From Actinotalea alkalitolerans (GTDB lineage Bacteria > Actinomycetota > Actinomycetes > Actinomycetales > Cellulomonadaceae), in NCBI RefSeq assembly GCF_023369855.1, contig NZ_JAMBPP010000005.1, positions 62,001-126,000 of the forward strand: DNA of 64,000 nucleotides, in the 5' to 3' direction. Under the pieces are notes generated by a model. The model was given only the letters and a program-made list of their open reading frames with translations, did no database searches and was not told where the DNA came from. A program made the position numbers and the translations under genes. Of the stretch, positions 1 through 64,000 are shown in pieces. Numbering within the stretch: the stretch's first letter is position 1; each line of letters starts with the position of its first letter.

Positions 1-728
1 TCGACCTCGACGACGTCACCCAGCACGACCGTGACGTTGTCGGGGGCCCCGCCGCGCAGGGCGAGCTGGACGAGCTGGTCGGCGCAGGCGTCGATGTCGG
101 CGACACCCCGCATCGTCTCGGCGAGGGTGTCGAAGCTGACCACCCCGGACAGGCCGTCGGAGCAGAGCAACCAGCGGTCGCCGTCGCGCGCCTCACGGAC
201 GGACATGTCCGGGACGATCTCCATGTCGAAGTCACCCAGCACGCGTAGCAGGACCGAGCGCTGCGGGTGGTGCTCGGCCTCCTCCTGGGTGATCTTCCCC
301 GTGTTGACCAGGTGCTGGACGAAGGAGTGGTCGGTGGTGACCTGCGCCAGCTCGCCGTCACGCAGCAGGTACGCGCGGGAGTCGCCGATGTGCGCCATCG
401 CGAGCTTGTTGCCCGAGCGCAGCAGGGCAGTCACGGTGGTGCCCAGGCCGGCCAGCTCAGGGTTCTCCTCGGCCCGGTGCAGCAGCTCGTCGTGCGCCGT
501 GGTCAGCGCGTGGCCGAGCTCGTCCAGGGCGTCGTCGGGCCCGTGCGCCTCGTCGTCGAGCGGGGCGAGATGGGCCACGGCCACCGAGGACGCCACGTCG
601 CCACCCGCGTGCCCCCCCATGCCGTCGGCGACGACGAGGAGGTGGGGTCCGGCGTAGGCGGAGTCCTGGTTGTTGGACCGGACCAGGCCGACGTCGGAGC
701 GGGCGGCGTACCGCAGGGCGATCGTCAC
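1..728 (-). CDS. pstP: PP2C-type Ser/Thr phosphatase PstP (3' end beyond window)
   Basis: Reading the minus strand from a GTG at 728 gives an open frame to the window edge. It begins with the typical PstP opening (ALRYAARSDVGLVRSNNQDS). Metal-binding PP2C motifs follow: DGMGGHAGGD, HIGDSRAYLL, and CSDGLSG near residue 200. The family dephosphorylates PknA/PknB substrates and FHA proteins that control cell wall growth and division. The visible 242 residues cover the cytoplasmic catalytic domain; the usual transmembrane helix and extracellular tail would lie off the window. It follows fhaB with a 14-bp gap, which is the conserved actinobacterial order fhaA-fhaB-pstP. Family and position are near certain. 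Confidence 0.95.
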   Translation of the reverse strand, partial: MTIALRYAARSDVGLVRSNNQDSAYAGPHLLVVADGMGGHAGGDVASSVAVAHLAPLDDEAHGPDDALDELGHALTTAHDELLHRAEENPELAGLGTTVTALLRSGNKLAMAHIGDSRAYLLRDGELAQVTTDHSFVQHLVNTGKITQEEAEHHPQRSVLLRVLGDFDMEIVPDMSVREARDGDRWLLCSDGLSGVVSFDTLAETMRGVADIDACADQLVQLALRGGAPDNVTVVLGDVVEV

Positions 729-742
729 GGTCTCAGGTCCAC

Positions 743-1249
743 CTACCTCTGGAGCTCGAGGGTCGACTGGCCGACCCGGATCTGCGACCCGACCGTGACC
801 GAGGTGGGCTCCTCGACACGTTGACGACCCAGGAACGTGCCGTTCGTCGAACCAAGATCCTCCACGAACCACTGCCCGTCCTGGGGGAAGACGCGCGCAT
901 GACGGGAGGAGGAGTAGTCGTCGTCGAGCACCAGGGTGCACGAGGGGGCGCGTCCGATGAGGATCGCCGAGCTGGTCAGCGGCAGGGTCGTGCCGCGCAG
1001 AGGGCCCGCGGTGACGACCAGGCGGCGCGGGTTGGAGTCCCGACGGGGGATCGGGGTCGAGGGTGCGGGCGAGGGGGCGCGCGCGGGCGCCGACGAGCGC
1101 GCTGGGACGTTCTCGGCCCGCCGCAGCCGACGGTTGACGATCTTCGTGCCGTACAGGTCGCGCCGCAGGACACCGACGGCCGCGAGCACGAAGAACCACA
1201 GCAACGCCAGGTAGCCCAGCCGCAGCAGGGTGATCGTCAGCTCACTCAT
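743..1249 (-). CDS. fhaB: FHA domain protein FhaB (FipA-like)
   Basis: This 168-residue protein has one N-terminal transmembrane helix (about residues 8-30, LRLGYLALLWFFVLAAVGVL). A basic, proline-rich linker follows, then a C-terminal FHA domain (about 75-165) with the phosphothreonine-recognition signature GR..SC...DD..SS..HA and LGSTNGTFL. Homologues are membrane-bound adaptors phosphorylated by PknA/PknB that recruit division proteins. It lies 9 bp downstream of fhaA and 14 bp upstream of pstP, so the three are probably one transcript. Length and architecture match the family well. Confidence 0.94.
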   Translation of the reverse strand: MSELTITLLRLGYLALLWFFVLAAVGVLRRDLYGTKIVNRRLRRAENVPARSSAPARAPSPAPSTPIPRRDSNPRRLVVTAGPLRGTTLPLTSSAILIGRAPSCTLVLDDDYSSSRHARVFPQDGQWFVEDLGSTNGTFLGRQRVEEPTSVTVGSQIRVGQSTLELQR

Positions 1250-1258
1250 GCCCTGCGG

Positions 1259-1966
1259 TCACCGGTCCTCGTCGTCGTCGACGCCGGTCCAGAACAGGAT
1301 CCGGGTTCGGCCGATGGTGATCGTGTTGCCGTCCAGGAGGGTCGCGGCCGGGACCTGGTGCCCCTCGACGAAGGTCCCGTTGGTCGAGCCCAGGTCGCTG
1401 GCGATCACACCGTCGGGGGTCACCCGGATCTCGAGGTGGCGACGCGAGATGCCCGGGTCGTCGACGATGATGTCCGCCTCGCTGCCCCGACCGATCACCG
1501 TGACCGGCCCGGTCAGCAGGTACCGCTGCCCGTCGATGTCGACCAGGGGGTGGCGGGGGCTCGCGGCGGTCGACGTGGCCGGGGCCACCGCGCCACGGAC
1601 GGTCGCGCTGCGCACCAGGAACCGGCCGGTCTCGAGCTCGGAGGTCTCCTCGAACTGCACCGTCACCGGGCCGACGAACGCGTAGCGCTGGTGGGTCGCG
1701 TGCTCGGTCACGTTGGCGGCGAGCTCGTCGGCGAGGGGCTCGGCGCCCCAGCTCTCGACCTGCGCGTGATCGGCCTCGGACAGCTCGATCACGAACTCGT
1801 TGGGCACCACGGTGCGCTCGCGGCCGACGACGGCGGCCCGGTCGTCGACCTCGCGTCGTAGTGCACTCGCGAGCTCGACGGGCTTGACCTCGCTGCGGAA
1901 AGCCTTCGCGAACGCGGTGCTCACGACGCGCTCGACGCCCTTCTCGAACCGGTCGAGAACTCCCAT
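1259..1966 (-). CDS. fhaA: DUF3662 and FHA domain protein FhaA
   Basis: A 235-residue protein with an N-terminal DUF3662 domain (MGVLDRFEKGVERVVSTAF onward, about 1-120). A short linker leads to a C-terminal FHA domain (about 145-225) carrying GRGSEADI, SRRHLEI and LGSTNGTFVEG. FhaA binds phosphorylated partners such as MviN/MurJ-associated complexes and restrains peptidoglycan synthesis. It is the first gene of the fhaA-fhaB-pstP set and is divergent from tRNA-Leu, as in mycobacteria. The linker is short compared with mycobacterial FhaA (over 500 residues), which is usual in Micrococcales. Confidence 0.94.
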   Translation of the reverse strand: MGVLDRFEKGVERVVSTAFAKAFRSEVKPVELASALRREVDDRAAVVGRERTVVPNEFVIELSEADHAQVESWGAEPLADELAANVTEHATHQRYAFVGPVTVQFEETSELETGRFLVRSATVRGAVAPATSTAASPRHPLVDIDGQRYLLTGPVTVIGRGSEADIIVDDPGISRRHLEIRVTPDGVIASDLGSTNGTFVEGHQVPAATLLDGNTITIGRTRILFWTGVDDDEDR

Positions 1967-2248
1967 GCCACCTCCTCCCGTCGGTCGCGGCGGGACTGCC
2001 CGCTGACGGCATCGTTGCTGGTGGATCCCCTCCCGTCCCGACGCGCGGGTGGGATCGGCCCCCCGAGGTCCGGACTGATCGTATCCGCCACGGGGCGCCG
2101 CGGCGGTCCAGCACGGTCACCCGCGTGCGTCGGGATCTGGACGGGTGCGCTGGTGGGAGGCTGGGGAAGGCGCACCACCACCACCCTCGCGCTCGCCTCG
2201 CTGAGCGTCGCAGGGTGACCGCCGCGTCGTGCTAATCTTCTGCGGCGC

Positions 2249-2331
2249 GCGCGAGTGGCGGAATGGCAGACGCGCTGGCTTCAGGTGCCAGTGTCCGAAA
2301 GGGCGTGGGGGTTCAAGTCCCCCCTCGCGCA
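2249..2331 (+). tRNA. tRNA-Leu (anticodon CAG)
   Basis: A type II (long variable arm) cloverleaf. The acceptor stem pairs GCGCGAG (2249-2255) with CTCGCGC (2324-2330) before the discriminator A at 2331. The anticodon stem CTGGC/GCCAG encloses the loop TTCAGGT, so the anticodon is CAG, reading the leucine codon CUG that dominates high-GC genomes. The T arm carries GGTTCAAGTCC. CCA is not encoded. Its place upstream of fhaA is conserved in actinobacteria. Confidence 0.97.
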
Positions 2332-2369
2332 CAGTGGCTTCTTGGGATGATCAAGGAGCCGTAGCTTGG

Positions 2370-2407
2370 ACAACCCCCGGTCGGACCTCGGTCCGGCCGG
2401 GGGTTGT
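2370..2407 (+). terminator. Strong intrinsic terminator after tRNA-Leu
   Basis: A perfect 17-bp hairpin (2370-2386 with 2391-2407) with a CTCG loop and an ACAACCCCCGG / CCGGGGGTTGT base, followed by a short T-rich stretch (TTGTCTTGT). It ends the tRNA transcript and shields the following gene. Confidence 0.88.
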
Positions 2408-2537
2408 CTTGTCCGTGGGTGTACCCCGCCGGTGACGCCACCCCTCGCACCGGGGATGAGACCGATCGGACGCAGAACGGGCTGACGGCGGCGCTGCGCA
2501 GTGGCAGCATCGAGAGTGCCGCCTGAGGAGGGACGCG

Positions 2538-3200
2538 ATGCAGACCCAGCCCGCGCACGACGCCGCGTCTGCCCGGTACGCCGCGCGTCTCGAGATCGAC
2601 TACCCCGAACGCCTCGACCGGCTCACCACGTTCTTCCGGCTCCTGTGGGTCATCCCCATCGCGATCGTCCTGGGCCTGCTGACGTCCGGGGGAGACCAGG
2701 TGCAGTACACCGAGGCCGGCGAGCGCGTCCGGGACAGCGGCGGCGGCATCCTGACCGGGCTGGCGGTCGCGACAGCGCTCATGATCGTCTTCCGTGTGCG
2801 CTACCCGCGGTGGTGGTTCGACTTCGCGCGTGAGCTCACGCGCTTCGGCGCGCGCGTCGGCGCGTACGTCGCCCTCCTGACGGACCACTACCCGTCGACC
2901 GTCGAGGAGCAGTCCGTCCACCTGGACATCGACTACCCGGACGTGGAGAGGGACCTCAACCGCTGGTTGCCGCTCGTCAAGTGGATCCTGGCGATCCCGC
3001 ACTACCTGGTGCTCGTCGTGCTCTGGCTCGCCGCGCTGGTCTCGGTCGTGATCGCCTGGTTCGCCATCCTGGTCACCGGCCGCTACCCGCGGGGCCTGTT
3101 CGACTTCCTCGTGGGTGTGGGTCGCTGGGGGCTGCGCGTCAACGCGTACGCGTTCCTGCTGGTCACCGACCGCTACCCGCCCTTCAGCCTCCGCCCGTAG
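2538..3200 (+). CDS. DUF4389 domain membrane protein
   Basis: A 220-residue integral membrane protein with two related halves. Each half has a DYPERLDR/DYPDVERDLNRW-type motif, then transmembrane helices (about 32-50 and 75-90; 145-180), then a YPRWWFDF/YPRGLFDF motif and a (D/T)HYPS/DRYPPF end. This internal repeat is the DUF4389 signature. No function is established for the family. The start at 2538 is supported by GAGGAGGG about 7 bases upstream. It is a single gene between the tRNA terminator and the sulfur operon. Confidence 0.85.
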   Translation: MQTQPAHDAASARYAARLEIDYPERLDRLTTFFRLLWVIPIAIVLGLLTSGGDQVQYTEAGERVRDSGGGILTGLAVATALMIVFRVRYPRWWFDFARELTRFGARVGAYVALLTDHYPSTVEEQSVHLDIDYPDVERDLNRWLPLVKWILAIPHYLVLVVLWLAALVSVVIAWFAILVTGRYPRGLFDFLVGVGRWGLRVNAYAFLLVTDRYPPFSLRP

Positions 3201-3412
3201 GCGGGTCGGCCCGGTGAACCGACCACCGCACCGCTGGGCACGGTCGACGTCGGCCATGGCTGCGTCGACGTGCATGCCGCAGCCGGATCAGGTGGTCCTG
3301 CTGCAGCGGGAGCAACGGGCGGGACTGCACAGGAGTCTCCGTCTCCGTCGGCGCGGCCGCTGCTCGAGCCGCGGGAATGCGTCTGTCGAACCGGCTGTTG
3401 TAGGCTCGGTAG

Positions 3413-3428
3413 ATACCCCTGGGGGTAT
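3413..3428. promoter_or_regulatory. CsoR/CstR-like operator
   Basis: A near-perfect 16-bp palindrome, ATACCCCTGGGGGTAT, with its only mismatch at the centre. It is built on the TACCC...GGGTA core recognised by CsoR-family repressors. It lies 17 bp upstream of the rhodanese start codon and just before its ribosome binding site GAAGGAGGG. The genes behind it handle persulfide sulfur, which suggests a sulfide/persulfide-sensing CstR-type regulator. The regulator gene is not in the window, so the identity is inferred. Confidence 0.72.
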
Positions 3429-3445
3429 ATGTCGAAGGAGGGTCC

Positions 3446-3769
3446 ATGACCGAGGTCTCGATCGATCAGCTGCGTGCCGCTCGTGCCGACGGCGCCGTCG
3501 TCGTCGACGTCCGGGAGCCGGGGGAGTACGTGCAGGGCCACGTGCCTGGTGCGCGACTGATCCCGCTCAGCCAGATCCCCGCGAGCGCGCACGAGCTGCC
3601 CTCGGTCGAACCCGTGTACGTGATCTGCGCGAGCGGAAACCGCAGCCTGCGCGCGAGCGAGCTCCTCGGACGGGCGGGGATCAACGCCCGCTCGGTCCGG
3701 GGCGGGACCCGTGGCTGGGTCGACGCCGGACAACCGGTCGTCACCGGCCCCCGTGCCGACCAGTCCTGA
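3446..3769 (+). CDS. Single-domain rhodanese sulfurtransferase
   Basis: A 107-residue rhodanese domain. It has the N-terminal DVREPGEYVQGHVPGA motif and the active-site loop CASGNRS, whose cysteine (about residue 64) would carry the persulfide. It ends with GGTRGWVDAGQPV, as cytosolic GlpE/PspE-like enzymes do. A good ribosome binding site (AAGGAGGG) precedes ATG 3446. It is the first gene of a three-gene set with the persulfide dioxygenase and TauE exporter behind a CstR-like operator, so its likely job is shuttling sulfane sulfur in sulfide detoxification. Confidence 0.93.
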   Translation: MTEVSIDQLRAARADGAVVVDVREPGEYVQGHVPGARLIPLSQIPASAHELPSVEPVYVICASGNRSLRASELLGRAGINARSVRGGTRGWVDAGQPVVTGPRADQS

Positions 3770-3841
3770 GCTGAACCGAACCAGACCCCGACACCCGATC
3801 CTGCCGCGACCCCGCACCGCGGCCCTCCGGAAGGACCACTG

Positions 3842-5221
3842 ATGACCATCACGATCGTCTCCATCGAGACCCCTTCACTCGGCGACCGCAGCTACCTGGC
3901 TCACGACGGGAAGGTGGCCTTCGTCGTCGACCCCCAGCGGGACGTCGACCGCGTGCTCGACGCGGCCGCGCAGGCCGGGGTCCGGATCGCCCACGTCTTC
4001 GAGACCCACATCCACAACGACTACGTCACCGGGGGCTTCGCGCTCGCGCAGCAGACCGGGGCCGGGTACCACGTCAACGCCGACGACGACGTCTCCTTCG
4101 CGCGCAGCGGGATCCACGACGGTGACGTGGTCGACGTCAGCCCCACGATGCGGGTGCGGGCGATGCACACCCCGGGCCACACGTTCACGCACCTGTCCTA
4201 CGTGCTCGAGGGTGAGGAGCCGGTGGTCTTCTCGGGCGGCTCCCTGCTCTTCGGGTCGACCGGTCGCCCGGACCTGCTCGGGGCGGTCCACACGCACGAG
4301 CTGGCTCGCCACCAGTACAGCTCGGCGCGCCGGCTCGCCACCGAGCTGAGCGACGAGACGAGGGTCATGCCGACGCACGGGTTCGGCAGCTTCTGTGCCG
4401 CGACGTCCACCGGCGAGGGCACCACCGCCTCGACCATCGGCCGTGAGCGCGCCACCAACCCGGTGATGAGCCAGGACGAGGAGGACTTCGTCGCGGACAC
4501 GCTCGCGGGCCTCGACGCCTATCCGGCGTACTACGTGCACATGGGCCCGGCGAACTCGGGGGGACCCGACGCCGCCGACCTCTCCGAGCCCGAGCGGGCC
4601 GACAAGGAGCAGATCCGTCGTCGCCTCGAGGACGGGGAGTGGCTCGTCGACCTGCGCAACCGCACCGCCTTCGCCGCAGGCCACGTACCCGGCACCTTCA
4701 ACTTCGGCCTCGACGGCCAGTTCGTCACCTACCTCGGGTGGCTCATCCCGTGGGGGACACCCGTGACCCTGCTGGGCCAGACCCCCGAGCAGGTGGCCGA
4801 GGCCCAGCGCGACCTGGCCCGCATCGGCATCGACCGGCCGGCCGCTGCCGCGACGGGAGGCCCGCAGGAGTGGACCGACCAGCCGCTCGGGACGCAGACC
4901 ACGGCGACCTTCGCCGACCTCGCACAGGTGCGCCACCATCGGGCCGTGACGGTCCTGGACGTCCGGCGGGTGAGCGAGTGGCGCGAGAGCCACCTCGAGG
5001 GCGCCGTGCACATCCCGATCCACGAGATCGTCACGCGCATGGACGAGGTCCCCGAGAGCGAGGTGTGGGTCCACTGCGCGAGCGGCTACCGGGCGTCCAT
5101 CGTCGCTTCGCTGGTGGCTGCGACCGGTCGCCGTGTGGTCGCGGTCGACGACAGCTTCGCCGACTCCGCCGCGCGGGCGGGCCTTCCTGTCGTGACGGAC
5201 CAGGAACCCGCCTCCGCGTGA
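3842..5221 (+). CDS. Persulfide dioxygenase-rhodanese (MBL fold plus two rhodanese domains)
   Basis: A 459-residue protein with an N-terminal metallo-beta-lactamase domain of the ETHE1 type (about 1-240). The motif ETHIHNDYVTGG corresponds to the HxHxDH-like metal site, with HTPGHT and FSGGSLLFGSTGRPDL following. Two rhodanese domains come next: one around residues 265-350 without a clear active-site cysteine, and one around 365-455 with the active loop CASGYRAS. This architecture (Blh/CstB type) oxidises persulfide to sulfite and can transfer sulfur. It lies 72 bp after the single rhodanese, and its stop overlaps the GTG of the exporter gene. Confidence 0.93.
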   Translation: MTITIVSIETPSLGDRSYLAHDGKVAFVVDPQRDVDRVLDAAAQAGVRIAHVFETHIHNDYVTGGFALAQQTGAGYHVNADDDVSFARSGIHDGDVVDVSPTMRVRAMHTPGHTFTHLSYVLEGEEPVVFSGGSLLFGSTGRPDLLGAVHTHELARHQYSSARRLATELSDETRVMPTHGFGSFCAATSTGEGTTASTIGRERATNPVMSQDEEDFVADTLAGLDAYPAYYVHMGPANSGGPDAADLSEPERADKEQIRRRLEDGEWLVDLRNRTAFAAGHVPGTFNFGLDGQFVTYLGWLIPWGTPVTLLGQTPEQVAEAQRDLARIGIDRPAAAATGGPQEWTDQPLGTQTTATFADLAQVRHHRAVTVLDVRRVSEWRESHLEGAVHIPIHEIVTRMDEVPESEVWVHCASGYRASIVASLVAATGRRVVAVDDSFADSAARAGLPVVTDQEPASA

Positions 5222-6048
5222 ACCCGGCGGAGATCGCCCTGGCCGTCCCGCTGGGGATCGTGATCGGCATCACCGTCGGCGCCCTCGGCGGTGGCGGGTC
5301 GATCCTCACCGTCCCCACGCTGGTCTACCTGCTGGGGCAGAACCCCCGGGTCGCCACGACGGCGTCGCTCGTCATCGTGGGTGTCACCACGCTGATCGGG
5401 ATGGTGCCGCACCTGCGGGCCGGCCGGGTACGGCTAGGGCAGGGGGTCGTGTTCGGCGTCCTCGGGGTCGGTGGCGCCTACCTCGGGTCCCTGCTCTCGG
5501 CGACGGTCGACCCGGACGTCCTGCTCGTGGCGTTCGCCGGTCTCATGTTCGTCGTGGCAGGGGTGATGACCCATCGCCGGCGGTCCGCCGCCCGTGCGCT
5601 CGCGGCCGGGCGCGAGCAGCCGGTGGAGCGGACCGAACCGATGCTCAGCCTCCGTCCGTTCCGGTTCGACCGGGGCGGGGTCGGCCTCCTCGTCCTCGCC
5701 GCGACCGGCGTGGGTGTGCTCACCGGGTTCTTCGGGGTGGGCGGCGGCTTCGCCGCGGTCCCGGCGCTGGTGCTCGTGCTGCGGCTGCCGATGCGCGTCG
5801 CGGTCGGGACGTCCCTGGTGGTCATCGCGATCAACAGCGCGAGCGCCCTGGTCTTCCGGATGAGCCAGGACGTCGTGCTGGACTGGGCGCTGGTCGGCGT
5901 CTTCACCGCCGCTGCCGTCGCCGGCAGCTTCGTCGGAGCTCGCATCACCTCCCGCGTGAGCCCCGCGCGTCTCAACCTCGCGTTCACCGTCCTTCTCGTG
6001 GTGGTCGCCCTCTACACCGCCGTGAGCAGCGTCTCCCAGCTCGTGTGA
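5218..6048 (+). CDS. Sulfite exporter TauE/SafE family protein
   Basis: A 276-residue membrane protein with about eight transmembrane segments and two repeated glycine-rich stretches (GALGGGGSILTVPTLVYLLG near the start, TGFFGVGGGFAAVPALVLV near residue 165). These repeats are diagnostic of TauE/SafE permeases. I place the start at GTG 5218, which overlaps the preceding stop codon (GTGA), rather than further upstream in the same frame. Exporting sulfite or a related sulfur anion fits the dioxygenase before it, which makes sulfite. Confidence 0.9.
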   Translation: MNPAEIALAVPLGIVIGITVGALGGGGSILTVPTLVYLLGQNPRVATTASLVIVGVTTLIGMVPHLRAGRVRLGQGVVFGVLGVGGAYLGSLLSATVDPDVLLVAFAGLMFVVAGVMTHRRRSAARALAAGREQPVERTEPMLSLRPFRFDRGGVGLLVLAATGVGVLTGFFGVGGGFAAVPALVLVLRLPMRVAVGTSLVVIAINSASALVFRMSQDVVLDWALVGVFTAAAVAGSFVGARITSRVSPARLNLAFTVLLVVVALYTAVSSVSQLV

Positions 6049-6088
6049 GCGCAGAGGCGGTCGCTCGTCAGCGGGCGAGCCGGGACGT

Positions 6089-6643
6089 TCAGCCGGTCCG
6101 TGCCGCCTCGGCCGCGAGTGCCGACCGTCGGTCGAGCTCGGTGCTCACGGCCCCCACCAGCACGCCACCGAGTCCGGCGACGATCCCGATCCGGGTGTGG
6201 GCGGCGCGTACGCCGCGATCCCGCCGGCGTTCGCCGAGCCCGTAGATCGCCCGCTCGATCGCGATGGTCCCGGCGACCGATCCGACGACGAAGGCCGCGA
6301 CCCCGGAGGCGAGGGCGACGCTGCGGCCAGGTGATCCGGCGCTGTCGATCGCGAGGTCGAGCTCCGCGGCGTCCAGCACCGGCGGGGTGCTGGTGAGGTC
6401 GGCGACGGCCCGGAGGGTGTCGGAACCCCCGGGGGTGGCGGCACGGTCGTGCGGCTCCTCGTCGGAGGTCGAGGGGCGGGTCGCGGCGGCGTAGGCGCCG
6501 TAGCCCACGACCATCGCGGACTTGAGCACCCCGCGCAGCCCGCGCGACCGGACGACGTCGGGCATCGCGTACCAGAGCAGGCTGAAGCTGCCCAGGAGGA
6601 CGCCTTCGACGGCCACGGTCCGCTTGGTGGGGGTGAAGCCCAT
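6089..6643 (-). CDS. Hypothetical membrane protein
   Basis: A 184-residue protein with about three hydrophobic segments (around 15-28, 105-125 and 150-168) and an acidic/polar middle section. I do not recognise a family. The start at 6643 has a strong ribosome binding site (GAGGAGG). It is convergent with the TauE gene and divergent from the FAD oxidoreductase. Coding bias and the good start support a real gene; no function can be assigned. Confidence 0.7.
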   Translation of the reverse strand: MGFTPTKRTVAVEGVLLGSFSLLWYAMPDVVRSRGLRGVLKSAMVVGYGAYAAATRPSTSDEEPHDRAATPGGSDTLRAVADLTSTPPVLDAAELDLAIDSAGSPGRSVALASGVAAFVVGSVAGTIAIERAIYGLGERRRDRGVRAAHTRIGIVAGLGGVLVGAVSTELDRRSALAAEAARTG

Positions 6644-6750
6644 CAGTCCTCCTCGGGTCGGTTGCCTTCCCTGCGGGAACGGCCAGGGCGGGGCAGGAGT
6701 TCCTGGGCGCCCGGGGTGCCCACCGCGCGCAGCCGTGATGGGGTGGGCGG

Positions 6751-7839
6751 ATGGCTCACATCGCCGTCGTCGGAGCGGGCATCGTCGGCCTCGCCACGGC
6801 GTTCGCGCTGCGGCGGCATGGCACCCAGGTCACGGTCCTGGAGCAGGGGCCGCCCGGGGGCGGGCAGTCGGCGGGGCAGTCGCGCATCTTCCGGCACGCG
6901 CACGCCGACCCGCGGCTCGTCGAGCAGGTGGTGCGGAGCCGGGAGCTGTGGCGCGAGTGGGAGGACGAGCTCGGGGTCGAGCTCGTGGCGCGTGATGGTG
7001 CGGTGGCCATCGGGGACGGCGTGCCGGCGAAGGCCAAGGCCCTCGAACGGTTCCCCGACGCTCCCGTGAGGCTCCTCGAACCCGCGGAGCTGAGCGAGCG
7101 GATGCCCGTCCTGGCCGGGTACGACGGGCCCGCGATGCTGGACGTCCGCGGTGGGGCGATCCGGACGACCGCTGCCGTCGGTGCGCTGAGCGAACGCCTC
7201 ACCAGCTCGCTGACCACCGACCACGTGCTGTCCGTCCGACGGCGCGACGACGGCGCGGTGGAGGTGCGCACCGGCACGGGCTCGCGGGTCTACGACCACG
7301 TGGTGCTGTGCGCCGGGCGCGGCACGGCCGGGCTGGTGCGGGCCGCGGGCCTGGACGTGCCCGTCCAGCTCAGGGCCCACGTCCGCCTGGGGTTCGAGGT
7401 GGCCGACCCGCGCGGCCCCCTGCCGACCTTCCAGGACGGCAGCGGCGCGTTCGGGGAGACCGGCGTGTACGCCTCTCCGTACCCCGACCCGCGCTGCTAC
7501 GCCGTCGGGCTCAGCGACTCGACCCCCGCGCACGCCGACGGCGGTGTCGTCGACCCGGGCGCGATCGCGGACCTCGCGGACCGCACCGTGGCCTACGTCC
7601 TCCGGGCCCTGCCTGGTCTGCGCCCCGAGCCGGTCGACCACGTGCACTGCTGGGTGACACGCCTGCCCTGGGGGGAGGACGGCGTCGGCATCTGGTCCGC
7701 CGACGGTGTGACGGCCGTGTCGGGGCACAACCTGTTCAAGCAGGCACCCGTGCTCGGCGAGGCGCTCGCCGCGACGGCGGTCACCGGGCAGGTCCCCGCG
7801 GGGTGGGACCACGCCGCACGCCTGGGACGCGAGGGGTGA
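6751..7839 (+). CDS. FAD-dependent oxidoreductase (DAO family)
   Basis: A 362-residue flavoenzyme with an N-terminal dinucleotide-binding motif (VVGAGIVGLATAFALRRHG) and the DAO-family pattern GQSAGQSRIFRHAHADPRL. That pattern resembles monomeric sarcosine/N-methyltryptophan oxidases, where the residues near SR.FR shape the active site. The C-terminal part (HCWVTRLPWGEDGVGIW, SGHNLFKQAPVLGEALA) is the usual FAD-contacting end. The substrate is probably a secondary or N-methylated amine but cannot be fixed from sequence. No neighbouring gene suggests a pathway. Confidence 0.87.
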   Translation: MAHIAVVGAGIVGLATAFALRRHGTQVTVLEQGPPGGGQSAGQSRIFRHAHADPRLVEQVVRSRELWREWEDELGVELVARDGAVAIGDGVPAKAKALERFPDAPVRLLEPAELSERMPVLAGYDGPAMLDVRGGAIRTTAAVGALSERLTSSLTTDHVLSVRRRDDGAVEVRTGTGSRVYDHVVLCAGRGTAGLVRAAGLDVPVQLRAHVRLGFEVADPRGPLPTFQDGSGAFGETGVYASPYPDPRCYAVGLSDSTPAHADGGVVDPGAIADLADRTVAYVLRALPGLRPEPVDHVHCWVTRLPWGEDGVGIWSADGVTAVSGHNLFKQAPVLGEALAATAVTGQVPAGWDHAARLGREG

Positions 7840-7885
7840 GCGGGACGGGCGTGCGCAGGACGGGCCGCGCAGGACGGGCCGGTGA

Positions 7886-9040
7886 TCACGCGCCCGACGG
7901 GTCCAGCTGGCTGTTGAGCGCGTTGTAGTCGGCGATGAGCGCCTCGATGCGGGTGCGTTCGGCCGCGACGGCCGCCTCCTCCGCGGTGAGGTTCGCGTGC
8001 CGGGCGGCCAGGGCGGCGTCGTCGCGGGCGAGCAGGTCGGCGGCCGTCGCGAGGGTCTGGTCCGCGGGTGCCATCGGCAGCTCGGTGCCGTCCCACCACG
8101 TCCAGCCGAGTTGGAGCCGTTCCCGCTCCTCGTCGGGCATCGCGGCGACCTCGGCGGCCTTCTGCTGGTAGGTCTGCCGGTAGTTCTCGACCGAGGCGGT
8201 GTCGCCCTGATGCTGCGCCCGCTGCTGCGCGACGATGCGCTGCTGCTCGGCGAACGCCTCCTGCGTGGCCGCGATGTCGGTGGTGATCCCCTCGAGCAGG
8301 GCACGCCACCCCGTGTGCACACCGACCAGCGCGGCACGATCAGCCACGGACCTCGCGTAGACGGACTCGAGCCGCGGGGCCAGCCCACCCTCACGCCACA
8401 CCTGGGTGCCGATGTACGCGAACAGCTCCGTGGACCGGCTCTCGGGGCTGTCGCCGATCGACCCGGCGATCTGCTCGTGGATGCGGCTGTCCGCGGGTTG
8501 TGCGGCGATCTCGGCCTCCAGCAGGACGGTCATCTCCTCCTGCTCCGGGGCGTCGAGCTCCTCCCACGCCGCGTGCAGGGTCTCGTGGGCGACGGTCTCG
8601 ACCACGAACCCGCGTAACCGCGGGTCGGCCGGGGCGTACACGACCATGGTGTTGGTCCCGGCGTTGAAGCAGCCCACGGCGGCGGTCGGCAGCATGCGCG
8701 GGGTCGTGTGGCGCTCGCAGCGCCCGGCGAACTCCTGCGCACCGAGGATCTCCGGGTTCGTCCCGTAGAGCAGCGCCCGGCCGTCCTCGGACAGGAACGC
8801 CTCGTCGGCCAGGGCCACCACCGCGTCCGAGGGAGGGTCCGGCTCGGGGATCGGCGACGGTTCAGGTGCCGCGGGCTCGACGACCGGCGGAGGGGGTTCG
8901 ACGGCCTCGACATCCGGTCCGGCGAAGGGACCGGTGCTCCACCACGCGGCGCCCGCCAGGACGACCAGGAGGATCACCCCGGCGATCACCGCGGCACGCC
9001 GCCGGGAGGGACGCGCGGCGCCGGCCGGAGGAAGAGTCAT
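7886..9040 (-). CDS. Membrane-anchored putative zinc metalloprotease (HExxH), unknown family
   Basis: About 384 residues from ATG 9040. A GTG at 9094 is possible but would overlap the next gene upstream. The protein has a short basic N-terminus, one transmembrane helix (AAVIAGVILLVVLAGAAW), a Pro/Glu/Asp-rich linker, then an extracytoplasmic region. Around residue 150 lies VETVAHETLHAAWEEL, which contains HETLH, an exact HExxH zinc site in a helical setting. Two cysteines (GRCERH and VGCFNAG) sit just before it. The C-terminal third is rich in Ala/Glu/Gln heptads and likely a coiled coil. I do not recognise the family; protease activity is inferred only from the motif. Confidence 0.66.
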   Translation of the reverse strand: MTLPPAGAARPSRRRAAVIAGVILLVVLAGAAWWSTGPFAGPDVEAVEPPPPVVEPAAPEPSPIPEPDPPSDAVVALADEAFLSEDGRALLYGTNPEILGAQEFAGRCERHTTPRMLPTAAVGCFNAGTNTMVVYAPADPRLRGFVVETVAHETLHAAWEELDAPEQEEMTVLLEAEIAAQPADSRIHEQIAGSIGDSPESRSTELFAYIGTQVWREGGLAPRLESVYARSVADRAALVGVHTGWRALLEGITTDIAATQEAFAEQQRIVAQQRAQHQGDTASVENYRQTYQQKAAEVAAMPDEERERLQLGWTWWDGTELPMAPADQTLATAADLLARDDAALAARHANLTAEEAAVAAERTRIEALIADYNALNSQLDPSGA

Positions 9041-9071
9041 GACAGGTGCATCGGCAGGCTCGGAGGGACGG

Positions 9072-9452
9072 TCAAGGGCCGAAGGTGAAGGCACTCTCCA
9101 TCCCCGTCAGGGCGAGCAGCTCGCGCATCGACCGCGGGACCGCCAGGAGGCGTGGCGGCTCGGGTGCGACGTTCGCCAACCACAGCAGTGCGCCGAGCCC
9201 GCTCGAGTCGATGAACCTCACCCCGGAGCAGTCGACGTCCACCGGCAGGCCTCGCCGTGCGGCGGCCTCCAGGGCGCCCGACTCGTCGGCCACGACGGCG
9301 GCGTCGATCTCACCGGTGAGATGCACCGTCGTGCTGCGGTCGGCGGGGGTCAGGGTGATCGCGCCTCCCGGCGGCGGCGTGTCGTCCTCGGCCGGTGGTG
9401 GGGGCGCGGGCACCGGCGCGCTCATGCCGGCGTCGGACGGGAGCGGCTCCAT
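9072..9452 (-). CDS. STAS domain protein (anti-sigma factor antagonist-like)
   Basis: A 126-residue protein. After a Pro/Ala/Asp-rich tail (1-30) comes a compact STAS domain with HLTGEIDAAVV and VDCSGVRFIDSSGLGALLWL. The serine pair in DSSGLG is where anti-sigma antagonists are phosphorylated. The start at 9452 is chosen for GAAGGGG 7 bases upstream; an in-frame ATG at 9425 lacks such a site. A TACGCT hexamer about 60 bp upstream may be its -10. No partner anti-sigma kinase is nearby, so it may act in trans or bind another ligand. Confidence 0.84.
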   Translation of the reverse strand: MEPLPSDAGMSAPVPAPPPPAEDDTPPPGGAITLTPADRSTTVHLTGEIDAAVVADESGALEAAARRGLPVDVDCSGVRFIDSSGLGALLWLANVAPEPPRLLAVPRSMRELLALTGMESAFTFGP

Positions 9453-9596
9453 CGCGGGCCCCTTCGCTCGCACGGGTGCAGTGCGACGAGCGTAGAGGTG
9501 GAGGTGGAGGGATGCCAGGGTGGCGGGAAGGGTCGCCGACGGGCCGATCGGCCAAGGGGGCTCGACCACGACGCATCCTCTTGATGGGATGGCAGG

Positions 9597-11072
9597 GTGC
9601 CGAACCAGGGACCGCAGCCACCGTCCGACGCCGACATCCGCGCGGCCTTCGAGACCATGACCGCGGGTGGTGACCTCGACACGCTGCGCGCGCTGGCAGC
9701 CGCCGCGTTCGGGGGCGATCGCGCAGAGGCCCCCGACCGCCGACGCCCACCCCGGCACGACGTCGCGACCTACCGCGTGCGGGTGGACCTGGACGACCCC
9801 CACCGGCCGATCTGGCGGCAGATCGAGGTGCGCAGCGACCTCACGCTCGACCGCCTGCACGACGTGCTCCAGGCGGCGATGGGGTGGACCGACAGTCACC
9901 TGCACGAGTTCGCCGTCGGCGGGTCGCGCCAGGATCTCTCGCTGCAACGGTTCGTCACCGCGCTCGACATCGAGGAGGGCGAGCACGGTGTGCCTGAGGT
10001 CGAGGTCCGGCTCGACGAGGTGCTCCAGGACCCCGGTGACGAGGTCCTCTACACCTACGACTTCGGCGACGGCTGGGATCACACCCTGCGGCTCGAGACT
10101 GTCGAGCCCTGGGACGACACCTCCGAGGCCCGGTGCACCGACGGAGCAGGCGGGTGCCCGCCCGAGGACTGCGGCGGCACCCTGGGGTACGAGGAGCTGC
10201 TCGACCTCGCGCGGCGGCACGCCACCGACGAGGCGCTGACCGAGGACGAGCGGGAGCGCCTGGGCTGGACGGGGCTGAGCGGGTCCGCGCTGCTCGCCGC
10301 CGCCGACCACTTCGACCCGGCCGAGGTCGTCATGCCCGGGCCCCGCGCCGAGGTCAGCGCGCTCCCCCCGCTGCTCGCCGACCTCGCGACCCGTTGCCGG
10401 GTGCCCGCGCGGAACCTGCTGCTCGAGGTCGCCGCCGCAGCGGACCTGGACGCCCCGCTGCTCCTGGACACCGACGCCGTCGCCCGGCAGGTCGCACCCT
10501 TCCGATGGTTCGTGCAGCATGTGGGGTCCGGCGGCGTCCGGCTCACCGCAGCCGGCTACCTGCCACCGTCCGACGTCGAGGCAGCCGTCGCGGCGCTGGG
10601 TCTCGCCGACGAGTGGGTCGGGACCCTCAACCGTGAGTGCCACACCCTGCCGGTGCTCCTGGCACGGCAGTCGGCGCAGCGGCTCGGCCTGCTCCGCATC
10701 GCCAGAGGGCGCCTGGTCGCGACCCGTGCGGGGCTCGCTCTCGTGGACGACCCGGTCGCGATGTGGCGGCACATCACTGCCCGGCTCCCGCTCGAGCGGG
10801 ACGGGTTCGCGCGGGACGCGGCACTGGTGCTGATCCTGAGCCTCGCCGTCGGCGACGGTGCGGCGGGCGTCGCGCGCGAGCTCATGACCGGGCTCGGGTG
10901 GGTTCGACGGGACGGGCGCCCGCTCGAGCCTCGCGACCTGCGCGGGTACGCCGAGTCGACGCACGACGTCCTGGTCCGCATGGGCGTGGTCGCACGCACG
11001 GGCCGGCGGGGTGCGAGGGAGCCCGGTGCGGCCGCGCTGATCGCCCGGGCGGTGCTGCAGCGCCGCGAGTAG
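9597..11072 (+). CDS. Plasmid pRiA4b ORF-3 family protein
   Basis: A 491-residue protein with the pRiA4b ORF-3 domain in the N-terminal half. Diagnostic motifs are YRVRVDLDDPHRPIWRQIEV, LDRLHDVLQAAMGWTDSHLH and YTYDFGDGWDHTL, followed by the cysteine-containing C..GAGGCPPEDCGG segment. The C-terminal half (about 250-490) is a longer region seen in some homologues, without a known fold. The family is often found beside mobile elements, but no transposase or end repeats are visible here. Function is unknown. The gene starts at a GTG. Confidence 0.85.
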   Translation: MPNQGPQPPSDADIRAAFETMTAGGDLDTLRALAAAAFGGDRAEAPDRRRPPRHDVATYRVRVDLDDPHRPIWRQIEVRSDLTLDRLHDVLQAAMGWTDSHLHEFAVGGSRQDLSLQRFVTALDIEEGEHGVPEVEVRLDEVLQDPGDEVLYTYDFGDGWDHTLRLETVEPWDDTSEARCTDGAGGCPPEDCGGTLGYEELLDLARRHATDEALTEDERERLGWTGLSGSALLAAADHFDPAEVVMPGPRAEVSALPPLLADLATRCRVPARNLLLEVAAAADLDAPLLLDTDAVARQVAPFRWFVQHVGSGGVRLTAAGYLPPSDVEAAVAALGLADEWVGTLNRECHTLPVLLARQSAQRLGLLRIARGRLVATRAGLALVDDPVAMWRHITARLPLERDGFARDAALVLILSLAVGDGAAGVARELMTGLGWVRRDGRPLEPRDLRGYAESTHDVLVRMGVVARTGRRGAREPGAAALIARAVLQRRE

Positions 11073-11073
11073 G

Positions 11074-11091
11074 GGTGGGGCCAGCCCCACC
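11074..11091 (+). terminator. Hairpin terminator after the ORF-3 family gene
   Basis: GGTGGGGC and GCCCCACC form a tight 7-8 bp stem starting two bases after the stop codon. No T tract follows, so termination may be inefficient. Confidence 0.5.
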
Positions 11092-11149
11092 ATCGGTCCA
11101 CCGGCAGGCATGATCGTCCGTGGGTCACCCCGCCGCCAGGATCGGACAC

Positions 11150-12517
11150 ATGGACTCCACGACGTACACCAGCGAGGGAACCCCGGCCTCCGCGGAACCG
11201 ACCCCCACGCCCCTGGGCGGCCCGGAGGCCGACGATGCCGCCCGGGGCCTGCTCGTGCGCCTCGGTCGCGACACGGCCTACGTGATCGGTGGGCTGCCGA
11301 TCGCCGTCCTGTCCTTCTCGGTGCTGGTGACCGGCCTCGCGCTGGCAGCAGGCTTGCTCGTCACGGTGGTCGGCATCCCGGTCGCTGCCGGGACGCTCGC
11401 CCTCGCCGTCGGGTTCGGGAGGCTCGAACGCCTCCGGCTCGCCGCCCGCGGGACACCGCTCGGACCGGTGCACTACGCGCCACGGCGAGGATCGGGCCTT
11501 CGCCGGATGCTCAACCAGCTCACCGACCCTCGCCGTTGGGCTGCGGTGCTGCACGGGATCGGGGCCCTGGTGCTCTCGGTGGCGACCTTCAGCGTGGTGG
11601 TGACCTGGTGGGCCGGCGCGCTGGGCGGGCTGACGTACTGGTTCTGGGAGCGGTGGCTGGGCAACCCCGAGTCCAACACCACCCTCGTCGAGCTGCTCGA
11701 CCTGCCGATCACCGAGGCCCAGCTCAACCTGCTGCTCGGGCTGCTCTTCGCGCTCACCCTCGTCCCGGTGACCCGGGTCTGCGCTCAGGCGCACGTCGGC
11801 TGGGCCCGGCTGCTCCTGACCGGCTCGTCGAGAGCAGCGCTCGCGGCCCAGGTCGACGACCTGACGACCCGGCGCACCGTCGCGGCCGCAGCGGAGTCGC
11901 ACTCGCTACGACGGCTCGAGCGCGACATCCACGACGGCCCGCAGCAGCGCCTGGTCCGGCTCGGGATGGACCTGTCGGCGGCCGAGCGACGGCTGACCGA
12001 CGACCCGGAGCAGGCCCGGACGATGATCGCCGAGGCCCGTGCCCAAGCCTCCGAGGCCCTCGCCGAGCTGCGCAGCCTCTCGCGGGGCATCGCCCCGCCG
12101 ATCCTGACCGACCGGGGTCTTGCGGCGGCCCTGACCGCCGTGGTCGCGCGCTCGGCGGTGCCGACCACGGTCCAGGTGGACCTGCCGCCAGGGACGCGGC
12201 CGGCCCCGGCGACCGAGAGCGCGGCGTACTACGTGGCCACCGAGGCGCTCACCAACATCGCCAAGCACGCCGGGGCGACCAGCGCCGCGGTGACCGTGAG
12301 CGTGGTGGGAGCTCCCCAGGCCGCCGGCCCGGGTGACGAGGGCACCGACCGGGTCCAGGTCGTGGTCGAGGACGACGGCTGCGGCGGAGCGATGCTGAGC
12401 AAGGGGCACGGGCTGTCCGGGCTGGCCGACCGCGTCGAGGGACTCGGTGGACGGTTCTCGGTGCACAGCCCGCAGGGCGGACCGACCCGGGTCGTCGCCC
12501 TGCTGCCGTGGTCCTGA
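11150..12517 (+). CDS. NarL-family sensor histidine kinase with putative sensor domain
   Basis: A 455-residue kinase. The N-terminal half has four transmembrane segments with the common actinobacterial putative sensor domain. The HisKA_3 box is LERDIHDGPQQRLVRLGMDL near residue 265, with the phospho-accepting histidine in DIHDG. The C-terminal HATPase has EALTNIAKHA, DDGCGGA and GHGLSGLADRV. ATG 11150 is supported by a CAGGAT -10-like hexamer seven bases upstream, suggesting a leaderless message. The partner regulator follows 34 bp downstream. The signal sensed is unknown; envelope stress is typical for such pairs. Confidence 0.92.
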   Translation: MDSTTYTSEGTPASAEPTPTPLGGPEADDAARGLLVRLGRDTAYVIGGLPIAVLSFSVLVTGLALAAGLLVTVVGIPVAAGTLALAVGFGRLERLRLAARGTPLGPVHYAPRRGSGLRRMLNQLTDPRRWAAVLHGIGALVLSVATFSVVVTWWAGALGGLTYWFWERWLGNPESNTTLVELLDLPITEAQLNLLLGLLFALTLVPVTRVCAQAHVGWARLLLTGSSRAALAAQVDDLTTRRTVAAAAESHSLRRLERDIHDGPQQRLVRLGMDLSAAERRLTDDPEQARTMIAEARAQASEALAELRSLSRGIAPPILTDRGLAAALTAVVARSAVPTTVQVDLPPGTRPAPATESAAYYVATEALTNIAKHAGATSAAVTVSVVGAPQAAGPGDEGTDRVQVVVEDDGCGGAMLSKGHGLSGLADRVEGLGGRFSVHSPQGGPTRVVALLPWS

Positions 12518-12551
12518 CCGGCCGACGCCCGACGTGCTCCAGACTGGCGCC

Positions 12552-13229
12552 ATGCGCATCGTGCTGGCCGAGGACTCGGTGCTCCTGCGTGAGGGCCTGA
12601 TCCGGCTGCTGCAGGAGGCCGGTCACACGGTGGTCGCCGCCGTCGGTCACGCCGACGAGGTGCTGCCGGCCGTCCTGGCCCACCGCCCCGACCTCGCGGT
12701 GGTCGACGTGCGGATGCCACCGACCTTCACCGACGACGGGCTGCGGGCCGCGGTGTCGATCCGCCGCGAGGTCCCCGGGACCGGGGTGCTGGTGCTGTCC
12801 CAGTACGTCGAGGAGTCCTACGCGCGCGACCTGCTCGCCACACCTGCGCACGGGACGGGCACGAGCCGTCCGGGCGGGGTCGGGTACCTGCTCAAGGACA
12901 GGGTCCAGGACCTGGACGCCCTGTCCGACGCGGTCGAGCGGGTCGCCGCCGGTGGCTCGGTGCTCGACCCCGACGTCGTCGCGCAGCTGCTGGTGGCCCG
13001 GCAGGTCGCCGACCCGCTGGCGGTGCTCACCCCGCGCGAGCGGGAGGTCCTCGGGCTCATGGCGGAGGGCCGGTCGAACACCGCGATCGCGCAGCGGATG
13101 GTGGTGACCGAGGGGGCGGTCGAGAAGCACATCAGCAACCTGTTCATGAAGCTCGACCTGCCGTCCTCGTCCGCGGACCACCGACGGGTGCTCGCGGTGC
13201 TGACCTGGCTCCAGGGCGCCACCGGGTGA
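12552..13229 (+). CDS. NarL/FixJ-family response regulator
   Basis: A 225-residue response regulator with a receiver domain (1-150; acidic pocket AED, phospho-acceptor Asp in VVDVRMP, Lys in LLKDR). The C-terminal LuxR-type helix-turn-helix reads LTPREREVLGLMAEGRSNTA and then GAVEKHISNLFMKL. The receiver carries a short insertion (TPAHGTGTSRPGG) before the conserved GYLLKD. It pairs with the kinase just upstream. CAGACT ends six bases before the ATG, so it may also have its own leaderless promoter. Confidence 0.93.
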   Translation: MRIVLAEDSVLLREGLIRLLQEAGHTVVAAVGHADEVLPAVLAHRPDLAVVDVRMPPTFTDDGLRAAVSIRREVPGTGVLVLSQYVEESYARDLLATPAHGTGTSRPGGVGYLLKDRVQDLDALSDAVERVAAGGSVLDPDVVAQLLVARQVADPLAVLTPREREVLGLMAEGRSNTAIAQRMVVTEGAVEKHISNLFMKLDLPSSSADHRRVLAVLTWLQGATG

Positions 13230-13246
13230 TGCTTGACGCGGCGCGC

Positions 13247-13318
13247 GACGTCAGAATCGATGTCACGGTGGTTGACGTCAGAATCGACGTCACGTAGAAT
13301 GACTCCGATTCTGACGTC
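13247..13318. promoter_or_regulatory. hipBA promoter with three operator copies
   Basis: The promoter has a TTGACG -35 (13272-13277), a 17-bp spacer and a TAGAAT -10 (13295-13300). Two direct copies of the 20-mer GACGTCAGAATCGAYGTCAC lie at 13247-13266 and 13274-13293. An inverted half, GATTCTGACGTC, lies at 13307-13318. The operators cover the -35, the spacer and the start region, as expected for cooperative HipB/HipA autorepression. Confidence 0.88.
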
Positions 13319-13331
13319 ACCTGGAGGTCAC

Positions 13332-13577
13332 ATGCCGTCCGTCCGCGGAGACGTCCCGACCCCTGAGGCTCTGGGGCGGATGCTCCAGCAGGGCCGTCTT
13401 GTGCGGGGCATGAGCCAACGCGACCTCGCTCAGGAGCTGGGCATCGGGCAGAAGTGGGTCTGGGAGATGGAAAGCGGCAAGCCCGGCATCCTCACCGACC
13501 GGCTCTTCAGGATGCTGCGGGCCACCGGGGTCCGGCTGTACGCCGAGATCGACGTGCCCGAGGACGATCATGGGTGA
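13332..13577 (+). CDS. hipB: HipB-like antitoxin, HTH Xre family
   Basis: An 81-residue protein made almost entirely of an Xre-type helix-turn-helix (LGRMLQQGRLVRGMSQRDLA then GIGQKWVWEMESGKPG). It ends with the small C-terminal strand RLYAEIDVPEDD seen in HipB antitoxins. ATG 13332 follows CTGGAGGT. It overlaps hipA by 8 bp, the coupled arrangement usual for type II toxin-antitoxin pairs. HipB neutralises the HipA kinase and represses the operon through the operators just upstream. Confidence 0.92.
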   Translation: MPSVRGDVPTPEALGRMLQQGRLVRGMSQRDLAQELGIGQKWVWEMESGKPGILTDRLFRMLRATGVRLYAEIDVPEDDHG

Positions 13578-14793
13578 CCTCCGCGTCGAGCTGTACGGCA
13601 CGCTCATGGGCCACCTCGTGGGACGAGACCGGCGGACCGTCGACTTCCGGTCGGCACCCGAGGGCGTGCATCGCTACGGTCTGGGCTCCACGATGCTCTC
13701 GGAGTCCATCCCCCTCGAGCTCGTCCCGAGCCGCAGCCGCGCTGATCGTCGTCGCAGCTGGTTCGCCGAGCTCCTGCCTGAGGGCCGCGTCCTGGCACGC
13801 CTCGCCCAGGCTGCCGACCTCTCCGAGAACGACGTCCCCGGGCTGCTCCGGGCCTACGGGCGCGACGTGGCCGGCGCAGTCCAGATCCACGACCCGGACC
13901 AGCCCGGGGAACCCCGCACCCCTCACACCACCCGGCTCGACGACCAGGGCGTCGCCGACCTGCTGCGAGGCGTCGTCGCGCAACCGCTCGGGAACGCACC
14001 CGTGACGGGCAAGTCCTCGCTCGCCGGTGTCCAGGAGAAGATCGTCCTCGCCCGGCTCGGGGACCGGTGGCACCAGGTCCACGACGGGTATCCGTCCACC
14101 CACATCCTCAAGCCGTCGGTCGCCGACCACCCCACGCTGATCTTCGACGAGGAGTACGGGACGCGGATCGCCCATCGACTCGGGCTCGCCACCACGACCA
14201 CCGAGATCGGGGAGTTCGACGGCACCACCGCCCTCGTCGCTGAGCGCTATGACCGCACCGGCAACGGCGGGCGCATCCACCAGGAGGACTTCAACCAGGT
14301 CCTCGGCGCACGCGGTGACCAGAAGTACCAGGTGATCGGGGGCAAGGTCAGCCTGCAGCGCATCGCCCGGGTGTTCGCGACCCGCGGCGACGACGCCTCC
14401 CTGCGCACCCTCCTGGACCTCGTCGCCCTCACGGTCGCCGTCGGCAATCTCGACCTGCACGCGAAGAACATCTCCCTGCTGCACCCCCAGGACGCGCCTT
14501 CACGGATCGCCCCGGCCTACGACGTCGTGCCCCTGCGCCACCAGCCCACCGACGGTGACCTGGCGCTCGCGGTCAACGGCGTCTACCGGCACGCGTCGAT
14601 CACCCTGGACGACATCGTGGCCGAGGCGGGTGCCTGGGGAGTGAGTGATGCGCGGGCACACGTGGCGACGACGCTGGGCCGGATCGCGGAGGTCGTCGAG
14701 GCGGAGCAGCCCGATCCCCGGGCGCACGACGGGCTACGCGCCGAGATCGCGGGGTTCGTCGCGAACCTCCTGGCAGGCGGACCTGTGGGTTGA
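13570..14793 (+). CDS. hipA: HipA-like serine/threonine kinase toxin
   Basis: A 407-residue HipA family kinase. The N-subdomain (about 1-110) contains SIPLELVPSRSRADRR and FAELLPEGRVLARLA. The core carries KSSLAGVQEKIVLARLGDRW, the ATP-contacting HILKP, the catalytic loop GNLDLHAKN near residue 300, and the metal-binding PAYDVV. These residues match active HipA enzymes, which phosphorylate glutamyl-tRNA synthetase or related targets and cause growth arrest. No obvious active-site loss is visible. It is translationally coupled to the HipB antitoxin. Confidence 0.92.
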   Translation: MGDLRVELYGTLMGHLVGRDRRTVDFRSAPEGVHRYGLGSTMLSESIPLELVPSRSRADRRRSWFAELLPEGRVLARLAQAADLSENDVPGLLRAYGRDVAGAVQIHDPDQPGEPRTPHTTRLDDQGVADLLRGVVAQPLGNAPVTGKSSLAGVQEKIVLARLGDRWHQVHDGYPSTHILKPSVADHPTLIFDEEYGTRIAHRLGLATTTTEIGEFDGTTALVAERYDRTGNGGRIHQEDFNQVLGARGDQKYQVIGGKVSLQRIARVFATRGDDASLRTLLDLVALTVAVGNLDLHAKNISLLHPQDAPSRIAPAYDVVPLRHQPTDGDLALAVNGVYRHASITLDDIVAEAGAWGVSDARAHVATTLGRIAEVVEAEQPDPRAHDGLRAEIAGFVANLLAGGPVG

Positions 14794-14820
14794 GCAGGCC
14801 CGACCCTCTACCGTTGCCCC

Positions 14821-16242
14821 GTGGACCGCTCACTGACGACCGCTGGGGCTGACGTCGGGCCCCGGTCCCCGAGCGAGCCGTCGGGCCTGGTCGTCGCCGC
14901 GCCTGATCCTGACGAGCCGGGCTGGCGGCGAGCGCAGGTCGGCCCGGAGCAGGTGCGCACCGACGCGGCCGTCGCCGGTGCGCTGCTCGTCGGTGCGCTG
15001 CTGAGCATGGTCCTGCAGCGCACCACCGGGTTCTACACCGACCCCGCGGCGGGATGGGTCGCGCTCCTGTGCCTGGCGGCGGCGACGCTCCCGCTGGCCC
15101 TGCGCCGTCGTCACCCGAGCGTGGTGGCAGCGGTGATCATGGTCGCGTTCATCGTCGCGGTCGAGCTGTCCGTGCCCGAGACCCTCTTCATCAACATCAC
15201 GCTGTTCATGGCCCTGTACACCGTGGGCGCGTGGGAACCCGACCGGCGACGGGCCACCTGGGTGCGCCTGGCCATCGTGGTGATCATGTTCACCTGGTTG
15301 ATCATCCAGATCTTCCGGACGGTCACCGACCCGGAGTCCATCCCCGAGCTGTCACGTGCCGGGGCGTTCTCCCCGCTGGTCGCGTACCTGCTGACCCAGC
15401 TGCTGACGAACGTCCTCTACTTCGCCGGCGCCTACTGGTTCGGCGACCACGCGTGGACCTCGGCCCGGGAGCGGGCCCGGACGGCGTACCGCGGTCGCCT
15501 GCTCCAGATCGAGAGGCAGGTGGTCGAGCGGCAGGCCGTGACCCTCGAGCGGCTGCGCCTGGCTCGCGAGCTGCACGACGCCGTCGCGCACCACGTGTCG
15601 ATGATGGGGATCCAGGCGGCCGCGGCCCGCACGCTGCTCGGCACCGACGCGGAGCGCGCCGGACGAGCGCTCGCCCAGGTCGAGGACTCCGCCCGCCAGG
15701 CCATCGACGAGCTCCAGGGGGTGCTCGGCATGCTGCGCGACTCCGCCGGCGACTCCGCCGGCGACCGGGCCGGTCCTCTCGCCGGGCCCGACGACGCCCT
15801 GACGACCCGGGCCGGGCAGCGCGGGCCCGACGGTGTCGGCTCGTTGAGCGTCGAGCGCATCCCCGAGCTGGTCGAACGGTCGAGCGAGGCCGACCTGCCC
15901 GCGACCTTCCAGGTGATCGGCGACCCTGTGCCGCTGCCGCCACTGGTCTCGCTCAACCTGTACCGGATCGCCCAGGAGGCGCTGACCAACACCCGCAAGC
16001 ACGGCGGCGCCCGCGCGAGGGCCGACGTTCGGCTGCGGTACCTGCCCGGCGCGGTCGAGCTCGAGGTGGCCGACGACGGCGCCGGAGGACGGCGGCCCGG
16101 TGGCCACTCCTCGGGTCTGGGGCTGGTCGGGATGCGTGAACGGGTCGGCGCCGACGGTGGGACCCTCGAGGCAGGCCCGCGACGACGCGGCGGGTTCCTC
16201 GTCCGAGCCCAGGTACCGCTGAGGAGCGACCGTGACGACTGA
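14821..16242 (+). CDS. NarL-family sensor histidine kinase
   Basis: A 473-residue kinase with about five transmembrane helices in the N-terminal 220 residues. The HisKA_3 box is LARELHDAVAHHVSMMGIQ (phospho-accepting His in ELHDA), and the HATPase domain has EALTNTRKHG, DDGAGG and GLGLVGMRERV. Between them is a low-complexity stretch with a repeated GDSAGD unit. GTG 14821 sits six bases after a TACCGT hexamer (14809-14814), consistent with a leaderless start. It overlaps its response regulator by 11 bp and precedes an ABC-2 exporter, so it may control that exporter. Confidence 0.92.
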   Translation: MDRSLTTAGADVGPRSPSEPSGLVVAAPDPDEPGWRRAQVGPEQVRTDAAVAGALLVGALLSMVLQRTTGFYTDPAAGWVALLCLAAATLPLALRRRHPSVVAAVIMVAFIVAVELSVPETLFINITLFMALYTVGAWEPDRRRATWVRLAIVVIMFTWLIIQIFRTVTDPESIPELSRAGAFSPLVAYLLTQLLTNVLYFAGAYWFGDHAWTSARERARTAYRGRLLQIERQVVERQAVTLERLRLARELHDAVAHHVSMMGIQAAAARTLLGTDAERAGRALAQVEDSARQAIDELQGVLGMLRDSAGDSAGDRAGPLAGPDDALTTRAGQRGPDGVGSLSVERIPELVERSSEADLPATFQVIGDPVPLPPLVSLNLYRIAQEALTNTRKHGGARARADVRLRYLPGAVELEVADDGAGGRRPGGHSSGLGLVGMRERVGADGGTLEAGPRRRGGFLVRAQVPLRSDRDD

Positions 16243-16927
16243 CGACCAGACCAACCCCGGACCCTTCCGGGTGCTGCTCGTGGACGACCAGGAGCTGGTG
16301 CGGGCCGGGATCGGGACGATCCTCGAGGCCCAGCCCGACCTCACGGTGGTGGGCGAGGCGCGCACCGGTCGGCAGGCCATCAGCCAGGCCAGGGCGTTGC
16401 AGCCCGACGTCATCTGCATGGACGTGCAGATGCCCGACATGGACGGTCTCGAGGCGACCCGCCTGATCGTCGCCGACCCCGAGATCCGCGCCGGGGTGCT
16501 CATCCTGACGACCTTCCACCGCGAGGACTACCTGGTCGAGGCGCTCGACGCGGGTGCCTCGGGCTTCCTGCTGAAGAACTCCCGGCCCGAGCAGCTCGTC
16601 GAGGGCGTGCGCTCGGTGGCCGCCGGAGATGCTCTGCTCGCCCCCGAGGTGACGCGCGCGGTGATCGCACGTGCGGTGGCCGGCCGCCGCGCCGAGGCCG
16701 CGATCGACGACGCCCCGCAGGGCAGGCTCGCGGGGCTGACCGAGCGTGAGCACGAGGTGCTGCTGCTCGTGGCCCGGGGACTGGCCAACGACGAGATCGC
16801 GGCCGAGCTCTACCTGGGCCGGGCGACCGTCAAGACCCACGTGTCCAACATCCTGACGAAGCTCGGGCTGCGGGACCGCGTGCAGGCCGTCGTCTTCGCC
16901 TACGAGCAGGGCCTGGTCCGCCACTAG
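16232..16927 (+). CDS. NarL/FixJ-family response regulator
   Basis: A 231-residue response regulator. The receiver domain has VDDQELVRAG, the phospho-acceptor Asp in ICMDVQMPDMDG, TTFHRED and FLLKNS. The LuxR-type helix-turn-helix is LTEREHEVLLLVARGLANDE then ATVKTHVSNILTKLGL. The GTG start overlaps the kinase gene by 11 bp, so the two are co-translated. The palindrome in the promoter of the downstream ABC exporter is a plausible target, but this is inference from position. Confidence 0.94.
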   Translation: MTTDDQTNPGPFRVLLVDDQELVRAGIGTILEAQPDLTVVGEARTGRQAISQARALQPDVICMDVQMPDMDGLEATRLIVADPEIRAGVLILTTFHREDYLVEALDAGASGFLLKNSRPEQLVEGVRSVAAGDALLAPEVTRAVIARAVAGRRAEAAIDDAPQGRLAGLTEREHEVLLLVARGLANDEIAAELYLGRATVKTHVSNILTKLGLRDRVQAVVFAYEQGLVRH

Positions 16928-17041
16928 CGTCTCCCGGCCGGGGGCCTCCTCAGCCTTGCGGACCGTCACCTCCCCCTCGCGACGGAGTCCCCGGGCGCGC
17001 GAGGATCCGTCCCGCGCCTGAGCCGCCCGCCCGTGCGGGTC

Positions 17042-17074
17042 CCTAGCGTGGAGGTACACCCGATCCACGCTAGG
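17042..17074. promoter_or_regulatory. Inverted repeat over the ABC exporter promoter
   Basis: Perfect 11-bp arms, CCTAGCGTGGA (17042-17052) and TCCACGCTAGG (17064-17074), are separated by 11 bp. The left arm contains TAGCGT, which fits the -10 hexamer pattern used repeatedly in this window. The right arm ends 7 bp before ATG 17082. A protein bound here would block transcription start, or a hairpin could form in the leader. Confidence 0.7.
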
Positions 17075-17081
17075 AGCGACC

Positions 17082-18044
17082 ATGCTGCGCCTCGACGGCA
17101 TCCACCGGTCATACGGGGACAGGCTCGTGCTCGACGACGTCGGCTTCACCGTCGAGCGGGGCCGGCTCACCGGCTTCGTCGGCGGCAACGGAGCCGGCAA
17201 GACGACGGCCATGAGGATCATCCTCGGTGTCCTCTCGGCGGACTCCGGGGAGGTCACCATGGACGGGCGCCCCCTGGACGCCGAGCAGCGTCGCACCTTC
17301 GGGTACATGCCCGAGGAGCGCGGCCTCTACCCGAAGATGCGCGTCGCCGAGCAGCTCACCTACCTCGCGCGGCTGCACGGCTACGACCGCGCTGCGGGCG
17401 ACCGCCGGGCTCGTGACCTGCTCGAGAGCCTGGACCTCGGCGAGCGGGCCGACGACCGGCTCGAGGACCTGTCCCTCGGGAACCAGCAGCGGGTGCAGAT
17501 CGCCGCGGCCCTGGTGCACGACCCGGAGGTGCTGATCCTCGACGAGCCGTTCTCGGGGCTCGACCCGATGGCGGTGGACACCGTGGTGGCGGTCCTGACC
17601 GAACGGGCTGCCCGCGGCGTCCCGGTGCTGTTCTCCTCGCACCAGCTCGACGTGGTCGAGCGCCTGTGCGACGACGTCGTGGTGATCGCGGGCGGGAAGG
17701 TGCGCGCCGCAGGCGGGCGCGAGGAGCTCCGCGAGAGGTACGCCGAGCCCCGGTACGAGATCAGCTCCGCGGGGGACATGGGCTGGCTGCGCGGCGAGCC
17801 CGGGGTCCAGGTCGTCGACTTCGCCGGCGGGTGGGCCCTGTTCGACGCCGACGAGGAGACCGCCCAGCGCGTGGTGCGGGCCGCGATCGCCCAGGCCCCG
17901 CTGCGCGAGTTCACCCCGGTCCGCCCCACGCTGGCCGAGATCTTCCGCGACATCGTTCGCGACGAGACCGACCCGAGCCAGGCCGGCACGAGTGGGTCTG
18001 GCACGAGCAGGTCTGGCACGAGCACCCTGGAGACGGTCCGATGA
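17082..18044 (+). CDS. ABC-2 type exporter ATP-binding protein
   Basis: A 320-residue ATPase with Walker A (GGNGAGKTT), signature (LSLGNQQR), Walker B (VLILDEPFSGLDP) and the switch histidine in SSHQLD. A C-terminal domain of the DUF4162 type (about 215-300) follows. The tail has a serine/glycine/threonine repeat (GTSGSGTSRSGTS) encoded by three near-identical 15-bp units. It overlaps the permease gene by ATGA. The closest described class is NatA-like sodium or drug exporters. The upstream two-component system is the likely controller. Confidence 0.92.
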   Translation: MLRLDGIHRSYGDRLVLDDVGFTVERGRLTGFVGGNGAGKTTAMRIILGVLSADSGEVTMDGRPLDAEQRRTFGYMPEERGLYPKMRVAEQLTYLARLHGYDRAAGDRRARDLLESLDLGERADDRLEDLSLGNQQRVQIAAALVHDPEVLILDEPFSGLDPMAVDTVVAVLTERAARGVPVLFSSHQLDVVERLCDDVVVIAGGKVRAAGGREELRERYAEPRYEISSAGDMGWLRGEPGVQVVDFAGGWALFDADEETAQRVVRAAIAQAPLREFTPVRPTLAEIFRDIVRDETDPSQAGTSGSGTSRSGTSTLETVR

Positions 18045-19210
18045 GCATCACCGAGCGCCCCCGGCGCACGACCCCCGTGCCCGCCCCGACGACCGCGTCG
18101 TCGACCGCCCCACGGCCGGCCGTCCCCGGCACCCTGCAGTCCACGCTCCTGGTGGCCGAGCGCGAGGTCGTCACCCAGCTCCGCTCGAAGTCCTTCCTCA
18201 TCTCCGCGGCCGTGCTGCTGGTCGCCGTGCTCGCCTCGATCGTGCTCGGCTCACTCTTCTCCGGTCGGGAGGGTGACCCGACCCGCGTCGCCGTCGTGCC
18301 CGAGGTGGCGGCGGTGGTCGAGGACGCGGAGGGGCTCGAAGGGGTTCCGGTGGCCGACGAGGCCGCGGCCCGCGCGCTGGTGGAGAACGAGGAGGTCGAG
18401 GCCGCGGTGGTCGTGGACCGGGCCGACGGCGGGCCGCTCGGCCTGCGGGTGCTCGCCCTCAGCAGCGCGCCCGAGGAGGTTCTCGGAGCGCTGTCCGCCA
18501 CCCCCGAGGTCGAGCTGCTCGGCGAACCCGCAGCCGGGTTCGGGATCCGCTACCTCGTGTCACTGGCCTTCGGGCTCGTCTTCATGATGTCGGCGCTCAC
18601 CTTCGGCTCGACCATCGCCCAGAACACCGTCCAGGAGAAGCAGTCCCGCATCGTGGAGATCCTGCTCTCGACCGTCTCGGCGCGTGCGCTGCTCGCGGGG
18701 AAGATCCTCGGCAACAGTGCGCTGGCCTTCGCCCAGACAGCGGCGGTCGCCGCGGTGAGCGTCGCCGGGCTGATGGTCATCGGGCAGGACGAGCTGCTGG
18801 GCACGCTGGGGAGCCCGCTGGTCTGGTTCGCGCTGTTCTTCGTCGTCGGCTTCGTGCTCCTGGCCGCGATCTTCGCCTCGAGCGCGTCGTTGGTCTCCCG
18901 CATCGAGGACACCGGTCCGGTGCTCACCCCGGTGATGATGCTGACGATGGCCCCGTACTTCCTCGTCGTGTTCTTCAACGAGAACGTCCTGGTGCTGCGG
19001 ATCGCGTCCTTCTTCCCGGTGAGCGCCCCGGTCGCGATGCCCGTGCGGCTCTTCCTCGGGGAGGCCTCGTGGTGGGAGCCGCTGGTCGCCCTGATGATCC
19101 TCGTGGTCACGACCGTGGCCGTGATCGCCGTGGGGGCGAAGATCTACGAGCGGTCGCTGCTGCGGCTCAGCGGGCGGGTGCGGCTCAGCGAGGCGCTGCG
19201 ACAGGGGTGA
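18041..19210 (+). CDS. ABC-2 type exporter permease
   Basis: A 389-residue membrane protein. After a proline-rich cytoplasmic N-terminus comes a first helix (SFLISAAVLLVAVLASIVLG). An extracytoplasmic domain of about 130 residues follows, then five or six more helices, which is the NatB-like ABC-2 layout. The motif TFGSTIAQNTVQEKQSRIVEI just after the second helix is typical of the family. ATG 18041 overlaps the ATPase stop codon, so the pair is translated together. The exported substrate is unknown. Confidence 0.91.
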   Translation: MSITERPRRTTPVPAPTTASSTAPRPAVPGTLQSTLLVAEREVVTQLRSKSFLISAAVLLVAVLASIVLGSLFSGREGDPTRVAVVPEVAAVVEDAEGLEGVPVADEAAARALVENEEVEAAVVVDRADGGPLGLRVLALSSAPEEVLGALSATPEVELLGEPAAGFGIRYLVSLAFGLVFMMSALTFGSTIAQNTVQEKQSRIVEILLSTVSARALLAGKILGNSALAFAQTAAVAAVSVAGLMVIGQDELLGTLGSPLVWFALFFVVGFVLLAAIFASSASLVSRIEDTGPVLTPVMMLTMAPYFLVVFFNENVLVLRIASFFPVSAPVAMPVRLFLGEASWWEPLVALMILVVTTVAVIAVGAKIYERSLLRLSGRVRLSEALRQG

Positions 19211-19265
19211 TCGCCGCGGCTGTGCAGGGGTAGGCGTCCCGGGGGTCCCGGTGCGGTGGCCTCGG

Positions 19266-19943
19266 CTACGCCGGCAGGACGTACAGGTACATCAGCAGGT
19301 AGTGCAGCGCGGCGGCGACCACGACCATGAGGTGCCAGATCTCGTGGAAGCCGAACACACCGGGGACGGGGTTGGGTCGTTCGAGGACGAAGATGATGAA
19401 CCCGGCGCTGTACATCAGGCCCCCGGCCGCCATCAGCGCGTAGGCGCCGAACGGCAGCGGCACGCCTGCGCCCGCGAGCAGCACCGGGATCCAGCCCAGC
19501 ACGATGTACAGGGTGTTGGTGAGGTGCTTGGGCAGGTCGCGACGCATCGAGCGCAGCACGATGCCCGCGGCCGCGATCGCCCAGACCGCACCGAGCACGG
19601 TCCAGCCGTAGGTGGTGCGGAACAGCACCAGCACCAGGGGCGTGACCGACCCCGCGATGAGCAGGAACACCGAGTCGTAGTCCAGGGTGCGCAGCACCTC
19701 GTTGACCCGGGGGCTGCGGTCCAGGCCGTGGTGCAGGGTGCTTGACGCGAACAGCATGAGGACCGAGAAGCCGTAGACGCTGAACCCCACGATCTTCCAC
19801 GGGTCGCCCTGGGCACCGGCCTGCGTGATGAGCAACGCCGAGCCGACCAGGGCGAAGCAGGTTGCCGCCAGGTGGGAGACGGTGTTGACCCGCTCGTCGG
19901 TGACGTGGACGCTGCCGTCCTTGCTCAGAGGCGTCGGATCCAC
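19266..19943 (-). CDS. Hemolysin III / PAQR family membrane protein
   Basis: A 225-residue protein with seven transmembrane helices and the PAQR zinc-site motifs: ERVNTVSHLAATCFALVGS at the start, SSTLHHGLD in the middle, and HEIWHLMVVVAAALHYLL at the end. The GTG start at 19943 is set by GGAAGGA six bases upstream. The family includes hemolysin III and bacterial YqfA proteins, thought to act as membrane hydrolases or in lipid homeostasis. It is convergent with the ABC exporter. Confidence 0.92.
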   Translation of the reverse strand: MDPTPLSKDGSVHVTDERVNTVSHLAATCFALVGSALLITQAGAQGDPWKIVGFSVYGFSVLMLFASSTLHHGLDRSPRVNEVLRTLDYDSVFLLIAGSVTPLVLVLFRTTYGWTVLGAVWAIAAAGIVLRSMRRDLPKHLTNTLYIVLGWIPVLLAGAGVPLPFGAYALMAAGGLMYSAGFIIFVLERPNPVPGVFGFHEIWHLMVVVAAALHYLLMYLYVLPA

Positions 19944-20303
19944 AGCTTCCTTCCGAGGGGCGCCCGCGGGCCGCGGGGTGGGAGTGCGGGGATGATGCCG
20001 CGACCCGGCAAGCGTAGGTGGTGCCAGCGGGGACCTCGGTCCGGCTGCGCAGGGTTCTCGAACGATCTTGCGCGTCTCGCAGACCGAACTGTTCGAGAAG
20101 CTGTTGTGCGCTGGACGGGGGTCGGCTGAGATCGGTCCCCTCCTCCGGGGAGGCAGAGCTGCATGCGGCGAGGCCGACGGCGAGTGCAAGGACGGCGAGT
20201 GCAAGGACGGGGAGGGCAGGAAGGCAGGGCGTACGAGGGCCGAACCAAGGGCATCGTCAGCGGCGCGCGGGCCTGGCCAGCACCGCCCTGTCAGGATGGG
20301 GTG
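19944..20303. other. Gene-free 360-bp divergent region
   Basis: No convincing gene. It holds a 9-bp inverted repeat (TTCTCGAAC at 20055-20063 and GTTCGAGAA at 20091-20099) that could be an operator. A short tandem repeat of GGCGAGTGCAAGGAC-like units lies around 20175-20207. A CAGGAT -10-like hexamer (20292-20297) sits six bases before the lipoprotein start at 20304. Confidence 0.5.
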
Positions 20304-21251
20304 GTGCGGAGCGTGAGGGGAGCGGCGTTGGCCGTCGCGACGCTGTTGGTGGCGTCGTGCTCGCTCGGTCCCGCCTCGCCGACCTACTACCAGCCGACGT
20401 CGACGGTCGTACTGCCCGACCCTCCCGTCACCACGGGCGCCGCGGAGCCGTGCACGGCTGAGCAGGTCGACGTGGTCCTCGAAGGCCTCGATGCCGCGAT
20501 GGGGCAACAACGGTGGGGGACGTTGCGCGCGATGAACCGCTCCGAAGCCCCGTGCACGCTCGAAGGTTCTCCGGGGTTGCTGGTCGAGCAGGGCGGGCGG
20601 CTGCTCGACGTCTCCGTCGTGTACGGGCTGATCGCCGGCGTCTCCAAGAGCCCTGAGGGCACTGGGCCCGTCCGGCTCGAGCAGCAGCAGTCGGCCACGG
20701 CCACCGTCTACTGGCGTGGCTACGGAACCGCCGCCGACCAGACGACCAGCCAGACCGTTCGTGCGACCCTCGAGGACGGGAACGTTCTCGACGTCGCCCT
20801 GGGTGCGTACGCGACCGACCCGGTGTTCGACCTGGTCGACGGCGGTGAGGCCACGATCAGCCCGTGGGTCGCGACGGGCTACGGGCCGTCCGGGTACGAC
20901 GGTCCCGACTCGCCGGTCGAGGCCACGACGCCGTGCGAGAGCAGCGACCTCGTCGCCGGGGTGGAGGACGTCCCGAGCCGCTCGGGGGCGGAAGGTGACG
21001 AGCCCGCTGTGTCGCTGTGGATCGCGCACGTAGGCCTGGTGCCATGCCTCGTGGGCGGCCTGGTGCTCGCCAGCGAAGGCGCGGAGGTCGTGCTCGACGA
21101 AGGGCAGAGCCTCGCGGTCCTCGTGCCAGGTGGTGCGCTCGACAGGAGAATGGCTCTCGCCGAGTTCGAGAGGGTTCGGGCATCCCGTGGAGCATGGCAG
21201 GTGCGCGCGGGGCGCGCGGTGGCCCGGGTGGTGATGACGGAGATTCGCTAG
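20304..21251 (+). CDS. Lipoprotein with DUF4232-like domain
   Basis: A 315-residue secreted protein with a short signal peptide ending in a lipobox (LLVASC). A DUF4232-like domain follows: an early Cys, then LDAAMGQQRWGTLRAMNRSE, then CTLEGSPGLLVEQGG. The second half repeats the theme more loosely (CESSDL..., LVPCLVGGLVLASEG). I chose GTG 20304 because it lies six bases after a CAGGAT hexamer, the leaderless spacing seen elsewhere here; GTG 20301 is also possible. The function of DUF4232 proteins is unknown. Confidence 0.82.
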   Translation: MRSVRGAALAVATLLVASCSLGPASPTYYQPTSTVVLPDPPVTTGAAEPCTAEQVDVVLEGLDAAMGQQRWGTLRAMNRSEAPCTLEGSPGLLVEQGGRLLDVSVVYGLIAGVSKSPEGTGPVRLEQQQSATATVYWRGYGTAADQTTSQTVRATLEDGNVLDVALGAYATDPVFDLVDGGEATISPWVATGYGPSGYDGPDSPVEATTPCESSDLVAGVEDVPSRSGAEGDEPAVSLWIAHVGLVPCLVGGLVLASEGAEVVLDEGQSLAVLVPGGALDRRMALAEFERVRASRGAWQVRAGRAVARVVMTEIR

Positions 21252-21285
21252 GCCCGCGGGCCGGGCTCTCCTCGAGCCTCAGGGC

Positions 21286-21309
21286 TTGACCCTGCACCAT
21301 GGTGCAGGG
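21286..21309. promoter_or_regulatory. MerR-type operator/promoter
   Basis: A TTGACC -35 (21286-21291) runs into a perfect 20-bp palindrome, CCCTGCACCATGGTGCAGGG (21290-21309). A palindrome filling the spacer is the classic site for a MerR activator that twists an over-long promoter. The MerR gene lies in the same operon (21832). The -10 is not obvious. Confidence 0.7.
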
Positions 21310-21323
21310 AGCACCCTCGTGGC

Positions 21324-21818
21324 ATGACCACACGAGCGCTTCTTGTCAGCAGCACTTCCCTGCGCGCTGGGCGCGTGGGCGCCTTGTACGACCTGGTCGC
21401 GACCGTCGGGTTCGTCACGCCATGGACCGCCGCCCTGATCTTCGACCTGCTGCGCAGCGTCCACGCCACCTGGGACCTGCCCGGTGAGGTGCTGCCACCG
21501 TTCGACGGCCCGCACATGATGTTCGTCAACCTCTTCGGTGCCGCGGTGGTGATGTGGAGCCTCGCCCGTGTGGCACGTCCGGTGCCGTGGACGGTCGCGA
21601 TCGACACCGTCGGACGACTGGTCTTCTCGGCGGTGTTCATCAGTGTCCTGAGCCAGGGCCACTCCGCGGTGATCGTGCCGTTCCTCGCCCTCGAGCTGGC
21701 CTTCCTCGTCTGGCAGGCGCTGAGCCTGCGTGTCGCGAGGGCCGCCGAGGGCTCGTCCGTGAGGCTGCCGCACGAACCGCGGCCGCATGACGGGCGCGGC
21801 GTCGTCGTCGGCCGCTGA
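21324..21818 (+). CDS. Small membrane protein of unknown function, MerR-controlled
   Basis: A 164-residue protein with three or four hydrophobic segments (about 22-45, 65-82, 92-112 and 115-135) and short loops. I do not recognise a named family. It sits directly behind a MerR-type operator and 13 bp upstream of the MerR gene, so its expression is probably induced by whatever that regulator senses. A stress-induced membrane protein is a reasonable guess. Confidence 0.75.
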   Translation: MTTRALLVSSTSLRAGRVGALYDLVATVGFVTPWTAALIFDLLRSVHATWDLPGEVLPPFDGPHMMFVNLFGAAVVMWSLARVARPVPWTVAIDTVGRLVFSAVFISVLSQGHSAVIVPFLALELAFLVWQALSLRVARAAEGSSVRLPHEPRPHDGRGVVVGR

Positions 21819-21831
21819 TACGGTCCGTCGA

Positions 21832-22233
21832 ATGCTCATCGGGGAGGTCGCGAGGGCGGCCGCGGTCGAGGTCAGCACGGTGCGGTTCTACGAGCGCCGG
21901 GGCCTCGTACGACCCACCGGGCGCACCACCGGGAACTATCGCCAGTACGCCGAGGACACCCCTCTCACCGTGCGGTTCATCCGTCGCGCCCAACGCCTGG
22001 GCTTCACCCTCGCGGAGGTCGCCCCCGTGCTTGCCCTACGACTGGTGCCGGACAGCGTGCTGCGCGAGGTGCTGGCTGCCAAGCGCGCCGACCTCGACCA
22101 GCGCATCGCCGACCTCGAGCGGATGCGAGACGCCATCGACCGTCTCGCTGCCGAAGGCGTCGACCCGGACGCGCCGTGCCCCGTGGTGGCCTCGCTCGCG
22201 ACGGCGGGGCCCTGGCGGAGTGAGGGGCGGTGA
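21832..22233 (+). CDS. MerR-family transcriptional regulator
   Basis: A 133-residue regulator. The N-terminal MerR helix-turn-helix reads MLIGEVARAAAVEVSTVRFY ERRGLV, followed by the RFIRRAQRLGFTLAEVAPVL effector hinge and a dimerisation helix. A single cysteine near the end (DAPCPVV) sits where metal-sensing members carry ligands, but a full metal site is not seen. ATG 21832 lies seven bases after TACGGT (21819-21824), so it may also have its own leaderless promoter. The likely target is the palindrome at 21290-21309. Confidence 0.9.
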   Translation: MLIGEVARAAAVEVSTVRFYERRGLVRPTGRTTGNYRQYAEDTPLTVRFIRRAQRLGFTLAEVAPVLALRLVPDSVLREVLAAKRADLDQRIADLERMRDAIDRLAAEGVDPDAPCPVVASLATAGPWRSEGR

Positions 22234-22353
22234 CGGCGACTCGTCGGCACCTGAGGGTGGGGCACAACGGGAACGGTGGGAGCTGGGGCGGCGCGAGCTC
22301 TCCGTGGGGATGACCCGGGCTCGGGGCCGGCTGTGGTGGGGGTCGCCTGAGAA

Positions 22354-23241
22354 TCAGGCCGTGAAGCGTTCCCAGCGCCACGCGAGCAGCTCACGGTCGG
22401 GACGGTCGACGGCGCGCAGGGGCACCGTGATGACCCGGCCGTGCATCGCCTGGATCCCGTGCCGCAGCATCGGTCCGTCGATCTCCTCGAGGACCTCGCG
22501 GTTGACGGCCACCTCGTAGTCCGGGCTGATGCCGAGCATCTGCTGGTCGTACGCACCATGGTGGATCTTGCACAGCGCCAGCCCGTTGCTGGTCACCGGG
22601 ACCCCGCGTTCCTCGGAATCGGGGACGATGTGCGCGGCGTCGAGCAACGAGCCATGACGCAGGGAGCAGATGGCGCAACGCGTCTGGTAGGCGAGCAGCA
22701 CGCGGGTGCGGAACGCCGGCTGGTGGAGTCGCTGCTTGGCGAGCCGGCGGGCATAGGCACGCTGAGGTTCGGCGAGGTCCTTGATGTCGCCCATGTAGCG
22801 GAACGACTCGTCCAGCGCGATGAGGAAGGACCTCTCCTCGGGGTAGTCGTCGACGACGTACACCGGCATCACTGGTGTGTAGTAGTTGGGGACCTCCTTG
22901 CGGAACAGGAGGAGCGGCTGACCTGTGCGCATGGCCTCACGGAGCTTGCGGTTGTCACCGGTGAAAGGGTCGCCCTTGCGGTAGGCGTAGTGCAGCAGGC
23001 CGTCCTCGGGTGACTCGACGTCGTCGTACGGGCCGCTGGCCGAGGAGACGATCGACAGGGTCGACCCGAAGCTCTGCGGGTTGCGGATGCCGCGCGAGAA
23101 GTCGATCAGCGGCAGGTCTCGACCGTCGATGCGGAAGCTCAACAGCTCGTGCCGGTGCAGGAACCCGCCGTTCGCCTCTGCTCGCTCACGCACCCAGGCC
23201 ATGATCTCGACGCGCAGGGCGGATTCGAGGGCGGTGTCCAC
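22354..23241 (-). CDS. HNH endonuclease (predicted restriction endonuclease, COG3440-like)
   Basis: A 295-residue protein. The C-terminal domain has a zinc-knuckle HNH nuclease: CAICSLRHGSLLDAAHIVPD, then SNGLALCKIHHGAYD, with the catalytic His in DAAHI. The N-terminal 180 residues (including DDVESPEDGLLHYAYRKGDP and LREAMRTGQPLLLF) match the layout of the predicted McrA-like restriction endonucleases. Those cleave modified DNA after recognition by the N-terminal domain. No methylase is adjacent, consistent with a modification-dependent enzyme. It is divergent from the ABC importer. Confidence 0.86.
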   Translation of the reverse strand: MDTALESALRVEIMAWVRERAEANGGFLHRHELLSFRIDGRDLPLIDFSRGIRNPQSFGSTLSIVSSASGPYDDVESPEDGLLHYAYRKGDPFTGDNRKLREAMRTGQPLLLFRKEVPNYYTPVMPVYVVDDYPEERSFLIALDESFRYMGDIKDLAEPQRAYARRLAKQRLHQPAFRTRVLLAYQTRCAICSLRHGSLLDAAHIVPDSEERGVPVTSNGLALCKIHHGAYDQQMLGISPDYEVAVNREVLEEIDGPMLRHGIQAMHGRVITVPLRAVDRPDRELLAWRWERFTA

Positions 23242-23306
23242 CAGGAGAGCTGACCACGCGGCGACCCTCCGCGTCAGCCCACCCCGCCGACCACTCTATT
23301 TGGTTA

Positions 23307-23322
23307 CTAGAATCATTCTCAG
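23307..23322. promoter_or_regulatory. Fur/Zur-like box upstream of the ABC importer
   Basis: Read on the minus strand, TGAGAATGATTCTAG (23321 to 23307) resembles the actinobacterial Zur/Fur box TGAAAATGATTTTCA at 11 of 15 positions and is AT-rich in a GC-rich setting. It contains TAGAAT, which could be the -10 of the importer. Repression by a metal-bound Fur-family protein is inferred. Confidence 0.6.
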
Positions 23323-23358
23323 TATCGTTCGCTCCCGGCCCACCAGAAGGAGCAACCG

Positions 23359-24924
23359 ATGCGCGCCCGTCCTGCGGCACTCGCCGCCACCCTCGTCCTG
23401 CTCGCACCGCTCGCGGGGTGCTCGTCCTCGACCGGCAGCGTCGACGCAGCCGGCATGTCGGCGGTCACCGACCGCACCCTGGTGATCTCGGGTTCCTACG
23501 AGGTCCACAACCTCGACCCGATCACCGCCAGTGCGGTGTTCACCCGTCTCGAGGTCGCCGAGACCCTCGTGGCCACCGACGTGGACGGCACCCTCGTCCC
23601 GGGCCTGGCGACGTCCTGGGCGGTCTCCGAGGACCAGCTCACCTGGACCTTCCAGCTCCGTGAGACCGCGACGTTCCACGACGGCACCGACGTGGACGCC
23701 GACGCCGTGACGACCGCCCTCACCCGCGCGCACGGAACCGAGGGCACGCCGCTGGCCACCGCCCCGATCGCCGAGGTCGGCGGCGAGGGTGACACGGTCG
23801 TCGTGACCCTGACCGAGCCCTTCGCCTCGCTGCCCGCGGTCGCCGCGGACACCACCGGTCAGGTCCTCGCCGCGGCGTCCTACGCCGACGACGGCTCGGT
23901 CACCGCGGTGATCGGCTCGGGACCCTACGAGGTCGTCGAGGTCACCGCGCCGACGTCGGTCCTCGTGACAGCCGCCGAGACCTGGGACGGCGAGGCCCCG
24001 GCGATCACCGATGTCATGTACCAGTCGGTCGGCCGGCCCGAGGCGCGTGCCCTGATGGCCCGCAGCGGCGAGGCCGACGTCGTCCTGGGCATGGACCCGA
24101 CCGCTCTCGCGGGCCTCGCCGACGCTCAGGACGTCACCACGCTCTCGGTGACCCTGCCGCGCACCGTGCTGCTCAAGGTCAACACCGGCGACGAGGTCCT
24201 CGGTGACGTGGCGGTGCGTCAGGCGATCAGCCTGACCCTGGACCGCACGGGGATGAGCGAAGCGGTGCTCCTGGACCCCGAGCTCGCCGCGACGCAGATG
24301 CTCCCGGCCTCGCTCGCCGAGTGGCACGACACCGACGCCACCCCCCTGGACCACGACGTCGAGGAGGCCCAGCGACTGCTCGCCGAGGCCGGTTGGGCCC
24401 CCGGCAGCGACGGCATCCTCGTCAAGGACGGCCAGCGCTTCACGGTCACCCTGCGGACCTTCCCGGACCGGTCCGAGCTGCCGCCGCTGGCCACCGCCAT
24501 CCAGGCCTCGCTGGCAGGCGTGGGCATCGACGTCGAGGTGCTGGTCGGCAACTCCAGCGAGATCCCCGCGGCGCACGCCGACGGCTCGCTGGACCTGGCG
24601 CTCTTCACGCGCAACTTCGCGCTCGTCCCCGACCCGCTGGTCACGCTGCTGACCGACCTCGACCCCGCCGGAGCCGACTGGGGCGCCATGGGGTGGCAGG
24701 ACGCCGAGGTGACCGCTGCCCTGGGCGCGCTCGCCGACGGCGCCACGGGGGACGAGGCCGAGGCCGCCCGAGCCACCATCACCGCGACCCTCCAGGAGGA
24801 GCTGCCGCTCATCCCCGTCGCCTGGTACCGCCAGAGCGCCGTGATCTCCGAGGCGGTCAGCGGTCTGGAGCTCGACCCGTTCGAGCGCTCGTGGCGCCTG
24901 TCGACCGCCACCTGGACCGAGTGA
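23359..24924 (+). CDS. ABC importer substrate-binding lipoprotein (SBP_bac_5 family)
   Basis: A 521-residue lipoprotein. The signal peptide ends in LAPLAGC and a long SBP_bac_5 domain of the peptide/nickel type follows (VHNLDPITASAVFTRLEVAE, GLATSWAVSEDQLTWTFQLR, VRQAISLTLDR). It is the first gene of a four-gene importer with two permeases and a double ATPase. Peptide, nickel or a metallophore complex are all possible ligands. The Fur/Zur-like box just upstream favours metal-linked uptake. Confidence 0.9.
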   Translation: MRARPAALAATLVLLAPLAGCSSSTGSVDAAGMSAVTDRTLVISGSYEVHNLDPITASAVFTRLEVAETLVATDVDGTLVPGLATSWAVSEDQLTWTFQLRETATFHDGTDVDADAVTTALTRAHGTEGTPLATAPIAEVGGEGDTVVVTLTEPFASLPAVAADTTGQVLAAASYADDGSVTAVIGSGPYEVVEVTAPTSVLVTAAETWDGEAPAITDVMYQSVGRPEARALMARSGEADVVLGMDPTALAGLADAQDVTTLSVTLPRTVLLKVNTGDEVLGDVAVRQAISLTLDRTGMSEAVLLDPELAATQMLPASLAEWHDTDATPLDHDVEEAQRLLAEAGWAPGSDGILVKDGQRFTVTLRTFPDRSELPPLATAIQASLAGVGIDVEVLVGNSSEIPAAHADGSLDLALFTRNFALVPDPLVTLLTDLDPAGADWGAMGWQDAEVTAALGALADGATGDEAEAARATITATLQEELPLIPVAWYRQSAVISEAVSGLELDPFERSWRLSTATWTE

Positions 24925-24931
24925 TCCGCGG

Positions 24932-25996
24932 ATGACCCTGAGCCCTGACACGGGTGCGGCGCTCGCGTCGCCGTCCGTCCCCGGTGCAACGGTGGGGCCC
25001 GACGCCTCGTCCCTGCCCCCGGTGGCGGACGGCGGCGTCGGCCGCGCGGTGCTCCGTCTCCTCCTGCGTCGCGCGCTGCAGGCCGTGGGCGTGACCTTCG
25101 CGGTCACCACCGCCTGCTTCGCGATCATGCAGCAGCTCCCCGGTGACGCCGCCTTCCGGATCGCCGCCGGACGGTACGGCTACGACTTCGTCACCGCCGC
25201 CTCCGCCGACGCCGTCCGCGGCGAGCTGGGACTGGACCGGCCGGCCTGGCAGCAGCTCCTCACCTGGTGGGGCGACGCGCTGCGGATGGACCTCGGCACC
25301 TCGCTGGTGACCGGCGCCGACGTCGCGCACGAGGTGCTGCACGGCCTCGGTCACACCCTCCAGCTCGCCGGCCTCGCGCTGCTCCTCGCCTCGGTGCTGG
25401 GGATCGCCGCAGGTGCCGCCGCGGCGCGCCGTCCCGGTGGCGGGGTCGACCGGCTCGTCGGCGTGTGGGTCGTGGTGGCCCGCTCGCTGCCGCCTTTCGT
25501 GCTGGGCCTGCTCCTGGTGGTGCTGATGGCCGTCCAGCTGGGTGTGCTGCCCGTCGCCGGGACCGGCACGCCCGCCCACGCGGTGCTGCCCGCCACCACC
25601 CTGGCCGTGGGCCTGTCCGGCCTGGTGGCGCGCATCGCCCGCGACGCGATCGTCCAGGTCAGCACCTCCGAGCACGTGCGGTTCGCGCAGACCCGTGGGC
25701 TGAGCCCCTCGGCCGTGGTGCGCCGCCACGTGCTGCGCAACGTCGGCACCACCCTGGTGGCGTACCTCGGCGTGCAGGCGCTCGTGCTCGTCGAGGGAGT
25801 GATCGTCGTCGAGAGCGTGTTCGCCTGGCCGGGCATCGGGCACACCCTGGTGCACGGGGTGTTCTGGCGCGACGTGCCCGTCATCCAGGGCACCGCGATC
25901 GCGCTCGCCCTGGTGGTCGTGGCCGTCAACGCCCTGGTCGACGTGCTCACGCTGCTGCTCGACCCGCGCCCGCGCGAGACGGCGGTGATCCCATGA
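24932..25996 (+). CDS. ABC importer permease, DppB/NikB type
   Basis: A 354-residue inner-membrane permease with a hydrophilic N-terminal extension of about 40 residues, then six helices. It has the LPGDAAFRIA...ELGLDRP...DLGTSLVTG segment of the DppB family and an EAA-type cytoplasmic loop (RFAQTRGLSPSAVVRRHVLR). It begins 7 bp after the binding-protein stop and overlaps the next permease by ATGA. It forms the channel with the DppC-like partner. Confidence 0.91.
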   Translation: MTLSPDTGAALASPSVPGATVGPDASSLPPVADGGVGRAVLRLLLRRALQAVGVTFAVTTACFAIMQQLPGDAAFRIAAGRYGYDFVTAASADAVRGELGLDRPAWQQLLTWWGDALRMDLGTSLVTGADVAHEVLHGLGHTLQLAGLALLLASVLGIAAGAAAARRPGGGVDRLVGVWVVVARSLPPFVLGLLLVVLMAVQLGVLPVAGTGTPAHAVLPATTLAVGLSGLVARIARDAIVQVSTSEHVRFAQTRGLSPSAVVRRHVLRNVGTTLVAYLGVQALVLVEGVIVVESVFAWPGIGHTLVHGVFWRDVPVIQGTAIALALVVVAVNALVDVLTLLLDPRPRETAVIP

Positions 25997-26832
25997 GCAT
26001 CCCCGCACCGTGGACAGCGGCGCCGGCACCCGGCCTGGTGCGCGGGCTCCTCACCTCGCCCGCCCGAGCGGCCGCGGTCGTGGTGCTCATCGTGCTGGCG
26101 CTCTTCGCGCTGATCGGGCCCCTGCTGTGGAACCAGCCGGCGCTGCAGGAGCTGGGCCGAGCGCTCGAGGCCCCGAGCCTGAGCGACCCGCTCGGTCGTG
26201 ACCGGCTCGGCCGCAGCGTCGTCGCCCGGCTCGCCCACGCGACACGTCTCTCGCTCGCTCTCGCCGCGCTCAGCGTGGTCACCTCGGCCCTGGTCGGGGG
26301 AGTGGCCGGTGTGATCGCCGCGTGGCGCGGCCGCTGGGTGGACACCACCCTCAACGCCGCCGCGGAGACCCTCGTCGCCGTGCCCGCCCTGCTGATCGTG
26401 CTGCTCGCCGCCGCCCTGGCCGACGGCAGCCTGCTCGTGCTCTACGTCGGTATCGCCGTCGCGCAGTCCGTCGAGTGGTTCCGCGTGGTCCGCGCCCGCA
26501 GCGCCGTCGTGCTCGCCGGCCCGGCTGTCGGCACCGCGCGGATGCTCGACCTCGGCACCTGGCACGTGCTGCGCCGCCACCTGTGGCCCGAGCTCGCGCC
26601 CGTCGCGCTCACGCTCGCGTCCTTCGGGATCGGCACGGCCGTGCTCGCCCTGTCCACGCTCAGCTACGTCGGGGTGGGCCTGCGCCCGCCGACCGCCGAG
26701 CTCGGGCTCATGATCACCGAGGCGCTGCCGTTCTGGTCCCAGGCGCCCTGGCTCGTCCTTGCACCCGTGCTGGTGCTGGCCGGGACGCTGCTGGCCTTGC
26801 TGGGCCTGCGCCGCGAGGAGGCACCTGCATGA
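25993..26832 (+). CDS. ABC importer permease, DppC/NikC type
   Basis: A 279-residue permease with about six helices. The DppC-family opening segment is SLSDPLGRDRLGRSVVARLA and the EAA-type loop is ARMLDLGTWHVLRRHLWPEL. The C-terminal motif is TLSYVGVGLRPPTAELGLMI. The start overlaps the upstream permease stop and its own stop overlaps the ATPase start, so the cluster is tightly coupled. Confidence 0.91.
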   Translation: MSIPAPWTAAPAPGLVRGLLTSPARAAAVVVLIVLALFALIGPLLWNQPALQELGRALEAPSLSDPLGRDRLGRSVVARLAHATRLSLALAALSVVTSALVGGVAGVIAAWRGRWVDTTLNAAAETLVAVPALLIVLLAAALADGSLLVLYVGIAVAQSVEWFRVVRARSAVVLAGPAVGTARMLDLGTWHVLRRHLWPELAPVALTLASFGIGTAVLALSTLSYVGVGLRPPTAELGLMITEALPFWSQAPWLVLAPVLVLAGTLLALLGLRREEAPA

Positions 26833-28289
26833 CCGTTCACCTGCACGAGGTCGCTGTCACCCACCGCGGGCGCGTGCTCGTCGACGTCACGGACGTCCGG
26901 CTCGACCGGGGCCGAGCACTGACCGTGGTCGGGGAGTCCGGGTCCGGGAAGTCGTTGCTCGCGCACGCCGCGATGGGCACGCTGGCCGCTGGGCTCGACG
27001 CCCACGGGTCGATGACCGTGGACGGCGTCCGGCACGACGTCGCCGACCAGGTGAGTCGCCGTCCGTTGTGGGGTCGCACGCTCGCCCTGCTGCCCCAGGA
27101 GCCGGTGCTGGCCCTCGACCCCACCATGCGGGCACGTGACGTGGTCGCCGAAGGGGCCCCGACCTTCCGACGCGACCGGCGAGCTGCCCGCCGCACCGCC
27201 CTCGAACGCCTGAGCGGGATCGGCGTCGGGCACGCCGCAGGCGCCTACCCCCACCAGCTGTCGGGCGGCATGGCCCAACGGGTGGCGTTCGCGGCAGCGA
27301 CCGTCGGGGACGCCCCCGTGCTGGTCGCCGACGAGCCCTCGAAGGGCCTGGACCCCGTCGCCCGCGCGGACCTCGCGGAGCTGCTGCGCAGTCACGTCCG
27401 GGACGGCGGGGCGCTGCTGACCATCACCCACGACCTGGATCTGGCGCGTGCGTTGGGCGGTGACGTGCTGGTCATGCGGGACGCTGAGATCCTCGAGCGC
27501 GGTCCGGTCGAGCAGGTCCTGACCTCACCCGTGCACCCGTACACGCAGCGCCTGCTCGCGGCCGAGCCGAGCCGGTGGACCAAGGGCTGGATGCGGACCG
27601 CCGCACCCCAGGACGACGGCCGGACGCTCCTGGTGCGGGCCGACGGCGTGGCCCGGGTGCTCGGTGGACGGCGACTCTTCGACGACCTCACCGTGGAGCT
27701 GCGAGCCGGTGACCGGGTGGCGCTGACCGGTCCGAGCGGCAGCGGCAAGACCACGCTCGGCAGGGTGCTGCTGCGTCAGCACCCCGTGGACGCGGGGCGC
27801 GTGCACCACACAGGTCTGGGACGCACCCGGGGCCGGGCGCCCGTGCAGCAGCTGCACCAGGACCCCACGCAGTCCTTCCCGGCCCGCGTCCCGCTGCGGG
27901 TCGCCCTCGGTGACGCGGTACGGCGCCACCGCCTCGACCCGATGCGGCTGACCGAGCTGCTCGGCACCCTGCGCCTGGACGGTGCGCTGCTCGAACGGCG
28001 CCCCGGTGCGGTGTCAGGCGGGGAGCTGCAACGGCTCGCCATCATCCGGGCGATGCTCCTGCACCCACGCCTGCTGCTGGCCGACGAGCCCACGTCCCGC
28101 CTGGACCTGCTGACCCAGGAGGACACCCTGGACGCGCTCATGACCCAGGTCGAGGCGCACGGGACGGCGCTGCTCATGGTGACCCACGACGTCGCGCTTG
28201 CCGACGTGGTCGCAGACCGCTCGGTCGCGCTGGCGAGCGGACTTCCGGCCGGTGACCGGGTGCCTCGTGCGACGGTGGCCGCCCACTAG
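26829..28289 (+). CDS. ABC importer double ATP-binding protein (DppD-DppF fusion)
   Basis: A 486-residue protein with two complete nucleotide-binding domains. The first has Walker A GESGSGKS, signature LSGGMAQR, Walker B VLVADEPSKGLDP and the switch His in THDLDLA. The second has GPSGSGKTT, VSGGELQR, LLLADEPTSRLD and THDVALAD. Between them lies the HPYTQRLLAAEP segment typical of oligopeptide/nickel ATPases. One fused protein replaces the usual DppD and DppF pair. It ends the importer operon. Confidence 0.92.
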   Translation: MTVHLHEVAVTHRGRVLVDVTDVRLDRGRALTVVGESGSGKSLLAHAAMGTLAAGLDAHGSMTVDGVRHDVADQVSRRPLWGRTLALLPQEPVLALDPTMRARDVVAEGAPTFRRDRRAARRTALERLSGIGVGHAAGAYPHQLSGGMAQRVAFAAATVGDAPVLVADEPSKGLDPVARADLAELLRSHVRDGGALLTITHDLDLARALGGDVLVMRDAEILERGPVEQVLTSPVHPYTQRLLAAEPSRWTKGWMRTAAPQDDGRTLLVRADGVARVLGGRRLFDDLTVELRAGDRVALTGPSGSGKTTLGRVLLRQHPVDAGRVHHTGLGRTRGRAPVQQLHQDPTQSFPARVPLRVALGDAVRRHRLDPMRLTELLGTLRLDGALLERRPGAVSGGELQRLAIIRAMLLHPRLLLADEPTSRLDLLTQEDTLDALMTQVEAHGTALLMVTHDVALADVVADRSVALASGLPAGDRVPRATVAAH

Positions 28290-28338
28290 CCTCAGGACCA
28301 CGAACCGCTCAGGAGCGCCGCCGGCCCTGCCGGAGCTC

Positions 28339-28968
28339 TCAGTGCCCCCGGTCGAGCCACTCCTGCAGGTGCGGTGCCTCGGCGCCGATGGTCGTCTCGT
28401 CACCGTGCCCGGTCAGCACCCGGGTCTCGGGGGGCAGGGTGAGCAGCCGGGTGCGGATCGACTCCACGATCGTCGGGAAGTCCGAGAACGACCGTCCCGT
28501 CGCCCCCGGACCGCCGTTGAAGAGGGTGTCCCCGGTGAGGACCACACCCAGCTCTGGGCAGTGCAACGACACCGCGCCGGGGGAGTGGCCCGGGGTGTGC
28601 AGCACGTGCAGCTCGACACCCGCGACAGGGACCACCTGGCCGTCGGTGAGGTCGGTCGTGCTGAGCGACGCCGGGTGGGTCAGCTCCCACACCGGCCGGT
28701 CCGCCGGGTGCAGCAGCACGGGCGCGCCGAAGCGCTCGGCCAGGGCCGGGGCGTGCCGCACGTGGTCGTCGTGCGCGTGGGTGGCGACCACGGCCACCAG
28801 GGTGCGGTCACCGACCGCGGCGGCGATCACGTCGGCGTCGTGCGGGGCGTCGACCACCACGCACTCGACGTCGTCCCCCACGATCCACACGTTGTTCTCG
28901 ACGTCGAAGGTCTCACCGTCCAGGCTGAACGTGCCCGCGGTGACCAGGTGCTCGATGCGTGCGCTCAT
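28339..28968 (-). CDS. MBL-fold hydrolase paired with mycothiol formaldehyde dehydrogenase
   Basis: A 209-residue metallo-beta-lactamase hydrolase with the metal-binding motif THAHDDH, then [19 protein letters not shown] and GHGDETTIG, as in glyoxalase II-like enzymes. Its start overlaps the stop of the mycothiol-dependent dehydrogenase gene by ATGA. This pairing is conserved in actinobacteria, where the hydrolase is thought to release formate from S-formylmycothiol. Direct proof of that reaction cannot come from sequence. Confidence 0.9.
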
Positions 28969-30113
28969 GCGGGGACTCCGTCGGTCGTGGGGGTGGTGGT
29001 GCGGTCCGTGCCGGCACGGTCCAGGACGACCACCGATCGCAGGACCTCACCGCGGCCCATCGTGGCGAAGGCCTCCTCGACGTCACCCAGGCCCACGCGT
29101 TCGGAGACGAAGGCGTCCAGCGGCAGCCGGCCGTTCTGGAACAGCTCGATCAGGGCCGGGAAGTCGCGCTCGGGCAGGCAGTCGCCGTACCAGGAGGACT
29201 TGAGCGCCCCACCGCGGCCGAACACGTCGGCCAACGGCACCTGCAGCTGCATCTGGGGGGTGGGGACACCCACCAGCACGACGGTCCCTGCCAGGTCACG
29301 GCCGTAGAAGGCCTGCCGCCACGTCTCGGGCCGGCCGACGGCGTCGATCACGACGTCGGCCCCGAACCCGTCAGTCAGCTCGCGGATCGCGCCGACGACG
29401 GCGTCCTCGTCCATCCCGCGCGAGCACACCGTGTGCGTGGCTCCGACGCTGGTGGCCCGGGTCAGCTTCTGCTGGTCCAGGTCGATCGCGATGACGCGAC
29501 GGGCCCCTGCCAGGACCGCTCCGGCGACCGCTGCGCACCCCACCCCGCCGCAGCCGATGACCGCGACGGTCTGCCCCCGGCGCACCGGTGCGGTGTTGAC
29601 CGCGGCCCCGATGCCGGCCATCACCCCGCAGCCCAGCAGGCCCGCGACCGCGGGGTCGACGTCGGCGTCGACCTTCGTGCACTGGCCCGAGTGGACCAGG
29701 GTCTTCTCGCAGAAGGCGCCGATGCCCAGCGCCGGTGAGAGCGGCGTGCCGTCGGTCAGGGTCATCGGCTGCGCGGCGTTGTGGGTCGCGAAGCAGTACT
29801 GCTGCTCACCGCGCTTGCACGCCCGGCACTGGCCGCACACGGCCCGCCAGTTGAGCACCACGGTGTCACCGACCGCCACGTTCGTGACGCCGTCACCGAT
29901 CGCGGAGACCACGCCCGCAGCCTCATGACCGAGCAGGAAGGGGTAGTCGTCGGTGATGCCACCCTCGCGGTAGTGCAGGTCGGTGTGGCACACCCCGCAG
30001 GCGCGCACGTCCACGACCGCCTCCCCGGGACCGGGATCGGGGACCACGATGTCGACGAGCTCGACGGGTGCCCCCTGGGAGCGGGACACGACGCCCTTCA
30101 CGGTGTGCGGCAT
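28965..30113 (-). CDS. mscR: S-(hydroxymethyl)mycothiol dehydrogenase / S-nitrosomycothiol reductase
   Basis: A 382-residue zinc alcohol dehydrogenase of the mycothiol class. The catalytic zinc region is [15 protein letters not shown] and GHEAAGVV; the structural zinc cysteines are in [15 protein letters not shown]. The NAD fold has [18 protein letters not shown]. The family oxidises the formaldehyde-mycothiol adduct and reduces S-nitrosomycothiol. ATG 30113 has GAGGAG a few bases upstream, which decides it over an earlier in-frame start. It is co-transcribed with the MBL-fold hydrolase and implies a mycothiol-producing host. Confidence 0.95.
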
Positions 30114-30216
30114 GGGTCTCCTCGACGGGGATGGGTGGGACCGCCAGCCAATCACGGAACCCGCGGGGCGGCCTGGGGGCGGTACGGCGAGGTCGTGCGG
30201 TTGCCGGCCACCGCCC

Positions 30217-31107
30217 TCACCCCTTGTCGTGCGACCGGTACTCCGTCGGGCTCGTCCCGTGGATGCGTCGGAACTGGCGGGAGAAGTACAGCGGGTCGGG
30301 GTAGCCGACCTGCCGTGCGATCGAGGTGATCGTGCGGTCGGTGGTGTCGAGCAGCTCGCGCGCCAGGCCCATGCGCAGGCGGGTCTGGTACTCCAGGGCC
30401 CCGTAGCCGGTCGCCCGGCGGAACCGCACCGCGAAGTGGGACTCGCTGAGCCCCGCCATCCCCGCGAGCTCGGCCAGGGACACCCGGGACGAGGCGTTGG
30501 CGAGCAGGTGCTCGATGGCCGCCTGCACCGGGTCGACGCTCTCGCGGCCCAGGGCCCGGCGGTCGGCCGCGAGCAGCGACAGGGCGTACCAGGCCGCCCC
30601 CGACGCCGCGATCAGCGTCGAGGTGGTCTCGTCACGTTCCATGCGTCGGATGATCGTGTCGATCAGGGACACCACCCGTGCCGGGTCGCCGAGCCCGAAG
30701 ACGGGTTGCTGCGCGGTCGCACCGATCGCCTCGAAGAGCTCGGGCACGCTGCGTCCCACCAGGTGCATCCACCAGATGGTCCATGGCTCGGTCGCGTCCG
30801 CCTCGTAGGTGTGCGGGACGCCGGCGGGGATCACCACGGCCTGGCCGGCGCGCACGCTGTGCGTCCCGGACGGCAGGACGCACGTGCCGCGCCCGGCCGC
30901 GCACACGATGACGATGTCCTGCGGGGCACCCCGGGCCCGCTCACGGCCGTGCGAGGACGCCTTGGGGAAGAAGCCGACGTCGGTCACCAGCAGCTGGCCG
31001 GTGACCGGGGCGCGGAGCGCCTGGGCGACCAGGGGGCGGGGCAGCACCCGCATGCGCTGGCCGGGGAAGCCCTCGGCCAACCGGGTGGTCTCGGAGGGAG
31101 CGCTCAT
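30217..31107 (-). CDS. AraC-family transcriptional regulator with cupin domain
   Basis: About 296 residues. The N-terminal AraC-type cupin (about 25-150; [20 protein letters not shown]) would bind a sugar or similar effector. The C-terminal double helix-turn-helix includes [20 protein letters not shown] and [20 protein letters not shown]. The start may be at 31107 or 31122; neither has a strong ribosome site. It is divergent from the large DUF5107-TPR gene, and a perfect 12-bp palindrome lies between them, so it probably controls that gene. Confidence 0.91.
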
Positions 31108-31133
31108 CGTCGGATCATCCATGTGGTTCGAGG

Positions 31134-31171
31134 GAATGGCCATTCTCGCGCACGCCGCGGGCTCCTAGCGT
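31134..31171. promoter_or_regulatory. Operator palindrome and leaderless promoter between AraC gene and DUF5107 gene
   Basis: GAATGGCCATTC (31134-31145) is a perfect 12-bp palindrome. TAGCGT (31166-31171) is a -10-like hexamer ending seven bases before ATG 31179, so the plus-strand message would have no leader. The palindrome sits at about -40, a usual activator position. Confidence 0.62.
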
Positions 31172-31178
31172 CGTCGAC

Positions 31179-34100
31179 ATGCTCGACGAAGAGTCCAGAC
31201 TGGACCTCCCGCCCGTCCCGTCCTCCCTGACCGGCGCACCGGTCGCCGCGTGGCGTGAGCCGCTGACCATCGACACGTACCTCCCCGCGGCCCCCGACCG
31301 GTACCCCGCCTTCCTGGAGAACCGCGTCTACCAGGGCTCCTCGGGCCGCATCTACCCCCTGCCCTTCCACGAGCGGATCAGCGCGACCAAGGCCCCACGG
31401 CAGTGGGACGCCGTCCACCTCGAGAACGCGTGGGTGCGGCTGGTCGTCCTGCCCGAGCTCGGCGGGCGCCTCCACATCGGTCTGGACAAGACCACCGGGT
31501 ACGACTTCTTCTACCGCAACAACGTGATCAAGCCTGCCCTGGTCGGGCTCGGCGGTCCCTGGGTCTCCGGTGGGGTCGAGCTCAACTGGCCCCAGCACCA
31601 CCGTCCGGGCACCTTCCTGCCCACCGAGGCCCTGATCGAGCACGAGGACGACGGCGCCGTCACCGTGTGGTGCTCCGACCACGACCCCTTCGCCCGGATG
31701 AAGGGCATGCACGGCTTCCGGCTGCGGCCCGACAGCAGCGTGATCGAGCTGCGGGCCCGCCTGTTCAACCGCACCGATGACGTCCAGACCTTCCTGTGGT
31801 GGGCCAACGTCGCCGTCGCCGTCAACGACGACTACCAGTCCTTCTTCCCCACCGACGTCCACGCCGTCGCCGACCACGCCAAGCGCGCCGTCACCGCGTT
31901 CCCCCGGGCTGACCGCCCCTACTACGGCGTCGACTACCAAGAGCGGGCCCAGGCCCGGCCCGATGCCGACCGGATCGACTGGTACCGCAACATCCCGGTC
32001 CCGACCTCCTACATGTGCCTGGGCTCGCAGGACGACTTCTTCGGCGGGTACGACCACGGCGTCGACGCCGGCTTCGTGCACTGGGCCGACCACCGTGTCT
32101 CGCCGGGCAAGAAGCAGTGGACCTGGGGCAACGGACCCTTCGGCTGGGCCTGGGACGCCAACCTCACCGACACCGACGGTCCCTACGTCGAGCTGATGGC
32201 CGGGGTCTACACCGACAACCAGCCCGACTTCAGCTTCCTGGCGCCCGGGGAGACCAAGACCTTCAGCCAGTACTGGTACCCCCTGCAGCAGACCGGCCCC
32301 GTGCACCAGGCCACCCTGGACGTGGCCGTGCGACTCGACGTCGTGCCCGGGGAGGGCGGCGGCACGGGGGTCCGGGTCGCTGCCGCCACGACCGCCGTCC
32401 GCCCCGGGCTCGAGCTCTCGCTCGTCGATACCGCGGGAACCCTGCGGTGGAGCACGACGGCGGACGCTGCCCCCGGTCAGCCCGTGGTCTGCGAGGTGGG
32501 GTTCGACGACGTCCTGGAGCCCACCGACCTGACCCTGGTCGTGGGGCACGAGGGCACCGAGCTGCTGCGCTGGACCCACCGGCCGCCCGTGGAGTCCCCT
32601 GAGGTCCCGCCGCCCGCGAGCGAGCCGCCGGCCCCGGGCGACGTCTCCTCGGTCGACGAGCTGTACCTGGTGGGTCTGCACCTCGAGCAGTACCGTCACG
32701 CGACCCGGTCGCCCGAGCCGTACTGGCGTCAGGCGCTGGACCGTGACCCGGGCGACGTGCGCTGCAACGTGGCCCTCGCGGTCCGCCGCCTGCCGGCCGG
32801 GCGCTACGCCGAGGCCGAGCAGCACCTGCGCACCGCCGTCGGCCGGCAGACCCGGCTCAACCCCAACCCGGCCGACGGCGAGGCCACCTACCGCCTCGGT
32901 CAGGTGCTGGCCCGGACCGGTCGCACCGACGAGGCCTACGACGCCTACGCCAAGGCCGCCTGGAACGCGGCCTGGTCACCCGCCGCGCACCTGGCGATGG
33001 CCCGCATCGACGCACGACGCGGCGCGGACCCGGCGGCTCTCGACCACGCCCAGGCCGTGCTCGCGGCCGACGCCCAGAACCTCCAGGCCCGCTGCGTCGC
33101 GGTGACCGTGCTGCGGCGCCTGGGACGCACCGACGAGGCGACCCGGCTGCTGGACGGCTCCCTGAGGATCGACCCCCTCGACACCTGGTCCCGTGACCTC
33201 GCAGGTCAGCCCCTGGGCGCCGACGCACCCACCCTGCTCGACGTCGCGCTCGAGCGCGCGTCCGTGGGCGAGCAGGTCGCCGCGCTGCGGCTGCTCGACA
33301 CCGTGGCGGCCATGCCCACCGTCCCCGGGCAGGTCGGCGTCGCGCCCCTCGCGCTCTACCACCGCAGCGACCTGCTCCTGGCAGTCGGGGAGCCCGCCGC
33401 CGCGCAGCAGGCGCAGGAGGCGGCGCGCTGTGCCGATGCCACCTACTGCCTGCCCTCGCGCCTCGACGACATCGACATGCTGGGCCGGATCCTGGAGGCC
33501 TGGCCCCAGGACGCCAGGGCCTGGGCGCTGCTCGGGCACTGGCTGTACTTCCAGCGCCGCTACGCCGACGCCGTCCAGGCATGGGAGCGCTCGGTCGACG
33601 CCGACCCCGACGACCCCGTCGTGTGGCGCAACCTCGCCGTGGCCGCGTTCAACGTGCACGGCGACGCCGACCTGGCGCGGCACCACTACGACCAGGCGCG
33701 CTCCCTCGCCCCGCAGGACGCCCGCCTGCTCTACGAGCTCGACCAGCTCGACAAGCGCACGGGTCGCAGCGTCGAGCACCGGCTCGCCCGGCTCGAGGCC
33801 GCACCCGAGATGGTCGGCCGACGCGACGACCTGACCGTCGAGCTGATCCGGCTGCTCGTCGCGGCGGGGCGCGCGCGCGAGGCGCTGGCCCTGCTGCACG
33901 GACGCCGCTTCCAGCCCTGGGAGGGTGGTGAGGGACAGGTCCTGTCCGCGTGGGACGAGACGCTGCTGACCCTGGCCCGCGAGGAGCTCGCCGCGGGCCG
34001 GGCCACCACGGCCGTGGGCCTGCTGGGCACGGCCCTCGAGCCCGCGCAGACCCTGGGCGAGGGACGGCACCCGCTCGCCAACTGCTCCCACCTGCTGCTC

Positions 34101-34553
34101 GCCCTGGGCGACGCCCGCTGCGCCGTCGGCGACCACGAGGGCGCCCGTGACGCGTGGCGCAGCGCGGCCACCTTCGCCGGGGACTTCCAGGGGATGGCAC
34201 CCACGGCGTACTCCGACATGACCTACTACTCGGTGCTCGCCAGCCGCAGGCTCGAGGACCACGCGGGGGCCACCACCCTGCTCGACGGGCTCGCGGCGCA
34301 CGTCGACCGGCTCGCCGCGACCCCCGCGACCGTGGACTACTTCGCGACCTCGCTGCCCTCGATGCTGCTGTTCACCGACGACGTGCAGGAACTCCAGGAC
34401 ACCACCGTGCTGCTGCTGCGTGCCCAGGTCGCCGCCCTGCACGGTGAGCTCGCGCAGGCCGATGCCCTGGCTGCCGAGGTGGCCGTGCGTGAACCGGGTC
34501 ACGTGCGCGCCCTGGACCTGCAGCGTGCGCTCGTCGGGGAGCACGTCTCATGA
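31179..34553 (+). CDS. DUF5107 domain protein with TPR repeats
   Basis: A 1124-residue cytosolic protein. Residues about 20-400 form a DUF5107 domain with a mutarotase-like fold. It is rich in aromatic residues that could contact sugar (NRVYQGSSGRIYPLPFHERI, LPELGGRLHIGLDKTTGYDF, GVELNWPQHHRPGTF, WTWGNGPFGWAWD). Residues about 480-1120 are a long series of tetratricopeptide-like helical repeats (for example YAEAEQHLRTAVGRQ and GRTDEAYDAYAKAAWNAAW). No signal peptide is seen. Homologues lie in sugar-use loci, and an AraC regulator stands opposite, so a role in carbohydrate processing is inferred; the activity is unknown. Confidence 0.88.
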   Translation: MLDEESRLDLPPVPSSLTGAPVAAWREPLTIDTYLPAAPDRYPAFLENRVYQGSSGRIYPLPFHERISATKAPRQWDAVHLENAWVRLVVLPELGGRLHIGLDKTTGYDFFYRNNVIKPALVGLGGPWVSGGVELNWPQHHRPGTFLPTEALIEHEDDGAVTVWCSDHDPFARMKGMHGFRLRPDSSVIELRARLFNRTDDVQTFLWWANVAVAVNDDYQSFFPTDVHAVADHAKRAVTAFPRADRPYYGVDYQERAQARPDADRIDWYRNIPVPTSYMCLGSQDDFFGGYDHGVDAGFVHWADHRVSPGKKQWTWGNGPFGWAWDANLTDTDGPYVELMAGVYTDNQPDFSFLAPGETKTFSQYWYPLQQTGPVHQATLDVAVRLDVVPGEGGGTGVRVAAATTAVRPGLELSLVDTAGTLRWSTTADAAPGQPVVCEVGFDDVLEPTDLTLVVGHEGTELLRWTHRPPVESPEVPPPASEPPAPGDVSSVDELYLVGLHLEQYRHATRSPEPYWRQALDRDPGDVRCNVALAVRRLPAGRYAEAEQHLRTAVGRQTRLNPNPADGEATYRLGQVLARTGRTDEAYDAYAKAAWNAAWSPAAHLAMARIDARRGADPAALDHAQAVLAADAQNLQARCVAVTVLRRLGRTDEATRLLDGSLRIDPLDTWSRDLAGQPLGADAPTLLDVALERASVGEQVAALRLLDTVAAMPTVPGQVGVAPLALYHRSDLLLAVGEPAAAQQAQEAARCADATYCLPSRLDDIDMLGRILEAWPQDARAWALLGHWLYFQRRYADAVQAWERSVDADPDDPVVWRNLAVAAFNVHGDADLARHHYDQARSLAPQDARLLYELDQLDKRTGRSVEHRLARLEAAPEMVGRRDDLTVELIRLLVAAGRAREALALLHGRRFQPWEGGEGQVLSAWDETLLTLAREELAAGRATTAVGLLGTALEPAQTLGEGRHPLANCSHLLLALGDARCAVGDHEGARDAWRSAATFAGDFQGMAPTAYSDMTYYSVLASRRLEDHAGATTLLDGLAAHVDRLAATPATVDYFATSLPSMLLFTDDVQELQDTTVLLLRAQVAALHGELAQADALAAEVAVREPGHVRALDLQRALVGEHVS

Positions 34554-34649
34554 GCCCCACCTGCAGCGGACGACCAGGAGGACACCTGATGGTCGTCCTC
34601 GTCGTGCCCGCGATCAACATTTCAACAAAAATCCCAATAGTCCGATTTC

Positions 34650-34658
34650 TGCTATCTT
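34650..34658 (+). promoter_or_regulatory. Extended -10 promoter of the DUF2599 gene
   Basis: TGCTATCTT is an extended -10 (TGn followed by TATCTT) in a locally AT-rich stretch, about 50 bp upstream of ATG 34708. No good -35 is seen, as is common with extended -10 promoters. Confidence 0.5.
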
Positions 34659-34707
34659 GACGCGGCGCCTTGCGAAAGGCCCATTCCCTCACGACATCTG
34701 GAGTTCC

Positions 34708-35682
34708 ATGAGAACCGTCCCGATCTTGACTCTTGCCTGCGCCTCGGCGCTTCTCGTGGCGAATGCCGCTTCTGCGGCTCCAGCCGATCCTTCGCCCGAG
34801 GGGGAGTTCGTCTCCGCCGTTTCTTCGGTCGCTCCGATGGTTTTCGACGACCTCGCCGCGACTGAGGACGGTGCGCCTTCGCCCACGACCGCATCGCAGG
34901 AGCAGATCACCGAGATCGTGGGTGCTGACGTCACCGTCGCAGGCATCGAGGTCGGGCTGCCCGTCGGAGCCGATGCAGATCTGACGGCACTTCCTGACGG
35001 GTCCCCGCTTCTGGTCGGCGACGACGGGGTGGTGGTCGCCCCGCTCGAGAAGGAGGACGGATCGGTCCAGATCGTCTTCGTCATCGACGGCAACGACTCG
35101 CCAGGCGAGTTCGAGTTTCCGTTCGAGGTGATCGACGGAGCAGTGCTGCAGGTCATGGAGGACGGGTCGGCCGTGTACACCGGAGCTGACGGAGGACTCC
35201 TCCTCGCCTCTGCAGCACCCTGGGCGATCGACGCGTCAGGCCACGAGGTCCCGACGCACTTCGAGGCACGCGGGTCGACGCTCGTCCAGGTCGTCGAGCA
35301 CGCCGGCGCTCCAGTCGACTACCCGGTCGTCGCCGATCCGTGGCTGGGCGTCGACCTCTTCTCGAAGGTGTGGACCGACACCTACAACGGCCAGCTGCGG
35401 GTGAACGCCCGGAAGTCGGCGTGGGGGCAGGGGATGCACACACCGACGGTCGCGGGGCAGGCGATCTTCCTGAACGCGGGGTGGAGCGAGGTCAAGGCCA
35501 AGGCTCCGAGCGTGACGGTCAAGACCACGCTTCACCAGCAGTACCAGTGCCACGTCGCGGGCGGCTACGCCAACCTGGCGGGCGACTGGAACCTCGAGCG
35601 GTTCCGGGTCAACCGGACGACGCACTGGTCCTACGGCGTCGCAGTTCATCGCTGCAACTGGACGACTGCAAACCGTTACTGA
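34708..35682 (+). CDS. Secreted DUF2599 domain protein
   Basis: A 324-residue exported protein. A Sec signal peptide (1-24, LTLACASALLVANAASAAPA) leads into an acidic Asp/Glu-rich middle region. A C-terminal DUF2599 domain (about 220-320) follows with GWSEVKAKAP, TLHQQYQCHVAGGYA and GDWNLERFRVN, including two cysteines likely to pair outside the cell. DUF2599 is found in secreted actinobacterial proteins of unknown function. Codon use is less GC-biased than the neighbours (many GCT, TCT, CCT and TTC choices), hinting at a different origin. Confidence 0.84.
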   Translation: MRTVPILTLACASALLVANAASAAPADPSPEGEFVSAVSSVAPMVFDDLAATEDGAPSPTTASQEQITEIVGADVTVAGIEVGLPVGADADLTALPDGSPLLVGDDGVVVAPLEKEDGSVQIVFVIDGNDSPGEFEFPFEVIDGAVLQVMEDGSAVYTGADGGLLLASAAPWAIDASGHEVPTHFEARGSTLVQVVEHAGAPVDYPVVADPWLGVDLFSKVWTDTYNGQLRVNARKSAWGQGMHTPTVAGQAIFLNAGWSEVKAKAPSVTVKTTLHQQYQCHVAGGYANLAGDWNLERFRVNRTTHWSYGVAVHRCNWTTANRY

Positions 35683-35736
35683 TTCTGTGACCCAGTCAAA
35701 GAAGCTCCTCGTCGAATCGGATGGTGAAGTGAGAAG

Positions 35737-35895
35737 ATGTTCTTCGTCGTTCTAGCCCTCGTGCTGATCGTTCTCGGCGGGGGAGTTCTCTCCGTCGCCT
35801 TTCGTCGTCGTTCACGGCCGCTCCAGGCCGGCGCCTGGGCCGTGATCGCACTCGGACTCATCTTTGCGGGTGCGTGGATGTTCGGGGTCGTCTGA
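35737..35895 (+). CDS. Small (52-residue) membrane protein
   Basis: ATG 35737 opens a 52-residue frame. It has two hydrophobic helices, FFVVLALVLIVLGGGVLSVA and AWAVIALGLIFAGAWMFGVV, separated by a basic loop (FRRRSRPLQ), and stops at 35895. A purine-rich GAAGTGAG precedes the start. It lies 54 bp after the DUF2599 gene on the same strand and shares its milder codon bias. No family is recognised. It could be a membrane partner of the secreted protein. Confidence 0.62.
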   Translation: MFFVVLALVLIVLGGGVLSVAFRRRSRPLQAGAWAVIALGLIFAGAWMFGVV

Positions 35896-35912
35896 GCCTG
35901 TTCTCGCGAACA

Positions 35913-35945
35913 CGCATGCGGGCGGGAAAGAAGCGCCCGCATGCG
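35913..35945 (+). terminator. Hairpin terminator after the small membrane protein
   Basis: CGCATGCGGGCG (35913-35924) and CGCCCGCATGCG (35934-35945) form a perfect 12-bp stem with a 9-base purine loop, 17 bp after the stop codon. No T tract follows. Confidence 0.65.
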
Positions 35946-35965
35946 GCGATCGGAGAAGCGGCTCG

Positions 35966-36101
35966 GTCAGCCGCGTGGTCGCGGCTGACGTCCTTGGATC
36001 ATCCCGGTGCGTCGAGGGAGTGGACACTCTTTCGACGCACCGGGCCGAGCCGTACTGGTTCGAAGCCCTGACTCGCGGCCCGGGGACGTCCGCAAGGACG
36101 T
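35966..36101. repeat. Cluster of three further hairpins between convergent genes
   Basis: GTCAGCCGCG/CGCGGCTGAC (35966-35989) has a TGGT loop. CCCGGTGCGTCGA/TCGACGCACCGGG (36003-36044) is a perfect 13-bp repeat with a 16-base spacer. ACGTCC/GGACGT (36086-36101) closes a GCAA tetraloop. With the hairpin just before, four stems lie in under 200 bp. They probably act as a bidirectional terminator zone. Confidence 0.6.
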
Positions 36102-36171
36102 GACCCCCGCGGGCCTCCGCCGTCGGGCCGGGCCCTAGCGCAACGCCGCCTGAGACGCGGCGTGCCCACCC

Positions 36172-37701
36172 TCAGTGCCCGGCCGCCACCCCCGGCACCC
36201 CCGGACGCACCCTGAGCAGGAAAGCCGCAGGGATGGCCACCAGGGTGATGACCGCCCCCACGACGAAGGCGGCGTGCACCCCGCCGGCGGTGGCGGCGAC
36301 CTCGCTCGCGCCGCCGTCGGCCAGCCGCAGGCTCTGCGCGGTGAGAACGGTGATGAACAGGGCCGTCCCTGCGGCCCCGGCCACCTGCTGCACGGTGCCG
36401 ACCATCGCGCTGCCGTGGGAGTACAGCCGTGGGGTCAGCGAGCCCAGGGCCGCGGTGAACAACGGGGTGAACATCAGGGCCAGGCCGCCGCTGAGCACCA
36501 CGTGCCCGGCGAGCACCTGCCAGGCAGGGCTGGTCGCGTCCAGGGCGGCGAAGGACCACGCTGCGGCGCTGACCACCACGGTGCCCGGCACGAGCAGGAC
36601 GCGCGGGCCGTGCCGGTCGTAGGTGCGACCCACCGACGGTGCGGCCAGGCCCATGAGCAGACCACCGGGCAGCAGCAGCAACCCGGTCTGCAACGGCGTG
36701 AGTCCCAGCACGTTCTGGGCGTACAGGGGCAGCAGGATGATGGTGCCGAACAGGGACATCATGCTGATCGCCATGAGGACCACCGCGACCGAGAAGGTCG
36801 GTGAGGTGAACGTCCGCAGGTCGAGCAGCGCCGAGTCGGTGAGCTGCAGGCGCCGCTGCCGCGCGACGAACAGGCTGAGCGCCGCGGCGCCGACCACGAT
36901 CGGGGCGGCGGCAGCGACGAGGTCACCGGCCGACTCGCCCAGGTGGCTGAGCCCGTAGACGATCCCGCCGAAGCCGACGGCCGACAGCGCCACGGACAGC
37001 AGGTCCACGCGAGCGTGGTGGGGGGTGGTCAGGTTCGGCATCCGGACCGCGCCGAGCACCAGCGCGCCCAGGGCCACGGGCAGCATCAGCACGAAGATCC
37101 ATCGCCACGGCAGGGCGCTGAGCACGAGGCCCGAGATCGTGGGGCCCAGGGCCGGGGCGACCGAGATCACCACCGAGATGTTCCCCATGGTCCGGCCGCG
37201 GGTGGCCACCGGCGTCACCGTCATCACCGTGGTCATCAGCAGCGGCAGCATGATCGCGGTCCCCGCGGCCTGGACCACCCGGCCGCTGAGCAGCAGCGGG
37301 AAGGTGGGCGCGACGGCGCAGACGAGCGTGCCCACGCTGAACAGGGACATCGCCGTGAGGAACGTGGCGCGCGTGGTGATCCGCTGGATGACGAACCCGG
37401 TCACCGGGATGACCACGGCCATCGTGAGCATGAACGAGGTGGTGACCCACTGCGCGGTGCTGGGCACGATGTCCAGGTCGGCCATCAGGTGGGGGAGGGC
37501 GACCCCCATGGTGGTCTCGTTGAGGATGACCACGAAGGTCGAGAAGAGCATGAGGCCGACGGCCAGGCGGTCCCGTGGGCTCATCGCGGTGGGGGCGGCG
37601 GACGCAGGTGCCAGCGGGGCGCGCGGCTCGTCGGCGGTGCGCTGCGACCCGCCCGTGGGGGGCGTGGTGCTGCTCGGCACCGGGCGGGTGGTCTCGGTCA
37701 C
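36172..37701 (-). CDS. MFS drug transporter, DHA2 (EmrB/QacA) family
   Basis: A 509-residue, 14-helix major facilitator transporter. After a 40-residue hydrophilic N-terminus, helix 1 carries FVVILNETTMGVALPHLMAD, which is motif D1 of drug:proton antiporters. Motif C is GNISVVISVAPALGPTISGL in helix 5. It likely exports a toxic compound or antibiotic using the proton gradient. It is divergent from the glyoxalase-deaminase gene. On its own strand, TAGCGT (37769-37764) is a likely -10 with a leader of about 55 bases. Confidence 0.92.
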   Translation of the reverse strand: MTETTRPVPSSTTPPTGGSQRTADEPRAPLAPASAAPTAMSPRDRLAVGLMLFSTFVVILNETTMGVALPHLMADLDIVPSTAQWVTTSFMLTMAVVIPVTGFVIQRITTRATFLTAMSLFSVGTLVCAVAPTFPLLLSGRVVQAAGTAIMLPLLMTTVMTVTPVATRGRTMGNISVVISVAPALGPTISGLVLSALPWRWIFVLMLPVALGALVLGAVRMPNLTTPHHARVDLLSVALSAVGFGGIVYGLSHLGESAGDLVAAAAPIVVGAAALSLFVARQRRLQLTDSALLDLRTFTSPTFSVAVVLMAISMMSLFGTIILLPLYAQNVLGLTPLQTGLLLLPGGLLMGLAAPSVGRTYDRHGPRVLLVPGTVVVSAAAWSFAALDATSPAWQVLAGHVVLSGGLALMFTPLFTAALGSLTPRLYSHGSAMVGTVQQVAGAAGTALFITVLTAQSLRLADGGASEVAATAGGVHAAFVVGAVITLVAIPAAFLLRVRPGVPGVAAGH

Positions 37702-37763
37702 AGCGGTCCTCCGTCAGAAGCATGCACAAGGGGGGCCGGGGCAGCGGCGTCGCCGGCGACCTC

Positions 37764-37786
37764 ACGCTAGGGATACGCCCGGGTAT
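37764..37786 (-). promoter_or_regulatory. Promoter of the MFS transporter gene
   Basis: TAGCGT on the minus strand (37769-37764) is the -10. Directly upstream is an imperfect palindrome, ATACCCGGGCGTAT (37786-37773 on the minus strand), which could bind a TetR- or MarR-type regulator. No such regulator is adjacent. Confidence 0.5.
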
Positions 37787-37868
37787 GGGCAAGACAATTC
37801 GCCACGGGCACACGGCCGCGGCTCCGCGACGGGCGACGACGGCGCGCCACCCGTCCTACCGTGGCGTC

Positions 37869-38846
37869 ATGGCACCTCGGGTCACCCAGCTCCGCACCGT
37901 CCTGACCGTCACGGATCTCGACGCCGCACGCACCTACTACCGCGACGTGCTGGGACTGAGCGAGGCCGAGGCCATCAGCGGTCCCGACGGTGCGCAGGTG
38001 GTGATCCTGGACGCCGGCCGCGCGACCCTCGAGCTCGCGAACCTCGCCCAGGCCCGGTACATCGCCGACGTCGAGACCGGCGGCCTGCCCAGCAGCGACG
38101 TGCGCCTGGCCCTCGAGGTCCACGACGCGACCGGCGCGACCGAGCACGCTGCGGCTCAGGGGGTGCGGCTGATCGCCGCGCCCACGCGCACCCCGTGGGA
38201 CTCGCTCAACTCCCGCCTCGAGGGCCCCCAGGGCATCCAGGTCACCCTCTTCCAGGAGCTCGGTGCCGAGACCCCCGGTGCCGAGCCGACCGGTGCCGAG
38301 CCGAAGGTGGCCGCGGAGCTCGCTGCTCTGGTCGGCTCGTCGTCGGAGTCCCTCGGTGGCGAACCGGGCCTGCTGCTCCGCACCGTGGGGTCGGCCACCC
38401 GGCACGGGGCGACCGGTCAGATGCCCTTCACCGCCGTGGTCGTCCGCGACGGCGTCGTGATCGGGACCGGCGTCAACACCGCGCTCGCGGGCGTCGACCC
38501 GAGTGGTCACGGCGAGGTGGTGGCGATCCGGGACGCCGCCCGGCGGGTCGGATCGGCGGACCTCCGTGGTGCCGTGGTGCTGTCGAGCTGTGAGCCGTGC
38601 GCGATGTGCCGGCTGGTCGCCGACGGTGCGGGCGTGACCGAGATCGTCTTCGCAGCACCGAAGGAGAGCGTCCCGACCCAGATCGACGCCTCACCCGAGG
38701 TCACCGCGCGGCTGGTCGAGGCGGTCACCCGTGAGCTGACGCTCGTCGTGCGGCAGGGCCCGACGGACCTGGCCGCTGCGGAGCTGTCCGCGCCCTTCGC
38801 CGCCTACCTCGCGACCCGGGACCGATCTGCCCGACGCGCGCGGTAG
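37869..38846 (+). CDS. Glyoxalase/VOC domain fused to a nucleoside/guanine deaminase domain
   Basis: A 325-residue two-domain protein. Residues 1-135 are a VOC (glyoxalase/dioxygenase superfamily) domain: TVTDLDAARTYYRDVLGL then LALEVHDATGATEHAAAQGV. A short repeated linker (GAETPGAEPTGAEP) joins a cytidine/guanine deaminase domain (about 160-320). It has the zinc motifs GHGEVVAIRDA and SSCEPCAMC, so the catalytic Glu and two Cys ligands are intact. TACCGT ends six bases before ATG 37869, suggesting a leaderless message. Its 3' end overlaps the convergent CGNR gene by 43 bp. The substrate is unknown; this domain pairing is unusual. Confidence 0.87.
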   Translation: MAPRVTQLRTVLTVTDLDAARTYYRDVLGLSEAEAISGPDGAQVVILDAGRATLELANLAQARYIADVETGGLPSSDVRLALEVHDATGATEHAAAQGVRLIAAPTRTPWDSLNSRLEGPQGIQVTLFQELGAETPGAEPTGAEPKVAAELAALVGSSSESLGGEPGLLLRTVGSATRHGATGQMPFTAVVVRDGVVIGTGVNTALAGVDPSGHGEVVAIRDAARRVGSADLRGAVVLSSCEPCAMCRLVADGAGVTEIVFAAPKESVPTQIDASPEVTARLVEAVTRELTLVVRQGPTDLAAAELSAPFAAYLATRDRSARRAR

Positions 38847-39355
38847 GCGGCCACGGCGTTGCGGTTGCCGCAGGCGACGCTGCAGTAGCGCCGCGAGCGG
38901 TTGCGGGAGAGGTCCAGGACGACGCCGACGCAGCTCTCGTCCGCGCAGGTGCTGAGCCGGGACATCTCGTCGACACGGATGACGTCGACCATCGCCATGG
39001 CTGTCTCGACCACCACCCGGGTGACCAGCGGGGCGTCGTCGGACACCGCGTGCAGGTGCCAGTCGAACGCACCGTGCCGCACCAGGCGGGGGACCGCGAC
39101 GGCCTCGGCGAGCATCTCGTTGACCAGCCCGGCGGCGTGGTCGCGGTCGCTGGTCAGCAGCTCGCGCAGCGCGGGTCGCAGCGCACGGAGCGCCTCGAGC
39201 TCGGCCTCGTCGCCGTCGCGTCGTCCGGTGTAGGAGAAGCCCTCGTACCAGTCGTCGACCTCGGCGACGGTCGTGAGCAGATCGGGGTCCCCGGCGGTGT
39301 TGGCCAGCACGACCGCGGCCTGCAGCGACTGCTCCGTGTCATGGGTGAAAAGCAC
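38804..39355 (-). CDS. CGNR zinc finger / ABATE domain regulator
   Basis: A 183-residue protein with an N-terminal ABATE domain (FTHDTEQSLQAAVVLANTAG) and a C-terminal CGNR zinc finger. The finger has CADESCVGVVLDLSRNRSRR then YCSVACGNRNAVAAYRARR, with four cysteines and the name-giving CGNR. The family is thought to act in stress-related transcription. The GTG start at 39355 has almost no leader if the TAACCT hexamer (minus strand, 39368-39363) is its -10. It is divergent from the EamA gene, which it may regulate. Confidence 0.91.
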   Translation of the reverse strand: MLFTHDTEQSLQAAVVLANTAGDPDLLTTVAEVDDWYEGFSYTGRRDGDEAELEALRALRPALRELLTSDRDHAAGLVNEMLAEAVAVPRLVRHGAFDWHLHAVSDDAPLVTRVVVETAMAMVDVIRVDEMSRLSTCADESCVGVVLDLSRNRSRRYCSVACGNRNAVAAYRARRADRSRVAR

Positions 39356-39356
39356 G

Positions 39357-39386
39357 TTGACAGGTTACCCGATGGGGCCTTAGCGT
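39357..39386 (+). promoter_or_regulatory. EamA gene promoter
   Basis: TTGACA (39357-39362), an exact -35 consensus, an 18-bp spacer, and TAGCGT (39381-39386) as the -10. Transcription would start about at ATG 39395, giving a leaderless message. The oppositely oriented CGNR promoter overlaps it. Confidence 0.78.
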
Positions 39387-39394
39387 CACGGCTC

Positions 39395-40423
39395 ATGACC
39401 GCGATTGCCCATGACACCCGTGTGCCCGGCCGGCCCGGCTCCGCTGCCCCCGGCCGGCTCGCGAGCGGGCTGTCCTTCGCCGTGGTCTCCGCGGCGAGCT
39501 TCGGGCTGTCCGGAGCCCTCGCCCGCGGGCTGCTCGACACCGGGTGGAGCCCCGGCGCGGTGGTCGTCGTCCGGGTCGGCATCGCCGCACTCGTCGTCGC
39601 GCCCTTCGGGGCGGTCGCCCTGCGGGGCAGGTGGTCGCTGCTGCGACGCAACGCCGGTCTCATCACCCTCTACGGGGTGCTCGCCGTCGCGGGTGCGCAG
39701 TTCTGCTACTTCTCGGCCGTGACGTACATGCAGGTCGGCCCCGCCCTGCTGATCGAGTACACCGCCCCGGCCGCCGTCGTGCTCTGGCTCTGGGTGCGGC
39801 ACCAGCAGCGTCCGGGCGCGGTGACCCTCGCCGGCGCGGGGCTCGCGGCCCTCGGCCTGGTGCTGGTGCTCGACCTGCTCAGCGGCGCCGAGATCAGCAC
39901 CACCGGTGTGCTCTGGGCCCTGGGGGCGATGGTCGGCGCCGCCGCCTACTTCGTCATCTCCGCCGACGAGGACAACGGCCTGCCGCCGATGGTGCTCGCC
40001 GCCGGTGGGCTCGCCGTCGGGACCGCGACCCTGGGCCTGCTCGGCGCCGTCGGGCTGCTCGCGATGGACGTCTCGACCGCCCCGGCCGTCTACTCGGGCC
40101 GCTCGGTCACCTGGTGGGTGCCGTTGCTCGCCCTGGCCGTGGTGACCGCTGCCCTGGCCTACACCACCGGCATCGCCGCGAGCCGGCGGCTCGGCTCACG
40201 GCTGGCCTCCTTCGTGGCCCTGCTCGAGGTGCTCATGGCAGTCGGCTTCGCGTGGTTGCTGCTCGGTGAGCTGCCACGCGCCGTCCAGCTGCTCGGTGGG
40301 GTGCTCGTGCTGGCCGGGGTCGTGGTGGTCAAGCTCGGCGAGCGGGAGAGCTCGCCGGTCCGGACCGCCCTCACCGACCCTGCCCCTGAGGACTCCGTAC
40401 CGGCCAGCCCGGCCCCGGTGTGA
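39395..40423 (+). CDS. EamA/DMT family transporter
   Basis: A 342-residue membrane protein with ten transmembrane helices in two EamA repeats (first half SFAVVSAASFGLSGALARGL; second half ALGAMVGAAAYFVISADEDN to LLLGELPRAVQLLGGVLVLA). The family exports amino acids, metabolites or drugs; the substrate is not evident. It reads from a TTGACA/TAGCGT promoter as a leaderless message. Confidence 0.9.
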   Translation: MTAIAHDTRVPGRPGSAAPGRLASGLSFAVVSAASFGLSGALARGLLDTGWSPGAVVVVRVGIAALVVAPFGAVALRGRWSLLRRNAGLITLYGVLAVAGAQFCYFSAVTYMQVGPALLIEYTAPAAVVLWLWVRHQQRPGAVTLAGAGLAALGLVLVLDLLSGAEISTTGVLWALGAMVGAAAYFVISADEDNGLPPMVLAAGGLAVGTATLGLLGAVGLLAMDVSTAPAVYSGRSVTWWVPLLALAVVTAALAYTTGIAASRRLGSRLASFVALLEVLMAVGFAWLLLGELPRAVQLLGGVLVLAGVVVVKLGERESSPVRTALTDPAPEDSVPASPAPV

Positions 40424-40478
40424 CTCTCACCGGCGCGCCCCGGGTGCGACCGGGCCGGTGTGCCGTGAGGCTGTACCC

Positions 40479-41606
<1,128 letters not shown>

Positions 41607-41641
41607 CCCCCCGTGGGCGGGCGGCCGGTGCGCCGGCCGGG

Positions 41642-41833
41642 TCAGGCGAGCCCCTGACCCCCGCCCCGCGGTCCTCCGAGGTCAGCCAGGGCGCGGGCAC
41701 CGCGGAGCGCGAGCCGGCCCACCTCGCGCGGTGTGGTCCGGGACCACGGGCTGTGCCGGACGACGGGCATGGTCGACCGGCCGAGCGCGACGAGGAACGC
41801 GGTCAGCAGGAGCAGGAAGACGACGGTGCCCAT
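41642..41833 (-). CDS. Small putative membrane protein
   Basis: A 63-residue frame starting MGTVVFLLLLTAFLVALGRS, a single transmembrane helix, followed by a basic C-terminal tail. No family is recognised and no ribosome binding site is evident. It is convergent with the cation antiporter gene. It could be a real small membrane protein, but chance cannot be excluded. Confidence 0.42.
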   Translation of the reverse strand: MGTVVFLLLLTAFLVALGRSTMPVVRHSPWSRTTPREVGRLALRGARALADLGGPRGGGQGLA

Positions 41834-42018
41834 GGATCGAGCATGCGACGGACGTCGGGACCGGCCAAGTGGCCGGGATGCCACTGTTCGTCGAGTTTCC
41901 GCCACCCGCGGGGCACCCCGGTGGTGCGCACTCCCGGTGGGGTGCAAGAGTCGGTGGTGCGGGACGACGTCGACCGGCGCCGCCCTGCGTTGCGCCCCGA
42001 CGCCGTGGAGGTCCGCCC

Positions 42019-42810
42019 GTGAGCCACATCGACAAGGTGGTGGCCACCGCCACCGAAGCGGTCGCCGACATCACCGACGGCGCCACCCTGGCGGTCGGGG
42101 GCTTCGGGCTGTGCGGCAACCCCGTCGCGCTGATCGAGGCGATCCTGGCCAGCGGTGTGCGTGACCTGTCGGTGGTCAGCAACAACTGCGGCGTCGACGA
42201 CTGGGGCCTCGGGCTGCTCCTGGCCGCCGGGCAGATCCGCAAGATGACCTCCTCCTACGTCGGGGAGAACAAGGAGTTCGAGCGCCGGTTCCTCACCGGC
42301 GAGCTCGAGGTCGAGCTCACCCCCCAGGGCACCCTGGCCGAGAAGCTGCGCGCCGGAGGGTCCGGCATCGCGGCCTTCTGGACCCAGACCGGCGTCGGCA
42401 CCCAGGTCGCCGAGGGTGGCCTGCCGCGACGCTACGACGCCGAGGGCCGCGTCGCGGTGGCCTCACCGCCCAAGGAGACCCGCACCTTCACCGTGCGGGG
42501 TGAGCCCCGGGAGTTCGTCCTGGAGGAGGCGATCTCGACCGACGTCGCCCTGGTCCACGCCCTGCGCGGAGACCGGCACGGCAACCTCGTCTTCCACCGC
42601 TCGGCGCGCAACTTCTCCCCGCTCGCCGCGATGGCCGGCGCGCTGACGATCGCCGAGGTCGAGGAGCTCGTCGAACCGGGCCAGATCGACCCCGACGCGG
42701 TGCACCTGCCGGGCGTGTACGTCCACCGCGTGGTCGAGGTGGGCACCGACAGCCCCAAACGCATCGAACGCCGGACCGTCAGGCCCACCGAGCCCGACCA
42801 GGAGGTGTGA
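42019..42810 (+). CDS. scoA: 3-oxoacid CoA-transferase subunit A
   Basis: A 263-residue CoA-transferase alpha subunit with the family I signature [20 protein letters not shown] and the conserved [14 protein letters not shown]-like stretch (here [20 protein letters not shown]). It works with the beta subunit to move CoA between succinyl-CoA and acetoacetate or another 3-oxoacid. The GTG start is followed directly by the conserved core. It overlaps scoB by 4 bp and heads a three-gene ketone-body/3-oxoacid operon with a thiolase. Confidence 0.93.
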
Positions 42811-43505
42811 CCGTGGCCCTGACCCGTGAGCAGATGGCCGCCCGCGCGGCGCTCGAGCTCGTCGACGGCTCCTACGTGAACCTCGGCATCGGCCTGCCGA
42901 CCCTGGTGCCCAACTACGTCCCGGCTGGTCGGCACCTGGTGCTGCAGTCCGAGAACGGGATCCTCGGGGTGGGGCCCTACCCGACCGAGGACGCCGTCGA
43001 CCCCGACCTCATCAACGCCGGCAAGGAGACCGTGACCGTCCTGCCGGGCGCCTCGTTCTTCGACTCGGCGATGAGCTTCGGGATGATCCGCGGCGGCAAG
43101 ATCGACGCCGCCATCCTGGGCGGCATGCAGGTCTCGGCCCGCGGCGACCTGGCGAACTGGATGATCCCCGGGAAGATGGTCAAGGGCCCCGGCGGGGCGA
43201 TGGACCTGGTCCACGGGGCGGCACGGGTGATCGTCCTGATGGAGCACCGCGCCCGCGACGGGTCGCCCAAGATCCTGCACGAGTGCACCCTGCCGCTGAC
43301 CGGACGCGGGGTCGTCCACCGCATCATCACCGACCTCGCGGTGCTCGACGTGACCCCCGACGGGCTCGTGCTGCGCGAGCTCGCCCCCGGGACCACCGTC
43401 CAGGAGGTGCGTGACGCGACCGAGCCCGAGCTCGACGTCGACCCCTCGCTCCAGGCAGGCACGGACCCCTCGCTCGACGAAGGAGCAGATCATGACCGGT
43501 CCTGA
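42807..43505 (+). CDS. scoB: 3-oxoacid CoA-transferase subunit B
   Basis: A 232-residue beta subunit. The catalytic glutamate lies in [12 protein letters not shown] (about residue 49), where the enzyme-CoA thioester forms. The [20 protein letters not shown] and [20 protein letters not shown] motifs are typical. The C-terminus carries an extra acidic tail of about 20 residues with a DPSL repeat. It overlaps scoA and the thiolase gene, so all three are coupled. Confidence 0.94.
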
Positions 43506-44679
43506 CGACGTCGTCGTCCTGGCAGCCGCACGCACCCCCCAGGGCAGGATCTCGGGCGGGCTCGCGGCCCTGACCGCCGCCGAGCTCGGCGCGGTCGCCG
43601 TCCGCGCCGCCCTCGAACGGTCCGGTCTGCCGGCCGCCGCGGTCGACGCTGTCGTGCTCGGCCAGGTGCTCCAGGCCGGGGGCGGCCAGAACCCCGCCCG
43701 GCAGACCGCCGTCGGCGCCGGCATCGGCTGGGACGTCCCGGCGACCACCGTGAACAAGGTCTGCCTGTCCGGGCTCGCAGCGATCATCGACGCAGCCCGG
43801 ATGATCCGGCTGGGGGAGGTCACCGTCGTCGTGGCCGGCGGGCAGGAGTCGATGACCAACGCCCCCCACCTGCTCCCGGGCGTCCGTCGCGGATGGCGCT
43901 ACGGGGCGGTCGCAGCCCTCGACCACACCGAGCACGACGGCCTGACCGACGCCTTCGACCACGAGTCGATGGGCGCCTCCACCGAACGTCACAACGGCCC
44001 GCTGGGGATCACCCGCGCCGCCCAGGACGAGATCGCCGCCCGCTCCCACCAACGTGCCGCCGCGGCGTGGATGTCCGGTGCCTTCGACGCCGAGATCGCC
44101 CCGGTCAGCGTCCCCCGGCCCAAGGCGGACCCGGTGCTGGTCGAGCAGGACGAGGGCATCCGTCCCGACGCGACCGCCGAGTCGCTGTCCCGGCTGCGCC
44201 CGGCCTTCGCCCCCGACGGCACGATCACCGCGGGGAGTTCCTCACCGCTCACCGACGGCGCCGCGGCCGTGGTGCTGACCACGCGCGAGCACGCCGAGAC
44301 CCACGGGCTGCCCTGGCTCGCCGTGGTGGGCGCATGGGGACAGGTCGCCGGGCCCGACAACTCCCTGCACTCCCAGCCCGCCCGGGCGATCCGCGCCGCC
44401 CTCGCACGGCAGGGATGGGCCGTGGAGGATCTCGACCTGGTCGAGATCAACGAGGCCTTCGCGGCCGTCTCGGCGCAGTCCGTCGCCGAGCTCGGGATCT
44501 CCCACGACCTCGTCAACGTCCACGGCGGGGCGATCGCCCTCGGCCACCCCATCGGGGCGTCCGGGGCGCGACTGGTCGTGCACGCCGCGCACCAGCTCGC
44601 CCGCCGGGGCCGGGGACGTGCTGCCGTCGCGCTGTGCGGAGGTGGCGGCCAGGGCGAGGCGCTGCTGCTGCACCGCTGA
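43492..44679 (+). CDS. Acetyl-CoA C-acetyltransferase (thiolase)
   Basis: A 395-residue thiolase. The acyl-accepting cysteine is residue 91 in [12 protein letters not shown]. The C-terminal catalytic motifs are [19 protein letters not shown] and [19 protein letters not shown] precedes ATG 43492 within the end of scoB. Together with the CoA-transferase it would turn acetoacetate into two acetyl-CoA, or run in reverse. An alternative role in beta-ketoadipate breakdown is less likely, as no aromatic genes are near. Confidence 0.94.
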
Positions 44680-44738
44680 CCGGGAGCGTGCGCGACGCCG
44701 TCGGGCAGCACGACGTCGACTCGTGGGACCTGGTCCCA

Positions 44739-44765
44739 TCACCACCCGACCTCGTCAGCCGATGG
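44739..44765 (+). promoter_or_regulatory. Flagellar sigma (FliA/WhiG)-like promoter of the chemoreceptor gene
   Basis: GCCGATGG (44758-44765) matches the FliA/WhiG -10 GCCGATAA at 6 of 8 positions. TCAC lies 15 bases upstream (44739-44742), close to the TAAA/TCAA -35. Position and gene function fit a flagellar sigma. Confidence 0.45.
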
Positions 44766-44811
44766 GTGATCGGGACGGATGTCCCGACACCGAGAACGAG
44801 AGCTGGCGACG

Positions 44812-46053
44812 ATGCTTCGACGTACGACGACCCTGGCCGGACCGAGCCAGGAACAGGGCTCCGTGATGGTCACCAGCGGTGCGGTGCGCCGGCTGCTGGG
44901 GCACAACGACGACATCAACCTCGCCGCCGAGGACCTCGCGGAGAGCCTCGGTCGCCTGAACGAGTCGACCCGGGCGACGGCCGGCGCCGCGGAGCAGGCG
45001 AGCGCCGCCACCACCCAGGTCGACGCCGAGGCCACGTCGGTCGCCTCCGCCGTGCAGCAGATGTCGGCGGTCATGCAGGAGGTCGCCCGCTCCGCCACGG
45101 AGGCCGCGACGGTCGCGGCCGAGGCCTCCCAGGTCACCGGGACGGTCGAGTCCGCGGTCACCCGCCTGATGTCCTCGAGCACCGAGATCGGCGGGGTCCT
45201 CAAGACGGTCACGGGGATCTCCGACCAGACCAGGATGCTCGCCCTCAACGCGACGATCGAGGCGGCGCGAGCAGGGGCAGCGGGCCGCGGCTTCTCGGTG
45301 GTCGCCGCGGAGGTCAAGGACCTCGCCGCGCAGACCAGTGACGCGACCGGGCAGATCGGCCAGCAGCTGGCCGTCCTCACGGCCGACTGCCTGGCCGTCG
45401 GCGAGTCGGTCGCGCGGATCGGCGCGGTCCTCGCCCGGGTCGAGGACCTCCAGGCGACGATCGCCTCGGCCGTCGAGGAGCAGACCGCGGCGATCGGGGA
45501 GATCACCCGCTCGGCGTCCAGCACGGCGCAGGCCGCATCCGAGATGAGCCGGTCGGTCGCCGCCTCTGCCGACGCGGCGCGCGTCGCGGGCGAGGCGATG
45601 GCCCGGTCCCGTGAGTGGCTCGAGCGGCTCAGCACGGTGGTCCAGGCCAGCCAGACGGAGGTCGCCGGGATCGGCGCGGACGTCGAGGTGCACCCGCTGC
45701 GGAAGGCGATCGCGGCGCACGCCGCCTGGAAGAAGCGGCTCCGGGAGGCGATCGACACCGGCCGTCGGCCCGAGGGGGTCGACCTCGCGACGGCCGGGCG
45801 TGACGACGTGTGCGCCTTCGGCACGTGGCTGCACTCGGGGGAGGCGGCCAGGCTCGACGCCGCACGCACCGCCACGGTCACCAAGCAGCACGCGACGTTC
45901 CACCGGTCTGCCGGCGCGGTGCTCTCGGCAGCGGTCTCCGGACGACGTGAGGAGGCCACGGCCTTGATGGGCGCCTCGGACGGGTACACCGGTGCGGCGT
46001 CGGCGCTGACCGACAGCCTGGTCGGCTGGGTGCGGCTGGTCGAGGGCCCCTGA
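44812..46053 (+). CDS. Soluble methyl-accepting chemotaxis protein with zinc-binding CZB domain
   Basis: A 413-residue cytosolic chemoreceptor with no transmembrane helix. A short N-terminal part leads into a long MCP signalling coiled coil (about 20-290) whose conserved tip is [20 protein letters not shown]. At the C-terminus is a CZB domain (about 295-410) with the metal ligands in [18 protein letters not shown] and [12 protein letters not shown] domains bind zinc and let chemoreceptors respond to oxidants such as hypochlorous acid. The start may be 44779 instead. The host is flagellated, so it likely feeds CheA. Confidence 0.9.
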
Positions 46054-46112
46054 GAGCGACCCTGTGCGAGGCTGCGGGGGCCGACGCCGTCGACCACCCC
46101 GAGGAGTCCCGC

Positions 46113-46883
46113 ATGGATGAGCTGCCCAGCTTCGACCTGAGCGGTCGCACCGCACTGGTGACGGCCGCCGGGCGGGGGCTCGGTCGGGCCACCGCCCTGG
46201 CGCTGGCCGCGGCGGGCGCGGACATCGCCCTCGGGCTGCGGGACGTGACCACCGGCGGCGAGCTCGTCGAGCGCGTCGAGTCCCTCGGGCGCAGGGTGCT
46301 CCCGCTGCAGATGGACGTGACCGACCTGACCCAGGTGCGGTCCGCCGTCGACGCCGCCGTCGAGCACTTCGGGTCGATCGACATCCTGGTCAACAACGCG
46401 GGCATCGCCCCCGGCAACCCCGCCGAGGACGTCACCGAGGAGGACTTCGACCGCACCCTGCTGGTCAACCTCAAGGGCACGTACTTCACCAGCCAGTACG
46501 TGGGCCGGCACATGCTCGAGCGCGGCTACGGCCGCATCGTCATGATCGGCTCGCAGGCGGGGGAGATCGCCCTGCCCGAGGAGTCCGTCTACTGCATGAC
46601 CAAGGCCGGGATCGCGCACCTGACCCGCTGCCTGGCCGTGGAGTGGGGGTCGCGCGGGATCACCGTCAACAACGTCGCCCCGACCTTCGTGGAGACCGAC
46701 GGCACCCGCCCCGTGCTCGACGACCCGGCCTTCCGTGCCGACGTGGTCGAACGCATCGCGGCTCTGCACCGCATCGGCCGTCCGGTCGAGGTCGCCGGCG
46801 CCGTCGTCTTCCTCGTCTCGCCCGCCGCCTCCCTGATCACCGGTCACACCCTGCTCATCGACGGCGGCTGGACCGCCCGCTGA
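46113..46883 (+). CDS. SDR family oxidoreductase
   Basis: A 256-residue classical short-chain dehydrogenase. The cofactor motif is TAAGRGLGRATALALAAAGA, NNAG is present, and the catalytic Ser (MIGSQAG) and Tyr-Lys pair (VYCMTK) are intact. VAWxP-like NNVAPTFVETDG and the C-terminal GHTLLIDGGW are typical of 3-oxoacyl or sugar/polyol dehydrogenases. The start is supported by GAGGAG upstream. The substrate is unknown. Confidence 0.92.
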   Translation: MDELPSFDLSGRTALVTAAGRGLGRATALALAAAGADIALGLRDVTTGGELVERVESLGRRVLPLQMDVTDLTQVRSAVDAAVEHFGSIDILVNNAGIAPGNPAEDVTEEDFDRTLLVNLKGTYFTSQYVGRHMLERGYGRIVMIGSQAGEIALPEESVYCMTKAGIAHLTRCLAVEWGSRGITVNNVAPTFVETDGTRPVLDDPAFRADVVERIAALHRIGRPVEVAGAVVFLVSPAASLITGHTLLIDGGWTAR

Positions 46884-47197
46884 CCCCAGCCCTCTAGCCC
46901 CAGCCCTCACACCCCTCACACCCCTCCACCCCTCTCACCCCCCCAGCCCCCTCACCCCCAGCCCCAGCCCCCTCACCCCCAGCCCCAGCCCCCTGGTCCC
47001 GTGGTCAACCCCGAGATCGGGCTTTCCGCTGCTATCCCGTTGCGGAAAGCGACGGAAACCCCCATCTCGACGCCGGGCTGTCCCGGGCCCGGGCTCTGGG
47101 GGCGCGGGTGCGGGCGGGCGCGGGTGCGGGCGGGCGGGCTCGCGGGCGGGCCGGGGGTGTGCGGGCGGGCAGTCGGTACGGTCGTGGGGTGGTGGTG
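46884..47197. other. Gene-free region with C-rich repeats and a nested inverted repeat
   Basis: From about 46886 to 46993 the plus strand is a run of short CCCCTCAC, CCCCAG and CAGCCC units. Around 47012-47069 is a nested inverted repeat: CGAGAT/ATCTCG outside, GCTTTCCGC (47021-47029) and GCGGAAAGC (47042-47050) inside. From about 47095 to 47170 the strand is G-rich with repeated GCGGGTGCGGGCGG units. No gene is seen. Confidence 0.6.
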
Positions 47198-48763
47198 ATG
47201 GAGGTGCTGGCGGCGTCGCCGTTGTTGACCTTGTTCGTGGTCGTCGCCCTGGGGACGGCTGTGGGTGCGGTGCCGGTGGGGCCGGTGCGCTTCGGTGCGG
47301 CGGGGGCGCTGTTCGTCGGGCTGGCGCTGGGCGCCCTGGACCCGCGGCTCGGTGAGGGTCTGGTGCTGGTGCAGACCCTGGGGCTGGCCCTCTTCGTCTA
47401 CACGGTCGGTCTTGCGGCCGGCAGCACCTTCTTCCGGGACCTGCGTCGCCAGCTCCCGCTGATGGGGGTCGGCGTCGCCGTGCTGCTGGTCGCGGCCACC
47501 ACCGCCGCGGTGGTCGGCAGGCTGCTCGGGGTGGACGGACCGCTCGCCGCGGGGGCGTTCACCGGAGCCCTGACCTCGACACCGGCGCTGGCCGCGGCGA
47601 CTGCGGCCGCGGGGGACGACGTCCCGGCCGTGGGCTACTCGCTGGCGTACCCGATCGGCGTGGTCGTGGCGATCCTCGTGGTGGGTGCGACCGTGAGCCG
47701 CCGCTGGCCGGCCCGTCGCGACCCGCAGCCCGCCGCCGGGGTCGGTCTGGAGGCGGCGACGGCCGAGGTCGACCGGGTGGTGCGGCTCGGCGACGTGCCG
47801 GGGTTCGCCGAGCAGGCCGTGCGGATGTCGTACCTCTCGCGGGAGGGGCGCACCCGCGTGGTGACCCCCGACGAGCAGCTCCAGCCGGGGGACAGGGTCG
47901 TGGTCGTCGGTCCGCGCGAGGAGGTCGCGCTCGCCGTCGGGCACCTCGGACGTCGGCTCACCGAGCACCTCGCCGACGACCGCACCTCGGTCGAGAACCA
48001 ACGGTTCGTGGTCTCCGACCGCCGGGTCGCTGGCCGCACCGTGGCCGAGCTCGACATGGCCGGTCGGTTCGATGGCGTGGTGACCCGGGTGCGTCGCGGT
48101 GACCTGGACCTGCTGGCCCGCGACGACCTGACCCTCGAGCTGGGTGACCGGGTGCTCGCGGTCGTCCCGCGCGACCGCCTCGAGGGGGTCTCGGAGTTCT
48201 TCGGGGACTCCGAGCGGCGCGTCTCGGAGATCGACGCGATCACCGTGGGGGTCGGTCTGGGTCTGGGGCTGCTCATCGGGCTGGTCACGGTGCCGCTGCC
48301 CGGCGGCGTCGTGTTCGCGCTCGGGTCGGCTGCCGGGCCGCTCATCGTGGGGATGGTGCTCGGCAGGCTCGAGCGCAGCGGCCCGCTGGTGTGGGGCATG
48401 CCGCTGGCCGCGAACCTGACGATCCGCCAGCTCGGGCTGCTGCTGTTCCTCGCGGCCGTGGGGCTCTCCTCGGGGCAGGCCTTCGCCGCCCAGGCGTTCA
48501 CCGGGACCGGTCTGCGGGTCGCGGTGCTGGCCCTGGCGGTCGTCGGGGTGTCGAGCGTGCTGTTCGTGGTGGGGGCCCGGGCCGCGGGGGCCAGCGCGCC
48601 GCGCGCGGCCGGTGCGCTCGCGGGCTTCGTCGGTCAGCCGGCGATCCTGGCCCATGCGGCGTCCCGGGTGGTCGACGAGCGCGTCGAGGCGGGGTACGCG
48701 GCGCTCTTCGCCCTGGGGATCATCGTCAAGATCCTGCTGGTCCAGGTGCTCGTCGTCCTCTGA
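47198..48763 (+). CDS. AspT/YidE-family permease with TrkA-C (RCK) domains
   Basis: A 521-residue membrane protein. About five helices (1-165, including GAFTGALTSTPALAAATAAA), then two cytosolic RCK_C domains (about 185-345; LQPGDRVVVVGPREE and LELGDRVLAVVPRDR), then five or six more helices (365-520, including GFVGQPAILAHAASRV). This is the aspartate:alanine exchanger / YidE layout. The start is ATG 47198, though GTG codons just upstream are possible. Substrate unknown, probably an organic anion. Confidence 0.88.
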   Translation: MEVLAASPLLTLFVVVALGTAVGAVPVGPVRFGAAGALFVGLALGALDPRLGEGLVLVQTLGLALFVYTVGLAAGSTFFRDLRRQLPLMGVGVAVLLVAATTAAVVGRLLGVDGPLAAGAFTGALTSTPALAAATAAAGDDVPAVGYSLAYPIGVVVAILVVGATVSRRWPARRDPQPAAGVGLEAATAEVDRVVRLGDVPGFAEQAVRMSYLSREGRTRVVTPDEQLQPGDRVVVVGPREEVALAVGHLGRRLTEHLADDRTSVENQRFVVSDRRVAGRTVAELDMAGRFDGVVTRVRRGDLDLLARDDLTLELGDRVLAVVPRDRLEGVSEFFGDSERRVSEIDAITVGVGLGLGLLIGLVTVPLPGGVVFALGSAAGPLIVGMVLGRLERSGPLVWGMPLAANLTIRQLGLLLFLAAVGLSSGQAFAAQAFTGTGLRVAVLALAVVGVSSVLFVVGARAAGASAPRAAGALAGFVGQPAILAHAASRVVDERVEAGYAALFALGIIVKILLVQVLVVL

Positions 48764-48848
48764 CCGGCCGCGAGACCCTGCCCGGACCAGTACCGGGCCT
48801 GGACATCACAACTCGGTCACAGGCCTTGACCCGGCACGATTCGGGCGC

Positions 48849-48886
48849 GTTGACTACGTAGTCAACGGAATGACAGCGCAGTCAAC
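48849..48886. promoter_or_regulatory. LacI-type operator
   Basis: GTTGACTACGTAGTCAAC (48849-48866) is a perfect 18-bp palindrome with a central CG, as LacI-family operators have. A half-site GCAGTCAAC follows at 48878-48886. It lies just upstream of the LacI gene that heads the beta-galactoside operon, so the regulator probably represses itself and everything downstream. Confidence 0.85.
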
Positions 48887-48899
48887 CGAAGGCGAGCGC

Positions 48900-49940
48900 A
48901 TGACCCTCGAGACCGCCCGGACGGCCGGACGTCCCGTGATGACGGACGTCGCGCGTCTCGCCGGGGTCTCCCAGAAGACGGTCTCCCGCGTCATCAACGA
49001 CGCCCCCAACGTCAGCGACGACGTCCGTGGTCGGGTCCTGGCCGCGATCGCCTCGCTCGGGTACCGACCCAACCCGGCCGCCCGCGCCCTGGTCACCCAG
49101 CGCACCCGGGTGCTGGGCATCGTGACCCCCGGCACGGCTCTCTACGGCCCCACGGCCCAGCTCTTCGGCATCGAGCGCGCCGCCTGGACCGCCGGGTACT
49201 CGGTGGTCATCGTCTCCACCGCGGGCAGCTCGGGACAGGAGCTCGGGCGGGCGATCGACCGCCTCGTCGACCACGGCGTCGAGGGCATCGTCCTCGCCGG
49301 CTCGATCACCGTCGAAGATCTTGCTCCCGACGCGTTCCACGGGATTCCCGCGATCAGCGTCGGCGACCCGCTCAGCGGGATCCTCACCTGCCCCGCGGTC
49401 GCCCCCGACCAGCGCGGCGGGGCCCGTCTGGCGACCGAGCACCTGCTCGCCCTGGGGCACCGCACGGTCTGGCACGTCGCCGGGCCGGACTCGTGGTTCT
49501 CGGCGAACTCCCGCCTCGAGGGCTGGCGGGAGGCGCTCGTGGCGGCCGGTGCGCCCGTGCCCGAGCCGATCAGCGGGGACTGGACGGCGCGGGCCGGCTA
49601 CGAGGCCGGGCTCGAGCTTGCGGCCCGCCCCGAGGTCACGGCCGTCTTCGCGGCCAACGACCAGATGGCGATCGGTCTGATGCGCGCCCTGGTCGAGGCA
49701 GGTCGTCGCGTGCCCCAGGACGTCTCGGTGGTCGGCTTCGACGACGAGCCCGACTCGGGCTACCTGCTCATCCCGCTGACCACCGTGCGACAGGACTTCG
49801 AGGTGACCACCGGTCGCGCGGTCGCCGAGCTCGTCCGATCGATCACCGGAGAGGAGTCCAGCCACGGCACCACCACGATCCCCGTCGACCTCGTCATCCG
49901 GTCCAGCTCAGGACCCGCACCCCGAACCGCTCCCGACTGA
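48900..49940 (+). CDS. LacI-family transcriptional regulator of the galactoside operon
   Basis: A 346-residue regulator. The N-terminal LacI helix-turn-helix and hinge read MTDVARLAGVSQKTVSRVIN then VRGRVLAAIASLGYRPNPAA. The periplasmic-binding-like effector domain ends in VSVVGFDDEPDSGYLLIPLT. ATG 48900 is chosen for GAAGGCGAG upstream; ATG 48870 lies inside the operator region. It is followed within 45 bp by a sugar importer and two GH42 beta-galactosidases, so its inducer is probably a galactoside or galactose. Confidence 0.92.
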   Translation: MTLETARTAGRPVMTDVARLAGVSQKTVSRVINDAPNVSDDVRGRVLAAIASLGYRPNPAARALVTQRTRVLGIVTPGTALYGPTAQLFGIERAAWTAGYSVVIVSTAGSSGQELGRAIDRLVDHGVEGIVLAGSITVEDLAPDAFHGIPAISVGDPLSGILTCPAVAPDQRGGARLATEHLLALGHRTVWHVAGPDSWFSANSRLEGWREALVAAGAPVPEPISGDWTARAGYEAGLELAARPEVTAVFAANDQMAIGLMRALVEAGRRVPQDVSVVGFDDEPDSGYLLIPLTTVRQDFEVTTGRAVAELVRSITGEESSHGTTTIPVDLVIRSSSGPAPRTAPD

Positions 49941-49985
49941 GCACCGCCCGAGCATCAGCACACCTACAAGGAAGTTGGTAGTGAC

Positions 49986-51326
49986 ATGCACCCGAGAAGC
50001 ACGAGACGGCTCGTCGCCCTCACGGCGACGACCCTGGCAGGCGCCCTGGCACTGACCGCCTGCGGCAACGGCGACGGCCCCGCGGAGGAGGTCGCCGAGG
50101 ACGACTTCGAGGCCGCGATGACCACCGACACGAGCCTGACGTTCTGGACCTGGGTGCCCGACATCCAGAACCAGGTCGACATGTTCATGGAGGAGTACCC
50201 GGCCATCGACGTCGAGGTGGTGAACGTCGGCCAGGGCGCCGACCACTACCAGCAGATGCGCACGGCCCTGGAGGCCGGCTCGGGCTTCCCGGACGTCACT
50301 CAGATCGAGTTCCAGTACATCTCGTCCTTCCGGCTGGGCGACAACCTCCTGGACCTCGCCCCGTACGTCGGGGACCTCTCCGCCAACTACCCCGAGTGGG
50401 TGTGGTCGCAGGTCACGGTCGACGACGCCCTGTACGCCATCCCCCAGGACACCGGCCCGCTGGGCCTGCTGTACCGCGAGGACCTCTTCGCCGAGGCGGG
50501 CATCGAGGTGCCCACCACCTGGGAGGAGTACGCCGAGGCGGCGCGCACCTACCGCGAGGCGAACCCCGACGGGTACATCACCAACATGCCGGGCAACGAC
50601 CCCGGCCAGTTCGCCGGCTTCATGTGGCAGGCCGGAGCCCGACCCTTCGGCTACGACGGTGAGGAGACCGTCCGGATCGACCTGATGAGCCCCGAGGTCC
50701 AGCGCGTCACCCAGTACTGGCAGGACCTCATCCAGGAGGACCTGGTCGCGGTCGACCCGGACTTCACCGACCAGTGGTACCAGGGGCTGGCCAACGGCGT
50801 GTACGCGAGCTGGCCGACGGCGGCCTGGGCGCCGGTCTTCCTGCAGGGCACGGCGGGCAACACCAGCGGCCTGTGGCGCGCCACCGAGATCCCCCAGTGG
50901 GAGGAGGGTCAGAACGTCTCGGGCAACTGGGGCGGGTCGACCAACGCGGTGCTCAGCGGGACCGAGAACCCGATCGCTGCTGCGGAGCTCGCCCGGTGGA
51001 TCAACGTCGAGCGTGAGCCGGCGCTGCGGTTCGCCAACGAGCAGTTCCTCTTCCCGCCGTCCAACGAGATCCTCCAGGACGCCGACTTCCTCGAGGAGGA
51101 GTCGGAGTTCTACGGCGGTGAGCAGGTCAACCGGAAGTTCGCGGAGATCTCCGAGACCGTCGAGGTCGACTTCGAGTGGCTGCCGTTCATGGACTACGTG
51201 TACTCCTCGTTCGGGGAGACGGTCGGCAGCGCCATCGCCGACCGTGGCGACATGATGGCCGCCCTCCAGGCCTGGAACGACGACGTCATCCAGTACGCCG
51301 AGTCGCAGGGCTTCACCGTCGAGTGA
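49986..51326 (+). CDS. Sugar ABC transporter substrate-binding lipoprotein
   Basis: A 446-residue lipoprotein (signal peptide ending ALALTAC) of the family 1 sugar-binding proteins: LTFWTWVPDIQNQVDMFMEE, GADHYQQMRTALEAGSGFPD, WGGSTNAVLSG. AAGGAAG precedes the ATG. It would capture a beta-galactoside or galacto-oligosaccharide outside the cell for the two permeases that follow. No ATPase gene is in the operon, so a shared MsiK-type ATPase elsewhere is presumed. Confidence 0.92.
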   Translation: MHPRSTRRLVALTATTLAGALALTACGNGDGPAEEVAEDDFEAAMTTDTSLTFWTWVPDIQNQVDMFMEEYPAIDVEVVNVGQGADHYQQMRTALEAGSGFPDVTQIEFQYISSFRLGDNLLDLAPYVGDLSANYPEWVWSQVTVDDALYAIPQDTGPLGLLYREDLFAEAGIEVPTTWEEYAEAARTYREANPDGYITNMPGNDPGQFAGFMWQAGARPFGYDGEETVRIDLMSPEVQRVTQYWQDLIQEDLVAVDPDFTDQWYQGLANGVYASWPTAAWAPVFLQGTAGNTSGLWRATEIPQWEEGQNVSGNWGGSTNAVLSGTENPIAAAELARWINVEREPALRFANEQFLFPPSNEILQDADFLEEESEFYGGEQVNRKFAEISETVEVDFEWLPFMDYVYSSFGETVGSAIADRGDMMAALQAWNDDVIQYAESQGFTVE

Positions 51327-51333
51327 CCCCCAC

Positions 51334-51365
51334 GGGTGGGCGGGCCGGTGGCGGCCCGCCCACCC
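51334..51365 (+). terminator. Intercistronic hairpin after the binding-protein gene
   Basis: GGGTGGGCGGGCC (51334-51346) and GGCCCGCCCACCC (51353-51365) form a perfect 13-bp stem with a six-base loop. It lies between the stop of the binding-protein gene and the ribosome site of the permease gene. Such hairpins stabilise or partly terminate the message so that the binding protein is made in excess. Confidence 0.7.
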
Positions 51366-51390
51366 CTCACCGAAAGGGGTGTGGACGACG

Positions 51391-52362
51391 ATGTCCAGCA
51401 CCGAGACCCAGCAGAAGGACCGTCCGGGGTCACGGCCTCCCGGCCGGCAGAAGGGGGAGCGGGACCGCGCTCCGCACGACACCGGGATGCGGCGTCGTGA
51501 GGAGCGCGCGGCGTACCTCTTCGTGCTCCCGTTCCTCATCGTCTTCGTCGCGATGCTCGTGGTCCCCCTCGCGTACTCGGGGTACCTCTCGTTCTTCCGT
51601 CAGCGGCTGATCGGCGCGACGTCGTTCGTCGGGCTCGAGAACTACGTCCGCGCGGTGCAGGACCAGACCTTCCTGGACGGCGTGATGCGGATGGTGCAGT
51701 TCCTGCTCATCCAGGTCCCGATCATGCTGACCCTGTCGTTGGTCTTCGCCCTGATCCTGGACAGCGGGCGGCTACGACTGCAGCGCTTCGTGCGGCTGAG
51801 CATCTTCGTCCCCTACGCGGTGCCCGGCGTCATCGCCGCCCTCATGTGGGGCTACCTGTACGGACGCGACTTCGGGCCGTTCGCGCAGGTCGCACGCGCG
51901 CTCGACATGGCACCACCCCAGTTCCTGAGTCACGAGGTGATGCTCTACTCGATCATGAACATCGTCACCTGGAGCTTCGTCGGCTACAACATGATCATCA
52001 TCTTCGCCGCGCTCCGGGCGATCCCCACCGAGCTGTACGAGGCCGCCCGGGTCGACGGCGCGGGCGAGGTCCGGGTGGCCTGGTCGATCAAGATCCCCGC
52101 GGTCCGGCCGGCTCTGCTGCTCACCACGATCTTCTCGGTGATCGGCACGTTCCAGCTGTTCAACGAGCCGAACATCCTGCGCTCGATCGCGCCGAACGTC
52201 ATCGGCGTCGGCTACACCCCGAACCTCTACGCCTACAACCTCGCCTTCATCGGCAGGGAGATCAACTACGCAGCCGCTATCGCCTTCCTGCTCGGCACCG
52301 TGATCATGGCCGTCTCCTACGTCGTCCAGCTCAGCGCCCTGCGGAAGGAGCGCCGCTCATGA
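51391..52362 (+). CDS. Sugar ABC transporter permease (MalF-like)
   Basis: A 323-residue permease with a 40-residue polar N-terminus, six transmembrane helices and the EAA loop EAARVDGAGEVRVAWSIKIP. The start is ATG 51391, nine bases after the GGGGTG ribosome site; the in-frame GTG 51379 overlaps that site. It overlaps the second permease by 4 bp. Confidence 0.93.
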   Translation: MSSTETQQKDRPGSRPPGRQKGERDRAPHDTGMRRREERAAYLFVLPFLIVFVAMLVVPLAYSGYLSFFRQRLIGATSFVGLENYVRAVQDQTFLDGVMRMVQFLLIQVPIMLTLSLVFALILDSGRLRLQRFVRLSIFVPYAVPGVIAALMWGYLYGRDFGPFAQVARALDMAPPQFLSHEVMLYSIMNIVTWSFVGYNMIIIFAALRAIPTELYEAARVDGAGEVRVAWSIKIPAVRPALLLTTIFSVIGTFQLFNEPNILRSIAPNVIGVGYTPNLYAYNLAFIGREINYAAAIAFLLGTVIMAVSYVVQLSALRKERRS

Positions 52363-53321
52363 CCTCCCAGCCCCTGGCCGCCGACCCCACGGTCGGCACG
52401 GCTCACGACCCGGCCGACGGCGCCCCGCCCCCTCCCGGACCGGGGGGCAGGGTGCGGCGCCGCCGCGGTTCGGTCCACGGCTCGCCCAGCACCATCCTGA
52501 CGATCGCCGTCCTAGGCGCCGTCGCCTACTTCCTGCTGCCGCTGTGGTGGCTCGCGGTGGCGTCCACCAAGTCCAACACCGGGCTGTTCACCTCGTTCGG
52601 GCTGTGGTTCGCCGACGACTTCAACCTGCTGCAGAACATCCGCGACGTGTTCACCTTCCAGAACGGGATCTTCCTGGTCTGGACCCGCAACACGGTGTTC
52701 TACGCGGTGGTCAGCGCCGTGGGCGCGGCGGGCCTCGCGACGGCCGCGGGGTACGCCTTCGCCAAGCTGCGCTTCCGCGGGAGCACGGTGCTGTTCGCGG
52801 GCATCCTCGGGGCGATCATGATCCCGCTCACGGCCCTCGCCATCCCGACGTACCTGCTGTTCGCCCGCGTGGGACTCACCGACACCCCGTGGGCGATCAT
52901 CCTGCCGTCCCTGGTCAGCCCGTTCGGCGTCTACCTCATGCGGGTCTACGCGGCCGGCGCCGTGCCCGACTCGCTGCTCGAGGCGGCGCGGGTGGACGGC
53001 GCGAGCGAGGCGCGCATCTTCTTCAGCATCGCCCTGCGGCTGCTCGCCCCGGGCTTCGTCACGGTGCTGCTGTTCGCCCTGGTCGCCACCTGGAACAACT
53101 ACTTCCTGCCGCTGATCATGCTCAGCAGCCCCGAGTGGTACCCGCTGACGGTCGGCCTGGCCCAGTGGCAGTCGACCTCCCAGGCGGGCTCGGGGTCGCA
53201 GGCCCTGTTCTCCATGGTGATCACCGGGTCGTTCGTCTCGATCATCCCGCTGATCGTCGCGTTCCTCTTCCTGCAGCGGTACTGGCAGTCGGGCCTGGCC
53301 GCCGGCGGCGTCAAGCAGTGA
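52359..53321 (+). CDS. Sugar ABC transporter permease (MalG-like)
   Basis: A 320-residue permease with a proline- and arginine-rich N-terminal tail and six helices. The EAA loop is EAARVDGASEARIFFSIALR. It forms the membrane channel with the MalF-like protein whose gene it overlaps. The GH42 gene starts 24 bp after it. Confidence 0.93.
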   Translation: MTSQPLAADPTVGTAHDPADGAPPPPGPGGRVRRRRGSVHGSPSTILTIAVLGAVAYFLLPLWWLAVASTKSNTGLFTSFGLWFADDFNLLQNIRDVFTFQNGIFLVWTRNTVFYAVVSAVGAAGLATAAGYAFAKLRFRGSTVLFAGILGAIMIPLTALAIPTYLLFARVGLTDTPWAIILPSLVSPFGVYLMRVYAAGAVPDSLLEAARVDGASEARIFFSIALRLLAPGFVTVLLFALVATWNNYFLPLIMLSSPEWYPLTVGLAQWQSTSQAGSGSQALFSMVITGSFVSIIPLIVAFLFLQRYWQSGLAAGGVKQ

Positions 53322-53344
53322 CCTCAGAAAGGACCACCTCGCTC

Positions 53345-55510
53345 ATGCACCCCCTTCCCCGACCCGTCCTGTTCGGCGCGGCCTACTACCACGAGTACCA
53401 GCCCTCTCCCCGGCTGGAGACCGACCTCGACCTCATGGTCGAGGCAGGGTTCTCGGTCATCCGGGTCGGTGAGTCCACCTGGAGCACCTGGGAGCCTGAG
53501 GACGGCGTGCTCGACCTCGAGTGGCTTGCCCCGGTGGTCGACGGCGCGCACGAGCGGGGCATCCACGTGGTGCTCGGCACCCCGACCTACGCCGTCCCGC
53601 CGTGGTTGGCCCGCAGGTACCCCGAGATCGCGGGGGAGCGGGCCACCGGGGCGCGCATCGGCTGGGGCGCACGCCAGGAGGTCGACCTCACCCACGCTGC
53701 CTTCCGGTTCCACGCCGAGCGGATCATCCGGGCCGTCGTGGGCCGCTACGTGGACCATCCCGCGGTGATCGGCGTCCAGGTCGACAACGAGCCCGGGCTG
53801 CACCTGCTGCACAACCACGGCGTGTTCGAGCAGTTCGTGGACGACCTGCGGCACACCTACGGCGACGTCGGGACGCTCAACGAGGCGTGGGGGCTCACCT
53901 ACTGGTCGCACCGGCTGTCCACCTGGGCCGACCTGTGGACCCCGGACGGCAACGCCCAGCCCCAGTACGACCTGGCCTGGCGGCGCTTCCAGGCACGGCT
54001 GACCACCGAGTTCATCGACTGGCAGGCGCGGATCGTCCGGGAGATCGCCCCACCCGAGGTGTTCGTGACCACCTGCCTGTCGTACACCCGGCCGGCTCTG
54101 GACGACCGTGCGCTCACCGCGACCCTGGACGTCACCGCGGGCAACCCGTACTACGCGATGCAGGACTCGCTGGGACTGCCCGACACCACCGTCGCACCCC
54201 AGGGCTGGACGACCTCGGGGACCTGGAGCATCTTCCACAGCGCCGACCGGATGTTCTCCTCGCGCCAGGAGCCCTTCCTGGTCACCGAGACCAACGCCGG
54301 AGCCATCGGCGGGCCGGCGATGAACTACCCGGCCTACGACGGCCAGTGGCGTCAGGTGGCCTGGGCGATGATCGCCCGGGGCGCGCAGATGATCGAGTAC
54401 TGGAACTGGCACACGCTGCACTACGGCACCGAGACGTACTGGGTCGGCGTGCTCCCGCACGACCAGGTGCCGGGCAGGGTCTACGAGCAGCTCGCGGCCC
54501 TCGGTGCGGAGATCACCGGGGCCGGTGACCTCGTGGCGGGGCTCGTCCCCGACGCCGGGGTGGGCCTGCTCTACTCGCACGCCTCGAAGTGGGGGCTCGC
54601 CGCGCAGCCGGCGTTGACCCGCGGTTCCGAGCCCGACCAGGGCTCCTACGAGCGCATCGTCGAGGCCTTCTACCGGGGGGCCTTCGACGCCCGCGTCCCG
54701 GTCCGGATCGTGCACGACACCCAGCTCGTGGACGACGGCTCCCACGTCACGATCCTGGGCGAGGAGCCCGGGTCGGACGGCGGCACGACCGGCGACGCGT
54801 CCGACCTGATGGACCCGGTCGAGGTCGCCCGCACCCTGCCCGTGCTGCTGGTCCCGGCGCTGTACGTCGCCTCGGACCACCTGCTCGACTGGTTGGGGCG
54901 CTACGCCGAGGCCGGGGGTCACCTGGTGCTCGGCCCGCGCTCGGCCTACGCCGACACCGAGGCCCGTGCGCGGCTCGAGGTCAAGCCCGCCCGTCTGGCG
55001 GAGGCAGCCGGGGTCACCTACCAGGAGTTCACCAACCTCGACGAGCCGGTCGTGGTGCACGCCTCCGGGGCGGACCTGGGGTCCGGTGGCCACGCCACCG
55101 GCTGGGCCGACGGCCTCGTCGTGGCCGGGGCGGAGGTCCTCGCCCGCTACGAGCACCCGCACCTGGGCACCTGGCCCGCCGTGGTCACGGCCTCCCACGG
55201 CGCGGGCAGGGTGACGACGGTGGGCACCGTGCCCGACCCCGAGCTGTCCCGCTCCCTGGTCTCCTGGCTCGTGCCGGTCGACCAGGACGCCTGGCGCGCG
55301 GCCGCGGTCGAGCCGGGCTCGGTCACGGTGTCCTCGGCGACGTCGGCGCAGGGTCGCCGGGTCCGCGTGGTGCACAACTGGTCCTGGGACCCCGCGACGG
55401 TCGTGGTCCCCTGCACCGTCCGGGACGCCCTGTCCGCGGACGTCGTCGTCGAGGGTGGCCACGAGGTCACCCTGGGCCCGTGGGACGTGCGCGTCCTGGT
55501 CGAGGAGTGA
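53345..55510 (+). CDS. Beta-galactosidase, GH42 family (first copy)
   Basis: A 721-residue GH42 enzyme. The TIM barrel (about 1-390) has the acid/base glutamate at residue 149 (VQVDNEPGL) and the nucleophile at residue 315 (FLVTETNAGA). The trimerisation domain (about 400-620) and a C-terminal beta domain follow. No signal peptide, so it acts on imported sugars. It shares the operon with an importer and a second, clearly different GH42 gene 5 bp downstream; the two may cleave different linkages or chain lengths. Confidence 0.94.
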   Translation: MHPLPRPVLFGAAYYHEYQPSPRLETDLDLMVEAGFSVIRVGESTWSTWEPEDGVLDLEWLAPVVDGAHERGIHVVLGTPTYAVPPWLARRYPEIAGERATGARIGWGARQEVDLTHAAFRFHAERIIRAVVGRYVDHPAVIGVQVDNEPGLHLLHNHGVFEQFVDDLRHTYGDVGTLNEAWGLTYWSHRLSTWADLWTPDGNAQPQYDLAWRRFQARLTTEFIDWQARIVREIAPPEVFVTTCLSYTRPALDDRALTATLDVTAGNPYYAMQDSLGLPDTTVAPQGWTTSGTWSIFHSADRMFSSRQEPFLVTETNAGAIGGPAMNYPAYDGQWRQVAWAMIARGAQMIEYWNWHTLHYGTETYWVGVLPHDQVPGRVYEQLAALGAEITGAGDLVAGLVPDAGVGLLYSHASKWGLAAQPALTRGSEPDQGSYERIVEAFYRGAFDARVPVRIVHDTQLVDDGSHVTILGEEPGSDGGTTGDASDLMDPVEVARTLPVLLVPALYVASDHLLDWLGRYAEAGGHLVLGPRSAYADTEARARLEVKPARLAEAAGVTYQEFTNLDEPVVVHASGADLGSGGHATGWADGLVVAGAEVLARYEHPHLGTWPAVVTASHGAGRVTTVGTVPDPELSRSLVSWLVPVDQDAWRAAAVEPGSVTVSSATSAQGRRVRVVHNWSWDPATVVVPCTVRDALSADVVVEGGHEVTLGPWDVRVLVEE

Positions 55511-55515
55511 GCGCG

Positions 55516-57564
55516 ATGGTGCAGCAACGCTGGATCCGGTGGCCCGAGGGTGCGCGTCGTGGCACCGCGTCCGCGGGACAGAACGGGCCGTTGGGCTTCG
55601 GAGGGGACTACAACCCCGAGCAGTGGCCACCCGAGGTGTGGGAGCAGGACGTCCGTCTGATGCAGGAGGCGGGGGTCAACCTGGTCACCGTCGGGGTCTT
55701 CTCCTGGGCGCGGATCCAGCCCGACCCGGACACCTGGGACTTCGAGTGGCTCGACCAGGTGCTCGACCTGCTGCACGCGCACGACATCGCGGCGGATCTC
55801 GCGACCGCCACCGCCTCACCACCGGCCTGGCTGACCACCGCGCACCCCGAGATGCTCCCGGTGGACCGGTCGGGGACGGTGCTGAGCCAGGGCGGGCGGC
55901 AGGCGTGGTCCCCGAGCTCGACGGTCTACCGCGAGCACTCGTTGCACCTGGTCGAGAGGATGGCCGACCGCTACGGCAACCATCCCGCGCTGGCGATGTG
56001 GCACGTGTCCAACGAGCTCGGGTGCCACAACGGGCGGTGCTACAGCGAGCTGAGCGCTCGCGGCTTCCGGCGCTGGCTCCAGGGGCGCTACGGCGACCTC
56101 GACACGCTCAACCGGGCGTGGGCCACGGACTTCTGGAGCCAGCGGTACGGCGCCTGGGACCAGATCGAGCCACCACGGGTCGCGCCGTCCTTCTCCAACC
56201 CGACCCAGCAGCTGGACTTCGCGCGGTTCTCCAGCGACGCGCTGCGCGACCAGCTGCGGGCCGAGGCGGCGGTGCTGCGCCGGGTGACCCCTGAGGTGCC
56301 GGTGACCACGAACTTCATGGTCATGAGCCACTTCCGTGACGTCGACTACGCGACGTGGACCGGCGACCTCGACCTGGTCTCGAACGACCACTACATGATG
56401 GCGCACGACCCGTCCGCGCATGTCGAGCTGGCCTTCTGCGCCGACCAGACCCGAGGCCTGGCCGGTGGGCAGCCGTGGATGCTGATGGAGTCCTCGACCA
56501 GCGCGGTCAGCTGGCAGCCGGTCAACGCCGCGAAGCCGGTGGACCAGATGAGACGGAACAGCCTGACCCAGGTGGCTCGTGGTGCGGACGCGGTGTGCTT
56601 CTTCCAGTGGCGCGCCTCGGCGGCAGGCGCCGAGAAGTACCACTCGGCGATGCTCCCTCACGCCGGCACCGACAGCGAGCTCTGGCGTGGGGTGGTCGGG
56701 CTGGGCGCGGACCTGCGGCGCCTGGCCGAGGTGAGCGGGTCGACCGTGCGGAACCGGGTCGCGATGGTCGTGGACCAGGAGAACGAGTGGGCTGCCGAGC
56801 TCGACGCCCACCCGAGCGCGCTGCTGTCGGCACGCGGGACGGCGCAGGCCTGGTACCGCAGCCTGTGGGACGCGGGGGTGGGGGTCGACGTCGTGCCGCG
56901 CGGCACGGAGCTGGCGGGATACCGCGTGGTGCTGGCGCCGATGCTGCACCTGGTCCGTGACGCCGACGCCGCGGCCCTCGCCGCGTTCACGCGGGCCGGG
57001 GGCCACCTGGTCGTGACCTACTTCTCGGGGATCGCCGACGAGGACGACCACGTGCGCCTGGGTGGGTATCCCGGTGCGTTCCGCGATCTCCTGGGTGTGC
57101 GGGTCGAGGAGTTCCGACCGTTGCTGCCCGGGCAGGAGGTCAGGCTCGAGGGGGCTGGCCTGGGTGCCTGGACCGGGAGCCTGTGGTCAGAGCCCGTGGT
57201 GGCGAACGGTGCGACGGTGCTCGCGACCTACTCCGACGGGCCGAGCGCGGGTTTCGCGGCGATCACCCGGTGCGAGCAGGGCGGGGGGAGCGCGTGGTAC
57301 GTCAGCACCGAGCTCGACGCGGGCGGGCGGGCCGCCGTCCTGGACACCGTGCTCACGGCGTCGGGCGTCAGCGCGGCCGTCACGGCGACTGCCGGGACCG
57401 AGGTCACGGTGCGGCAGGGCGAGGGCGTCGAGTACGTCTTCGCGATCAACCACACCGGGGCGCAGGGCACGGTCGAGGCGGCCGGCACCGACCTGCTGAC
57501 CGGTCGGGCGCACCCGGGTCCGGTCAGCGTCCCCGCAGGCGGGGTGGTCGTGCTGCGTCGGTGA
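55516..57564 (+). CDS. Beta-galactosidase, GH42 family (second copy)
   Basis: A 682-residue GH42 enzyme. It has GFGGDYNPEQWPPEVWEQDV at the start of the barrel, the acid/base glutamate at residue 167 (WHVSNELGC) and the nucleophile at residue 325 (WMLMESSTSAV). The trimerisation and C-terminal domains are present. This copy keeps the canonical GGDYNPEQW opening, while the first copy has GAAYYHEYQ, so they are old paralogues. Cytosolic, last gene of the LacI-controlled operon. Confidence 0.95.
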   Translation: MVQQRWIRWPEGARRGTASAGQNGPLGFGGDYNPEQWPPEVWEQDVRLMQEAGVNLVTVGVFSWARIQPDPDTWDFEWLDQVLDLLHAHDIAADLATATASPPAWLTTAHPEMLPVDRSGTVLSQGGRQAWSPSSTVYREHSLHLVERMADRYGNHPALAMWHVSNELGCHNGRCYSELSARGFRRWLQGRYGDLDTLNRAWATDFWSQRYGAWDQIEPPRVAPSFSNPTQQLDFARFSSDALRDQLRAEAAVLRRVTPEVPVTTNFMVMSHFRDVDYATWTGDLDLVSNDHYMMAHDPSAHVELAFCADQTRGLAGGQPWMLMESSTSAVSWQPVNAAKPVDQMRRNSLTQVARGADAVCFFQWRASAAGAEKYHSAMLPHAGTDSELWRGVVGLGADLRRLAEVSGSTVRNRVAMVVDQENEWAAELDAHPSALLSARGTAQAWYRSLWDAGVGVDVVPRGTELAGYRVVLAPMLHLVRDADAAALAAFTRAGGHLVVTYFSGIADEDDHVRLGGYPGAFRDLLGVRVEEFRPLLPGQEVRLEGAGLGAWTGSLWSEPVVANGATVLATYSDGPSAGFAAITRCEQGGGSAWYVSTELDAGGRAAVLDTVLTASGVSAAVTATAGTEVTVRQGEGVEYVFAINHTGAQGTVEAAGTDLLTGRAHPGPVSVPAGGVVVLRR

Positions 57565-57573
57565 GGTGGACCG

Positions 57574-57774
57574 TCAGTCGCCGGACTGGGGCGCGGGGAC
57601 CGTGGTCAGCAGGCCACGGATCTCGGCCTCGACGAAGCGGCGGTGGCCGCCGAGAGTACGCACGGCGGTGATCTTGCCGGCGTTGGCCCAGCGGGTGACG
57701 GTCTTGGGGTCCACGCGGAAGAGCGTGGCGACCTCGCCCGGGGTGAGCAGGGTGGAGACGGTGGTGCTGGCCAT
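57574..57774 (-). CDS. BldC-like DNA-binding protein (copy 1)
   Basis: A 66-residue MerR-type winged-helix protein closely resembling Streptomyces BldC: LLTPGEVATLFRVDPKTVTR, then WANAGKITAVRTLGGHRRFV. BldC binds direct repeats cooperatively and sets the timing of development. Here the gene has a leader of about 140 bases holding a predicted c-di-GMP riboswitch, a flagellar-sigma-like promoter and a Crp-type site. It is about 90% identical to copy 2 over the helix-turn-helix. Confidence 0.92.
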   Translation of the reverse strand: MASTTVSTLLTPGEVATLFRVDPKTVTRWANAGKITAVRTLGGHRRFVEAEIRGLLTTVPAPQSGD

Positions 57775-57786
57775 GAGAGGTGTCCT

Positions 57787-57862
57787 GTCGTTCGGTGGCT
57801 GGGCTGCCCCTGAGGGGCCCCTGGCTTTGCGTCCCCACCTTCCGGCGGGTTTGCCCTTGTCG
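57787..57862 (-). ncRNA. Cyclic-di-GMP-I (GEMM-I) riboswitch, copy 1
   Basis: On the minus strand the leader contains the hallmark blocks GGGCAAACC, GGGACGCAAAGCC and a 3' AGCC..GCCACCGA block. The first helix is CCCGCC/GGUGGG closed by a GGAA tetraloop (GNRA, as the family needs to dock with its receptor). It ends 12 bases before the BldC start codon, so control of translation is plausible. Identification is from memory of the consensus. Confidence 0.85.
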
Positions 57863-57921
57863 CTGACGGTGCTGCGGTTGAGGCGGTGATCCCTGCATAC
57901 CGGTCTCTTGCCTCAGATCTG

Positions 57922-57949
57922 TCATCGTCGACAAAGCGGACATCCTTGA
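57922..57949 (-). promoter_or_regulatory. Flagellar sigma-like promoter of bldC copy 1
   Basis: On the minus strand, TCAA (57949-57946), 16 bases, then GACGATGA (57929-57922), resembling the FliA/WhiG pattern TAAA-N15/16-GCCGATAA. The matching element of copy 2 is closer to consensus. Confidence 0.55.
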
Positions 57950-57960
57950 GGACCTGCCAG

Positions 57961-57976
57961 TGTGATCTGCGTCACA
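57961..57976. promoter_or_regulatory. Crp/GlxR-type binding site, copy 1
   Basis: TGTGATCTGCGTCACA is an exact TGTGA-N6-TCACA palindrome, the site bound by Crp and actinobacterial GlxR. It lies just upstream of the -35 element, where an activator would act. Confidence 0.75.
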
Positions 57977-58000
57977 CTGGGCCGGTGTGTGGGCTCGGCG

Positions 58001-58210
58001 TCACGCGCCCCGGGGAGGGGCCGGGACCGCGGCGAGCAGCTCGCGGATCTCGGTCTCGACGAAGCGGCGGTGGCCGCCCAGGGTGCGCACGGCCGTGATC
58101 TTGCCGGCGTTGGCCCAGCGGGTGACCGTCTTGGGATCCACGCGGAACAGCGTGGCGACCTCGCCCGGCGTGAGGAGGGTCGAGGTCAACGGTGTGTGTG
58201 TCGGTCGCAT
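58001..58210 (-). CDS. BldC-like DNA-binding protein (copy 2)
   Basis: A 69-residue BldC-like protein: LLTPGEVATLFRVDPKTVTR, then WANAGKITAVRTLGGHRRFV, nearly identical to copy 1 in the DNA-binding part and different at both ends. ATG 58210 has AGGAG seven bases upstream. It lies upstream of copy 1 in the direction of transcription, with its own Crp-type site, promoter and riboswitch-like leader. The two proteins may share or compete for sites. Confidence 0.92.
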   Translation of the reverse strand: MRPTHTPLTSTLLTPGEVATLFRVDPKTVTRWANAGKITAVRTLGGHRRFVETEIRELLAAVPAPPRGA

Positions 58211-58223
58211 GGCGCGACTCCTG

Positions 58224-58300
58224 TCTGTCGGTAGCTGGGCTGCCCCGCGGGGCCCCTTGGCTTTGCGTCCCCGCCTCTCAGCGGGTTTGCCCTTGTCGTG
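58224..58300 (-). ncRNA. Cyclic-di-GMP-I (GEMM-I) riboswitch, copy 2
   Basis: On the minus strand: GGGCAAACC, a helix CCCGCU/GGCGGG closed by a GAGA tetraloop, GGGACGCAAAGCC, a second GC-rich helix, then AGCCCAGCUACCGA. These match the Vc2-type aptamer blocks. Compared with copy 1 the first helix has changed in compensatory fashion, with a different GNRA loop (GAGA against GGAA). It ends about 13 bases before the ATG, close to the AGGAG ribosome site, suggesting translational control. Confidence 0.88.
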
Positions 58301-58349
58301 ACGTCACGAGGACAACACCAACATAACGGCGTCTTTGCCTCAGATCCAC

Positions 58350-58377
58350 CTATCGGCGACAAACCCGACATGCTTGA
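58350..58377 (-). promoter_or_regulatory. Flagellar sigma-like promoter of bldC copy 2
   Basis: On the minus strand, TCAA (58377-58374), 16 bases, then GCCGATAG (58357-58350), which matches the FliA/WhiG -10 GCCGATAA at 7 of 8 positions with the right spacing. Confidence 0.7.
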
Positions 58378-58388
58378 GGAGCGCGCGG

Positions 58389-58404
58389 TGTGATGTGAGT
58401 CACA
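58389..58404. promoter_or_regulatory. Crp/GlxR-type binding site, copy 2
   Basis: TGTGATGTGAGTCACA is an exact TGTGA-N6-TCACA palindrome, 11 bp upstream of the -35 of bldC copy 2, mirroring the arrangement in copy 1. Confidence 0.76.
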
Positions 58405-58550
58405 TCGAGTGGTGACCGTCGGGCGTCCGGGAGCGGTCGGTCCCGCGGGCGGTGGCCCGGTGGCGGCCGGCCCGCACCGGAGGCAGAGTCGGGACTGCGC
58501 GCACCGGTGCACCCCCGAGCCCGGTGCCGGGTCGCCGCGGAGGGAAGCCG

Positions 58551-59381
58551 ATGCCCGAGCCAGGCAGCATCTCCGACGACGTCCAGTCCGTCAGGCAGAG
58601 CCGACCCGTCGAGGTCGTCGCACGGGCCGGGTACGTGACGGTCGGCATCCTGCACCTCCTCATCGCCTGGATCGCCCTGCAGATCGCGTTCGGGGACGGC
58701 AGCGGTGAGAGCGAGGACGCCGACCAGAGCGGTGCCCTGCGGGAGATCGCCGCCCAGCCCGCGGGCGGGGTGATGCTCTGGGCCGCTGCTGTCGCCCTGA
58801 CGATGCTCGGGCTGTGGCAGCTCGCCGAGGCGCTCTTCGGTGGTCAGGCGGGGTCCCGACGCGCGCAGCTCGTGGCGAAGGGTCGTGCCGCAGGCAAGGG
58901 CGTGGTCCACCTGACCCTCGCCGTGACCACCGCGGGCATCGTGCTCGGCCAGGGGCAGGACTCGGGTGACGAGCAGGCCGAGGAGGGAGCGGGCATCCTC
59001 ACCGGCTCGGTCCCCGGCCGGGTCCTGCTCTTCGCGATCGGGTTGGGCATCATCGGGTTCGCGCTCTACCAGGTCTTCATCGGAATCACGCAACGGTTCC
59101 AACGGGTGCTGCGCGACGACATGCACGACGCCCTCGAGCCGGTCGTCAAGAAGACGGGGACCGTCGGCTACGTCGCCCGTGGGCTCGCGCTGGTCATCGT
59201 GGGGCTGCTGACCTGCGTCGCAGCGGTCGCCGACGACGAGGACGAGGCCGGTGGTATGGACGGGGCACTCACCACGTTGGCCCAGCAGCCGTACGGGCCG
59301 TGGCTGCTCGCGGTCGTGGCGGTCGGCTTCGCGGCCTTCGGTCTCTTCTCGTTCGGCCGGGCCCGGTACGGCACGATCTGA
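58551..59381 (+). CDS. DUF1206 domain membrane protein
   Basis: A 276-residue membrane protein with six helices arranged as three DUF1206 units. Each unit has a G/R-rich entry (VVARAGYVTVGILHLLIAWI; GRAAGKGVVHLTLAVTTAGI; GTVGYVARGLALVIVGLLTC) followed by a second helix. GGAGGGAAG precedes ATG 58551. The function is unknown. Confidence 0.9.
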   Translation: MPEPGSISDDVQSVRQSRPVEVVARAGYVTVGILHLLIAWIALQIAFGDGSGESEDADQSGALREIAAQPAGGVMLWAAAVALTMLGLWQLAEALFGGQAGSRRAQLVAKGRAAGKGVVHLTLAVTTAGIVLGQGQDSGDEQAEEGAGILTGSVPGRVLLFAIGLGIIGFALYQVFIGITQRFQRVLRDDMHDALEPVVKKTGTVGYVARGLALVIVGLLTCVAAVADDEDEAGGMDGALTTLAQQPYGPWLLAVVAVGFAAFGLFSFGRARYGTI

Positions 59382-59399
59382 CGTCCGACCACGCGACCC

Positions 59400-59849
59400 T
59401 CAGCCCGGTGTCTCCCACTCGCGTGGGCCGATCTGGGGCCGGCTCCGCTCGTAGCCGTCACTCAGCAGGGGCGAGGAGATGAGGAAGTCGGCCGTCGCGA
59501 CGTTGCAGGCCATCGGGACGTTCCACACGGTGCCGATGCGCAGCAGCGCCCGTACGTCCGGGTCGTGCGGCTGGGCCTCGAGGGGGTCCCAGAAGAAGAT
59601 CAGCATGTCGATGGCCTGCTCGGCGATCCGGGCGCCGATCTGCTGGTCACCGCCCACCGGGCCGGACAGGAACCGGTGCACCGGCAGGCCCAGCTCGTAC
59701 TCGAGCATCGTGCCCGTGGTCCCGGTCGCGTAGAGGACGTGACCGGACAGGGTGCCGCGGTTGTGGTCGGCCCAGCGGAGCAGCTCGACCTTCATGTTGT
59801 CGTGCGCGACGAGGGCGATGTGCTGGGGGGATCCGGTGGTGCTGCTCAT
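59400..59849 (-). CDS. mgsA: Methylglyoxal synthase
   Basis: A 149-residue enzyme that turns dihydroxyacetone phosphate into methylglyoxal. It has the N-terminal [10 protein letters not shown], the phosphate-binding [11 protein letters not shown] with the catalytic Asp at about residue 68, and [20 protein letters not shown]. The length matches the family. It provides a bypass when sugar phosphates build up. It stands alone, convergent with the DUF1206 gene. Confidence 0.95.
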
Positions 59850-59907
59850 GAGGACGACGGTGCCAGATCAGCGCGTGCACCGACAGCCTCGGCGCCCATG
59901 GATCCGG

Positions 59908-59945
59908 CTCAGCCTGCCACCCAGGCTCGGCCTGACACCCAGGCT
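59908..59945. repeat. Short tandem repeat between mgsA and the EAL-HDOD gene
   Basis: Two near-identical 18-bp units (GCCTGCCACCCAGGCTCG and GCCTGACACCCAGGCTCG) followed by a degenerate third. It lies in the intergenic region after the EAL-HDOD gene stop. CCAGGCTCG/CGAGCC pairs may let the transcript fold as a terminator. Confidence 0.55.
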
Positions 59946-59949
59946 CGGC

Positions 59950-61272
59950 TCACAGGCCCGGCTCGCGGGTCACCGCGCGGGCGGTGGCGAGCGCGTCGGA
60001 GACAGCCTTGACGTAGACCGCGGAGACGTCCTCGAGCCGTAGTCCCGAGCCCACCACCCCGGTGACGTCACGACGCTCGTGCGCGCGGACCGCGGCGAGC
60101 ACCGAGCCGAGCGCCCCGCTCTGGTGCACGACGGCCTCGGCGACGGCAGGGGAGACCCCGACCTTCTCGATGATGGCCTCGGCCGGGACGTTGAGCTGAC
60201 CGGCCAGGGCCGAGAGCATGCCGACCGTGTAGCCGGCCTGGTCGTCGGCCAGGGACTCGCAGGTCAGGGCCCGGGCCAGGATGAACCACAGGCTGTCCAT
60301 CGCGTCGGGGCGGGCGTCGAGCAGCAGGGAGGCCACCAGGAGGTTGATCTGCTGCGGGCCCAGCAGCACCACGGCGCGGTGCACGGTGTCGACCTCGTGC
60401 AGGAGGGCGTAGGCGCCGCTGTTGACCAGGTGCAGCACGCGCAGGGTGAGTACCGGGTCGGTGTCCACCACCTGCGCGAGGGCCGGCATGTCGACCTCGG
60501 GCTGGGCCAGCAGGTGCATGATCGCCAGGCACTGGAGCTCCCCGGCGCGGAGCACCCGTGGCCCACCGGCGTCGGGGGCGACCGAGCTCGCGCCGTCCTC
60601 GCCGAAGTCTCCACGCAGGGCGTCGACCCCGGCGGCCTGGCACTCGTTGCGCGCAGCCTGGTCCCGGACGTCGCGGGCGATGACGCGCACGCCCGAGCGG
60701 TGCACGTGGTGCACCACGGCGGGCAGCGGCAGGCCCGCGTGCGGGGTGACCACCACGAAGTTCACGTGCGGGAGCAGGGCCTCGTCGGCCGCCGAGCCCT
60801 GGTAGCCCGTGAGGGCGAGCTGGGCGCCCAGGGCCCGCAGCGCCGCGGCGCAGTGGGCGGCGTCGGGGCGGCGTGAGAAGTCCACGGGCAGGTCCAGCAC
60901 GAGCCGACCCGGGACGACCGGCTGGGGGATGAAGCCGTCGAGCATCGCCGGGGTCGCCGGCAGGAAGACGTAGCGGTCGGCGACCAGGTTAGGCAGGTCC
61001 AGGGCCATGTAGGCGTCGTGCAGCACCTTGTCGGACACCGGCCGTGGTGCGGTCCGCCGGCGCTGCGTGTCCTGCTGGTCGGGCACCACGGTGGGCTCGA
61101 CGCCCACGGTGACGGCGTAGCCGACGACGCGTCCGTCCAGCGCGACCACGGGCTCGCGGTGCACGGTGGTGCGCGAGGGTGCCGGATCAGCCACGGCCGG
61201 TGCGACGGCGGTCGCCGACGCTGCCGGTGGCGGGACGACGGCGACGTCGGGTACGGGATTCAGCACGGTCAC
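59950..61272 (-). CDS. EAL-like plus HDOD domain signalling protein (YuxH family)
   Basis: A 440-residue cytosolic protein. The N-terminal 250 residues are a degenerate EAL-type domain: HREPVVALDGRVVGYAVTV stands where active enzymes have their entry motif, and no EAL or DDFG-like catalytic residues are seen. The C-terminal HDOD domain (about 260-410) has the usual LLAQPEVDMPALAQVVDTDP and VHRAVVLLGPQQINLLV. Such proteins act as sensors or scaffolds rather than phosphodiesterases. GTG 61272 follows GAGGAGTG, and a flagellar-sigma-like promoter lies just upstream. It stands next to fliW. Confidence 0.9.
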   Translation of the reverse strand: MTVLNPVPDVAVVPPPAASATAVAPAVADPAPSRTTVHREPVVALDGRVVGYAVTVGVEPTVVPDQQDTQRRRTAPRPVSDKVLHDAYMALDLPNLVADRYVFLPATPAMLDGFIPQPVVPGRLVLDLPVDFSRRPDAAHCAAALRALGAQLALTGYQGSAADEALLPHVNFVVVTPHAGLPLPAVVHHVHRSGVRVIARDVRDQAARNECQAAGVDALRGDFGEDGASSVAPDAGGPRVLRAGELQCLAIMHLLAQPEVDMPALAQVVDTDPVLTLRVLHLVNSGAYALLHEVDTVHRAVVLLGPQQINLLVASLLLDARPDAMDSLWFILARALTCESLADDQAGYTVGMLSALAGQLNVPAEAIIEKVGVSPAVAEAVVHQSGALGSVLAAVRAHERRDVTGVVGSGLRLEDVSAVYVKAVSDALATARAVTREPGL

Positions 61273-61303
61273 TCCTCGGTCAGGCGGGCACCCTCTGGTG
61301 CAC

Positions 61304-61330
61304 TGATCGACCGGCGCGGACCCGAGTTGA
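61304..61330 (-). promoter_or_regulatory. Flagellar sigma-like promoter of the EAL-HDOD gene
   Basis: On the minus strand, TCAA (61330-61327), 15 bases, then GTCGATCA (61311-61304), close to TAAA-N15-GCCGATAA. It lies 31 bp upstream of GTG 61272 with its ribosome site between, in a flagellar gene block. Confidence 0.6.
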
Positions 61331-61340
61331 CGACTCCCGA

Positions 61341-61802
61341 TCAGGAAGTTGAGCCACCGGCCGTGAGGGGCGCTCGCAGCGGCCACTCGTCGCTCTCGAG
61401 CACGACCTGCAGGGCGCGTCCGGTGCCGGGGTGGAGCACCACGGGGGCCAGCAGGTTCGCTGTGGGCGGCGCGTCGTCCTGCGCGGGACGCACCACGACG
61501 AGCAGGACGGCCTCGTCGGCGGTCAGGTCCAGGGCGGCCAGGGCGGTGGGGTCGATGTCGGGGGAGTACTGCGGGAAGTACGGCTGCGGCGCGATGACGA
61601 ACAGACGCACGTCAGGCTGCTCGGTGCTGCGCAGCGCGAAGAGCAGCCCGGCCTCGTCCAGGGCCGTGAGGGTGAAGGAGCGCAGCCCCATCATCCCCAG
61701 CGGGGGCTCGACGAAGTCCAGGACGGCCGTCACCGGGCGGGTGGGAAGCGCGGTCGATGCCGGTGTGGTGTCGGTGGTGCGGACGGCGACCATGGCGCTC
61801 AT
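61341..61802 (-). CDS. fliW: Flagellar assembly factor FliW
   Basis: A 153-residue protein with the FliW pattern: LDFVEPPLGMMGLRSFTLTA, then DVRLFVIAPQPYFPQYSPDI, and a C-terminal NLLAPVVLHPGTGRALQVVL. FliW binds flagellin and the CsrA protein, linking flagellin supply to translation. Its ATG overlaps the flgL stop by 4 bp, so it is the last gene of a flgK-flgL-fliW unit. No csrA gene follows directly in the window, although fliW and csrA are often adjacent. Confidence 0.93.
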   Translation of the reverse strand: MSAMVAVRTTDTTPASTALPTRPVTAVLDFVEPPLGMMGLRSFTLTALDEAGLLFALRSTEQPDVRLFVIAPQPYFPQYSPDIDPTALAALDLTADEAVLLVVVRPAQDDAPPTANLLAPVVLHPGTGRALQVVLESDEWPLRAPLTAGGSTS

Positions 61803-62683
61803 CGCAGGAAGTCCATCAGGGTGGGCTGGAGCACCCGGGCGGTGGCGCCGAGCGCCCCCTGGTACGCGACTTCCTGCATCTGGAGCTCCACGATGATCTC
61901 GGCGAGGTCGATGTCCTCGATGGCGGACAGCTGGGACTTGACGTCCATGAGCGTCTTCTGGATCGAGGACTGGGCGGTGGTGATCTGGCCGTAGCGCGAG
62001 CCGACGCCGCCGAGCTCGCCGAGGATGGCGCGCTGGTGGGTGTCGAGCTCGGCCAGGCGCGGCCCGACCTCGACACCGTTGCGCAGGTCGGCCGCGATCC
62101 CGTCCAGGAGGGCGAAGACCGAGGCCGCACCCTCGCCGAATATCTTGCTGCCGTCAGCGTCGGCCCGGACGGTGATGTCCGGGGCGATGCGCCGCTCGAC
62201 GGTGCCGGAGGATCCGTTGAAGTCGTAGGTGCCCGAGGCGAAGGCGGTCGCCGCGCTCGAGGTGCCAGCGAAGACCGACCGCCCCAGGTAGGAGGTGTTG
62301 GCCTGGCTGAGCATCGCGTCGCGGATGCCCTCGATCTCGATCGCGATCGCCTCGCGGCCGGTCTGGTTCAACGCACCCGAGTTGGCACCTTGGACGGTGA
62401 GGTCGCGTGCGCGGCGCAGCGAGGCCAGCGAGGTGTTGAGGGTCGAGTCGATGGTCGCGAGCCACGCGGCGCCGTCGTCGGCGTTGCGAGCGAACTGCTC
62501 GGTGGCGCGCTGGCTCGCCCTCAGCTGCAGGGCCTGTGCGGTGCCGCCCGGGTCGTCCGAGGGCTTGGTGATGACCTTGCCGCCCGACATCTTGTTCTGC
62601 AGGTCGGACATCTTGCCGAGGTTCATCTGCAGGTTCGCCAGGCTGGTGCGCTGCACCGTCTGGTGGGTCACGCGGTTGATCAT
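61799..62683 (-). CDS. flgL: Flagellar hook-associated protein 3 FlgL
   Basis: A 294-residue flagellin-like junction protein: MINRVTHQTVQRTSLANLQM at the N-terminus, KVITKPSDDPGGTAQALQLR, and a C-terminal helix (AEIIVELQMQEVAYQGALGA). These coiled-coil ends pack in the filament junction between hook and flagellin. It starts 3 bp after the flgK stop and overlaps fliW. Length and motifs fit FlgL rather than flagellin. Confidence 0.95.
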   Translation of the reverse strand: MINRVTHQTVQRTSLANLQMNLGKMSDLQNKMSGGKVITKPSDDPGGTAQALQLRASQRATEQFARNADDGAAWLATIDSTLNTSLASLRRARDLTVQGANSGALNQTGREAIAIEIEGIRDAMLSQANTSYLGRSVFAGTSSAATAFASGTYDFNGSSGTVERRIAPDITVRADADGSKIFGEGAASVFALLDGIAADLRNGVEVGPRLAELDTHQRAILGELGGVGSRYGQITTAQSSIQKTLMDVKSQLSAIEDIDLAEIIVELQMQEVAYQGALGATARVLQPTLMDFLR

Positions 62684-62686
62684 GGC

Positions 62687-64000
62687 TTATCTCCCGACCA
62701 CGCCGGTGCGATTGATGAGGACGTCGAGCATCTGGTCGATCGTGGTGAGCACGCGTGCCGCGCCCTCGTAGGCCCGCTGGTAGGCCAGCATGCTCACCAT
62801 CTCCTCATCCAGATCGACGCTCGACTGGGAGAGTTGAAGGTTCTGGGCCGTCGCGCGTGAGACCTCGCTGACGTCGGCCCGCTGGCCGGCCGCTCGGGTC
62901 TGCACCCCGAGGTCGACGACGAAGCTGCGCCAGGCCTCGTCCGGGCCGCCGGTGACGGTGGAGAGCTGGGAGATCTTGTCGGCGATCGAGCCGTCGTAGT
63001 CGCCTTCGCCGACGGCGCCGGCGCCGATGTGGTCGGGGTCGGTGATCGCCACCGAGAGGCTGATCGCCTCGGGCTCGCCCACCACGAGGGCGAAGAACTG
63101 ACGGCCGGCCGCGCCGTCCAAGCCGTGGCCGGTCATGTGGACCGGATTGACGGTCTCGTGCAGCGCCTTCGCGATGCCGTTCCACGACTTCGCGGCCTTG
63201 TCGAGCATGCCGTCGGGAGCCAAGTTGGCGACGTGGCTCGCGAGCTTGCCGCCCTCGAGGGTGAGCGACGTCGGGGGCGTACCCGTCCAGGCGAGCCTGA
63301 CCTGCTGAGCGGTGTCAGCGGTCGCGGCGCTCATGGTGAACGCCCCGGCGGCCTCGATCGCGTTCGCCTTGACCCCACGGACCAGGGCGTTGCCCGCGAC
63401 CATGACGTCCATGGTGCCGTCCGCGCGCTCACGCCCGGTGGCGCCGACCAGGGCCGAGAGCTTGGTGACGAGCTCGTTGCGCTGGTCGATCAGCTCGTTG
63501 GCCGAGCCGCCCGAGACGGTGATCCCACGGATGCTCTCGTTGAGCCGTGCGACGGCCGAGGCGGTGGTGTTGACCTCGGTGACGAGGGTCTCGGTCTCGG
63601 TGCGCAGCTGGTTCCACTGCGTCTCGACCGCGCGGTAGCCGCTGGCGATCTGGTCGACGAGGGCGTTGGCGTCGCCGAGCAGCACGTTGCGGGCCGCGGC
63701 GTCGTCGGTCTTGTTGCCGACGTCCTGCCACCCGGTCCAGAACCGCTGGAGCTGGGAGGCCAGGCCCGTCGAGGTGGGCTCGCTGATGGTCGACTCGAGC
63801 CGGCTGAACGCGGTGGCGCGTGCGGCCTGGAAGCTGGCGTTGGAGGTCTCGGCGCGCACCCGGGCGTCGAGGAACACGTCGCCCATGCGGGTCAGGCTGG
63901 TCACGTTGACGCCGTTGCCGGCCATGGTCCGCGAGGAGTGCATGGACGGGGCGGAGAGCGCCTGCACAGCGGTCAGGTTGGCCCGCTGGCGGGTGTACCC
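62687..64000 (-). CDS. flgK: Flagellar hook-associated protein 1 FlgK (5' end beyond window)
   Basis: An open frame of 438 codons from the window edge to TAA 62687. The visible start GYTRQRANLTAVQ lies just inside the normal N-terminus, so about 30-40 residues are missing. It has the FlgK middle region (GLASQLQRFWTGWQDVGNKT, NELIDQRNELVTKLSALVGA) and the conserved C-terminus (SSVDLDEEMVSMLAYQRAYE to VLTTIDQMLDVLINRTGVVG). It caps the hook for filament attachment and is co-transcribed with flgL and fliW. Confidence 0.96.
   Translation of the reverse strand, partial: GYTRQRANLTAVQALSAPSMHSSRTMAGNGVNVTSLTRMGDVFLDARVRAETSNASFQAARATAFSRLESTISEPTSTGLASQLQRFWTGWQDVGNKTDDAAARNVLLGDANALVDQIASGYRAVETQWNQLRTETETLVTEVNTTASAVARLNESIRGITVSGGSANELIDQRNELVTKLSALVGATGRERADGTMDVMVAGNALVRGVKANAIEAAGAFTMSAATADTAQQVRLAWTGTPPTSLTLEGGKLASHVANLAPDGMLDKAAKSWNGIAKALHETVNPVHMTGHGLDGAAGRQFFALVVGEPEAISLSVAITDPDHIGAGAVGEGDYDGSIADKISQLSTVTGGPDEAWRSFVVDLGVQTRAAGQRADVSEVSRATAQNLQLSQSSVDLDEEMVSMLAYQRAYEGAARVLTTIDQMLDVLINRTGVVGR

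Follow-up and report, generated by a model that had tools for sequence, protein, structure and literature searches.

Can c-di-GMP, by way of a riboswitch, govern a gene regulator of the BldC family? The question is raised by a locus in Actinotalea alkalitolerans for which an earlier note had claimed two tandem c-di-GMP-I leaders, each directly in front of a gene for a BldC-type regulator. The window referred to here is the whole stretch of 64,000 nucleotides that was analysed (G000:C31:62001-126000 in our genome labelling, where G000 is the host genome). The Infernal scan of the minus strand that had been proposed was run with Rfam 15 on the window; besides one tRNA it returned two c-di-GMP-I matches on that strand, and both leaders were significant at gathering thresholds. 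The aptamer of unit 1 (58227..58301, minus strand) scored 58.4 bits against the c-di-GMP-I (GEMM-I) model RF01051, which has a cutoff of 35. The aptamer of unit 2 (57790..57864, minus strand) was best matched by the variant model RF03167, c-di-GMP-I-GGC, with 60.4 bits against a cutoff of 59 that only unit 2 reached, and in a whole-genome search it also passed the RF01051 cutoff of 35, with 56.6 bits at 57791-57865. The GGC consensus reads CGCGAAG and both window RNAs read CGCAAAG, so that the G defining the GGC variant is absent from both. Because an A stands where the GGC consensus has this G, we took unit 2 to be an ordinary c-di-GMP-I RNA and rejected it as a genuine GGC member, the A being canonical and the RF03167 margin narrow.

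The preference of unit 2 for the variant model could also be read as a sign that the window RNAs sense another cyclic dinucleotide. We consider this very improbable, because both RNAs carry canonical bases at the three positions that we take to be the discriminating ones, and the host genome (4.37 Mb) encodes 38 GGDEF domains; c-di-GMP is thus the presumed ligand of both. The two aptamers differ in their GNRA loops as the note had stated, with GAGA in 58301-58227 and GGAA in 57864-57790. The compensatory P2 changes that it had seen between the two copies did not hold up, since the differences are one-sided (G-C to G-U and U-G to C-G); two-sided P2 changes emerge once relatives are included in the alignment. 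As a point against the assignment, single-strand folds of the two window leaders were not more stable than those of shuffled sequences (z -1.0 and +0.97).

Both downstream genes belong to the BldC family. The product of gene 1 (58001..58210, minus strand, 69 aa) scored 98.3 bits and that of gene 2 (57574..57774, minus strand, 66 aa) 96.9 bits against the NCBIfam BldC model NF033787, which has a curated cutoff of 77. Each ATG lies 16 nt past the RF01051 match, which bears out the claim of a leader directly before each gene. The gene 1 product further matched chains of 6ama (chain E, 1.1e-24) and 6amk, listed as putative DNA-binding protein, which we take to be BldC-DNA structures. The residues of Streptomyces BldC that contact DNA are described in the accessible part of PMC5859096, and, in the residue numbering of the present analysis, D24, K26, T27, T29, R30, W31, K36, H46, R47 and R48 from that part are retained in the window protein, with K33 replaced by N and A15, a backbone contact, by G. 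By analogy with Streptomyces BldC, which occupies direct repeats in head-to-tail fashion, a paralogue of this kind would then be expected to act at direct-repeat DNA sites. Throughout the Actinotalea genome three genes exceeded the BldC cutoff, each of them with a GEMM-I leader; the third of these lies at C30:5614, and a fourth BldC match stayed far under the cutoff. The RF01051 search found six GEMM-I RNAs in this genome in total.

The pairing of leader and regulator is conserved within the family. GEMM-I occurred in 38 of 121 sampled Cellulomonadaceae genomes (125 matches in 7 of 25 genera), and inspection of the flanks of all 125 placed a BldC-family ORF downstream of 48. These pairings are spread over 37 of the 38 GEMM-I genomes, with G022 as the exception, and the chosen ORF start lies 2-22 nt past the aptamer match; for 46 of the 48 the distance is 12-22 nt. 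Among 11 same-genus genomes, 21 of the 29 BldC loci had a leader and 8 had none; every BldC copy had one in G000, G050 and G079. From a public scan the best 80 of at least 592 named BldC loci were examined, of which 13 carried a leader (in Actinotalea, Cellulomonas and one Micrococcales MAG) and 67 did not, including three from Cellulomonas and many from Streptomyces; no GEMM-I leader was found at the Streptomyces BldC loci in this set. Outside the family, none of 77 GEMM-I loci from the phylum had a BldC gene within up to 1.5 kb on each side. These 77 are a minority of the matches from three phylum searches, which also gave three further loci belonging to the family, and in two of the 77 (L319 and L365) the sequence breaks off 27 and 79 nt past the aptamer, too early to be informative. 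Going by eye over translations of loci from other parts of the phylum (L269-L298), we saw several GEMM-I RNAs before CAP/SCP-like secreted proteins and one with a pilin-like protein downstream.

We divided the 48 BldC-paired leaders by promoter, defining class B by an upstream TCAAG...CGAT element. Class B comprises 9 loci in 7 genomes, both window copies included; the 39 class A loci, in 37 genomes, lack this element, and in 36 of them a TTGC precedes the aptamer core by 30-75 nt. A tree built from 85 proteins on only 55 columns placed class B in a group of its own (92/85). The same columns did not cleanly separate class A from the copies without riboswitch (4 and 3 changes), and the window proteins did not group with Streptomyces BldC, a weak result given the short alignment. 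The copies most similar to Streptomyces BldC had no riboswitch where they were found. Because class B groups apart and a Streptomyces-like copy exists without riboswitch, the window genes are, as judged from sequence, BldC-family paralogues and not orthologues of Streptomyces BldC. The BldC part of the earlier description as a BldC-type master regulator therefore stands at the level of the family (NF033787), and "master regulator" was an overstatement. The window proteins resemble Streptomyces BldC in size, in being wHTH proteins and in nearly all DNA-contact residues given in the part of the structural paper referred to above; they differ from it in forming a separate group with leaders of their own.

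A base exchange in some family aptamers deserves separate mention. In GEMM-I RNAs an A in place of one discriminating G shifts the specificity to cGAMP. Of the 117 family GEMM-I RNAs that could be scored at this G (the remaining 8 of 125 fell outside the pattern), 8 deviated, with 5 A, 2 C and 1 T; L086 (G063) and L070 (G047) are among them. One class B leader, in G063, has the A, which is a point against the scheme favoured below.

Upstream of each window aptamer lies a CRP-type palindrome, TGTGACTCACATCACA at 58389..58404 for unit 1 and TGTGACGCAGATCACA at 57961..57976 for unit 2 (neither assigned to a strand). These are the only two matches to TGTGAN6TCACA in the window, for which shuffled sequences gave a mean of 0.05, and the whole genome of G000 holds 9 exact sites and none of the reversed pattern. 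Besides the two in the window, another of these nine sites, at C31:126723, lies beside the sigma-70-type gene of the flagellar cluster, a gene that is FliA-like by position and kind. The palindrome is present in all ten class B-type leaders (8 exact, 2 with a different last base), a set made up of the 9 class B loci plus a leader in G050 that precedes a BldC remnant. A regex placed it 9-10 nt before the TCAAG element in nine; in the tenth, one base differs in the last part of TCAAG...CGAT. Since class B was defined by TCAAG...CGAT, the presence of that element carries no independent weight, in contrast to the CRP-type site and the protein grouping. Sequence and geometry suggest a FliA/WhiG-like promoter element in each unit, CTCAAG...CCGAT at 58352..58378 and CTCAAG...ACGAT at 57924..57950 (both minus strand), an assignment that leans on the FliA/WhiG consensus and on a similar element, CTCAT...GCCGAT, which precedes the flagellin gene of G000 and is readable in L011. 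TCAAG...CGAT itself was not found elsewhere in the flagellar stretch examined from this genome. Transcription of the window units would thus be set by a CRP-type factor and probably a motility sigma factor. The promoter spacer was also compared with the published whiI operator and rejected as such a site, the likeness being modest: class B averaged a best match of 12.2 of 20 positions, class A 11.7 and the other leaders 11.3, against 10.3-10.4 for shuffled sequences.

In this picture the two window units are independent genes, each of which has a CRP-type site, a FliA/WhiG-like promoter, a c-di-GMP-I aptamer and a BldC-family ORF to itself, and the pair probably stems from the duplication of a single unit and was retained by selection. 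Over 59 codons, which exclude the differing N-terminal ends, the two ORFs show 14 synonymous and 7 replacement differences, the latter all in the C-terminal part. One or both units might instead be decaying, functionless duplicates, as exemplified by two degenerate class B-type copies elsewhere in the family. For the window we regard this as quite unlikely, because the first 42 codons from TLLTP on encode identical protein while other codons differ synonymously, and because both units retain an intact aptamer, CRP-type site and promoter element. The degenerate BldC copies themselves, L109 (G089 C1:1537444) and L113 (G050 C22:139703), stand behind class B-type promoters and aptamers and retain a PTQVR end.

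How would the aptamer act on the gene behind it? In an alignment of 47 distinct leaders, 90.5% of the cells of the GEMM-I fold could pair, compared with 85.2% after shuffling and 25-39% with slid partners. Two-sided changes were present in 12 of the 27 pairs, above all 500 shuffles and the slid controls, and since relatives share ancestry these represent fewer events than cells. In P1, columns 14-97 hold 44 CG and 3 GC pairs (the three G-C rows come from one genus), columns 13-98 are kept in 44 of 47 leaders and columns 12-99 in 46 of 47; the pairs that reach or enter the Shine-Dalgarno sequence are retained only partly (30/47, 18/45 and 21/45). RNAalifold recovered P1 unaided and gave no conserved Shine-Dalgarno pairing in these leaders. 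In unit 1 the 5' strand GUC (58300..58302) pairs with the 3' strand GAC (58223..58225), which touches the Shine-Dalgarno sequence AGGAG at 58218..58222; these correspond to alignment columns 12-14 and 97-99. In unit 2, GUC at 57865..57867 pairs with GAC at 57787..57789, and AGGA lies at 57783..57786 (all on the minus strand). On binding, the ligand would close P1. As the 3' strand of this helix abuts or runs into the Shine-Dalgarno sequence, the closed helix would most likely hinder ribosome entry, so that translation would be set by c-di-GMP.

Such translational control is the most likely mode, given that the covarying P1 extends up to the Shine-Dalgarno sequence and that no terminator turned up. 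Termination, intrinsic or Rho-dependent, would instead place the control at the level of transcription, which is common for GEMM-I in other phyla. We judge it improbable here, as the ORF begins only 16 nt past the aptamer and no terminator-like site was present in 57450-58600, a stretch for which shuffles give 0.4. With regard to the sign of the translational control, we lean towards an OFF switch in the window leaders for two reasons: P1 stops at the Shine-Dalgarno sequence, and the alignment fold leaves that sequence without conserved pairing. In an ON switch the Shine-Dalgarno sequence would be sequestered in the ligand-free RNA and freed by c-di-GMP, and the paralogues would be made at high c-di-GMP. 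Folding of 46 of the 48 leaders (2 could not be set up) did not bring out the switch: forcing P1 raised the predicted Shine-Dalgarno openness by more than 0.05 in 14 leaders and lowered it by more than 0.05 in 18. In the 39 class A leaders the mean openness was 0.44 in the free state and became 0.45 on forcing P1; in the 7 of class B it was 0.40 either way. Adhesion-like secreted proteins behind GEMM-I would fit an ON switch, and the end of P1 at the Shine-Dalgarno sequence together with the RNAalifold result speaks against it; we give it a substantial chance that falls short of even. With OFF as the favoured sign, the scheme as a whole, consisting of duplicated units, transcription by a CRP-type factor and a sigma factor, and translational control by c-di-GMP, appears to us probably correct.

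GEMM-I RNAs are known mainly from positions before motility, adhesion and c-di-GMP enzyme genes, and the earlier note had contrasted this locus with the usual motility and surface genes. That the genes here are of another kind is confirmed; a link with motility may hold all the same, in view of the FliA/WhiG-like promoters, the neighbourhood and the distribution of FlgL. A flagellar cluster lies near the window pair, with fliW (61341..61802, minus strand, PF02623, 84.8 bits) and flgL (61799..62683, minus strand, TIGR02550, 217 bits, cutoff 127) 3.1-3.6 kb away. Because no flagellar protein was found within about 4 kb of the 7 class B loci outside G000, we regard this vicinity as weak evidence and give the two genes as context. 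The stretch that separates the riboswitch pair from the flagellar genes holds a methylglyoxal synthase gene (59400-59849, minus strand) and, beside fliW, a gene for an HDOD protein (59950-61386, minus strand) whose EAL match is weak, its 23.9 bits falling below the cutoff. FlgL was present in 33 of the 38 GEMM-I genomes vs 23 of the 83 without GEMM-I (Fisher p 8e-10, uncorrected for kinship); G001, G022, G026, G041 and G079 have GEMM-I and no FlgL.

Other genes behind family GEMM-I RNAs encode secreted proteins (DUF4214), GGDEF proteins and EAL proteins. In G115 (L047) and G102 (L048) the RNA is followed by a 48-aa ORF and then by a FliA-like sigma-70-type gene, which resembles that of the flagellar cluster in G000. 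GEMM-I thus precedes both secreted proteins and a FliA-like sigma gene in relatives, for which one would expect opposite signs of control; this is a point against the favoured scheme. At 38 loci in 34 genomes GEMM-I precedes an unannotated tiny ORF of 43-66 aa; these ORFs were picked by a [VILA]P..Q/N pattern near the end, the count includes the BldC remnant of G050, and 33 of the 38 have a W within the last 35 residues. The copy in the host genome (L009:6610-6780, leader at C31:176520) had no Pfam match. As derivatives of BldC these ORFs were rejected after a weak profile comparison (probability 9%).

Of the 125 GEMM-I upstream regions, 89 contain the sequence CGGGTGA; sets of 125 random stretches gave a mean of 10.6 (maximum 17), and the reversed motif occurred in 1 of 125. 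It is the half-site printed for BldM and BldM-WhiI in the accessible text of PMC4125116. Most GEMM-I genes of the family sample resemble BldM/BldM-WhiI targets, as far as that text describes them, in carrying the half-site upstream; the window pair differs in that its upstream regions lack it. In class B the sequence occurs in 2 of 9 leaders, both times antisense and in neither window unit. Motifs upstream of GEMM-I genes were enriched overall, with 271 matches vs a shuffled mean of 106. As candidate BldC sites these arrays were rejected, because the BldC-type spacing of 9 is absent (no pair at 9-bp spacing). A wider and rather speculative picture is that of a Cellulomonadaceae c-di-GMP circuit assembled from regulators of Streptomyces development, with BldM/WhiI-type sites, WhiG/FliA-type promoters and riboswitch-gated BldC paralogues, in which the same leaders also stand on the tiny orphan proteins (perhaps shrunken BldC relatives or mimics) and the paralogues perhaps act on their own promoters via a TGTCCG-type spacer site. 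We hold this circuit to be doubtful at present; if true, it would connect c-di-GMP, cAMP and motility.

Both the riboswitch and the protein family were already known; what appears to be new is that they are paired, that the pairing is conserved and that in our samples it is confined to this family. In the open-access literature searched we found nothing linking BldC, c-di-GMP and a riboswitch together, and co-mentions of BldC and riboswitch were, in the accessible portions of those articles, unrelated to such a pairing. Both window RNAs, over the gathering score, agree with RF01051 in sequence, secondary structure and discriminating bases; what sets them apart is the target, a BldC-family regulator. 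In Streptomyces c-di-GMP binds the BldD protein itself, according to the accessible part of PMC6428758. As far as that part goes, the BldD switch and the present locus are alike in that c-di-GMP acts, or here would act, on a developmental-type regulator, and unlike in that at the present locus it would do so through an RNA leader that determines how much protein is made. The suggestion of a riboswitch route separate from BldD is consequently upheld by GEMM-I leaders before BldC-family genes, in contrast to control at the protein level.

Altogether, the pairing may give c-di-GMP a means of controlling how much of a gene regulator is made, and a c-di-GMP riboswitch before a BldC-family gene would, if the control is real, be a signal-to-transcription route unlike that of BldD. 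The bacteria concerned are not known to sporulate, and the finding suggests that in them a different role is played by regulators of a family familiar from the development of Streptomyces. With the pairing present in 37 of 38 GEMM-I genomes of the family sample, most of them with flagellar genes, the steering of motility and surface life by c-di-GMP becomes a testable question for this family.
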